From: Clostridia bacterium
GTDB taxonomy: Bacteria > Bacillota > Clostridia > Christensenellales > CAG-1252
DNA: 35,371 nt
Direction: 5' to 3'
Assembly: GCA_017463565.1 (NCBI GenBank)
Contig: JAFTOZ010000060.1
Location: forward strand, 1-35,371
The position numbers and the translations under genes were made by a program. This document shows, in pieces, positions 1 to 35,371 of this stretch. The notes under the pieces were generated by a model. It was not told the origin of the DNA and did not search any database. It saw only the letters and a list, made by a program, of their open reading frames with translations. Within the stretch, counting starts at the first letter, position 1. The number at the start of each line of letters is the position of its first letter.

Positions 1-2
1 AC

Positions 3-1064
3 TTTGCGGTGCAGTTTTCGCTGTCGTTGGTGATGATCGTGGTGTTGACCCTGCTATATTCCTACGTGCTGGATATCTTTATTCAGTTGGTAGCAGGCGG
101 AGATATGCTCTCTTTGTTCTCCGACCAGTCTTTGGCAAAGTTCAGTACCTTTGAGCGTTATGCAGTCCCCATCAACTTTATGGTGGATTTGTTTGTCAAC
201 CGCTCGTTGGGCGCCTTGTTGCCTTTCTTGCTGATTTCGGCAGGCGTGATGGGCATTGGTCTGTCGGTGGCGATCTATGCTTTCCACGTGGTGCGCAACG
301 TGCGCATATCGGACGCACATATTGCAAAACCCCGCCCCTTCAAGGCGGTGTCGCCCTTGGTGGCGCTCATCAAAAAGGAGTTTGCTCTGATTGCTAAAAA
401 CTCCGACTATATCTATTCCTTCACCGGGCTATTATTGGTGCAACCCCTGCTTTTGCAACTGGTGGTGCGCTCTATCAACGCCGTACTTGGATCGGGTACC
501 ATTATGTACTATGCGGCACTTGTTCCCGGATTGGTGACCTTTGTGGACGTATTGGTGGTGATGCTGTTTTCGGTCGTCATCAACCAAGGCGCCAACAACT
601 ATATCGGCATGGAGGCATCTACCATCAAGGTTATGAAGACCATTCCCGTGGCCTACAAAACACAGCTTGCGGTCAAGGTGGCAATCCCTTATTTGTTTTC
701 TGTGGTGTCTATGGTGGTGTCCATGGTGGTATTGATGGCAACGCAAACCATGCATTGGGGATACGGGCTACTGACCTTGGTGATGTGCGCCCTGTTCCTG
801 TTTATTTTTGAGATGATTTCGCTGTTGGAAGAACTGCGCATTCGGCATAACAAGGCAAGAAACTCCTTCTTCTCGGGTAGCTTTGCCTATTTGCTCCCCT
901 TGTTGTTTGCAGGCACCGCCATTTTGCTGTCCTACTTTGGGGTAGAGGGCTACCTGGCTTTTTTGGGTGGCTTTGGTGTGTTTGCCATCGTGGGCGCATA
1001 TCCCGTGGTGTACGTGTTCCGTAACGCGGGCAGACTGTTTATGGAATTGGAGGCTAAGAACTGA
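3..1064 (+). CDS. Multi-pass membrane protein, probable ABC-2-type transporter permease (5' end missing)
   Basis: The reading frame is open to the left edge, so the true start lies outside the window; the GTG at 9 is not taken as the start. At least 353 codons are present. Seven or so long hydrophobic stretches are separated by short basic loops, for example around residues 1-30, 70-95, 135-160, 165-195, 220-265 and 295-340 counted from position 9. A cytoplasmic segment of about 30 residues containing KPRPFKAVSPLVALIKKEF sits before the second membrane block, as in ABC-2 exporters of the BcrB/YtrC kind. No ATPase is visible; it would be expected upstream. The stop is 1 nt before the start of the next gene, so the two are probably co-translated. 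The call as transporter rests on topology and context; no catalytic motif is available to test it. Confidence 0.6.
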   Translation, partial: FAVQFSLSLVMIVVLTLLYSYVLDIFIQLVAGGDMLSLFSDQSLAKFSTFERYAVPINFMVDLFVNRSLGALLPFLLISAGVMGIGLSVAIYAFHVVRNVRISDAHIAKPRPFKAVSPLVALIKKEFALIAKNSDYIYSFTGLLLVQPLLLQLVVRSINAVLGSGTIMYYAALVPGLVTFVDVLVVMLFSVVINQGANNYIGMEASTIKVMKTIPVAYKTQLAVKVAIPYLFSVVSMVVSMVVLMATQTMHWGYGLLTLVMCALFLFIFEMISLLEELRIRHNKARNSFFSGSFAYLLPLLFAGTAILLSYFGVEGYLAFLGGFGVFAIVGAYPVVYVFRNAGRLFMELEAKN

Positions 1065-1065
1065 T

Positions 1066-3561
1066 ATGAAAAAGAAAAATCTGATTGTCCTCCTGATTAT
1101 TCCCTTTTTGATCTCTACCTTGACGATCGTCACGGTCAACGTATCCTACAATTTGATTGACGTGGATATTTCGCATATCCAATGGGACTTCAATGAAATT
1201 GAGGCATTCCAACATAAGGAGGGCAACCGCGTGGTGCTGTCGGCGGTAGGCGTGAATAACCGTAACCACCAAATCAGCGACGGCAATAGCCTGGTGTGGC
1301 GAGTGGAGAACAAGGATGCAGAGGATACCCAGCCGTTGGCGGCGGTCAGCCACGAGGGCGGCACTTTCTACTTGAACACGTTGGGTGTGGGCGAAGTCAT
1401 CGTGACCTGCGCCAATAGCAAGGGTACGGTTAGCCGTTCCTTTACTGCCATTTTGTACAAAGAGGGCGTGGTATATCTGTCTCCTGTGACGGCACAGTCC
1501 AACCAGTGCAAGGTTGACCCTGTCAATTACTACGGTGAGTACGACTTGGCGGGTGGCGAAAAAGTGGCAGCAACGGTGAGCATGCAGCTGGTGGCAGTTC
1601 CTGCATCCATGTTGGAGACGGTCAGCGTTTCGGCATCCGGTGCGGCAACGCTCGAGATGGATATGGAAACCGCCTCTACCTCGGGCGGTCGTGCTACCGT
1701 GGTGGGCAAAGCCGCCATTCGCGAGGCAGGCAAAGCCTCTTTTGCGGTAGAGAGCAGTCTTGGCGGCGAGGGCATTACCCTGCGTGGCTACGATATCACC
1801 GTGGTGGACGAGGGTGTGAACGTCTATACCTTTGCCGACCTGATGGATTGTACCAACTTTTCCGAAGAGGGTGAGATTGTGGTACTGCAAACCTCTTTTG
1901 TGGCGGCTACCGAAAACGGCAAGTACGGCGCCGGCGAGGTGTGCTTTGGCGAACAGAAAAAAGACGGTAGCGTGGATTTGCGCTCGGTGGTGGAATATAT
2001 CCCGACCGAATATCACCACGGCTTTTTGGACCAATGGAACGAGGCAACGAGCGAAGACATGCACATGGACGCAACGGTGTGTGTGGGCTTGCACGTCAAG
2101 AAGGATATGTATGGCAACGGCCATATGATCAACTTCCATAATTTGGCGTATCCCTCTGCAAGCGTGAACGGTGTGCCTACGCCGGGTGCAAACGATTTGT
2201 TCCGCGGTCCTTTGCCCTTCTATACCGTGGGTAATCCGCGCGGTGCGGTGGGCTCGGATCTCAGCAATATGAACCTGATATCCGTCTACGGTCAGGACAA
2301 TATCGGTATGTACGTAGACGGTGACGGTCTGTATCTGAACGACGTAGTAGTCAAAAACTGCGACGACGTCAGTTCGCTGTCCTTCTTGGGTACGGTGGGT
2401 ACGGTGGTAGAAGTGCACGGCGACAACGTGGAATTGCGCAATATGCGTCTGTCCAACGGCCGCCAGGTGCTACGCAGTTTTTCCAACGACAAGCTGCTTG
2501 TGCGAAACTGCCGTCTGTCTAACGCACGCAACTTCCTGTTTGTGACCGGGGCAAACGAATACGCCACCATTAACAGTACGGTGGTGCACGCCCTGCTGAC
2601 GGCAAACGGCGAGGTGGTGGAGAGCTTGACGGACTATCTGTCAAAAGAGGCAGAGGGCGACGTGCTCCTGCGTGAGTATTTGGACGGCACCGCAGGTGTG
2701 CGCGGTCAGTACGGAAGCAAAGCGCGGTTGACGGAGGCGCTTACTACCTTGCAACGTGCGCTGACGGACGAGTCGGTGCGCGGTCAATGGGCAGGCAGTA
2801 CCGAGATATTGGATTGTAGTTTCTATCGGTCGGGCTTGACCTCGATTGCGCTGGAAACCCTGTTCAACGGGCCTTTCCTGCATTCGCCCGAGTCGCCTAC
2901 CAATATCGCTCCCTTCTTTGCATTGCTCAACAATATGTTGGTGGGAACGGAATTTACGCCGAAACGGATGGGCGGTACGGCATATCCCGTGAAAGTCAAT
3001 CTGTCGGGCAAAACGAAATTCTACGACTACAAGACGTGGGACGAGTTTGACGTATCCGGTTTGATTAACGAGAGTATTTCGGTGCTTGTGCGTGAGTTGC
3101 TGGGCAAGGAGGGCTATAGCATAGACAATATATTCCCCATCAAACGCATTCTGCAGGGCATGCCTTTTGAATACGTGCAGGACGGTGTAAGCAAGGTGAA
3201 TATTCCCATTCTATTCTACGGCGGCGGTGCAAACTATTCGCAGGTGACGACGGTGGGTTTGTCGTCGGACGTGATGATTCACTTGAACGGCGCAACGCAC
3301 GACAGTCCTATCGATACCACCGAGGTGGATTTGTTGAGCGAGTATTTGGTTCTGCCTCCTGTGAGACCTTCTTCGATTGGCTCTTTGGGTGCGATGGGTG
3401 GATTGCTGTCGGGCTTGGAGGTAGACCAAAATACTTTGATAAAAACCGTTACCCTCGTTGTGGGGTACGAACCCTTTCAATTTGTCTTTGCCAAGGGCGG
3501 CTATCTGATTGGTGAGGTGCCCTCTATGGCGGAGATGCAACAAAATGCGCTTACTTATTAG
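1066..3561 (+). CDS. Membrane-anchored extracellular beta-helix-like protein
   Basis: The start is the ATG at 1066, which follows a GGAGG inside the end of the upstream gene; the in-frame start at 967 would lie wholly inside that gene and is rejected. The 831-residue product begins MKKKN and has one hydrophobic helix at about residues 5-27 without a clear signal-peptidase site or lipobox, so it is probably N-terminally anchored with the rest outside. Residues about 40-150 look like an Ig-like beta domain. Residues about 370-600 carry short repeating units such as DGLYLNDVVVKNC, VELRNMRLSNG and LLVRNCRLSNA, the pattern of a right-handed parallel beta-helix (pectate-lyase-like or NosD-like fold). 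No catalytic residues are recognised. The tight linkage to a permease upstream and a lipoprotein downstream suggests a shared envelope role. The function is unknown. Confidence 0.75.
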   Translation: MKKKNLIVLLIIPFLISTLTIVTVNVSYNLIDVDISHIQWDFNEIEAFQHKEGNRVVLSAVGVNNRNHQISDGNSLVWRVENKDAEDTQPLAAVSHEGGTFYLNTLGVGEVIVTCANSKGTVSRSFTAILYKEGVVYLSPVTAQSNQCKVDPVNYYGEYDLAGGEKVAATVSMQLVAVPASMLETVSVSASGAATLEMDMETASTSGGRATVVGKAAIREAGKASFAVESSLGGEGITLRGYDITVVDEGVNVYTFADLMDCTNFSEEGEIVVLQTSFVAATENGKYGAGEVCFGEQKKDGSVDLRSVVEYIPTEYHHGFLDQWNEATSEDMHMDATVCVGLHVKKDMYGNGHMINFHNLAYPSASVNGVPTPGANDLFRGPLPFYTVGNPRGAVGSDLSNMNLISVYGQDNIGMYVDGDGLYLNDVVVKNCDDVSSLSFLGTVGTVVEVHGDNVELRNMRLSNGRQVLRSFSNDKLLVRNCRLSNARNFLFVTGANEYATINSTVVHALLTANGEVVESLTDYLSKEAEGDVLLREYLDGTAGVRGQYGSKARLTEALTTLQRALTDESVRGQWAGSTEILDCSFYRSGLTSIALETLFNGPFLHSPESPTNIAPFFALLNNMLVGTEFTPKRMGGTAYPVKVNLSGKTKFYDYKTWDEFDVSGLINESISVLVRELLGKEGYSIDNIFPIKRILQGMPFEYVQDGVSKVNIPILFYGGGANYSQVTTVGLSSDVMIHLNGATHDSPIDTTEVDLLSEYLVLPPVRPSSIGSLGAMGGLLSGLEVDQNTLIKTVTLVVGYEPFQFVFAKGGYLIGEVPSMAEMQQNALTY

Positions 3562-3571
3562 GAGGTAAGGT

Positions 3572-4684
3572 ATGAAGAAAACATTAGCTTTGATTCTGGC
3601 GTTGAGTGTGGTGCTGTGCTTTGTGCTGGCAGGCTGCTCTTTTGCTTGGGACGATACGGAGACTGGGCTGCAGATTAAGGATATCTATTCCGTGACCGAC
3701 GACGGTGGGGTGGTATATCTGGAAATCGCCTATACCAATAGCGATACGGTGGACCGCTATCCTTTGCCGCAGGGCAACGGTATCGGCAAAACGTCCTATA
3801 CCTACGACGATACGAATCGCGAGACGGTGGTAACCTTGACCTATGACAATGGGGATACTGCGATCGTTCGCGTGCCGTACGGCCGTGACGGTGAGGACGG
3901 TGCCTCTATGAACGTGGTGAAGTTGAGCACCGACTTGAGCGGCGTGCCGTGGTTGGTATTCTACTACGAGTCTGCCGACGGTACGTTGGCGGAGCAGGGC
4001 CGTGTGGACGTTTCGCAGATGAAGGGTGAGGACGGCTTGGGCATTGAAAAGTGGGAGACCTTTAGCGACGAACTGGGTAGCGGCGTGAAGGTGACCATGT
4101 CTGGCCAAGAGCCCACCGTGCACTATTTCAACTATAAACAGCAAGTCAGCTGTGAGTTGGTGGGACACGAGTACGTGGTGACTATTCTTTCTGCCGACCC
4201 CAACCAAGAGCCGATGGTATTTCATCTGACACGTCAACCTACGTGGTTGCAGGGTGACCTGACCCCCAACGACGAGCAGGACGGTATTGCCGGTGACTTC
4301 TACTACGATAGAACACGCCAAGCCATCTGGACGAAGATAGGCTCCGACCCCAACGACGTCACCAAGGGCTATTGGATCCAAGTGGCAAGTCTGCAAAAGG
4401 AAGAAACCAATCTTTGCACCGTGACTTTCGACCCCGGTCTTGGCACGATTCCCGGCTATGAGATGTACCAAACGGCAAACGGATACGTGTTCAACAAGAT
4501 TCCGTACGGCAGTTATTTCCTGGATAAGTATCAAGAAATTCCTACCCCCAAGTTGGATGGCTTCCGCTTCTTGGGTTGGTATCGTAAGTTTGCTACGGGT
4601 ACGGGCGAGGTTGCTTTCAACGATTTCGTGCAGATTTGCTCCGACCTCACGCTATATGCGCGTTGGGAGAAAATAGACGGATAA
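3572..4684 (+). CDS. Secreted lipoprotein with C-terminal InlB B-type repeat
   Basis: A 370-residue protein preceded by AGGAGG at about 3561-3566, 10 nt after the previous stop, so it is the third gene of the operon. The N-terminus MKKTLALILALSVVLCFVLAGCS is a lipoprotein signal peptide with lipobox LAGC; Cys22 would be lipidated and the protein held on the outer face of the membrane. The middle contains short Gly-Asp-Glu-rich linkers (GRDGEDGAS, KGEDGLGIEKW) resembling the linkers seen in clostridial surface proteins. The last 80 or so residues, from TVTFDPG to GFRFLGWY to LTLYARW, match the InlB B-repeat / Listeria-Bacteroides repeat pattern, an extracellular beta-grasp module. It has no enzymatic motif. 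A role as an envelope ligand or partner of the preceding beta-helix protein is inference. Confidence 0.8.
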   Translation: MKKTLALILALSVVLCFVLAGCSFAWDDTETGLQIKDIYSVTDDGGVVYLEIAYTNSDTVDRYPLPQGNGIGKTSYTYDDTNRETVVTLTYDNGDTAIVRVPYGRDGEDGASMNVVKLSTDLSGVPWLVFYYESADGTLAEQGRVDVSQMKGEDGLGIEKWETFSDELGSGVKVTMSGQEPTVHYFNYKQQVSCELVGHEYVVTILSADPNQEPMVFHLTRQPTWLQGDLTPNDEQDGIAGDFYYDRTRQAIWTKIGSDPNDVTKGYWIQVASLQKEETNLCTVTFDPGLGTIPGYEMYQTANGYVFNKIPYGSYFLDKYQEIPTPKLDGFRFLGWYRKFATGTGEVAFNDFVQICSDLTLYARWEKIDG

Positions 4685-4751
4685 AGGGCAAAATACGGCA
4701 AAAATCCTTGGAAAAGGAAGGGTTGAGTTGGTAGAAATTGCCACATATATA

Positions 4752-4781
4752 TTGACAAAGCATTTATAATTATTTTATAAT
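4752..4781 (+). promoter_or_regulatory. Sigma-A-type promoter of the riboswitch-ATPase unit
   Basis: TTGACA at 4752-4757, 18 nt spacer, TATAAT at 4776-4781. The predicted start is near 4788, just before the folded leader. Confidence 0.85.
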
Positions 4782-4793
4782 TCAGTTGTCGCA

Positions 4794-4890
4794 ATCGGCC
4801 CACGTGGGGGTCGATCGAGGGAGTAATTGGCGCAGAAATGCGTAACCGGTACCAACATTCGCACGACCCATTGGGTCTGGGACGGTTTGA
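4794..4890 (+). promoter_or_regulatory. yybP-ykoY family (Mn2+) riboswitch aptamer
   Basis: The leader of the P-type ATPase carries the two hallmark loop sequences of the yybP-ykoY class: AGGGAGTA at 4818-4825 and CCAACATTC at 4852-4860. The pairing is consistent with the class. P1 is TCGATCG (4811-4817) with CGGTTTGA (4883-4890), one bulged U. One arm has a CGCA-GAAA-TGCG hairpin with a GNRA loop (4831-4842), and GACCC/GGGTC (4865-4877) forms another hairpin. A competing upstream hairpin, ATCGGCCC/GGGGTCGAT around 4793-4815, would sequester the 5' side of P1. Known members bind Mn2+ and usually switch on efflux genes, including P-type ATPases such as Lactococcus yoaB. The terminator that follows at 4898 is the likely expression platform. 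Confidence 0.85.
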
Positions 4891-4897
4891 AACAATG

Positions 4898-4949
4898 AGA
4901 CTCATGCGCCGAGACGTATGCAAAGGCATAGGGCGTGTGAGTCTTTTTT
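4898..4949 (+). terminator. Riboswitch expression-platform terminator
   Basis: A 13-bp stem, AGACTCATGCGCC (4898-4910) with GGCGTGTGAGTCT (4932-4944), with two G-U pairs and a nested TATGC/GCATA hairpin in the loop, followed by a T run (4944-4949). It lies between the aptamer and the ATPase ribosome site, so it should attenuate transcription when the ligand is absent. Confidence 0.85.
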
Positions 4950-4978
4950 ATATGGATGTATTTCATTAGGAGGAAAAT

Positions 4979-7675
4979 ATGAGGTATTATCTTGAAGACG
5001 TCGGTGAGGTTTTGAGCCAGGTTGAATCTGGTCCTCAAGGTCTGACCCAAAGCGAAGCAGAGGCTCGCCTGGAAAAGAACGGCGCTAACAAGTTGACCGA
5101 GCAAAAGAAAGTGTCTATGATCAAGCGCTTCTTTATGCAATTGGTCAACCCCATGATCATCGTGTTGATGGTCGCGGCGGCCGTAAACTTGGTGACGGTC
5201 ATTATCGACCGTGTCAACGGTGGTAACGAATCTTTTGCGGAGTTTATCATTATCGTGGCGGTCGTACTGCTGAACGCTATTTTGGGCGTGATCCAGGAAG
5301 GCCGTGCAGAGCAAGCCATCGCCGCCCTGAAGGAGATGACGGCATCTACCTGTAAGGTGGTGCGCGACGGTATCGTCAAGCAGGTCAAAAACGAGGACCT
5401 GGTGGTGGGCGATATCGTGGTGTTGGAGGCCGGCGACTCCGTGCCTGCTGACTGCCGTTTGATCGAGGCTGCTTCTCTCAAGGCAGAGGAAGCCGCTTTG
5501 ACCGGCGAAAGCGTACCTTCGGAGAAGTTCGAGGGCACGTTGAGCGCTCCCGACGGCAAGGACGTACCCCTTGGCGACCGCAAGAATATGGTGTATATGG
5601 GTAGTACCATCGTGTACGGCCGTGCAAAGGCTGTCGTGGTGGCTACGGGTATGAATACCGAAATGGGTAAGATTGCGGACGTGTTGGCACAAACCAAAGA
5701 GGAAACCACACCTCTGCAACAACGCCTGAACAAACTGTCCAAGATCCTGAGCATTCTGGTGTTGGCGATCTGCGTGTTCATCTTCGTGTTCAAGATCATC
5801 CTTGACCGTGCAGAGCTGATCAGCAAGCCTTTGGATACCATTTTGGATACCTTTATCATTGCGGTGTCTTTGGCGGTTGCGGCTATCCCCGAGGGTTTGG
5901 CAACGGTGGTGACCATCGTGTTGTCTATGGGTATGACCCGTATGGCAAAGAAGAAGGCCATCGTCAAGCGCTTGACGGCAGTAGAAACGCTGGGTTGTAC
6001 GCAAATCATCTGCTCGGATAAGACGGGTACTTTGACTCAAAACAAGATGACGGTGGTGGACCACTACGGCGAGGAGGTTGAGCTGCTGGCACGCGCAATG
6101 GCACAGTGCTCGGACGCAACCCTCGACCCCGAAAAGGGTGAGGCCGTGGGTGAGCCGACCGAGTGTGCATTGGTCAACTACGCCAATACGTTGGGTATCA
6201 GCAAGACCGAGTTGGACGGTGCCGCACCCCGTGTGGCAGAGGCTCCCTTTGACAGCATGCGTAAGATGATGACCACCATTCACCGTGAGGCGGACGGTCG
6301 GATTCTGCAATTCACCAAGGGCGCTCCCGACGAGATTTTGAAGCAATGTACGCACGTTCGCCGTGACGGTAAGGATTTGCCTTTGACCGATGAGGATCGC
6401 GCTGCTGTGTTGGCTGCTAACAAGTGTATGGCAGACCGTGCGCTCCGTGTGTTGGCTGCTGCGTACCGTCCTTTGGACGAGGTTCCCGAGGATACCGCGC
6501 CCGAGAGCATCGAGCACGACTTGGTGTTTGTGGGTCTGCTTGGTATGATTGACCCCGTGCGTCCTGAGGTGAAGGCAGCTATCCAAGAGTGTAAGGAAGC
6601 CGGCGTGCGTGCCGTGATGATCACGGGCGACCATATCGATACGGCCATTGCAATTGCGCTGGAGTTGGGTATCATTACCGACAAGTCGCAAGCAATCACC
6701 GGTGCCGCTATGGCAGAGATGAGCGATGAGGAGTTTGAACAGCAAATTGCTAACTTCTCGGTGTATGCGCGTGTGCAACCCGAACACAAGGTGCGTATCG
6801 TGACGACTTGGAAGAAGTTGGGATATATCACCGCTATGACCGGTGACGGCGTGAACGATGCACCCAGTATCAAGTCTGCCGATATCGGCGTGGGTATGGG
6901 TATCACCGGTACCGACGTAACCAAGGGCGCCGCAGATATGGTGTTGCAGGACGATAACTTTGCAACCATCGTGACCGCCGTTGGCGAGGGACGCCGTATC
7001 TACGATAATATCCGTAAGGCAATCCAATTCTTGCTTTCTTCCAACCTGGCAGAGGTGGTGGCCGTGTTTATGGCGACTATGATGGGATTCACGCTGTTGC
7101 GCCCCATGCACCTGCTGTGGATCAACCTCATTACCGATACCTTCCCTGCGTTGGCACTGGGTATGGAAAACGCCGAGGCCGACCTGATGAAGCGCAAACC
7201 GCGCGATGACAAAGAGGGAATCTTTGCCGGCGGTGTGGGTGTCAACGTGGTGATTCAGGGTGTGTTCGTGGGTCTGTTGACCTTGCTATCCTTCTTCTTG
7301 GGACACTATCTGGAGTTGGGCAACTGGCATATCGGTGAGAGCGAGGACGGTATGACGATGGCATTCTTGACCCTGTCGATGACCGAAATGTTCCACGCAT
7401 TCAACGCACGTTCTATCTCGCACTCCATCTTTACGATGAAGAAGCAGAACAAGTACCTGTGGTTGGCGTTTGCATTCTCCTTGTTGGCTACCGTGGCGGT
7501 CATCTATATCCCCGGTTTGAATACCGCATTCAACTTTACCGCTATCTCCGCTGTGGAATTCTTTGCGGCAATGGGTCTGGGCTTGTCGGTGATTCCGTTC
7601 GTAGAACTGTCGAAGGTGATCACACGCGCAATCAGCCGCAGAAAAGAGGCAAAACGGCTGGCTATCAAGGGCTAA
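4979..7675 (+). CDS. P2A-type cation-transporting ATPase (Ca2+/Mn2+ efflux)
   Basis: An 898-residue P-type ATPase, starting at the ATG after AGGAGG (4968-4973). Seen in order: N-terminal cation-ATPase domain; actuator motif TGES in LTGESVPSEK; M4 with PEGLATVVTIVLS; phosphorylation site CSDKTGTLTQNK (the Asp forms the aspartyl phosphate); nucleotide-binding KGAPDEIL; hinge TGDGVNDAPSIKSADIG; and a six-helix C-terminal membrane block. In M5 the segment SSNLAEVVAVF and in M6 NLITDTFPALALG keep the Asn, Glu, Asn, Thr and Asp that make the SERCA-type ion site, so Ca2+ or Mn2+ transport is expected rather than Na+/K+ or heavy metals. Because the gene sits behind a Mn2+ riboswitch, Mn2+ export is the preferred reading. 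Full length. It acts in the cytoplasmic membrane. Confidence 0.93.
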   Translation: MRYYLEDVGEVLSQVESGPQGLTQSEAEARLEKNGANKLTEQKKVSMIKRFFMQLVNPMIIVLMVAAAVNLVTVIIDRVNGGNESFAEFIIIVAVVLLNAILGVIQEGRAEQAIAALKEMTASTCKVVRDGIVKQVKNEDLVVGDIVVLEAGDSVPADCRLIEAASLKAEEAALTGESVPSEKFEGTLSAPDGKDVPLGDRKNMVYMGSTIVYGRAKAVVVATGMNTEMGKIADVLAQTKEETTPLQQRLNKLSKILSILVLAICVFIFVFKIILDRAELISKPLDTILDTFIIAVSLAVAAIPEGLATVVTIVLSMGMTRMAKKKAIVKRLTAVETLGCTQIICSDKTGTLTQNKMTVVDHYGEEVELLARAMAQCSDATLDPEKGEAVGEPTECALVNYANTLGISKTELDGAAPRVAEAPFDSMRKMMTTIHREADGRILQFTKGAPDEILKQCTHVRRDGKDLPLTDEDRAAVLAANKCMADRALRVLAAAYRPLDEVPEDTAPESIEHDLVFVGLLGMIDPVRPEVKAAIQECKEAGVRAVMITGDHIDTAIAIALELGIITDKSQAITGAAMAEMSDEEFEQQIANFSVYARVQPEHKVRIVTTWKKLGYITAMTGDGVNDAPSIKSADIGVGMGITGTDVTKGAADMVLQDDNFATIVTAVGEGRRIYDNIRKAIQFLLSSNLAEVVAVFMATMMGFTLLRPMHLLWINLITDTFPALALGMENAEADLMKRKPRDDKEGIFAGGVGVNVVIQGVFVGLLTLLSFFLGHYLELGNWHIGESEDGMTMAFLTLSMTEMFHAFNARSISHSIFTMKKQNKYLWLAFAFSLLATVAVIYIPGLNTAFNFTAISAVEFFAAMGLGLSVIPFVELSKVITRAISRRKEAKRLAIKG

Positions 7676-7692
7676 GCCTTTCATAACAAAAT

Positions 7693-7779
7693 AACCGCCG
7701 TAGGCGCCTGCGAGACCTCAAAATCGGAGGTCTCAACAGAGTCCCCAGGATCGGGTACGTGGCGCCCTCGGCGGTTTTT
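7693..7779 (+). terminator. Branched (three-way junction) terminator-like RNA element
   Basis: Downstream of the ATPase lies a nested structure. The outer stem is AACCGCCG (7693-7700) with CGGCGGTT (7769-7776); a second stem is GGCGCC (7703-7708) with GGCGCC (7761-7766). Inside are two hairpins: GAGACCTC/GAGGTCTC (7712-7719/7727-7734), and a weaker one built on CCC (7744-7746) with GGG (7753-7755), extended by GT/AC. A T run (7775-7779) follows directly. It should end ATPase transcription. A plain terminator does not need a junction with two side hairpins, so it may be a processed small RNA or a regulatory element. Confidence 0.7.
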
Positions 7780-7834
7780 GTTTGGCGTGGGGGAGTGTGC
7801 GCTTGCAATGCGCGAAAAATGTTTGTGCGATTTG

Positions 7835-7863
7835 TTGACAAAGCCTACCGGCTGTGCTATTAT
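7835..7863 (+). promoter_or_regulatory. Promoter of tRNA-Ser(GCU)
   Basis: TTGACA (7835-7840), 17 nt spacer, TATTAT (7858-7863). The predicted start is about 15 nt before the mature tRNA 5' end. Confidence 0.85.
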
Positions 7864-7885
7864 ATATACGCTCACACCAGTGTAC

Positions 7886-7974
7886 GGAGAAGTACCCAAG
7901 TGGCTCAAGGGGACCCCCTGCTAAGGGGTTAGTATGTGTGAAGCGTAGCATGGGTTCAAATCCCATCTTCTCCG
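7886..7974 (+). tRNA. tRNA-Ser (anticodon GCU)
   Basis: The acceptor pair is GGAGAAG/CTTCTCC with discriminator G (7974). The anticodon stem ACCCC/GGGGT encloses loop CTGCTAA with anticodon GCT at 7920-7922. A long class II variable arm follows and the T-loop is GTTCAAATC. CCA is not encoded. It decodes AGC/AGU. Confidence 0.95.
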
Positions 7975-7978
7975 TTCC

Positions 7979-8016
7979 AAAGCGACTCTGTTAGATAAGA
8001 AAGAGTCGCTTTTTCT
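7979..8016 (+). terminator. Terminator of tRNA-Ser(GCU)
   Basis: AAAGCGACTC (7979-7988) pairs with GAGTCGCTTT (8003-8012), followed by a T run. Confidence 0.85.
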
Positions 8017-8028
8017 TTTATAAGAAAA

Positions 8029-8066
8029 AAGCCTGTGTGGAATTTGCTCATGCAGGCTTGTTTTTT
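8029..8066 (+). terminator. Second hairpin terminator after tRNA-Ser
   Basis: AAGCCTG (8029-8035) pairs with CAGGCTT (8053-8059), then a G and a run of six T. It lies about 15 nt after the tRNA terminator with no gene between them. The A-run on its left side would let it also work on the minus strand. Confidence 0.7.
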
Positions 8067-8149
8067 CGGTTTGGAGTATTGCTGACGATCTTACAGTTCC
8101 TATAATTTACGTGGAAGCGGACAAAGAGCAATACTATGCAAAAACATAA

Positions 8150-8296
8150 AAGAACACAACGTTTACCATTCCATTTAACCGCCAACAACTCGCCGACTTC
8201 CTGTCGGTCGATCGAAGCGCCCTGTCGAATGAACTCTGCAAGATGAGGGACGAAGGACTGTTGACTTTCCGCAAAAGCAATTTCCATCTGTTATAG
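8150..8296 (+). pseudogene. Remnant of a Crp/Fnr-family regulator (C-terminal HTH only)
   Basis: One plus-strand frame reads KNTTFTIPFNRQQLADFLSV (8150-8209), continues DRSALSNELCKMRDEGLLTF (8210-8269) and ends RKSNFHLL before a TAG at 8294-8296. This is the winged-HTH end of Crp/Fnr-type regulators, whose recognition helix typically reads VDRSALSxELxxM and which usually end soon after. A TAA at 8147-8149 closes the frame upstream, no start codon or ribosome site is present, and the expected cyclic-nucleotide-binding domain (about 150 residues) is absent. It is therefore a decayed fragment. It is too short to appear as an ordinary ORF, and the minus-strand ORFs across it are shadows. Confidence 0.8.
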
Positions 8297-8438
8297 AAGG
8301 GGAGAAATAGCGAAACAAACCGATGGAAAAGCCCTGTAAGAGAGGGCAATATTCCGATATAGACGTCGAATAGAATGCCCTATCTGTCTTGCTATAATGC
8401 CGAGAGGCAATCAATATGGGATAACAAGGGTTGTTTTT
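8297..8438 (+). other. Gene-free AT-rich stretch with hairpins and an orphan extended -10
   Basis: No coding frame is supported. GCGAAACAAAC at 8309-8319 is an exact copy of the first 11 nt of the ncRNA at 8508. Complementary segments GGGCA (8344-8348) and TGCCC (8376-8380) could form a local hairpin. TGCTATAAT (8390-8398) is a perfect extended -10 without a clear -35 box and without a gene behind it. Confidence 0.4.
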
Positions 8439-8470
8439 GTGCAATTTTGACAAGGTTCGTGCAATTTGAG
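8439..8470 (+). repeat. Direct repeats upstream of the ncRNA promoter
   Basis: GTGCAATTTTGA (8439-8450) and GTGCAATTTGA (8459-8469) start 20 bp apart, two helical turns. The second copy ends 3 bp before the -35 box at 8473. This is the geometry of a tandem activator or repressor site. Confidence 0.55.
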
Positions 8471-8472
8471 GG

Positions 8473-8501
8473 TTGCCATGAATCTTTTTTCGTGCTACAA
8501 T
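8473..8501 (+). promoter_or_regulatory. Promoter of the structured ncRNA
   Basis: TTGCCA (8473-8478), 17 nt spacer, TACAAT (8496-8501). The predicted start at about 8508 coincides with the first base of the closing stem of the RNA, which supports both calls. Confidence 0.8.
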
Positions 8502-8507
8502 AAAAAT

Positions 8508-8702
8508 GCGAAACAAACTGAATAGAGCAAGGCATAGGTATGGTACAGTATGCCCTTTTTTGCAATTCCGCCGTTCTGTATTTTGTCAAAAATGCAGCTC
8601 CCCTTGGTAGAATTGCAGCTTGTGCTTGCTCTATGAAAGGTTTGTTTCGCGGCAATCGGAGTTGCGTTTTTATGCGTCAACTTCGGTTGGCGCATTTTTT
8701 TT
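8508..8702 (+). ncRNA. Structured non-coding RNA of unrecognised class
   Basis: The transcript predicted from the promoter folds back on itself. P1 is GCGAAACAAAC (8508-8518) with GTTTGTTTCGC (8640-8650). P2 is TAGAGCAAG (8523-8531) with CTTGCTCTA (8625-8633). P3 is the hairpin GCATA/TATGC (8532-8536/8549-8553). P4 is TGCAATTC/GAATTGCA (8561-8568/8610-8617). P5 is CTGTATTTT/AAAATGCAG (8576-8584/8589-8597) with one G-U pair. Unpaired CTCCCCTTGGTA (8598-8609) and CGCCGTT (8569-8575) face each other between P4 and P5. A short GCAA/TTGC hairpin plus TTTT follows near 8652-8671, then a strong terminator: a 10-bp stem ATGCGTCAAC/GTTGGCGCAT with a TTCG loop (8672-8695) and eight T. No coding frame crosses it on the plus strand. 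The long closing stem, bubble and upper stem recall 6S RNA in outline, but the asymmetric bubble and side hairpin do not fit well. SRP RNA, RNase P RNA and tmRNA signatures are absent. Confidence 0.75.
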
Positions 8703-8749
8703 GCGTATATGTTTACTAACTATTACGAGGTATTTGCGCTAATTATTGC

Positions 8750-8781
8750 GTTTTCAACCAAATAGATAGTTTTGCAACCAA
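8750..8781 (+). repeat. Direct repeats upstream of the HTH regulator gene
   Basis: GTTTTCAACCAA (8750-8761) and GTTTTGCAACCAA (8769-8781): the CAACCA cores lie 20 bp apart. The second is followed by CGGTTG, making an AACC/GGTT palindrome (8776-8786). A plausible operator, possibly for autoregulation by the product of the gene at 8868. Confidence 0.5.
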
Positions 8782-8821
8782 CGGTTGAGAGAGAAATCGG
8801 CAAAAATTGAAGGATAGTGGA

Positions 8822-8827
8822 TATAAT
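8822..8827 (+). promoter_or_regulatory. Probable -10 box of the HTH-lipoprotein operon
   Basis: TATAAT at 8822-8827, 40 nt before the start codon. No good -35 hexamer is found at 16-18 bp, so activator dependence is possible. Confidence 0.45.
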
Positions 8828-8867
8828 GATTCTGTCATGAAAAGTTTGATACAAAGGAGGAGGCATT

Positions 8868-9803
8868 ATGACATATGGTAAAAAAATAAGTCAACTGAGA
8901 AGATCAAAGAATTTGACTCAACAACAATTGGGTGATTCCTTGAACGTGAGTGCGCAGGCGATATCTAAATGGGAACATGATTTGGCAGAGCCTGACCTGA
9001 GTACGATCAAGAAAATGGCGGCGCTGTTTGAGGTTTCGCTGGACGAGTTGTTAGGCGTGGACGCGCCTACGGCAGAAACGCCAGTAGCAGACACTACGAT
9101 AGACACGGAGAAGTTAACGACAGACGTGACGACCACAGTAAAGAAAGTGATTGAGGAAAGCACACCAGAGGCTCCGTTGGGATTCTGCGTTGTTTGCGGA
9201 AGCACCGTTGTGGAAGGTAATAAGGGTACGCTGAAGCCCAAAGTTATGTGTAAATCCTGTTTGGCAAAAGAAGTCAGTAAGCGCAAAAACGCAGAGGCTG
9301 AAAAGGAAAGAAAATTAGCGGAAGATCGGGAAGGGCTTAACAAAAGGCGTCGGAGAAGTTTGTTTTTTGGCTCACTGGTGGCAATCGCCATTATGATTGT
9401 TACTATATTTTTTATGACAAAAGAACATTCAAATCCTGGAATGACGGCCGCAACATTCTTTATAGGCTTGCTGCTTTGTTATGTGGGATTTTCTTTGGTA
9501 TCCATGTTCTTTTTACCATCAGGTATCGTGACAAACATTATGATGTTTTTTATAGCGGCACCAATTAGATTTCCTGGCGTTATTTTCACCTTGGATTGGG
9601 ACGGTTTTGTCTTCTTGATTGCCGTGAAGATTTTGTTTGCAATTTTGGGATTCCTAATCGGCTGTCTGCTGTTTTTCGTTGGGTTGGTCATTTCCGCGGT
9701 AGTTTCTCCTTTTGTCTATCCTTATGTGATGTACAAAACGAGTCGAAAGGTCAAGGGAGTCATTCCTCTCACAAAGGAAGACTACGAATATATACACAAA
9801 TAA
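8868..9803 (+). CDS. Membrane-bound XRE-family regulator with zinc ribbon
   Basis: A 311-residue protein with a strong AAAGGAGG site. Residues 1-62 are a Cro/C1-type HTH (YGKKISQLRRSKNLTQQQLG, then SAQAISKWE, then SLDELLG). After an acidic, Thr-rich linker, CVVCG and CKSC about 20 residues apart (residues 107-130) form a four-cysteine zinc ribbon. A charged helix rich in Lys, Arg and Glu leads to four hydrophobic segments between about residues 160 and 290, so the DNA-binding head is tethered to the membrane and faces the cytoplasm. The short tail ends KEDYEYIHK. No kinase or receiver domain is present: it would sense directly. The gene is 18 nt from the next gene, a lipoprotein, and is AT-richer than the rest of the window. 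A one-component sensor of envelope state is an inference. The ligand is unknown. Confidence 0.85.
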   Translation: MTYGKKISQLRRSKNLTQQQLGDSLNVSAQAISKWEHDLAEPDLSTIKKMAALFEVSLDELLGVDAPTAETPVADTTIDTEKLTTDVTTTVKKVIEESTPEAPLGFCVVCGSTVVEGNKGTLKPKVMCKSCLAKEVSKRKNAEAEKERKLAEDREGLNKRRRRSLFFGSLVAIAIMIVTIFFMTKEHSNPGMTAATFFIGLLLCYVGFSLVSMFFLPSGIVTNIMMFFIAAPIRFPGVIFTLDWDGFVFLIAVKILFAILGFLIGCLLFFVGLVISAVVSPFVYPYVMYKTSRKVKGVIPLTKEDYEYIHK

Positions 9804-9821
9804 TAAAATGGAGGATATACT

Positions 9822-11660
9822 ATGAAATCAAAAAACATCATTTTAATTGCTGTAATCCTTGTAGTTGCAATTCTTGCGATGTGCTTGGTGGCATGCGGAG
9901 AAGAGGAAGAAGTCACAAGTGATCCAAACCTGTTGACCTTCGAGGGAATAACCTTTGAAAACAAAACGGTCAGTTATACTGGAAATGAACAATCAATTAC
10001 TGCCGTAGGAGTACCGGAGGGTGCCACCGTATCTTATACCAACAACAAAGGAACGAATCCTGGCGATTACAATGCTAAGGCCGTGATCCGCAAGCCTGGA
10101 TATAACGATTTGACCTTAAACGCCAAGTTGACCATTCAGATGCCGACTGCAGAACAGGTAGTAGAAGCAAGACAACGTTATCTTGAGGACGAAAGCATTG
10201 GATATAATTTCCGTTTGAATCTTAACGGCAAGGTTTCTATTGCAGGATATAATGGAGAGGCAAATGCTAACTACGAAGGTGCGTACAGATTTGACAAAGA
10301 AAGCGGCGAAGTTCAGTTTAAGAGAACGACCAGCGGTGTTTTGTTGTACGATTCTACAGAGTATATCTATACCGAAGGCACTACCAAAGTAAAGGTGGTT
10401 GTATCAGACAAGGGAGAGATCAAGAGAATCTCTGCTGTACCGAGTGACCAAGAGGAATTGATTCTTTTGAATTTACCATTCGAAAGTTTGGTGAATGCGT
10501 TGGATGCAGATAATTTGACGAACATCAGCATGGTCAACGATGCGAAGTATAAGTTTAAAGCAACCATCATGCCTGCCACTCAAAATTCTATCCTTACCAA
10601 GATCTTGAATGCCGTCGCAAACCTGGGTACAAAACTTAAAATCAAGGACGTCAGCTTCACCAACCCCATTGGCGGAATCTCCATTTACTTCAATCTAGAT
10701 TCTTCGATGACATTGGAAGATTATAGAATTTCTGCGGAAATCGCATTCCCTGTTAAGGGTGTAAAGGTAGCATTTGCCCTCTCTTATGAGCAGACGGGAA
10801 ATCATAGTGGTATTAGTATCCCTGCTATGAGTGGTCTTGTGACAAATGAGTCTGCAATCAAGAGCGAGCTGAATACTATTAAGAATGCTATCAATGCCGT
10901 TAAGAGTTCGGATACCTATTCCTTGGATCTTGTTGCGGAAAATCAATTTGATCCGAGTTGGAACGTAACAGCAACTACGGACAAATATATCTCTAGAATG
11001 TACAAGAATACATACGACCTCGACGGTGGTAGTTTTGTAGCGTTCAACAATTCGTTTGAGTACAAAACACATCACGAAGAAGACGGAAGTGAGACCTACA
11101 AGTATACGATTGGAAACGTGACTTCTGACGGCTCTGTTTGGGAGATTCTTCGCAAGGGAAAGAATGAGCAAAATCAGTTGAATGGAGTGTCTGTTAATAC
11201 TCAATTCAACTATATGACAGCAGTGTTCTTGCTCGATAGTTCAGACGTAGATTGCATTATGAAGGAAACGAAAAACGGTTCTACCTTCTATTACGTACAC
11301 TTGAATGAGAAAGAGGCAGTAAACGTTCAAGAGAAAATCAATGCCTTTATCAATTCGAATAATGCAGAGGGCGTTATTAAGGTAGATAACTATTTTGATG
11401 AAGAGAATCATACGATCATGGACGCCGTGATGGTTGTGGAAATCAAGAACGGCAAAGTGGTTGAGATTAGTACCGAAACTAAAATCACCTATACGCCAAC
11501 CGCAGGCGAGTACACTGATAGAAATATTACTCTGACTGATACCCTGACCTTGGTCGTGGACGAAAATTATGATAAGGCGAGCGAATACACCGCACCAAAG
11601 AATGTTACTACCTCTATCACTGGCGTTGGCTTGAACAACGTTAAATACTATATCCAATAG
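9822..11660 (+). CDS. Large lipoprotein with N-terminal MBG-like domain
   Basis: A 612-residue protein preceded by TGGAGG, in an operon with the HTH/zinc-ribbon membrane protein. The signal peptide ends in lipobox LVAC (Cys25), so it should be lipid-anchored outside the cell. Residues about 37-105 form an MBG-like or Ig-like beta domain, with the typical run VSYTGNEQSITAVGVPEGA followed by NPGDYNAKAVI. The remaining 500 residues are mixed beta-strand-rich and lack recognisable motifs; two stretches (about 115-345 and 350-600) each resemble an open beta-sheet lipid-carrier-like fold in texture only. Base composition is AT-rich like its partner. It may be the extracellular sensor or effector of the membrane regulator; that is inferred from linkage alone. 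Confidence 0.75.
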   Translation: MKSKNIILIAVILVVAILAMCLVACGEEEEVTSDPNLLTFEGITFENKTVSYTGNEQSITAVGVPEGATVSYTNNKGTNPGDYNAKAVIRKPGYNDLTLNAKLTIQMPTAEQVVEARQRYLEDESIGYNFRLNLNGKVSIAGYNGEANANYEGAYRFDKESGEVQFKRTTSGVLLYDSTEYIYTEGTTKVKVVVSDKGEIKRISAVPSDQEELILLNLPFESLVNALDADNLTNISMVNDAKYKFKATIMPATQNSILTKILNAVANLGTKLKIKDVSFTNPIGGISIYFNLDSSMTLEDYRISAEIAFPVKGVKVAFALSYEQTGNHSGISIPAMSGLVTNESAIKSELNTIKNAINAVKSSDTYSLDLVAENQFDPSWNVTATTDKYISRMYKNTYDLDGGSFVAFNNSFEYKTHHEEDGSETYKYTIGNVTSDGSVWEILRKGKNEQNQLNGVSVNTQFNYMTAVFLLDSSDVDCIMKETKNGSTFYYVHLNEKEAVNVQEKINAFINSNNAEGVIKVDNYFDEENHTIMDAVMVVEIKNGKVVEISTETKITYTPTAGEYTDRNITLTDTLTLVVDENYDKASEYTAPKNVTTSITGVGLNNVKYYIQ

Positions 11661-11697
11661 AGTGTAAAAGAATTCATCTTAAAGGATATATCAAACA

Positions 11698-11725
11698 AAA
11701 GCCGTACTAAGAGTGCGGCTTTTTC
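11698..11725 (+). terminator. Terminator of the HTH-lipoprotein operon
   Basis: AAAGCCG (11698-11704) pairs with CGGCTTT (11716-11722), followed by T and C. Confidence 0.8.
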
Positions 11726-11828
11726 GTTGGTATGGAGCAGTTGGAGCAGAGGAGCACAGAGTGCAAGATTGCTTGGGAGCAATCCGCCCTTTCCCTGCTG
11801 GGGGCATTCTCATAAACGCTTAAATATC

Positions 11829-11855
11829 CGTGGGCGATGCCCACGCCTTTTTTTT
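11829..11855 (+). terminator. Strong hairpin with T8 in a gene-free interval
   Basis: CGTGGGC (11829-11835) with GCCCACG (11839-11845) and a GAT loop, then CC and eight T. No gene precedes it between 11726 and 11828, so it is a back-up terminator or the 3' end of a small RNA. Confidence 0.65.
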
Positions 11856-11903
11856 CTCTCCCACCTCAATTGCGCGAGCGCATGAGGAAGGGAGAGAAAA
11901 AAA
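11848..11903. repeat. Long imperfect inverted repeat bounded by T8 and A7
   Basis: TTTTTTTCTCTCCC pairs with GGGAGAGAAAAAAA. Inside, CCTCA/TGAGG and GCGC/GCGC extend the cruciform. Symmetric about 11876, it lies between the plus-strand terminator at 11829 and the minus-strand tRNA terminator, and can act as a bidirectional terminator. Confidence 0.65.
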
Positions 11904-11928
11904 TATCCGAACTTGCGTTCGGATATTT
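11894..11928 (-). terminator. Terminator of the tRNA operon
   Basis: On the minus strand AAATATCCGAAC (11928-11917) pairs with GTTCGGATATTT (11912-11901), a 12-bp stem with a 4-nt loop, followed by a T run. Confidence 0.85.
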
Positions 11929-11938
11929 AAGTGATTCA

Positions 11939-12011
11939 TGGAAACAATAGGGCTCGAACCTATGACCCTCTGCTTGTAAGGCAGATGCTCTCCCAGCTGA
12001 GCTATGCTTCC
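11939..12011 (-). tRNA. tRNA-Val (anticodon UAC)
   Basis: On the minus strand, acceptor GGAAGCA/TGTTTCC (one G-U pair), discriminator A, anticodon stem TCTGC/GCAGA with loop CTTACAA (anticodon TAC) and T-loop TTCGAGC. CCA is not encoded. Fourth gene of the operon. Confidence 0.93.
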
Positions 12012-12018
12012 ATTTGAA

Positions 12019-12090
12019 TGACCCCACCGAGGTTCGAACTCGGGTGACCGCCGTGAAAGGGCGGTGTCTTAACCACTTGACCATGGGGCC
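12019..12090 (-). tRNA. tRNA-Glu (anticodon UUC)
   Basis: Acceptor GGCCCCA/TGGGGTC (one G-U pair), discriminator A, anticodon stem CCGCC/GGCGG with loop CTTTCAC (anticodon TTC) and T-loop TTCGAAC. CCA is not encoded. Third gene of the operon. Confidence 0.93.
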
Positions 12091-12095
12091 TTGTT

Positions 12096-12172
12096 TGGTA
12101 GCGACGGTGAGATTCGAACTTACGACCTGCCGGGTATGAACCGGCCGCTCTAACCATCTAAGCTACGTCGCC
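12096..12172 (-). tRNA. tRNA-Met, elongator (anticodon CAU)
   Basis: Starts GGCGACG, D-arm GCTTAGATGGTTAGAGC, anticodon stem GCCGG/CCGGC with loop TTCATAC. The 3' end CGTCGCT is followed by ACCA, so CCA is encoded (12096-12098). The GGCG...CGCTACCA ends are typical of elongator tRNA-Met and not of lysidine-type tRNA-Ile. Confidence 0.9.
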
Positions 12173-12177
12173 ATAAT

Positions 12178-12254
12178 TGGTTGCGGAGGGAGGACTTGAA
12201 CCTCCGACCTCCGGGTTATGAGCCCGACGAGCTAACCGACTGCTCCACTCCGCG
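12178..12254 (-). tRNA. tRNA-fMet, initiator (anticodon CAU)
   Basis: Acceptor CGCGGAG/CTCCGCA with the initiator-specific C1-A72 mismatch. The anticodon stem has the three G-C pairs GGG/CCC around CTCATAA. CCA is encoded (12178-12180). First gene of the operon. Confidence 0.95.
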
Positions 12255-12271
12255 ATAAATGATGCTTTTGT

Positions 12272-12300
12272 AGTTTACAATGGAAGAGAAAATTTGTCAA
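12272..12300 (-). promoter_or_regulatory. Promoter of the tRNA operon
   Basis: On the minus strand TTGACA (12300-12295), 17 nt spacer, TAAACT (12277-12272). Confidence 0.8.
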
Positions 12301-12377
12301 CAAAATGAAGGCACATTTTTGATTTTGCCCAAGATATTTTTCATTTTGGACAATTTGTCAACAAAAAATTCATAAAG

Positions 12378-12391
12378 TGAAACTTTTTTCA
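12378..12391 (+). promoter_or_regulatory. Upstream palindromic operator of feoAB
   Basis: TGAAA-cttt-TTTCA, 20 bp before the -35 box. It has the same arms and 4-nt spacer as the site at 12452-12471, with centres 77 bp apart, so the promoter lies between two like sites. Confidence 0.5.
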
Positions 12392-12410
12392 TATTTTTAT
12401 TTGTGAATGA

Positions 12411-12440
12411 TTGACAAGCATAATTTGGTTTTTGTATAAT
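12411..12440 (+). promoter_or_regulatory. feoAB promoter with Fur-box-like overlap
   Basis: TTGACA (12411-12416), 18 nt spacer, TATAAT (12435-12440). The segment from 12435 to 12453 matches the 19-bp Fur consensus at 13 positions by eye, with its left half nearly perfect (ATAATGATAA), so iron-dependent repression is plausible. Confidence 0.8.
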
Positions 12441-12451
12441 GATAACGATGA

Positions 12452-12471
12452 ATGTGAAAGAAGTTTCACAT
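12452..12471 (+). promoter_or_regulatory. Palindromic operator between feoAB promoter and ribosome site
   Basis: ATGTGAAA-gaag-TTTCACAT, a perfect 8-4-8 inverted repeat just after the predicted transcription start (about 12447). It could be bound as DNA or form a 5' mRNA hairpin immediately before the ribosome site at 12474. Confidence 0.6.
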
Positions 12472-12484
12472 ATGAGGAGAATAT

Positions 12485-12718
12485 ATGAAAAAGAAGCTGA
12501 GTGAATTTGCGGTAGGAGATAAAGGTGTCATTTGCGAGGTGGCAGGCGAAGGCCGTGTTCGCCGCCGTTTGTTTGACATGGGCGTGACACCCGGCGCAGA
12601 AGTGCAACTGCGCAAAAAGGCCCCCCTTGGTGATCCGTTGGAGGTGCGCCTGCGCGGATATACCCTGACTATGCGTAAGAGCGAGGCAGAGCAGGTGACG
12701 ATGGAGGTGAAGAAATGA
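12485..12718 (+). CDS. feoA: FeoA, ferrous iron transport accessory protein
   Basis: A 77-residue SH3-like protein with GAGGAG upstream. The signature run VRRRLFDMGVTPGAEVQLRK, followed by GDPLEVRLRGYTLTMRKSEA, is typical of FeoA. FeoA works in the cytoplasm with FeoB, probably by touching its G domain. It overlaps feoB by 4 nt (ATGA), so translation is coupled. Normal length for the family. Confidence 0.95.
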   Translation: MKKKLSEFAVGDKGVICEVAGEGRVRRRLFDMGVTPGAEVQLRKKAPLGDPLEVRLRGYTLTMRKSEAEQVTMEVKK

Positions 12719-15120
12719 AACATTTTGCCCTTGCCGGTAATCCGAATAGCGGAAAGACGACGCTTTTCAATGCGTTGACCGGTGCGACCGCACACGTGGG
12801 CAACTGGCCCGGCGTGACCGTGGACCGTCGCGAAGGCGTGTATCGCAAAACGCCCGAGCCCGTATCTTTGGTGGACCTGCCCGGTATCTATAGTTTGTCT
12901 CCCTATACCGCAGAAGAAGTCATCTCGCGCGAGTATCTATTGGACCATAAGCCCGACTGTATTATCAACATCGTAGACGCAACCAACCTGGAGCGCAACC
13001 TCTATTTGACCACCCAGTTGATGGAGATTGACGTGCCGTTGGTGGTGGCGCTGAACATGATGGACGAACTGGAGAAAAACGGGGATAAGATCGACGTGAA
13101 AAAGTTAGAGAGTCGCGTTGGTTTGCCCATTATCCCCATTTCTGCCCTGAAAGGCGAGGGAATCGACGAGTTGATGACCCGTGCCTACGAGGCTAGCCAA
13201 ACCCCACGTGAGGCCGTCACCGTACTCAACGAAAGCGCGCTTGGCCACTTGATCGGGGACTGCCGCATTGCGCTGGAGGGCGCAGAGGTAGAGCATTCCC
13301 TATTCCACGCCGTCAAGTTGGTGGAGTTGGATGAGTTGGAAGTCAAGGCACACCCTGCCTCGGCAAAGATGGTAGAGGATTTCAAAAAGACCTTCTCGGA
13401 CGATACCTTTGGTGGCGACTTCGAGGCCATCGTAGCAGATAGTCGCTACAAGTATATTACGGCGCACTATTCTTCCTCTTTGACCCGCAACGTAGAGCGT
13501 GAGCTGAAGGGAACCCGTTCGGAAAAGATTGACCGTGTACTGACCCACAAGATTTGGGGTATTCCCATCTTCTTGATGATCCTGTTCGTAATCTTCCACC
13601 TGACCTTCTCGGAGAATTTGCTGTTTTTGGGTGCGGCATTCTCGCCGAACGTGGTGGACGAATTGGGCAACGAATACTGGGTATCCCTGCCCGGTACGGT
13701 AGCGGAGGGCCTGTTTGGCACCGACGGAATTGCCTCGCCCGGCGTATTTTTGATGAACCTGCTTTCGTGGGGAACCGACTCGCTGACGGGCGCAATTGCC
13801 GACGGTTTGGCGGCTATTCAAGCCCCCGAGTGGGTGAGCGGTCTGTTGTGTGACGGTATCCTGGGCGGTCTGTTTGCCGTGATCAGTTTCTTGCCGCAAA
13901 TCTTATTGCTGTTCTTCTTCTTCTCTATATTGGAAGATACGGGATATATGGCACGTATTGCCTTTATTCTGGACCGTATTTTCCGTCGGTTCGGTTTGTC
14001 CGGCAGAGCCTTCTTGCCGATGATCATGGGCTTTGGTTGTTCGGTGCCTGCTATGATCAACACGCGTACCCTCAGCGACGAAAAGGAAAAGATTTCCACC
14101 ATTCGTGTGATACCTTTCTTCAGCTGTGGCGCCAAGTTGCCTATCCTGACTGCTATCGCAGGCGGTATTGGATTATCGTTTGGTCTACCGCATACCGACC
14201 TGATCACCTACGGCATGTACGTGGTGGGCATGGTTGTGGCCCTGGTGGCGGTGTTGTTGATGCACCACACCACACAAAAAGGAGACGTTCCTCCCTTCAT
14301 TATGGAGCTGCCTTCCTACCGTCTGCCACAGTTGCGCAGTACCATGCTGTTGCTGTGGGACAAAACCAAGCACTTCATCAAAAAAGCCTTTACGGTGATT
14401 TTACTGTCCACCATCATCATTTGGTTGATCAGCCACTTCTCGTGGAGCTGGAAGTTCCTTTCGGACGAGGAAATGGGGCAAAGTATCCTGGCAGGTATCG
14501 GACAGTTTATTCAACCCCTGTTCACTCCTTTGGGGTGGGGCGCACAGTTGGGCGCAACCGGTTGGGTGTTTGCCGTGGCGGCTATCACGGGCTTGGTAGC
14601 CAAGGAAAACGTGGTAGCAACCTTTGGTACGCTGGCTGCCTGCCTAGGCGCGGCTAGCCTGAACGTAGAGTTGGACGGCGGTCTGTCGGCGGTAGCGGCG
14701 ATGATTAGCGAAACGGGCGTAGGCGTGCCTGCGTTGATTGGCTTTATCGTATTCAATATGCTGACAATTCCTTGCTTTGCGGCGGTGGCTACTGCCAAAG
14801 CAGAGTTGTCCTCCAAACGCTTATTTGCGGGTACGCTCCTGTTTTGGGTGGCAACGAGCTACGCGGTGAGCAGTATGTTCTATACCATCGGTACGTGGTG
14901 GTGGACCTGCTTCATTTGGTTGGCGGCGATTGCCCTGGTGGTGGTACTGGTGGTGCTGTACAATAAGGGAATCATCAAGCCCATCAAGCCGTGGCGTAGA
15001 CGTGCCAAGAGAGGCACCTGCGGTTGCGACTGTGCTGGGTGTGTGCACCGTGGCGACTGCGAAGCGGCCCTTGCCGAGGTGCGAGCCAAAAAGGTAGCGA
15101 GCAAAAAAGATAGCGAATAG
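12715..15120 (+). CDS. feoB: FeoB, ferrous iron transporter with Cys-rich tail
   Basis: An 801-residue transporter. The N-terminal G domain has G1 GNPNSGKTT (residues 7-15), G3 DLPG, and G4 NMMD. A GDI-like helical segment follows. The membrane part has two Gate motifs: FGCSVPAMINTRTL with FFSCGAKLPI in the first, and the Cys in LTIPCFAAVATAKAE in the second. It moves Fe2+ across the cytoplasmic membrane. The last 45 residues are unusual: a basic segment (RRRAKRG) followed by CGCDCAGCVHRGDC, six cysteines in a cytoplasmic tail. This resembles the small FeoB-associated Cys-rich proteins encoded separately in many Firmicutes. A gene for such a protein is not seen next to feoAB here. Confidence 0.95.
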   Translation: MKHFALAGNPNSGKTTLFNALTGATAHVGNWPGVTVDRREGVYRKTPEPVSLVDLPGIYSLSPYTAEEVISREYLLDHKPDCIINIVDATNLERNLYLTTQLMEIDVPLVVALNMMDELEKNGDKIDVKKLESRVGLPIIPISALKGEGIDELMTRAYEASQTPREAVTVLNESALGHLIGDCRIALEGAEVEHSLFHAVKLVELDELEVKAHPASAKMVEDFKKTFSDDTFGGDFEAIVADSRYKYITAHYSSSLTRNVERELKGTRSEKIDRVLTHKIWGIPIFLMILFVIFHLTFSENLLFLGAAFSPNVVDELGNEYWVSLPGTVAEGLFGTDGIASPGVFLMNLLSWGTDSLTGAIADGLAAIQAPEWVSGLLCDGILGGLFAVISFLPQILLLFFFFSILEDTGYMARIAFILDRIFRRFGLSGRAFLPMIMGFGCSVPAMINTRTLSDEKEKISTIRVIPFFSCGAKLPILTAIAGGIGLSFGLPHTDLITYGMYVVGMVVALVAVLLMHHTTQKGDVPPFIMELPSYRLPQLRSTMLLLWDKTKHFIKKAFTVILLSTIIIWLISHFSWSWKFLSDEEMGQSILAGIGQFIQPLFTPLGWGAQLGATGWVFAVAAITGLVAKENVVATFGTLAACLGAASLNVELDGGLSAVAAMISETGVGVPALIGFIVFNMLTIPCFAAVATAKAELSSKRLFAGTLLFWVATSYAVSSMFYTIGTWWWTCFIWLAAIALVVVLVVLYNKGIIKPIKPWRRRAKRGTCGCDCAGCVHRGDCEAALAEVRAKKVASKKDSE

Positions 15121-15131
15121 ACGCGACCAAT

Positions 15132-15159
15132 AGGAGCCCACGAAAATGGGCTCCTTTTC
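15132..15159 (+). terminator. feoAB terminator
   Basis: AGGAGCCCA pairs with TGGGCTCCT across a 6-nt loop, then TTT. Confidence 0.85.
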
Positions 15160-15217
15160 TTTTTCTTCTGTTTTTTGCATATTTTGGGGCGAAAAGCCGT
15201 GCAATTTCAAAAAAATA

Positions 15218-15256
15218 TTGATTTGGGAGTACTATGTGTAGTAAAATGGTACTATG
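15218..15256 (+). promoter_or_regulatory. M13 peptidase promoter with 20-bp direct repeats
   Basis: TTGATT (15218-15223), 18 nt spacer, TAAAAT (15242-15247). GTACTATG occurs at 15229-15236 and 15249-15256, starting 20 bp apart and flanking the -10 box. Within the first copy TACTA-tgtg-TAGTA (15230-15243) is an inverted repeat. Both suggest a repressor site. Confidence 0.6.
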
Positions 15257-15303
15257 CGCACCCGTTGCGCCCGAATTGTAAGTAATTGATAAGGAGATAG
15301 ATT

Positions 15304-17202
15304 ATGGAAGACATTAGAATTCAAGACGATCTTTATATGTACGTCAACCAAGAAACTTTGGAAAAGTTGGAAATCCCTGCCGATAAACCTGTGGCGGGCG
15401 GCTTTGCAGAGTTGTCTGATGGCGTGGAAAAGATTATGCGTGCGGAGTTTGAGGAGATGAGCACCAGTAAGGTTTATCCCAACGTGCATTTGGAGCGTGC
15501 TTGCGTGCTGTATGCGTTGGCAAAAGACGCTGACCGCAAAAAGGCACACGGTATTGCGCCTGCGCTTGCAAACCTGGCTATCATCGACACCCTGACCGAC
15601 GTCAGCGCCTTTGGCGGTATGTACAAGGCGTTGTCCCTGAAGGGTATTCCCACCCCCATCAACGTTGGCGTGGAGACGGATATGAAGAACACCAAGCGTC
15701 ATTTGGTGTATATGCAGGGCCCCGGCGTCATTCTGCCCGACGCATCTTACTACAGACCAGAAATGGCCGCGCAAAAGGCGCAGATTTTGGGTATTTGGGC
15801 AAACGTAGCCAAGATGGTGATGGCACAGACCGGTCTTTCTGCCGAGGATCAAGAGAAGTACGTGCAGGACGCACTTGCCTTCGACGAGATTTTGGGCGGT
15901 TTGGTCAAGACTCGCGAGGAATGGTCGCGCTACACCGAGATGTATAATCCCACCGATGAGGGAAAAGTAGCCGAAATGCTGTCGACGATCGACTTTGGCG
16001 CACTCCTGACCGATTTGTTCGGAGAAATTCCCGATACTATCGTGGTTACCGAGCCTCGCTATTTCGAGAACTTTGCCAAGGTGTTCAACCAAGAAAACCT
16101 CGAGCTCTATAAGCACTGGGCGTACGTGACGGGTCTGTTGGGCTCCTGTGCATATCTGTCGGAAGAACTGCGTGATCTGGGTGGCATGTATAACCGCGCG
16201 ATCATGGGCGTTGCGCAGATGACCTCTATCGAGAAGTTTGCCTATAGCCTGGCATCGGGTATGTACTCCGAGCCCGTGGGTATCTACTACGGCGACAAGT
16301 ACTTTGGCCAAGAGGCGAAAAAGGATATCACCGAAATCGTATATCAAATCATCGATACCTACAAAGAGCGTATCAAAACCAGCGATATTCTGGGCGAGGA
16401 AACCAAGGCAAAGGCTATCCTCAAACTGTCCAAAATGGGCGTGAAGATGGGTTATCCCGACAAGGCAAGAGCATTGTACGAGAAGTTGGTATTCAACCCC
16501 GAGGACTCGCTGTTTGATATCGTGCGTTCGCTGAAGGCAATCCGTGAGTTGGACAACTACGCCAAGTTGAACAAGCCCACCGAGCCCGAGAATTGGGCAA
16601 TGCCTGGGCATATGGTGAATGCTTGCTACGATCCTTCTGTGAACGATATCACCTTCCCTGCTGCTATCCTGCAGGCTCCCTTCTATTCGATCAAGCAAAC
16701 CCGCAGCGAAAACTTGGGCGGTATTGGCGGTGTGATCGGTCACGAAATCTCCCACGCATTCGACTCCAACGGTGCTAAGTGCGACGAAAACGGTAATATC
16801 AACGCATGGTGGACGGAGGACGACTTCAAGCGTCTGGACGTGAAGATTCAAAAGATGATCGAGCAATTCGACGGTATCGAGCTGCCCTGGGGCAAGGTGA
16901 ACGGTGCCTTTATCGTCAGCGAGAATATGGCAGACAACGGCGGTATGGCTGTGACGTTGGATATCATGTCCAAAACGGAAGGGGTTTCCTACGAGGAATA
17001 TTTTGCCAACTGGGCTAGAGTATGGTGCCAAAAGGCGAAGCCCGAATATAGAGCGTTGCTGCTGTCGGTAGACGTGCACGGCCCCTGTATGTTGCGCGCC
17101 AATATGCCTCCGAGAAACTTCCAGGAGTGGTACGACACCTTTGGTGTGAAAGACACCGATAAGATGTATATCGCGCCCGAAAAGCGTATCATCATTTGGT
17201 AA
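15304..17202 (+). CDS. M13-family zinc metallopeptidase (PepO/neprilysin-like), cytosolic
   Basis: 632 residues with AAGGAG before the ATG. The zinc site is HEISH (His and Glu in IGGVIGHEISHAFDSNGAK) with the third ligand in SENMADNGG about 60 residues further on, which is the M13 arrangement. NACYDPSVNDITFPAAILQ is the conserved substrate-cleft strand. No signal peptide or membrane anchor is present, unlike mammalian neprilysin but like bacterial PepO, so it is likely cytosolic and degrades oligopeptides. The usual C-terminal CxxW is replaced by IIIW; loss of the Cys is expected where no disulphide forms. It is monocistronic, with its own promoter and terminator. Confidence 0.92.
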   Translation: MEDIRIQDDLYMYVNQETLEKLEIPADKPVAGGFAELSDGVEKIMRAEFEEMSTSKVYPNVHLERACVLYALAKDADRKKAHGIAPALANLAIIDTLTDVSAFGGMYKALSLKGIPTPINVGVETDMKNTKRHLVYMQGPGVILPDASYYRPEMAAQKAQILGIWANVAKMVMAQTGLSAEDQEKYVQDALAFDEILGGLVKTREEWSRYTEMYNPTDEGKVAEMLSTIDFGALLTDLFGEIPDTIVVTEPRYFENFAKVFNQENLELYKHWAYVTGLLGSCAYLSEELRDLGGMYNRAIMGVAQMTSIEKFAYSLASGMYSEPVGIYYGDKYFGQEAKKDITEIVYQIIDTYKERIKTSDILGEETKAKAILKLSKMGVKMGYPDKARALYEKLVFNPEDSLFDIVRSLKAIRELDNYAKLNKPTEPENWAMPGHMVNACYDPSVNDITFPAAILQAPFYSIKQTRSENLGGIGGVIGHEISHAFDSNGAKCDENGNINAWWTEDDFKRLDVKIQKMIEQFDGIELPWGKVNGAFIVSENMADNGGMAVTLDIMSKTEGVSYEEYFANWARVWCQKAKPEYRALLLSVDVHGPCMLRANMPPRNFQEWYDTFGVKDTDKMYIAPEKRIIIW

Positions 17203-17208
17203 GCACCC

Positions 17209-17237
17209 AAAGCCGCATCGAAAAGATGCGGCTTTTC
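17209..17237 (+). terminator. M13 peptidase terminator
   Basis: AAAGCCGCATC pairs with GATGCGGCTTT (17209-17219/17225-17235) across a 5-nt loop. Confidence 0.88.
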
Positions 17238-17351
17238 TTTTGCCGGGCAGTGGGGGCGAGGGGTGGCGTTCCTGTTTTGTGGTTGATACGTAGATAAAAT
17301 GGGGTCTATTTGAGAAATTGTGCGAAAACTGTTCCTTTCCCTATGCGGATA

Positions 17352-17360
17352 TGGTATAGT
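17352..17360 (+). promoter_or_regulatory. Extended -10 promoter of the cyclophilin-trpB unit
   Basis: TGGTATAGT is an extended -10 (TG-N-TATAGT). The -35 region at 17332-17337 (TTCCTT) is weak. Confidence 0.55.
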
Positions 17361-17388
17361 GAATGTAGAACTTATTTGGGAGGAGATT

Positions 17389-17898
17389 ATGTATATTCCA
17401 TCGTCTTCGGAAACTGATTTTGTCAAAATTGAAATGGAAAGTGGCGCTAGCATCGTTTTGGTGTTGGACGGCAAGAGTGCGCCCATCACCGTGGCTAACT
17501 TCAAAAAGTTGGTTGGTCGCGGTTTTTACGACGGTTTGATCTTCCACCGTGTGATTAGCGGCTTTATGATCCAGGGCGGCGACCCCGAGGGCACCGGTAT
17601 GGGTGGCAGCAAAGAATATATCCGCGGTGAGTTTTTGGCTAACGGCATTCGTAACCCCATTTCGCACAAGCGCGGCGTTATTTCGATGGCGCGTGCCCAA
17701 CACCCCAACTCGGCTTCGTCGCAGTTCTTCATCTGCCACGCAGACGCCACCTTCTTGGACGGTCAGTATGCGGCTTTTGGCCACGTGGTAGAGGGGATTG
17801 AAACGGTGGATAGCATTGCCAAGGTGGCAACCAACCGCGCCGATAGACCCATTGTGCCCCAAGTGATGAAGAAGGTATATTTTGTGGTAGAGGCATAG
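17389..17898 (+). CDS. Cyclophilin-type peptidyl-prolyl cis-trans isomerase
   Basis: The start is the ATG at 17389, set 5 nt after GGGAGGAG. The longer frame from 17320 runs through the -10 box and is rejected. The 169-residue single-domain cyclophilin shows [22 protein letters not shown] (from about residue 46; the active-site Arg is in HRV), then [20 protein letters not shown] and [19 protein letters not shown]. No signal peptide: a cytoplasmic folding catalyst of the PpiB kind. It lies 25 nt before trpB and may share its mRNA. Confidence 0.93.
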
Positions 17899-17923
17899 CC
17901 GACACTCACAGGTTTTGCAAAAG

Positions 17924-19159
17924 ATGAACAACTATAAGGATTTTGAAAACTATTTGAAACACTTCCCCGACGAGAACGGGTATTTTGGAGAGTACGGTGG
18001 CTCGTTTGTGCAGGAGGAGTTGGCCAAGGCTTTCCGCGAGGCAGACGATGCCTACGAGGCCATTTGCCACTCTGCGCAGTTCATCAGCGAGTTGCGCCGT
18101 ATTCGCCGTGAGTTCCAAGGTAGACCCACCCCGGTGTATCATTGCGAAAGACTGTCGAGGTTGTTTGGCAACTGCCAAATTTACCTCAAGCGTGAGGATC
18201 TGAACCACACGGGCGCGCATAAACTCAACCATTGCATGGGTGAGGGCTTGCTTGCCAAGTTCATGGGCAAGAAAAAGATCATCGCCGAGACGGGCGCCGG
18301 CCAACACGGTGTGGCGATTGCTACTGCGGCGGCTTATTTTGGCTTGGAGTGCGACGTGTATATGGGCGAGGTGGATATCGCAAAGCAACACCCCAACGTG
18401 ATCCGCATGAAGATGTTGGGCGCCAACGTGATCCCGGTGTCCAAGGGTCTGGCTACCCTAAAAGAGGCTTGTGATGCGGCGTTTGAGGCCTATTTGACGG
18501 AGTACGAGGACGCCATCTATTGCATTGGTTCTGCTGTTGGTCCTCATCCTTTCCCCAAGATGGTGCGCGACTTCCAATCGGTGATTGGCATAGAGGCAAG
18601 GGAGCAGTTTTTGGAGATGACGGGCATCATGCCCGACGCAATCACCGCTTGTGTGGGTGGCGGCTCCAACTCGTTGGGTATGTTCACGCCCTTCCTGGCG
18701 GACCCCGTGGAAATCTACGGCGTGGAGCCTTTGGGCAGGGGTGAAAAGGTGGGCGACCACGCGGCAACCATGACCTATGGCACCAAGGGCAAAATTCACG
18801 GCTTCAACACCTACGTGTTGCAGGACGAAAAGGGAGAGCCTTTGCCTGTCTATTCGGTGGCTAGCGGATTGGACTATCCCGGCATTGGCCCCGAGCACGC
18901 ATATCTGCGCGATAGTGGCCGTGTAGAGTACGTTGCCATCAGCGACGAGGAGGCGATGGAGGCATTCTTCCTGTTGAGTCGCTACGAGGGTATCATTCCT
19001 GCTATTGAGAGCGCACACGCGGTGGCATATGCGATCAAGTACGCCAAGTCGCACAAGTCGGGCTCCATATTGGTTTGTCTGTCCGGACGTGGAGACAAGG
19101 ATATCGACTACGTCTATGAAAACTACGGTTGCGGAGAGAGATTCCTCAACAAAGAGTAG
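17924..19159 (+). CDS. trpB: Tryptophan synthase beta chain, stand-alone
   Basis: I choose the ATG at 17924 (411 residues); a TTG 9 nt earlier is in frame. The ribosome site is weak, so coupling to the cyclophilin gene is possible. Motifs are those of the PLP-dependent TrpB1 type: [11 protein letters not shown] at the N-terminus, HTGAHKLNH with the Schiff-base Lys, [11 protein letters not shown] with the catalytic Glu, [12 protein letters not shown] binding the PLP phosphate, [12 protein letters not shown], and the terminal SGRGDKD. One oddity is GAHKLNH where nearly all TrpB read GAHK(I/L)NN. No trpA or other trp gene is in the window. It should make Trp from indole and Ser, perhaps for indole salvage. 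Confidence 0.92.
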
Positions 19160-19173
19160 AAAACAAAGCACAT

Positions 19174-19207
19174 AAAAACTGCGTAGGCATATACCTACGC
19201 AGTTTTT
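19174..19207. terminator. Bidirectional terminator between trpB and rel
   Basis: AAAACTGCGTAGG pairs with CCTACGCAGTTTT across a 6-nt loop. The A and T runs on either side let it serve both converging genes. Confidence 0.9.
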
Positions 19208-19220
19208 TGTTCTAGCGGGA

Positions 19221-21395
19221 CTATTTGACTTTGCGCTCTACCTTGATGACCCCCTTGATTTGGGAGAAACGGCGTTTGAGGGCAGACAGGGTCTCGACCG
19301 TATCGACGTCTACCGTCAGGTTGACCACGGCGTGGCCGGACCTGCGGTCTACGCCTGCGCCAATAGAGGAAAGGTTGACGTTGGGAGAGTTGTTGATGAC
19401 GTTGCATACGTCTGCAACCAACTGTTGACGGTCGTCTGCTACGATGGTCATACTGACGTCGAAACGGCCTGCAATCACATCTGCCCACTCGGCCTCCATC
19501 AGCCGCTCACGTTCGCCGTCCACCACGTTGACACAGTCGGCACGGTGCACGCTGATACCGCGTCCGCGCGAAATGTAGCCCACGATGGGGTCGCCGGGCA
19601 CGGGGGAGCAACACTTGCTCATGCGTACCAACATACCTGCCTGTCCGTTGATGAGCACGCTACCTGCCTTGGCAACGGCCTTGGTAAAGCGTGGATCGGG
19701 AGCGGACGCTACCTGCACCGGATCGACGGCTTCGGCTTGCTCTTCTTTGCGACACACCAATAGGCGCGTAGCCACTTGCGACGCCGTCAATTCGCCGCAC
19801 CCAATCGCGGCAAAGACGTCTTCTTCTCCTACCAAAGAATAGCGTTTTGCAATGGTTGCCATCCACTCTGTGCGCAAAAGCTCCTTGGGGGGATAGCCGC
19901 GACGTCTGCACTCTGCTTCGAGCATACTGCGCCCGATTTTGATGTTTTCCTCCCGCATATGGCGCTTGAAGTAGGCACGTATGCGGTTTCTGGTAGAACT
20001 GGACTTGGCAATCGTCAGCCAATCGCGCGAGGGGCCCTTGCCCATCGTGATGACTTCTACGATATCACCCGTTTTGAGGGGGGTGCTGAGAGGGACCATG
20101 CGCATATTCACCTTGCCGCCCGAGCAACGCTCGCCCACCTTGGTGTGGATCGCGTAGGCAAAGTCGATGATATTGCTGCCCACCGGCAGTACGATGACGT
20201 CGCCTTTGGGGGTGAACACAAATACCTCGTCCGAAAAGATATCGGCGCGCAGATTGTCCATCAACTCCTTGCTGTCCTTGACGTCTGCCTCTTGCTCCAT
20301 GATCATACGAATCCAAGCAATCTTGCGGTCCAAGGATTTGTCGGTTTTGCCGTCCTTGTATTTCCAATGGGCAGCAACGCCGTATTCTGCCACACGGTGC
20401 ATTTCACGCGTGCGGATCTGCACCTCAAAGGGGGCGCCACCATGGGCAATCACGGTGGTGTGCAAACTTTGGTAGTTGTTGGGTTTTGGGGTACTGATAT
20501 AGTCTTTGATACGCCCCAAAAGGGGAGTCCAAATGGAGTGGACAACACCCAATACGTCGTAGCAATGGTGGCTATCCTCATCTAAAATGACACGCAAAGC
20601 AAACAGGTCGTAGATTTCGTCCAATCCGCAATGTTGGCGCTGCATTTTGCGGTAGATACTGTAGAACTGCTTACTGCGGCCGTTGATTTCGTATTTCAAG
20701 CCCAAGGGCTTGAGCGCGTGGTCCAACTCTTCTACAACGGTGGCAACGAAAGCGTCTCTCTCCGTTTTTTTGCTACTGATTTGTTGCGCCAACTCGTAAT
20801 ATTCCTGCGGCCACAGATAGCGCATACACAGGTCCTCGAGCTCGCTCTTGATCTGCATAATACCCAACCTTGCCGCAAGTGGCGCATAGATATCCAGGGT
20901 TTCGCGTGCGGTCTCACGCTGCTTTTCGGGCTCTACGTTGCCGAGCGTGCGCATATTGTGCAGGCGGTCCGCAAGTTTAAGAAGAATCACGCGCAAGTCT
21001 TTGCACATAGCAAGCAACATTTTGCGCAGATTTTCTGCCTGTGCTTGCTGTTTGTTGTTGAAATTGATTTTGTCCAGTTTGGTGACACCCTCAACAAGAG
21101 AAAGAACCTCGGCGCCAAACTTTTCGCCCATTTCCTCACGGGTGCAGGCAGTATCTTCCAATACGTCGTGGAGCATGGCGGCTTGTACCGTCTGTGCGTC
21201 CAATCCGAGGTCAACGATAATATCGGCTACTGCGCGTGGGTGAATAATGTAGTCCTCGCCCGATTTGCGCTTTTGTCCTTGATGATAGGCCTCAGCAAAA
21301 AGGTAGGCCGCCTCGATTTGTCGGGCGTCCTCCTCGGCGTACTGCAAGCGTACCTTATTCATCAATTCTTCAAAGCTGATGAGGGGTTTTTTCAT
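19221..21395 (-). CDS. rel: Bifunctional (p)ppGpp synthetase/hydrolase, Rel/SpoT family
   Basis: A 724-residue long RSH protein. Hydrolase (HD) domain, residues about 25-180: HPRAVADI, MLHDVLEDT and KLADRLHNMRTL, all retained. Synthetase domain, about 235-350: NGRSKQFYSIYRKM, YDLFALRVI, PKPNNYQSLHTTVI and EVQIRTREMHRVAE. TGS, about 390-450: DEVFVFTPKGDVIVLPVG. A zinc-finger/CC segment with CCSPVPGDPIVGYISRGRG precedes a C-terminal ACT domain (last 70 residues). Both activities should be intact, so it sets the stringent-response alarmone level. It starts 2 nt after the ispE stop with no clear ribosome site, which implies translational coupling. Confidence 0.96.
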   Translation of the reverse strand: MKKPLISFEELMNKVRLQYAEEDARQIEAAYLFAEAYHQGQKRKSGEDYIIHPRAVADIIVDLGLDAQTVQAAMLHDVLEDTACTREEMGEKFGAEVLSLVEGVTKLDKINFNNKQQAQAENLRKMLLAMCKDLRVILLKLADRLHNMRTLGNVEPEKQRETARETLDIYAPLAARLGIMQIKSELEDLCMRYLWPQEYYELAQQISSKKTERDAFVATVVEELDHALKPLGLKYEINGRSKQFYSIYRKMQRQHCGLDEIYDLFALRVILDEDSHHCYDVLGVVHSIWTPLLGRIKDYISTPKPNNYQSLHTTVIAHGGAPFEVQIRTREMHRVAEYGVAAHWKYKDGKTDKSLDRKIAWIRMIMEQEADVKDSKELMDNLRADIFSDEVFVFTPKGDVIVLPVGSNIIDFAYAIHTKVGERCSGGKVNMRMVPLSTPLKTGDIVEVITMGKGPSRDWLTIAKSSSTRNRIRAYFKRHMREENIKIGRSMLEAECRRRGYPPKELLRTEWMATIAKRYSLVGEEDVFAAIGCGELTASQVATRLLVCRKEEQAEAVDPVQVASAPDPRFTKAVAKAGSVLINGQAGMLVRMSKCCSPVPGDPIVGYISRGRGISVHRADCVNVVDGERERLMEAEWADVIAGRFDVSMTIVADDRQQLVADVCNVINNSPNVNLSSIGAGVDRRSGHAVVNLTVDVDTVETLSALKRRFSQIKGVIKVERKVK

Positions 21396-21397
21396 AC

Positions 21398-22225
21398 TTA
21401 TACCAGACGGCAGATACGACTCTCCCAGTCGGACAGGGTTGCCTGTTTTTCTTCTGCGGCGGAAAGGCTGTTATATAGGGCGTAGGTGCCCGAGCCCGAG
21501 CCGGTCATCGCCACCTGCAGCGCCTTGGGGTCTGCCAAAGCGGCAAGCGCGTCTTTGATGCAGGGAAGAGCGCCGGCGCAAACGTTTTGCATACTGTTGA
21601 TGGTCATCAACTTGGTGGTTTGCTCGTTACGCAACGCTTGCTCGATATCGTTCATGCGCAGAACGGCAGGTTTGGATGTTCTTTCGTCCCACAGACGGAA
21701 TGCCTCTGCGGTGCTCATGCTTTGTTTGCCCACAATCACTACCGCATAGAGGAGGGGGAGGGGCGCCAAGGGTTGCACAACCTCGCCTTTGCCCGACACC
21801 TTGGCAAAGCCACCGGTGAGGAAAAAGGGCACGTCCGAGCCTAGGGAAGCCGCCAGGGGAGCCAGAGCGCCATAGTCCACGCCGTAGAGGGTAGCCATAC
21901 CCTTGAGGACTGCCGCCGCATCCGCACTGCCGCCACCAAAGCCGCCACCAATGGGAATATGCTTGCGGATATCGATATCTACGCCGTTGGTTTCGAACAC
22001 GGCAGAGAAGTTGCGAGCCGCACGCAGAGCCAAATTGTCCTCCACACCCTCGATGGGGTTACAGGTGCTTTCCTCGTCCTTGCGCTTGGTCAGCGTGATA
22101 TAGTCACACCAATCGATGGTGTGCATCAAACTGTCTATGGGGTGCAGACCGCCCTCTTCGGGCAGAGCGCCCACTTGCAGACATAAGTTTAGTTTTGCAT
22201 TCGCAATCAATCGAATTCTATTCAT
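21398..22225 (-). CDS. ispE: 4-diphosphocytidyl-2-C-methyl-D-erythritol kinase
   Basis: 275 residues, a GHMP kinase of the MEP isoprenoid pathway. The start is the ATG at 22225 (MNRIRLIANAKLNL), which fits the family N-terminus; the longer frame to 22306 adds unrelated residues and runs across the promoter. Motifs: AKLNLCLQVG, the ATP loop HIPIGGGFGGGSADAAAVL with its GGGSADAA core, GSDVPFFLTGG, and MTGSGSGTYALY. The -10 box is 7 nt upstream of the start codon, so the mRNA probably has no leader and no ribosome site. It is the first gene of a two-gene unit with rel. Confidence 0.95.
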   Translation of the reverse strand: MNRIRLIANAKLNLCLQVGALPEEGGLHPIDSLMHTIDWCDYITLTKRKDEESTCNPIEGVEDNLALRAARNFSAVFETNGVDIDIRKHIPIGGGFGGGSADAAAVLKGMATLYGVDYGALAPLAASLGSDVPFFLTGGFAKVSGKGEVVQPLAPLPLLYAVVIVGKQSMSTAEAFRLWDERTSKPAVLRMNDIEQALRNEQTTKLMTINSMQNVCAGALPCIKDALAALADPKALQVAMTGSGSGTYALYNSLSAAEEKQATLSDWESRICRLV

Positions 22226-22231
22226 GGACTC

Positions 22232-22240
22232 ATTATAGCA
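22232..22240 (-). promoter_or_regulatory. Extended -10 promoter of ispE-rel
   Basis: On the minus strand TGCTATAAT reads from 22240 to 22232. The last T of the -10 at 22232 puts the predicted start at 22225, the A of the ispE ATG. The -35 region is poor. Confidence 0.75.
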
Positions 22241-22320
22241 CATTTTTTTTGCGCTTGTATAGGGGTTTGGCTTTTTGTCTATGATTTTTTCGAGCCATCT
22301 TGGCACAAAAGGAGAATACC

Positions 22321-22875
22321 GTGAAAAATCCTAGACTTCGTACCCTTACATATCTGCTTTGTTTGTCCCTATCTCTGTTGAGTGTGGCGGTAGGGCTGTT
22401 GCTTGCCTCTTGCACGTCCGACGTGGAGGAAGGCGACTATCTGCGCCTGCACATTCGCGCAAATGGAAACACCGCCATAGAACAATCCGTCAAGTTGGCG
22501 GTACGTGATGCGGTCGTTGCTTACCTGACCCCTGCTGCCGGGGCGTGCGACTCCAAGGAAGATATGCAAGCATATCTCACGACCCGTCTGGACGAGGTGG
22601 AAAGGATTGCCGACCAGGTGCTGAAAAGCAGTGGCGCACCCTACCGTGCTACCGCCAGGCTATGCAACGAATATTTCCCCACGCGCACCTATGCCGACTT
22701 GACCCTGCCTGCCGGCTACTACGATGCGCTCGTACTGTCCTTGGGATCGGGAGAGGGAGACAACTGGTGGTGTGTGGCTTTTCCGCCCCTTTGTTTTGTG
22801 GCGGTGGACGGAGATACGGACGGTGTGGAGTACCGCTCGGCAATAGCCGATTGGTTTCGCAAAAATTGTCAATAG
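22321..22875 (+). CDS. spoIIR: Stage II sporulation protein R
   Basis: The GTG at 22321 is set 6 nt after AAAGGAG; the TTG at 22300 lies upstream of that ribosome site and is rejected. 184 residues with one N-terminal hydrophobic helix (about 9-30). Family signatures: YLRLHIRANGNTAIEQSVKL, VRDAVVAYLTP, FPTRTYADLTLPAGYYDAL and NWWCVAFPPLCFV. SpoIIR is made in the forespore and crosses the intermembrane space to trigger SpoIIGA cleavage of pro-sigma-E in the mother cell. It is followed after 9 nt by sleB. GTATA at 22257-22261 is a possible sigma-F/G -35 element, but no clean -10 follows. Confidence 0.94.
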   Translation: MKNPRLRTLTYLLCLSLSLLSVAVGLLLASCTSDVEEGDYLRLHIRANGNTAIEQSVKLAVRDAVVAYLTPAAGACDSKEDMQAYLTTRLDEVERIADQVLKSSGAPYRATARLCNEYFPTRTYADLTLPAGYYDALVLSLGSGEGDNWWCVAFPPLCFVAVDGDTDGVEYRSAIADWFRKNCQ

Positions 22876-22884
22876 GAGAGAACT

Positions 22885-23571
22885 ATGAGTTATCAACAGA
22901 AAAAACTGATTTCATTGGTGAGCCTATTCGTGCTTGTGCTGACCCTCGTTGCGGTGTGCTTTTTTGTGCAACCTGCCGAGGCAGAGGCGGCAGCACTCAA
23001 GAGAGGATCTACCGGCTCTTTGGTACGGCAGGTGCAGACCAAGCTGAAAAATTGGGGCTACTATAGCGGATCGGTGGACGGGATCTACGGTAGCCAAACG
23101 GTGAGTGCCGTCAAGTTTTTCCAACGGCGAAACGGCTTGACCCAGGACGGTATCGTGGGGTCACGTACCGCCGCCGCAATGGGGATTCGATTAACCTCGT
23201 CCGGGGCAGGGGGTTATTCTTCTTCGGACGAATATTTATTGGCTCGGTGTATCTACGGCGAGGCACGTGGCGAGCCCTATACGGGGCAGGTGGCCGTGGG
23301 TGCCGTAGTATTGAACCGAGTCATGAGTAGCGCATTTCCCAATACCATTGCAGGGGTCATCTACCAGCGGGGTGCGTTTACCGCAGTAGACGACGGACAA
23401 ATCAACCTGACCCCCAACGAGACGGCGCTCAAGGCCGCGCGTGATGCCATGGCTGGGTGGGATCCCACCAACGGTTGTTTATATTATTTCAACCCAAACA
23501 CCGCCACGTCAGCGTGGATATGGAGCCGTGAGATTCGATTGACCATCGGTCGTCACCATTTCTGTGTATAG
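22885..23571 (+). CDS. sleB: Spore cortex-lytic enzyme SleB
   Basis: 228 residues, preceded by AGGAGAG. A signal peptide (about 1-35) is followed by a peptidoglycan-binding type 1 domain (about 38-98: KRGSTGSLVRQVQTKLKNWG, then VDGIYGSQTVSAVKFFQ) and a CwlJ/SleB hydrolase_2 domain (about 112-228) with CIYGEARGEPYTGQVAVG, whose Glu is the expected catalytic acid, and GCLYYFNP. SleB is a lytic transglycosylase that degrades the muramic-lactam cortex at germination. It needs YpeB, encoded 5 nt downstream. Confidence 0.95.
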   Translation: MSYQQKKLISLVSLFVLVLTLVAVCFFVQPAEAEAAALKRGSTGSLVRQVQTKLKNWGYYSGSVDGIYGSQTVSAVKFFQRRNGLTQDGIVGSRTAAAMGIRLTSSGAGGYSSSDEYLLARCIYGEARGEPYTGQVAVGAVVLNRVMSSAFPNTIAGVIYQRGAFTAVDDGQINLTPNETALKAARDAMAGWDPTNGCLYYFNPNTATSAWIWSREIRLTIGRHHFCV

Positions 23572-23576
23572 AGCCT

Positions 23577-24926
23577 ATGAAAGAACAAAAAGCAAAAGTA
23601 TATCAACACCGTTGGGCAATCGTTGCCCTCGTACTGTCCCTGCTCGTGGTGGCAATGGCCATTACGTGGGGCGTGGTGGGCGCGCGACAAGCCCAACAGA
23701 CAGAGGACTATCGCCGTCAAATTGACAACCAGTATCGGCAAGCCTACTATACCCTGACCTACCGAGTCAGCAATCTGTCGGATACGCTCAACAAGCTATT
23801 ATTGGTGCAAGGTGGGGAACTTCGGTCCAGCCTATTGTTGGACGCATCTACCCACGCGGCGGCATCCGTCACGGCCCTGTCTACCCTTGCAGATACGCAT
23901 TCTATCGAAAAAACAACCAAGTATATCAATCAAATAGCCGACTATTGCATGAGTTTACACAAGAAAATCAGTCGTGGCGAACCTCTTGCGGAGGAGGACA
24001 GAGATAATTTGATTGCGCTGTATCAGGTGCTTTTGGAAGTGGAGCGGGGATTGATGGAAGCAGGGGACGAGGTAGAGCAGGACGGCTACGAATGGATGAC
24101 GGCACTCTCAGACTCGGAGGGCGCGTTTGCCGTCTTCCTGTCTACGTTGGAGTCTACCACCATTGCCTATCCCTCGCTTATCTACGACGGTCCCTTTTCG
24201 GATGCGTTGGAGACCCCCACGCCAGAGGGTTTGTTCGGACGAGAACTGTCGGCGCTGGAGGCAGGGGAGGTAGTGGCAGGCTACGTGCCGTATACCGCCC
24301 GATCGGTGGAGTATTTGGGCGCAATCGAGGGAAGTATCAAAGGCTACCGCTTTCGTATCAGTACCGACCGAGGGGACTATGACGTGGAGATTTCGCAAAA
24401 GGGCGGTTTGTTGATGGAGATGGACACAGACGTCAGCCCCGAGGATACCACGCTTGACGAGGAACAAGCGGTGCAGTACGGCGCAGACTATTTGTCATCT
24501 ATCGGACTTGATACCCTGCAATGCGTGTGGGTTAGCAACTACAACTCTGTCTATTACCTCAACTTTGCCCATACCCAAGAGGGCGTGATTTGCTATAGCG
24601 ATCTGGTGGTGGTGAAGGTAAATGCCCAATCGGGCGACATCGTGGGGGCAGAGGCTTTGGGCTATTTGTATCATCACACGGAGCGCACGATTGATCCCCC
24701 CACCGTGAACGAAACAGAGGCACGGCAGGCGGTATCGGCAAACATCGAAATCCACTCGGTGCGCCAAGCCCTCGTTCCCACGGACGGAGGTAAAGAGCGG
24801 CTGACTTGGGAGATTTACGGCAAGGTGGGTGATGAAACCTATTTTATCTACGTAGACGCCTTTGACGGACAGGAGATGAAGATTATGAGAGTCGTGGACT
24901 CGGCAAACGGCAAACTCGTTTTGTAG
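23577..24926 (+). CDS. ypeB: Germination protein YpeB
   Basis: 449 residues. One N-terminal helix (about 15-38) anchors a long helical region (about 40-190). Two C-terminal PepSY-like domains follow (about 270-370 and 380-449), with SPEDTTLDEEQAVQYGADY and NETEARQAVSANIE as their first helices. In B. subtilis YpeB and SleB stabilise each other in the spore and YpeB holds SleB inactive until germination. No ribosome site is obvious; the start follows the sleB stop by 5 nt, so translation is probably coupled. Confidence 0.93.
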   Translation: MKEQKAKVYQHRWAIVALVLSLLVVAMAITWGVVGARQAQQTEDYRRQIDNQYRQAYYTLTYRVSNLSDTLNKLLLVQGGELRSSLLLDASTHAAASVTALSTLADTHSIEKTTKYINQIADYCMSLHKKISRGEPLAEEDRDNLIALYQVLLEVERGLMEAGDEVEQDGYEWMTALSDSEGAFAVFLSTLESTTIAYPSLIYDGPFSDALETPTPEGLFGRELSALEAGEVVAGYVPYTARSVEYLGAIEGSIKGYRFRISTDRGDYDVEISQKGGLLMEMDTDVSPEDTTLDEEQAVQYGADYLSSIGLDTLQCVWVSNYNSVYYLNFAHTQEGVICYSDLVVVKVNAQSGDIVGAEALGYLYHHTERTIDPPTVNETEARQAVSANIEIHSVRQALVPTDGGKERLTWEIYGKVGDETYFIYVDAFDGQEMKIMRVVDSANGKLVL

Positions 24927-24950
24927 AGTTGCCCGGTTATCTACCGTATG

Positions 24951-24979
24951 CGGACAGTTCTATTGGGGCTGTCCGTTTT
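24951..24979 (+). terminator. Terminator of the spoIIR-sleB-ypeB operon
   Basis: CGGACAG (24951-24957) pairs with CTGTCCG (24969-24975), then TTTT. It overlaps the last codons of the converging vanW-like gene. Confidence 0.8.
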
Positions 24980-26177
24980 CCTTTTGCCAAACGGACGGTG
25001 TGCCGGGATAGACCTCGTAGCGCAGCCTGGTTCTGCGACCGTCTACCGTACGCCAAAGTTCCGCTACCACTTTGTCACGCCCGGGTTTTAGTTGAACGTA
25101 GCCCTCGGTAGAGGATAGAGGCGCACCCGTCTCGTCTACGGTGGGCGACGGGGTGCGCTGTTCGGTAGTGGAGAGGTCGATCCGTCCGCAGGGTAGCCCC
25201 AATATACGCACTACCACTCTGTCTCCAACGAGGTGGGCAAACAGATAGACCGGCTCTGTGCTGTCGTTGATAAATCGCAGGTCGGTAGCGGAGGATACCA
25301 TTGCGTCTCGCCCTGCCGCCACGTAGCGCACCGGAAAGGAGTGCCGTGCCACGCATACCGAGCGTAATCCGGCGAGCATAGCGGCATTGTAGAGGGTGGT
25401 ACTCACCTGGCATACGCCACCGCCCACGCCCAAGGTCATCTCGCCGTCTATAATCACGCCTGCTTGGCGGTACCCTCGCTCTGCCGTGCGTTCACCAACC
25501 GTATCGTTGAAGGAAAACTCCGCCCCCGGTGGCAAGGCAATGCCGTTGATGGCAGCACAAGCAAGTTGGATATTGTGCAGGCGGTCGGGGGAGGAGGTAG
25601 CGCAGTCTGTGCTATATTCTGCAATCTTTTGTGTGCGCAGCCGAAGACCCTCTACCGTGTGTGTTGCCCGTACCGCAGATCCACGCACAACCCCTGCCGA
25701 ATTGCCGTCTAATACCGCCGCAAGCGCACGTAGCACCTCTTGACGAGAGTAGCACCAGCCCGTTTCCTCTTGGGTATAGATTATGCCGTTTTCTTGTACC
25801 GTCAGAGTGGCGTCTTTGGCAGGATATTCCAGACGGCGTATTTTTTGTTCGAGATCGATTGCCAACCCTTTGTCTACGCTTGCTACCGCGTCTGCAAAAG
25901 AGACCCCCTTGGCGGTTTGCTCCTCAAAGTACACACCGAATCCGCCTCGTGTCAAGATAGATAGCACCCCCAGTAGCTTGGGACGGCAGGCACAGACGAT
26001 TTGTTGGTCGTCCAACTGCAAGGTTATGGCAATTTCCGCCCTCTTTTGTTGAGCGGTTTCTGCTTGGGCAAGTAGGGTTGCGCTGTCTGCGCCCAGCAAA
26101 AGCGTAGCCCCCACGGCACCGCAGAGTAGGGCTACGCAACAAAGGACGGACAGAAATGCAGGCAGGGATCTTCTCAT
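24960..26177 (-). CDS. VanW-family protein
   Basis: 405 residues with an N-terminal signal or anchor helix (about 8-30). Residues about 45-160 match the peptidoglycan-binding type 4 region that often precedes VanW. The VanW domain (about 205-340) shows PPGAEFSFNDTVGERTAERG and GGGVCQVSTTLYNAAMLAGL. The biochemical role of VanW is not established; the family is found in vancomycin-resistance clusters and widely in Clostridia without resistance, and no van ligase genes are here. Extracytoplasmic wall-related work is likely. No good promoter was identified on the minus strand. Confidence 0.9.
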   Translation of the reverse strand: MRRSLPAFLSVLCCVALLCGAVGATLLLGADSATLLAQAETAQQKRAEIAITLQLDDQQIVCACRPKLLGVLSILTRGGFGVYFEEQTAKGVSFADAVASVDKGLAIDLEQKIRRLEYPAKDATLTVQENGIIYTQEETGWCYSRQEVLRALAAVLDGNSAGVVRGSAVRATHTVEGLRLRTQKIAEYSTDCATSSPDRLHNIQLACAAINGIALPPGAEFSFNDTVGERTAERGYRQAGVIIDGEMTLGVGGGVCQVSTTLYNAAMLAGLRSVCVARHSFPVRYVAAGRDAMVSSATDLRFINDSTEPVYLFAHLVGDRVVVRILGLPCGRIDLSTTEQRTPSPTVDETGAPLSSTEGYVQLKPGRDKVVAELWRTVDGRRTRLRYEVYPGTPSVWQKENGQPQ

Positions 26178-26254
26178 ACGGTTAGTATGAGCACTGTCGG
26201 CAAGCTATGCACGGCAACAAACGTTCGGATTTTTGCAACACTAAAAGGGGTATC

Positions 26255-26284
26255 TTGACAAGGGGTGCGGGGTTAAGATACAAT
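26255..26284 (+). promoter_or_regulatory. Methyltransferase promoter
   Basis: TTGACA (26255-26260), 18 nt spacer, TACAAT (26279-26284). Confidence 0.8.
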
Positions 26285-26336
26285 AACAAAAACAGACGCA
26301 AACGTTGCGCATTGATCTGGAAAAGTTAGGAAGACG

Positions 26337-26918
26337 GTGAATAAGGACGTAGCCAACCAAACAAAGGAATATTACAACACCCACGCAGAGGCCTATGCCG
26401 CCGCCACTCTTGGGGTGGATATGCAAGCAGCCTACGCGCTGTTTGAGCGGTACTTGCAAAAAGGGGATCGTATTTTGGACGTTGGGTTTGGTAGCGGTCG
26501 CGATTTGTTGTACTTTACTCGCGCAGGCTACCGCGCAGTAGGGATTGATAACTGTGCCGCTTTTGTAGCTAGTGCGCGTGCCGCAGGGCTGGAAGTCTAC
26601 GAGGCAGACCTGCACGATATACAGTTTGCACAATCCTTTAACGGGGTATGGGCGAATGCGGTACTTGTGCACTCTCCCGACCTATTCTTGGCGCTAGGCA
26701 ATTTGTGGAAGGTGTTGAAGGTGGGCGGTGTGGCCTACGTTTCTCTCAAGGTGAACGGCGCAAACGTGGCGGACGAGAGATATTTTGCCCCCTTTGACGA
26801 GGGGTATTTGACAGAGTGTATTCGTAGAGTTGGGTTTTCTATCGAGGAAAAATTGGAAACCGCCGACCAAATGGGTAGAGATGTGCGTTGGTTGAGTTTG
26901 ATCCTGCGCAAGTGCTAG
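26337..26918 (+). CDS. Class I SAM-dependent methyltransferase
   Basis: 193 residues, GTG start behind AGGAAG. Motif I ILDVGFGSGRD (about residues 47-57) binds SAM, GIDNCAAFV gives the ribose-binding acidic residue, YEADLHDI is motif II and VWANAVLVH is motif IV. The GSGRD form and small size resemble the UbiE/TehB-like methyltransferases. No accessory substrate domain is present, so the substrate cannot be told. Single gene between its own promoter and a shared terminator. Confidence 0.88.
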   Translation: MNKDVANQTKEYYNTHAEAYAAATLGVDMQAAYALFERYLQKGDRILDVGFGSGRDLLYFTRAGYRAVGIDNCAAFVASARAAGLEVYEADLHDIQFAQSFNGVWANAVLVHSPDLFLALGNLWKVLKVGGVAYVSLKVNGANVADERYFAPFDEGYLTECIRRVGFSIEEKLETADQMGRDVRWLSLILRKC

Positions 26919-26931
26919 TTGACGGTATAGC

Positions 26932-26971
26932 AAAAACGCAGTCCTTGCTTTTATGGGACTGCGTTTTTTTC
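26932..26971. terminator. Bidirectional terminator between methyltransferase and acyl-CoA synthetase genes
   Basis: AAAAACGCAGTCC pairs with GGACTGCGTTTTT, flanked by an A run and a T run. Confidence 0.9.
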
Positions 26972-26974
26972 TTG

Positions 26975-28609
26975 CTAGGACAGGGAACGGTAATCGATTT
27001 TGCCAACCGCGGTGCGAGGCAGTTGCGTTTCGATTTTGACCTCGCGCGGTATGGCGTAGCGTGTGAGAAGCGAGGACAAATGCGCTAGCACTCGCCCCTT
27101 GAGAGAGGCGTCCTCGGGGTCTGCCTCGAGCCACAGCACCAAGTGGCACTTGCCTTTGTGCCACCGCTCGGTGACGGCAGCAGCCACCACACCCTCCACT
27201 TCGCTTGCGAGCTTTTCTACCTCTTGGTGATAGACGTTGACACCTGCGATAATACTCATGCGCTTGAATCGACCCACGTAGTAGAAGACGTCCCCTTTGC
27301 GATAGCCACAATCTCCCGTTTTCAGCCAACGTACACCGTCTACCACGGCAAACACCTCTTCGGCAGGTTGCAGATAGCTTTGCATGACCGTGTCGCCTGC
27401 AATGGCAATTTCGCCACGCACACCCTCTGCTGCAGGCTGTCCGTTTTCGTCCAGAATGCACATTTGCACCCCACGGATAGGACGGCCGATAGAGCCGGAG
27501 ATATCTCCAACCAAAGGCGAGTTTGCCGAGCATACCGCCACACATTCCGCCAAGCCGTAGCCCTGGTACAAGCGGCAGGGACTACCGACCGATTGCATAG
27601 TTTCGTCAAAACGTTGCTTGAGGGCTTGGTCCAAAATATCTCCACCACAATATGCGTTGCGCAGTTGGCTATAGCCACGCCCGGCAATCCGCTTGGTGGC
27701 GAGCAGTTTTTCAAACATAGTAGGCACGCCTGCAAGCAACGTAACCTTTTCACGGCGAATGATATGCGCCATATGGTGGGGACGGAAAGAGGGCTCGGTG
27801 ACCACGCGAATGCCGTGGGGCAGGGTGGCGTGCATACATACGCCAATGCCAAATCCGTGGAAAATGGGCAACACCATCAACATAGTGTCGGAGCCCGGGG
27901 GTAGGGGGTGCGTCAGACCAATGATACCCAGCGAAACAGAGTTGAGCATACGGTTGGTGACGATGATACTTTTTGGGGTGCCTGTGGTGCCGCCACTATG
28001 CAAATAGAGTACGGTGCGCTCTCCGCTTTGCGCCCTCTCCGCCAAGGGTGCCACGGCGGTAGAGGGATAGTAGTGCACCACGCGTTTGGCGCACTCTTTG
28101 CCACATATACGGCGCAGACGGCCGGTAGTACAACCGTTGTAGCTATCGATGACCCAGCGCAGAAGACCGCGATAGTAGGTGCCTGCACCAAGCAGGGTCA
28201 CGTGGATATCGGTATCTTTGAGCAGGGGGTGTTGGTAGGGATAGAGCTTATCAAAGCAAACCAAATGACGGCTCCCTGTGGTGCGCATATTTTCCAATAT
28301 GGCGGCGGCAGGGGTCAGCGGATGCAACACGCTGATGATGGCCCCTGTGTAGTTGATGGCATAAAACGCCACCACCGCAGAGGGCAGGTTGGGCATCACG
28401 AGGGTGACGACGTCCCCTTCCTGTACGCCAACGGAGCGCAAATATGCCGCCATGTGACGAATGGCAGACAAAAACTCTTGGGAGCGCATATGCTTTCCCA
28501 TAAAAGACAGCACCTTTAAGTGGGGTGTGTCCTCTATGCCACGCACCAAATAGCGGTAGAGCGAGCAATCAAAATCCGGTGTATCGTTTTTATATGTCCA
28601 CTTCGTCAT
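26975..28609 (-). CDS. AMP-forming acyl-CoA synthetase/ligase-like enzyme
   Basis: 544 residues from the ATG at 28609, about 6 nt after AAAGG; earlier ATGs at 28615 and 28648 do not fit the ribosome site as well. ANL-superfamily motifs in order: P-loop LYLHSGGTTGTPKS, A5 GYGLAECVAV, A7 WLKTGDCGY, A8 hinge GRFKRMSIIAGVN, and A10 PRTAVGKIDY with the catalytic Lys. It adenylates a carboxylate and probably passes it to CoA; a fatty acid is the best guess. No signal peptide. The first 20 nt overlap the end of the giant surface protein gene upstream, so it is co-translated with envelope genes, an odd partnership. Confidence 0.88.
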   Translation of the reverse strand: MTKWTYKNDTPDFDCSLYRYLVRGIEDTPHLKVLSFMGKHMRSQEFLSAIRHMAAYLRSVGVQEGDVVTLVMPNLPSAVVAFYAINYTGAIISVLHPLTPAAAILENMRTTGSRHLVCFDKLYPYQHPLLKDTDIHVTLLGAGTYYRGLLRWVIDSYNGCTTGRLRRICGKECAKRVVHYYPSTAVAPLAERAQSGERTVLYLHSGGTTGTPKSIIVTNRMLNSVSLGIIGLTHPLPPGSDTMLMVLPIFHGFGIGVCMHATLPHGIRVVTEPSFRPHHMAHIIRREKVTLLAGVPTMFEKLLATKRIAGRGYSQLRNAYCGGDILDQALKQRFDETMQSVGSPCRLYQGYGLAECVAVCSANSPLVGDISGSIGRPIRGVQMCILDENGQPAAEGVRGEIAIAGDTVMQSYLQPAEEVFAVVDGVRWLKTGDCGYRKGDVFYYVGRFKRMSIIAGVNVYHQEVEKLASEVEGVVAAAVTERWHKGKCHLVLWLEADPEDASLKGRVLAHLSSLLTRYAIPREVKIETQLPRTAVGKIDYRSLS

Positions 28610-31600
28610 CGTCATCCTTTCGATGGGTCGGCGCCACCTGTCGAGCATTTAACTCGTAGTCGGGTCTTGCCAATATTACGGCGGCAGGAGTTGCCGCGGC
28701 TTCCTCCTCTTCTGCCAAAATTTCTTCTTCAAGGGCTTTGGCTCTAGCCTCGTCCTCGGCAATCATCTTCATGATAATCGCCTCGTCGTCTGCACAGCTC
28801 AAACTGTACTCTGCCAGTTTGTCTTGCATAGCCTTATCTCCACCGCCACGCATACGCGCCAAGCGTTGACGGTACTGATTGAATTTCTCCTCTTTTTCAC
28901 GCAGGGCCAACCGCTCCGCAGGAGTCAACTCTCGTACCACCGTGCTCTCGTCAAAGGTGGCGATGATATCGTCCAGCTCGTCCTCCTCGCTCTTGTGGCG
29001 GTCTGCGTTTGGTGTGGCAACCGTGGCAGTTTGCGTTTTGCCGCGGCGAGTAGCACGCACCACCAACAAAATGATCAATACCAATACCGCAACGCCTGCC
29101 GCAATCAAGCCGCCAATCAGCGCCCAGTTAGTTTCCTCGGGAGAGCATACTAAATAGCGCGATGCCAAATAGGGTGCCTCAAATATCAGCCAGGATCCAC
29201 TTTGTGTGCAATCCACCCTTTGCCAAGTGGTATTGTCATAACTCACCAACAGAATGGCGTTTTTGATACCGGTGATATCCAGCCGCACCGTCACCGTGCC
29301 TGTAGAGGAGGGTGTGCGGTCAATTTGATAGACGGCCTGTGCGTTGTAGCCAGCGGCGTACTGTTTAACAACCGATTGATAGTCGGCGGCAATTCCTTTT
29401 TCTACCGTGAGGGACTGCCCCTCTTCAAATAGACCTTCCACCTCAAAGCCGCTTTGGTTTGTGGCTACCTGTTTGCTTTTGATTTGCCATTGTGTGGTGG
29501 TATGAATGGGGGCGTAGTTTGCCACGAGTGCCGCCAGCGCAGGAGAAAGATCTGCTTTGGGTTTTGTGCGCACTGCGTAGTTGCCCACCTCGGTGGGGGC
29601 CTCGGGGAGCACCTCGCCATCGGCAGATAGCCATACAATCTCAAAACAATCCGCCAGCATGGCGGCATCTTGATTGAACACCACGCGCGTAGAATCGACG
29701 CTGACGTAGGGTCGCGGTGTTGCGCCGTAGTAGATAGATGGCAAATCTACGCGCACGCTCAGGGGGCGTGCCTCAACCGTCAGCCAACTTTCCTCCGCCA
29801 GACTCACCACGTAGTCGCTTGCGCTCGAGACAAGCTGAACCAAAAGGCGCATTCCTGCCGTCAGACGAGCGTCCGCTCCCAGAATCTCCTGTCCTTCCAC
29901 GAGGACGGCGAGGGATAGACTCTGCAAAAATGCCGCACGGTCTGCAGCCAGTATCCCACCGTCGGGCCACCATACGTCACCCACGCCCAATTCGCCGTAG
30001 CGTGGCGTGCCCCAGTTGATCGAGTCGCCATAGGCTACCGTGCGTGCGTGCACCGTCAGAGCCACGGGTTTGGGTGCCACGTACAGACCTTGTTGGTATA
30101 CGTGGTCAAAGGTATAGCGGCTATCTTCCGATAGTGTAATGCGCAGGTCGTACCAACCGCTGTGCTTTGGTTGATTCGTCCATTCGGAAGAGCCTGTTAC
30201 AGCATAAAGAATTTGCCAATTGCCGTCAATCGTTTCGCTGACGCTTGCGGTAGGAGAGGGCAGTACCTCTTGGCCGTAGACCCACTCTTTGGTATAGCGC
30301 ACCGTCTCTTCCGACAGCGCAGCGTGGGTGACGGTGAAAGCCATCTCGTGCGAGCCAACGAAACAAGCGCTGTCCAGTACGAGCACCGCGCGGTATTCCC
30401 CGGGTAGGCTAGGCGCACCGGGCAATAGGGACTCTCCTTGGTAGTAATCCACACGGATATCTGCTTGGTTTCCCGACTCCGTCCACAGGCGGTAGTCTTC
30501 GTTATCCACTTCGTAGATAATATCCTTAGCATTGCCGTCGTAGCGTGTGTTTTCCGCAGGCCACATAGCCAACTCGTTGGATACGTCCTGCTTGGTGATG
30601 GCCAGGGGGATTTGTAGGGCGGCGCACCCCTCGTAGTTAGTATCTCCCAAATAGGCGATTTCTACCCAATAGGAACCGATATCGGTGGGGAAAGAGGCAA
30701 GTGCCGCTCCGGGCGCACCCTCGTCATTCTCAAAAAAGGCAAAGGAAAAGCCCTCGGGACGTCTTTGAATGATTTCGCCTGCGCTGTTTTCTAACCAATA
30801 GGCAGAGCCGTATGCGTCCAAAAGATTTTGTGGGAATAGGGTTGCCAGTTGTGGCCGATACGCAAGTTGCAATGCTTCGCCTGCAAGCGCAGGTTGTGCC
30901 TTGGTAACGCTTAGGGTATAGACGGGGGTGGAGGGATAGAGGAAGTTGGAAGACTTGCCCTCGTAGAAAAATTGCACCGAATATTCGCCCACCGTTTCGA
31001 TATAGGACATGGTGCTATTGGCGTCGGTCAGTTTGCAAATGGCCCTGAAAGGAGGCTCCACGGAGAGGGAAAACAATTCCGCCATGGATTTGTCTACCAC
31101 TTGGTCAAAGGAAAGGGTTTGCACCTCTACCACCGAAAGTGCCACGGGATAGGGCTTGATTTGATAACTGCCCGTCAGCTTGCCATCGTAGTTGGTCTCG
31201 TTGATTTTGGCAAACACCGAATAGGTACCTGCATCATAGGTAGCCAAAGCCTCAATGCCCACCGAATAGTCACTGCGGGCGTAGTAATCAATCTGGTACT
31301 CTCCACCGTCCGTTGCTACCGCAATCGGGGTGTGGGTCTGGCCGAAAATGCCCTCCATTGTTTCCGTTTGCCACGCAAGAGGAACGGTCATCTTTTGAAT
31401 GACGATTTGGATATAACTGGTGATACCGTTGCAAGTGACCCAACGGCCGTAGGTGCCGGCAGATGTCATAGGTGCGTTGGTGTCCACGCTGATAGGGGTG
31501 CCGTCTGCCGTTTCCATAGCAAGGGTCAAGCTCATATTGGGGCGATAGACCAACGTATAGGTATCGCCGTTGCGTACGGCCTCCACCACCTCTTGTCCAT

Positions 31601-31715
31601 CGAGAAAAACAAGATCGCTACCGTCTGCTACGGCAATGCCCGTGCTGACGCCAACCAACAGAAAAACCAACGTTGCCAATCCTATGAAAATCCAAAAGTG
31701 CCGTGATTTTGCCAT
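28590..31715 (-). CDS. Giant type I membrane surface protein with MBG-like repeats and charged cytoplasmic tail
   Basis: 1041 residues. AAGGAG lies inside the end of the upstream gene, 8 nt before the ATG. A signal sequence (about 8-30) is followed by about 830 extracellular residues built of beta modules of 70-90 residues. These recur around strands such as SYQIKPYPVALSV, YTLSVTKAQPALAG, LYVAPKPVALTVHARTVAYG and LTVEARPLSVRV, the MBG/YDG-type pattern of bacterial surface proteins. A membrane helix (about 863-888, NWALIGGLIAAGVAVLVLI) leads to a tail of about 150 residues, rich in Glu, Lys and Arg and predicted to be helical (LTPAERLALREKEEKFNQYR), ending in an acidic DDDDEVD. The sizeable cytoplasmic tail is unusual for an MBG protein and suggests inside-outside linkage. 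No enzyme motif. Confidence 0.8.
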   Translation of the reverse strand: MAKSRHFWIFIGLATLVFLLVGVSTGIAVADGSDLVFLDGQEVVEAVRNGDTYTLVYRPNMSLTLAMETADGTPISVDTNAPMTSAGTYGRWVTCNGITSYIQIVIQKMTVPLAWQTETMEGIFGQTHTPIAVATDGGEYQIDYYARSDYSVGIEALATYDAGTYSVFAKINETNYDGKLTGSYQIKPYPVALSVVEVQTLSFDQVVDKSMAELFSLSVEPPFRAICKLTDANSTMSYIETVGEYSVQFFYEGKSSNFLYPSTPVYTLSVTKAQPALAGEALQLAYRPQLATLFPQNLLDAYGSAYWLENSAGEIIQRRPEGFSFAFFENDEGAPGAALASFPTDIGSYWVEIAYLGDTNYEGCAALQIPLAITKQDVSNELAMWPAENTRYDGNAKDIIYEVDNEDYRLWTESGNQADIRVDYYQGESLLPGAPSLPGEYRAVLVLDSACFVGSHEMAFTVTHAALSEETVRYTKEWVYGQEVLPSPTASVSETIDGNWQILYAVTGSSEWTNQPKHSGWYDLRITLSEDSRYTFDHVYQQGLYVAPKPVALTVHARTVAYGDSINWGTPRYGELGVGDVWWPDGGILAADRAAFLQSLSLAVLVEGQEILGADARLTAGMRLLVQLVSSASDYVVSLAEESWLTVEARPLSVRVDLPSIYYGATPRPYVSVDSTRVVFNQDAAMLADCFEIVWLSADGEVLPEAPTEVGNYAVRTKPKADLSPALAALVANYAPIHTTTQWQIKSKQVATNQSGFEVEGLFEEGQSLTVEKGIAADYQSVVKQYAAGYNAQAVYQIDRTPSSTGTVTVRLDITGIKNAILLVSYDNTTWQRVDCTQSGSWLIFEAPYLASRYLVCSPEETNWALIGGLIAAGVAVLVLIILLVVRATRRGKTQTATVATPNADRHKSEEDELDDIIATFDESTVVRELTPAERLALREKEEKFNQYRQRLARMRGGGDKAMQDKLAEYSLSCADDEAIIMKMIAEDEARAKALEEEILAEEEEAAATPAAVILARPDYELNARQVAPTHRKDDDDEVDI

Positions 31716-31718
31716 GCG

Positions 31719-34700
31719 TTATGCTCCTTCTTGGGTGCGAACCACCTGCCAGCTTTCGGGGTATGCGTCTTTGCCCCGACCGCTATAATAACCAATTTGT
31801 ACTCCCTGTCCAACCGAAAGGGTAGCAGAGAAGGTGGCGGTGCCCGACACCTGTCCCATACCCACGCCACCGCCGATATAGCCGACGTTTGTTTTGAGGG
31901 TAATTTCTAACGTTGCGCTACATTCGCTGACGTCCTGGGTACTATCCAATCGACCTGCCACACCGCCAATACATACTTCGTCTGCGTAGCCCGAAACAAC
32001 CAGTTTGCTTTGGGTGCGTAGCGTGGCGGTGCCTGTGGCGAGTGCGCCCACGTAGGCTTTGCCACCACCGAGGGTTAGTGCCAATCCCAAGCGACCCTCC
32101 AGGGATCCGCCTGTCATATATGCAACCATGCCCACGTATACGTCTCCGTCTGCCGTGACCGAAAGATCTGCCTCGCCCGAAACGCTACAACCGTGGGTAT
32201 TCGCCACCAAACCTCCAACGAGCAATCCTTGCGCCACAAGGGGAGTTTGCTCGGTGCCTACGTAGCCGTGCAGGGTAGAGGCGGTTGCTTTTGCTACCAA
32301 ACCACCTACCGTGTTTGCAGAAAGGGTGCCTTGTACTTGGCAGGATTGCATGGTGGTATTTTCTGTCTCCACCGCGATACCGCCTGCGGTAGTCCCCAAA
32401 AGCGTTGCTTGCACGCTCACGCCCGAAAAGACGCTGTTTTTCGCATATAAGACGGCGCCTGCCACCGTTGTGCCACGCAGGTTGGCGGTAATTGAAACGT
32501 TTGTAAGCTTGGAATCAACGGCCTGTCTTGCAAGGGTTACAACTTCCCCCTCACCACTCAGGTCGGCAAAGACGAATTGGATATCGCGCAGGGTTGCGCC
32601 CACCAGGTTTCCAAACAGTCCAATAGTGCTATCCGGTTGGATATCCAGCAGGGAATAACGGCCGTCTGCGTGCAATCCGCTCAACGTGCCGCTAAAAGAT
32701 TCGGTTGCGGAAAATAGCGGAGAAATCTCTCCCACCGAAATATCCGCCGTCAGTAGGAAATGCGCACCGGGGTGCTCCGCCAGTAGTTTCAAATCTTCGG
32801 CGGTAGAAATCAAATAGGGTTTGTGCTCGGTGCCAAACGGCTCGTAGTCCACCGTAGCGTATACACCCTCGCTCAACAGAGAGGGTAGGCGCCAACTGCC
32901 TTCTTCTCCAAGCGCATACACGGACAAAAGATAGGTGCCGTCTAGGTTGAGGAAATCACGTAGAGAGATTTGTGCAGAGGGCGTGTAGTAAATACCGTCT
33001 TGCCATACGATTGCGTAGGTTTTTGCCTCTGCCACCGTCTGCCAACTGAGAATCTCGCCCTGCAGCGTAACTTCGCCGGGTGTAGCCAATCTCGTGGGCA
33101 TAAAGGTTTTTTCTGCCGAATAGGGAGAGTCCAGAGTGGGAGCGGTGCCAAGCGCACGCACACGCACCGTGCCCTCTAGATTTGCAACCTCATATTGGGG
33201 GTCGGCGGTGCTATATACCTCGCCGTTAATGCAAAGTTCGTAGCCGGATGAACTGCCACGCCAACGCAAGGTAGTGCCGTCATAGGTCAACGAAGAGGGA
33301 ATAGGCTCGCAGGTATAGGTAGGCAGAGGATCTCCCTTGTCGTCATAGCCCGTTGGCCAACAGCACAGGCCTTCGCTCCACAGAGAGTCCACGCCGCCTG
33401 CGGGAGCGAGCGCGCGCACGTAGATGGTGAGGATAGACCCTGCCAAGCTGGAATGCACCTCCCATTGGGGTTTGTTTACGTACCAAGTGCTACTGCCAAG
33501 GGTGGTATCGTAGGGGGTATCCACCAAAATCTCGTAGGCATCTGCGCCTGCTACCGAACCAAAACTCAACACACCGTCTATACAGCGCAGGCCAACGGGC
33601 GCAGGCAATGCGTCCACAGCCACACGGCCGGAGTGCACGGAAATCTCAATCTCGGCGCTAGGGGGAGAATCGGAACAAATGCCCTCTCGACCGAGAGCGT
33701 GCACGCGCACACGATAAGTGCCGTCGGTAAGTCCGCTGAGGGAGAATGCCGTCTGCGAAGAAATCTGTGTTTGTGTGGAGTTTCCTGATTTGATACTCAA
33801 TGAGTATTGGGCGCAGTTATCGACCCCCTGCCAACGGAGGGTATGCCCCTCCGCCTCCAAATGGGTGGGGGCAGATGGCGTGGGCAATGGGAAAGTCGGA
33901 CCGTCACCGTGTGCAGAGTCGCGATAGATATGGTTGCCCTCGTCACCGAGGGTGATCAGGCTATAGGTATAGGTTTGGGTGGAGTCGGTGTGCAAAGAGG
34001 CATCCAGCGGATAGGTGTATATTTCGCCGGAATGGGTCTCGCTCTCACCCACGTGTGGGGGAATCACAGCAAGCAGGTTTCGGTTGAGATACAACGCATA
34101 GCCGTATGCACGGTGAACCCCCTGCCAGCGCAAAAGCGGCTCGCCTGTGCCGTCAAAACTCAACTTCGCGGCGGCTAAGCGTGGGGGCACGATTTGTCCG
34201 TGCACCACTTGCACACGGTAGAGGGTGCTTTTGGCGCTATCTGCCAGGGTGGGGTGTCCAACGGCTTGCACCTGCACACCATAGTCGCCGTCTGTGGCAA
34301 AATGTAGGTAGCAACGGTTGCTACCCTCAATTCGAGCATAAACTTTGCTGTTGACCCACACCACGTAGGCAGAGGCGCCGGGTACGTTGGACCATACCAA
34401 TTCGCCCTCGCCGTTCACCTCTGCAATGGTGGGCGCATTCATATATTCCACCGTGGGTGGATTGTAAGTATAGGCGTATTCGGCAAACTCGCCAACCTGG
34501 TCGTTTTCGCCCAGGGCACGCACACGGAATACCACGCTTTCTCTGGTGGTGTAAGTGTAGTAGTTATCTTGCACGATAGCCACGGTAGCGCCGTCTACGT
34601 CCACCTCGTAGCTCACCGCACCCTCTACGGGCAGCCACGCCAAAATCGCCCCGTCGTACAACAGGGATTGCGGAGCCGCCAAGGGCTGCGGTGTGCAGGC

Positions 34701-34757
34701 CACCAATACCAGACCCAAGCACACCAATAGAATACTGACGATCAATCCTTTTTTCAT
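31719..34757 (-). CDS. Giant lipoprotein with tandem Fn3-like modules and GLUG-like beta-helix
   Basis: The ATG at 34757 is chosen (1012 residues, MKKGLIVSILLV); the frame from 34799 would start within the promoter. Lipobox LVAC puts lipidated Cys at residue 21. Residues about 25-645 contain seven fibronectin-III-like modules, each with a W after strand B and an alternating Y-x-V strand, for example GAILAWLPVEGAVSYEVDVD, GEGELVWSNVPGASAYVVWV and EGHTLRWQGVDNCAQYSLSI. From about residue 650 (KPYLISTAEDLKLLAEH) to the end, short Gly-rich turns such as VGGLVA, VGALAT and IGGVAG repeat about every 20-35 residues, as in GLUG-motif beta-helices. It was probably made to bind glycans or neighbouring surface proteins. 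It is first in the three-gene operon. Confidence 0.82.
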   Translation of the reverse strand: MKKGLIVSILLVCLGLVLVACTPQPLAAPQSLLYDGAILAWLPVEGAVSYEVDVDGATVAIVQDNYYTYTTRESVVFRVRALGENDQVGEFAEYAYTYNPPTVEYMNAPTIAEVNGEGELVWSNVPGASAYVVWVNSKVYARIEGSNRCYLHFATDGDYGVQVQAVGHPTLADSAKSTLYRVQVVHGQIVPPRLAAAKLSFDGTGEPLLRWQGVHRAYGYALYLNRNLLAVIPPHVGESETHSGEIYTYPLDASLHTDSTQTYTYSLITLGDEGNHIYRDSAHGDGPTFPLPTPSAPTHLEAEGHTLRWQGVDNCAQYSLSIKSGNSTQTQISSQTAFSLSGLTDGTYRVRVHALGREGICSDSPPSAEIEISVHSGRVAVDALPAPVGLRCIDGVLSFGSVAGADAYEILVDTPYDTTLGSSTWYVNKPQWEVHSSLAGSILTIYVRALAPAGGVDSLWSEGLCCWPTGYDDKGDPLPTYTCEPIPSSLTYDGTTLRWRGSSSGYELCINGEVYSTADPQYEVANLEGTVRVRALGTAPTLDSPYSAEKTFMPTRLATPGEVTLQGEILSWQTVAEAKTYAIVWQDGIYYTPSAQISLRDFLNLDGTYLLSVYALGEEGSWRLPSLLSEGVYATVDYEPFGTEHKPYLISTAEDLKLLAEHPGAHFLLTADISVGEISPLFSATESFSGTLSGLHADGRYSLLDIQPDSTIGLFGNLVGATLRDIQFVFADLSGEGEVVTLARQAVDSKLTNVSITANLRGTTVAGAVLYAKNSVFSGVSVQATLLGTTAGGIAVETENTTMQSCQVQGTLSANTVGGLVAKATASTLHGYVGTEQTPLVAQGLLVGGLVANTHGCSVSGEADLSVTADGDVYVGMVAYMTGGSLEGRLGLALTLGGGKAYVGALATGTATLRTQSKLVVSGYADEVCIGGVAGRLDSTQDVSECSATLEITLKTNVGYIGGGVGMGQVSGTATFSATLSVGQGVQIGYYSGRGKDAYPESWQVVRTQEGA

Positions 34758-34789
34758 CTCTCGTGTGCGCCTACGTAACGTTATGTTTA

Positions 34790-34819
34790 ATTGTAGCACA
34801 CCTCTTGCGCTCGCGCAAG
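34790..34819 (-). promoter_or_regulatory. Promoter and palindromic operator of the giant surface-protein operon
   Basis: On the minus strand TTGCGC (34818-34813), 17 nt spacer, TACAAT (34795-34790) with TG before it. The -35 box lies inside a perfect palindrome CTTGCGC-tc-GCGCAAG (34804-34819), a good repressor site. Confidence 0.65.
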
Positions 34820-34964
34820 TATCAATTTTTTATACTGCGAAAATCGCGCGCGCCCTATTTCTCCCAATACCACGCTAACTCGTGCAATATCGTACTTATC
34901 TGCTTGAATATCATTTCTCTGCTGTTTAGCAATCCCCTTGGATTAGCAATCTTTTCCAAACCGC

Positions 34965-34993
34965 TTGTCAAAGCCACCAAGCCGTGCTATAAT
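34965..34993 (+). promoter_or_regulatory. Promoter of tRNA-Ser(UGA)
   Basis: TTGTCA (34965-34970), 17 nt spacer, TATAAT (34988-34993) with TGC before it. The 115 nt between this and the divergent promoter hold nothing recognisable. Confidence 0.85.
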
Positions 34994-35008
34994 AAGCAAG
35001 CAACAAAT

Positions 35009-35097
35009 GGAGGCATATCGAAGTGGTCACAACGAGGCGGTCTTGAAAACCGTTAGGGTGCAAGCCCACGGGGGTTCGAATCCCTCTGCCTCCGCCA
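35009..35097 (+). tRNA. tRNA-Ser (anticodon UGA)
   Basis: Acceptor GGAGGCA/TGCCTCC, discriminator G (35094) followed by encoded CCA (35095-35097). The anticodon loop is CTTGAAA with anticodon TGA, followed by a long class II variable arm, and the T-loop is GTTCGAATC. It decodes UCA and other UCN codons by wobble. Confidence 0.94.
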
Positions 35098-35106
35098 AAA
35101 GGAAAT

Positions 35107-35146
35107 AAAACGAACTTTGAGAAATCGGAGTTCGTTTTGTTTTTTA
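35107..35146. terminator. First terminator after tRNA-Ser(UGA)
   Basis: AAAACGAACT (35107-35116) pairs with AGTTCGTTTT (35129-35138), then G and a T run. The A-rich left side suggests use in both directions. Confidence 0.85.
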
Positions 35147-35191
35147 ATACGGAGTATTTCGGCATCACAATTCACCTAAAATAATCAATAT

Positions 35192-35230
35192 AGCCCGTAG
35201 CTTCTTTACAAGGAGCTATGGGCTTTTTTC
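35192..35230 (+). terminator. Second terminator after tRNA-Ser(UGA)
   Basis: AGCCCGTAGCT (35192-35202) pairs with AGCTATGGGCT (35214-35224) with one G-U pair, then a T run. No gene lies between it and the first terminator. Confidence 0.8.
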
Positions 35231-35234
35231 TTTT

Positions 35235-35265
35235 ATCGGGCTTTATACGAAGCCTGATTTTTTTG
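35235..35265 (+). terminator. Third terminator after tRNA-Ser(UGA)
   Basis: ATCGGGCTT (35235-35243) pairs with AAGCCTGAT (35250-35258) with one G-U pair, then seven T. Confidence 0.75.
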
Positions 35266-35371
35266 CCTTTCGTGGTGGCTTAGTGTAGCACGGTTCTCGA
35301 AAATATCAACGCGAAAAAATATGACTGAAAACCTATAAAAAACGCCTTAAAAGTCAAGTAGCAATACTTGG
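35266..35371. other. Unassigned right edge
   Basis: AT-rich sequence with no coding frame, promoter or repeat that can be supported within the window. Confidence 0.3.

Follow-up and report, generated by a model that had tools for sequence, protein, structure and literature searches.

In the antisense-RNA attenuators of pT181 and pIP501, the terminator forms because an RNA segment keeps the antiterminator from doing so. Attenuators of pT181 were used in PMC3753616, and mobile attenuators, which are borne on insertion sequences (IS) and have spread recently, were described by Naville and Gautheret (2010, PMC2965389). In PMC8040213, 3161 candidate RNAs are predicted in human microbiomes, with HTH-XRE as a frequent neighbour; an uncurated earlier prediction of the RNA family treated below may be contained among the candidate models of that work. 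No paper combining 'Christensenellales' and 'riboswitch' was returned by the literature search. The window (the whole stretch of DNA analysed, 35,371 nt from a Clostridia bacterium, contig JAFTOZ010000060.1) carries at 8508-8702 an RNA that, judged from its sequence and those of its relatives, is probably a leader that attenuates transcription in cis and represents a new RNA family (rough probability 0.83). Leaders with a terminator and an antiterminator are of a known kind; neither Rfam nor the literature searched describes the family itself, its self-complementary design of two segments (A and B, Table 1) or its occurrence before unrelated genes.

The fold of 8508-8702 has an energy of -85.7 kcal/mol, as compared with a mean of -50.3 kcal/mol (sd 3.66) for dinucleotide-shuffled sequences (z = -9.67), and none of 200 shuffles folded equally well, which bears out the preliminary description of this stretch as a strongly structured RNA. 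The promoter -10 element is preceded by TG and ends at 8501, so that the start falls 7 nt further on, at 8508, where the closing stem P1 begins, just as had been proposed. P1 consists of 11 bp (8508-8518/8640-8650) and one additional G-U pair; the second 9-bp stem, the inner hairpins and the UUCG-capped terminator with its T-run were likewise all found again, whereas the competing antiterminator and the 14-bp complementarity of A and B had been missed. Between a tRNA-Ser gene and the leader, positions 8128-8296 (+) encode FTIPFNRQQLADFLSVDRSALSNELCKMRDEGLLTFRKSNFHLL followed by a stop (read by eye), probably a gene remnant, as the peptide resembles a Crp/Fnr regulator that lacks its N-terminal part and is reduced to the C-terminal helix-turn-helix.

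Table 1. Features of the leader RNA and of the genes that follow it (window coordinates).
Feature	Position	Strand	Basis and remarks
Promoter	8473-8501	+	-35 TTGCCA 8473-8478, 17-nt spacer, extended -10 TACAAT 8496-8501
Whole leader RNA (probable attenuator), start through terminator T-run	8508-8702	+	fold; covariance model
P1 closing stem, 5' arm	8508-8519	+	pairs with 8639-8650; fold, covariation
P1 closing stem, 3' arm	8639-8650	+	fold, covariation
P2, 5' arm	8523-8531	+	pairs with 8625-8633; sequence varies among homologues
P2, 3' arm	8625-8633	+	P2 of 9 bp; fold
Apical hairpin A CUGUAUUUUGUCAAAAAUGCAG	8576-8597	+	fold; equivalent hairpin covaries in homologues
Segment A AAAAAUGCAGCUCC	8588-8601	+	14-bp complement of segment B; conserved complementarity
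Segment B GGAGUUGCGUUUUU (tail)	8658-8671	+	partner of A, or part of the antiterminator
Antiterminator, 5' arm CAAUCGGAGUUG	8653-8664	+	pairs with 8678-8689; fold, covariation
Antiterminator, 3' arm CAACUUCGGUUG	8678-8689	+	common to the terminator; fold, covariation
Intrinsic terminator AUGCGUCAAC-UUCG-GUUGGCGCAU and U-run	8672-8702	+	hairpin 8672-8695; covaries in homologues
First gene of presumed target unit, 311 aa	8868-9803	+	HTH_3, zinc-ribbon-like CxxC motifs, transmembrane segments
Second gene, predicted lipoprotein, 612 aa	9822-11660	+	18 nt after the first; lipobox read by eye

Known RNA classes were searched for with cmscan against Rfam 15 (4227 families, including the T-box and known riboswitches). 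Only tRNAs were found in the window and nothing on 8508-8702; a permissive scan of the leader region gave matches at chance level only (ncS54, PCGEM1, PK-IAV, STnc300), and no family was matched by the homologues or divergent copies described below. The earlier description of the RNA as being of unknown class held at the gathering cut-offs and above chance. The loose fit to 6S RNA that had been considered was rejected: RF00013 was matched at neither strict nor permissive thresholds, and the genome's own 6S RNA lies elsewhere (G000:C36:4372-4562, 52 bits against a family cut-off of 46.4).

About a dozen copies, conserved mainly in the tail, were found by blastn in relatives, and a covariance model was built from 11 of these homologues. 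The model scores the window copy at 145 bits (8508-8701) and matches 91 of 396 genomes of the order (E<=0.01) and 86 of 391 genomes of the class (E<=1e-6), the latter distributed over many families. Deeper rescoring of ten genomes gave one copy for the window genome and up to 17 for another. Named leader-bearing records are mostly metagenome-assembled genomes (MAGs) of uncultured Clostridia from ruminant, deer and rabbit guts, and include a Candidatus Borkfalkia MAG and a Christensenella MAG. The homologues vary in length and content everywhere but in P1, A, B and the terminator, and no conserved unpaired core or pocket was seen across them. In an internal loop on the 5' side, P1 is followed by an AAUA motif in 84 of 167 main-type copies, where about 44 would be expected, and in 25 of 32 divergent ones; the motif might serve as a hinge or as a protein site. 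Tandem leaders, which have separate promoters and terminators and are in some cases just 80-100 nt apart, were observed at L084, L106, L119, L171, L193, L174 and L200. A drum RNA (RF02958, 57.8 bits) lies at 2831-2951 of L288, near a divergent leader copy. A viral origin was considered and rejected, exact matches to the tail motif being absent from viral contigs (0) and from plasmids; one phage-labelled record bears a leader copy.

The placement of the leader relative to promoter and gene was evaluated with 167 distinct copies, the denominators varying with the available flank. In 146 of 162 copies, exactly 6 nt separate the -10 element from the base at which P1 begins, and an extended TG precedes the element in 143; with this gap so widely kept, the start site is a conserved feature. 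A Shine-Dalgarno sequence and an ORF on the same strand follow the terminator in 146 of 161 copies (median gap 21 nt), the remaining 15 having no directly following ORF and some of them being tandem leaders. When the distance from the terminator to the start codon was limited to 60 nt, 117 of 157 copies qualified, as opposed to 4 of 155 in the mirror test on the opposite flank. This one-sidedness argues that the RNA is a 5' leader attenuating transcription, and, as the gap is too short for a second promoter, the gene must be reached by read-through. The leader is thus found between promoter and gene, with an intrinsic terminator at its end. Of the preliminary reading as an independent RNA of unknown class, the separate promoter and the lack of an Rfam class stood and the independence did not, a gene lying closely 3' in the homologues; the suggestion that the RNA may regulate the adjacent unit was likewise supported. 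The window copy is atypical in that its first gene begins 166 nt past the terminator; a perfect -10-like TATAAT lies between them at 8822-8827, and the gene may have a second start or promoter of its own there.

The two genes following the leader in the window probably form an operon, and this pair, an HTH/zinc-ribbon membrane protein and then a predicted lipoprotein, is in line with the targets of the family. The 146 downstream proteins fall into 92 unrelated clusters, 76 of which are singletons. Simple rules classified 49 of the proteins as lipoproteins and found CxxC pairs resembling zinc ribbons in 21, most of these with membrane segments; Pfam assigned LRR_5 (BspA) to 21 of 139 proteins, besides zinc ribbons, an EcoRI-type methylase, GIY-YIG and HTH_3, and PADLOC gave single defence-like members including UzuA, a type II methylase and PDC-S30. 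A constant linkage of the leader with the HTH gene was rejected, as homologues of this gene at 28-35% identity (L267-L269) have no leader upstream. Small FCGH(S/R)...GG(Y/M)GAFD proteins, judged by eye to be SLOG/YpsA-like, were met repeatedly behind leaders of different genomes (L174, L119, L181, L320), and two related 284-aa proteins that follow the leader at L082 and L092 resemble the GIY-YIG and UzuA (Uzume) matches (two members each). In an unverified phage-labelled faecal record (L276, MT835503.1), a leader at 338-532 stands before an EcoRI-like adenine methyltransferase and a DUF262/HNH-like protein (575-2829); a methylase of the same type follows the leader at L099 and L127, which suggests that the leader can control restriction-like units.

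Three helices compete for shared bases: the terminator, the antiterminator (B:C) and A:B. The antiterminator is formed by CAAUCGGAGUU with GACUUCGGUUG (8653-8664/8678-8689 in the window), and A:B by AAAAAUGCAAAUUCC, which takes in the loop of the apical hairpin together with its 3' strand, with the tail segment GGAGUUUGCGUUUUU (14 bp in the window, 8588-8601/8658-8671). Antiterminator and terminator are mutually exclusive, as in an attenuator, and their pairing is conserved. The covariance search in relatives that had been proposed at the outset yielded homologues with covarying pairs: among 102 copies, two-sided changes occur at 9 of the 11 pairs of P1, at all 7 pairs of the equivalent of the apical hairpin, and at 22 pairs when these two and the antiterminator are taken together, with a covariation score of 0.304 against 0.138 in shuffles (0 of 500 as high). 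The terminator, which lies outside the structure of the model, scored 0.322 against 0.197, with 50 cells changed on both sides where 12 were expected. A:B, also outside the model's structure, is paired at 95.8% (28-58% when slid) and has 11 two-sided cells against 3.6 expected, an excess that is significant but modest and comes mainly from one column pair; in the first alignment of 11 sequences, A:B covariation did not rise above that of shuffles. Complementarity of A and B is kept in 197 of 197 copies, the copy's own B binding its own interior better than a shuffled B does. Divergent copies in which A and B have changed jointly, for example L308 (AAAAACGCACGCUUGG/CCAAGCUGCGUUUUU), L320 (UUCCCG/CGGGAA), L280 and L024, are stronger evidence for A:B than the cell excess of the large set.

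The energies are of a kind that suits a switch: the tail with antiterminator has a median of -17.9 kcal/mol, the terminator alone -13.9 kcal/mol, the A:B duplex -18.2 kcal/mol and the apical hairpin -5.1 kcal/mol, from which it follows that the antiterminator should win with B free and the terminator with B captured by A. As judged from the sequence, the mRNA starts on the first base of P1 and the gene lies downstream of the terminator. In the mechanism proposed, as long as A is kept in the apical hairpin, B would pair with the 5' arm of the terminator, the antiterminator would form and the gene would be read (ON); a signal that lets A capture B would allow the terminator to form and transcription to stop (OFF). 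We infer this assignment of ON and OFF to the A-free and A-captured states. The unit controlled in the window would be the HTH/zinc-ribbon membrane gene and probably also the lipoprotein gene.

How A reaches B bears on a serious rival to pairing in cis. A and B lie 45-56 nt apart in 80% of the main-type copies, the total and core lengths varying more, and pairing in cis is favoured because this spacing is held at about 50 nt. The rod would keep A and B up to about 50 bp apart, so that P1 and A:B can exist at once only by folding back or rearrangement, and it is by one of these routes that A would meet B in cis. The terminated leader might instead act as a trans-acting sRNA, its A pairing with B of nascent leaders of its own or sister copies and forcing termination in the manner of an antisense attenuator, so that the copies would make up a self-limiting network. 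The separation imposed by the rod would then present no difficulty, A and B are complementary in every copy, tandem copies occur, and several of the up to 17 copies per genome could cross-pair; in the 17-copy genome, own A:B pairs are only moderately better (mean -14.8 kcal/mol) than cross pairs (-12.1 kcal/mol). This reading is nevertheless judged quite unlikely, as the constrained spacing is needless for trans pairing, the window genome has a single copy, and private A/B pairs that match themselves alone occur in one genome (L304, L306, L308, L280).

A classical riboswitch for a small molecule or ion, with the arm of P1, P2 and apical hairpin as aptamer, would account for the leader position, the terminator/antiterminator switch and the many transcription units; it is considered unlikely, since the sequence is variable in length and content beyond P1, A, B and the terminator, no conserved unpaired pocket of the kind present in known aptamers is seen, and the targets fall into 92 unrelated clusters without a shared pathway. 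An sRNA that acts independently, whether of 6S type or not, and only happens to adjoin genes is very unlikely: the one-sided close gene placement and the separate 6S RNA of the genome, with no RF00013 match at permissive thresholds, speak against it, even though a promoter and terminator of its own and a strong rod-like fold are what such an RNA would have. Equally improbable is the end of a mobile element (compare PMC2965389), a cassette of promoter and terminator exapted before random genes without regulation; the unrelated downstream clusters, the patchy distribution, the tandem copies and the copy in a phage-labelled record would suit it, but in many families of Clostridia the three competing helices have stayed complementary although their sequences have changed, and no transposase family is among the top Pfam hits of the 139 downstream proteins.

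The cis-acting leader appears to be among the more abundant undescribed regulatory RNA families of uncultured gut Clostridia, being matched in about one-fifth of the genomes sampled and often present in many copies. That one switch precedes about 90 unrelated clusters of genes implies that these belong to a regulon with a shared signal, which is traced by its RNA and not by its genes. More tentatively, and with some doubt, the leaders may constitute a new class of self-recognising switches. Each would bear its own antisense A at the tip of a long rod, with a private target B adjacent to the terminator, and a genome would contain up to 17 or more such attenuators working in parallel with some cross-talk, which would respond to one common signal and control surface lipoproteins together with accessory or defence-like genes. 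The three competing helices offer precise point mutations by which these proposals can be tested.

Compared with known systems, the leader shares with 6S RNA (RF00013) its own promoter, a length of about 190 nt and a long rod with a terminal closing stem, and differs in having a 3' gene and a terminator with an antiterminator, next to a separate 6S RNA in the genome. Like the leader hairpins of LoaP, it is a structured leader that would govern terminator read-through in Firmicutes, but LoaP exceeded the curated cut-off in 0 of 13 leader-bearing genomes tested. LoaP was accordingly rejected as trans factor, these genomes showing NusG-level scores below the cut-off only and the sole LoaP above it occurring in a genome without a leader match. 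With the expression platforms of riboswitches and T-boxes, it has in common the 5' leader position, the opposition of terminator and antiterminator and the gene directly 3'; it lacks an Rfam match, the T-box antiterminator consensus, a specifier and a conserved aptamer-like unpaired core, and a single leader family precedes about 90 unrelated gene clusters. As in the pT181/pIP501 attenuators, a blocking RNA segment would prevent the antiterminator from forming, but the blocking A of the leader lies upstream on the same strand and in the same RNA, whereas theirs is supplied by a convergent antisense transcript. Among published ideas, that of the mobile attenuators (PMC2965389), in which related terminators also stand before unrelated genes, comes nearest; the leader differs from these in having a promoter, a 195-nt fold and three competing helices that have been conserved, with covariation, across many families.
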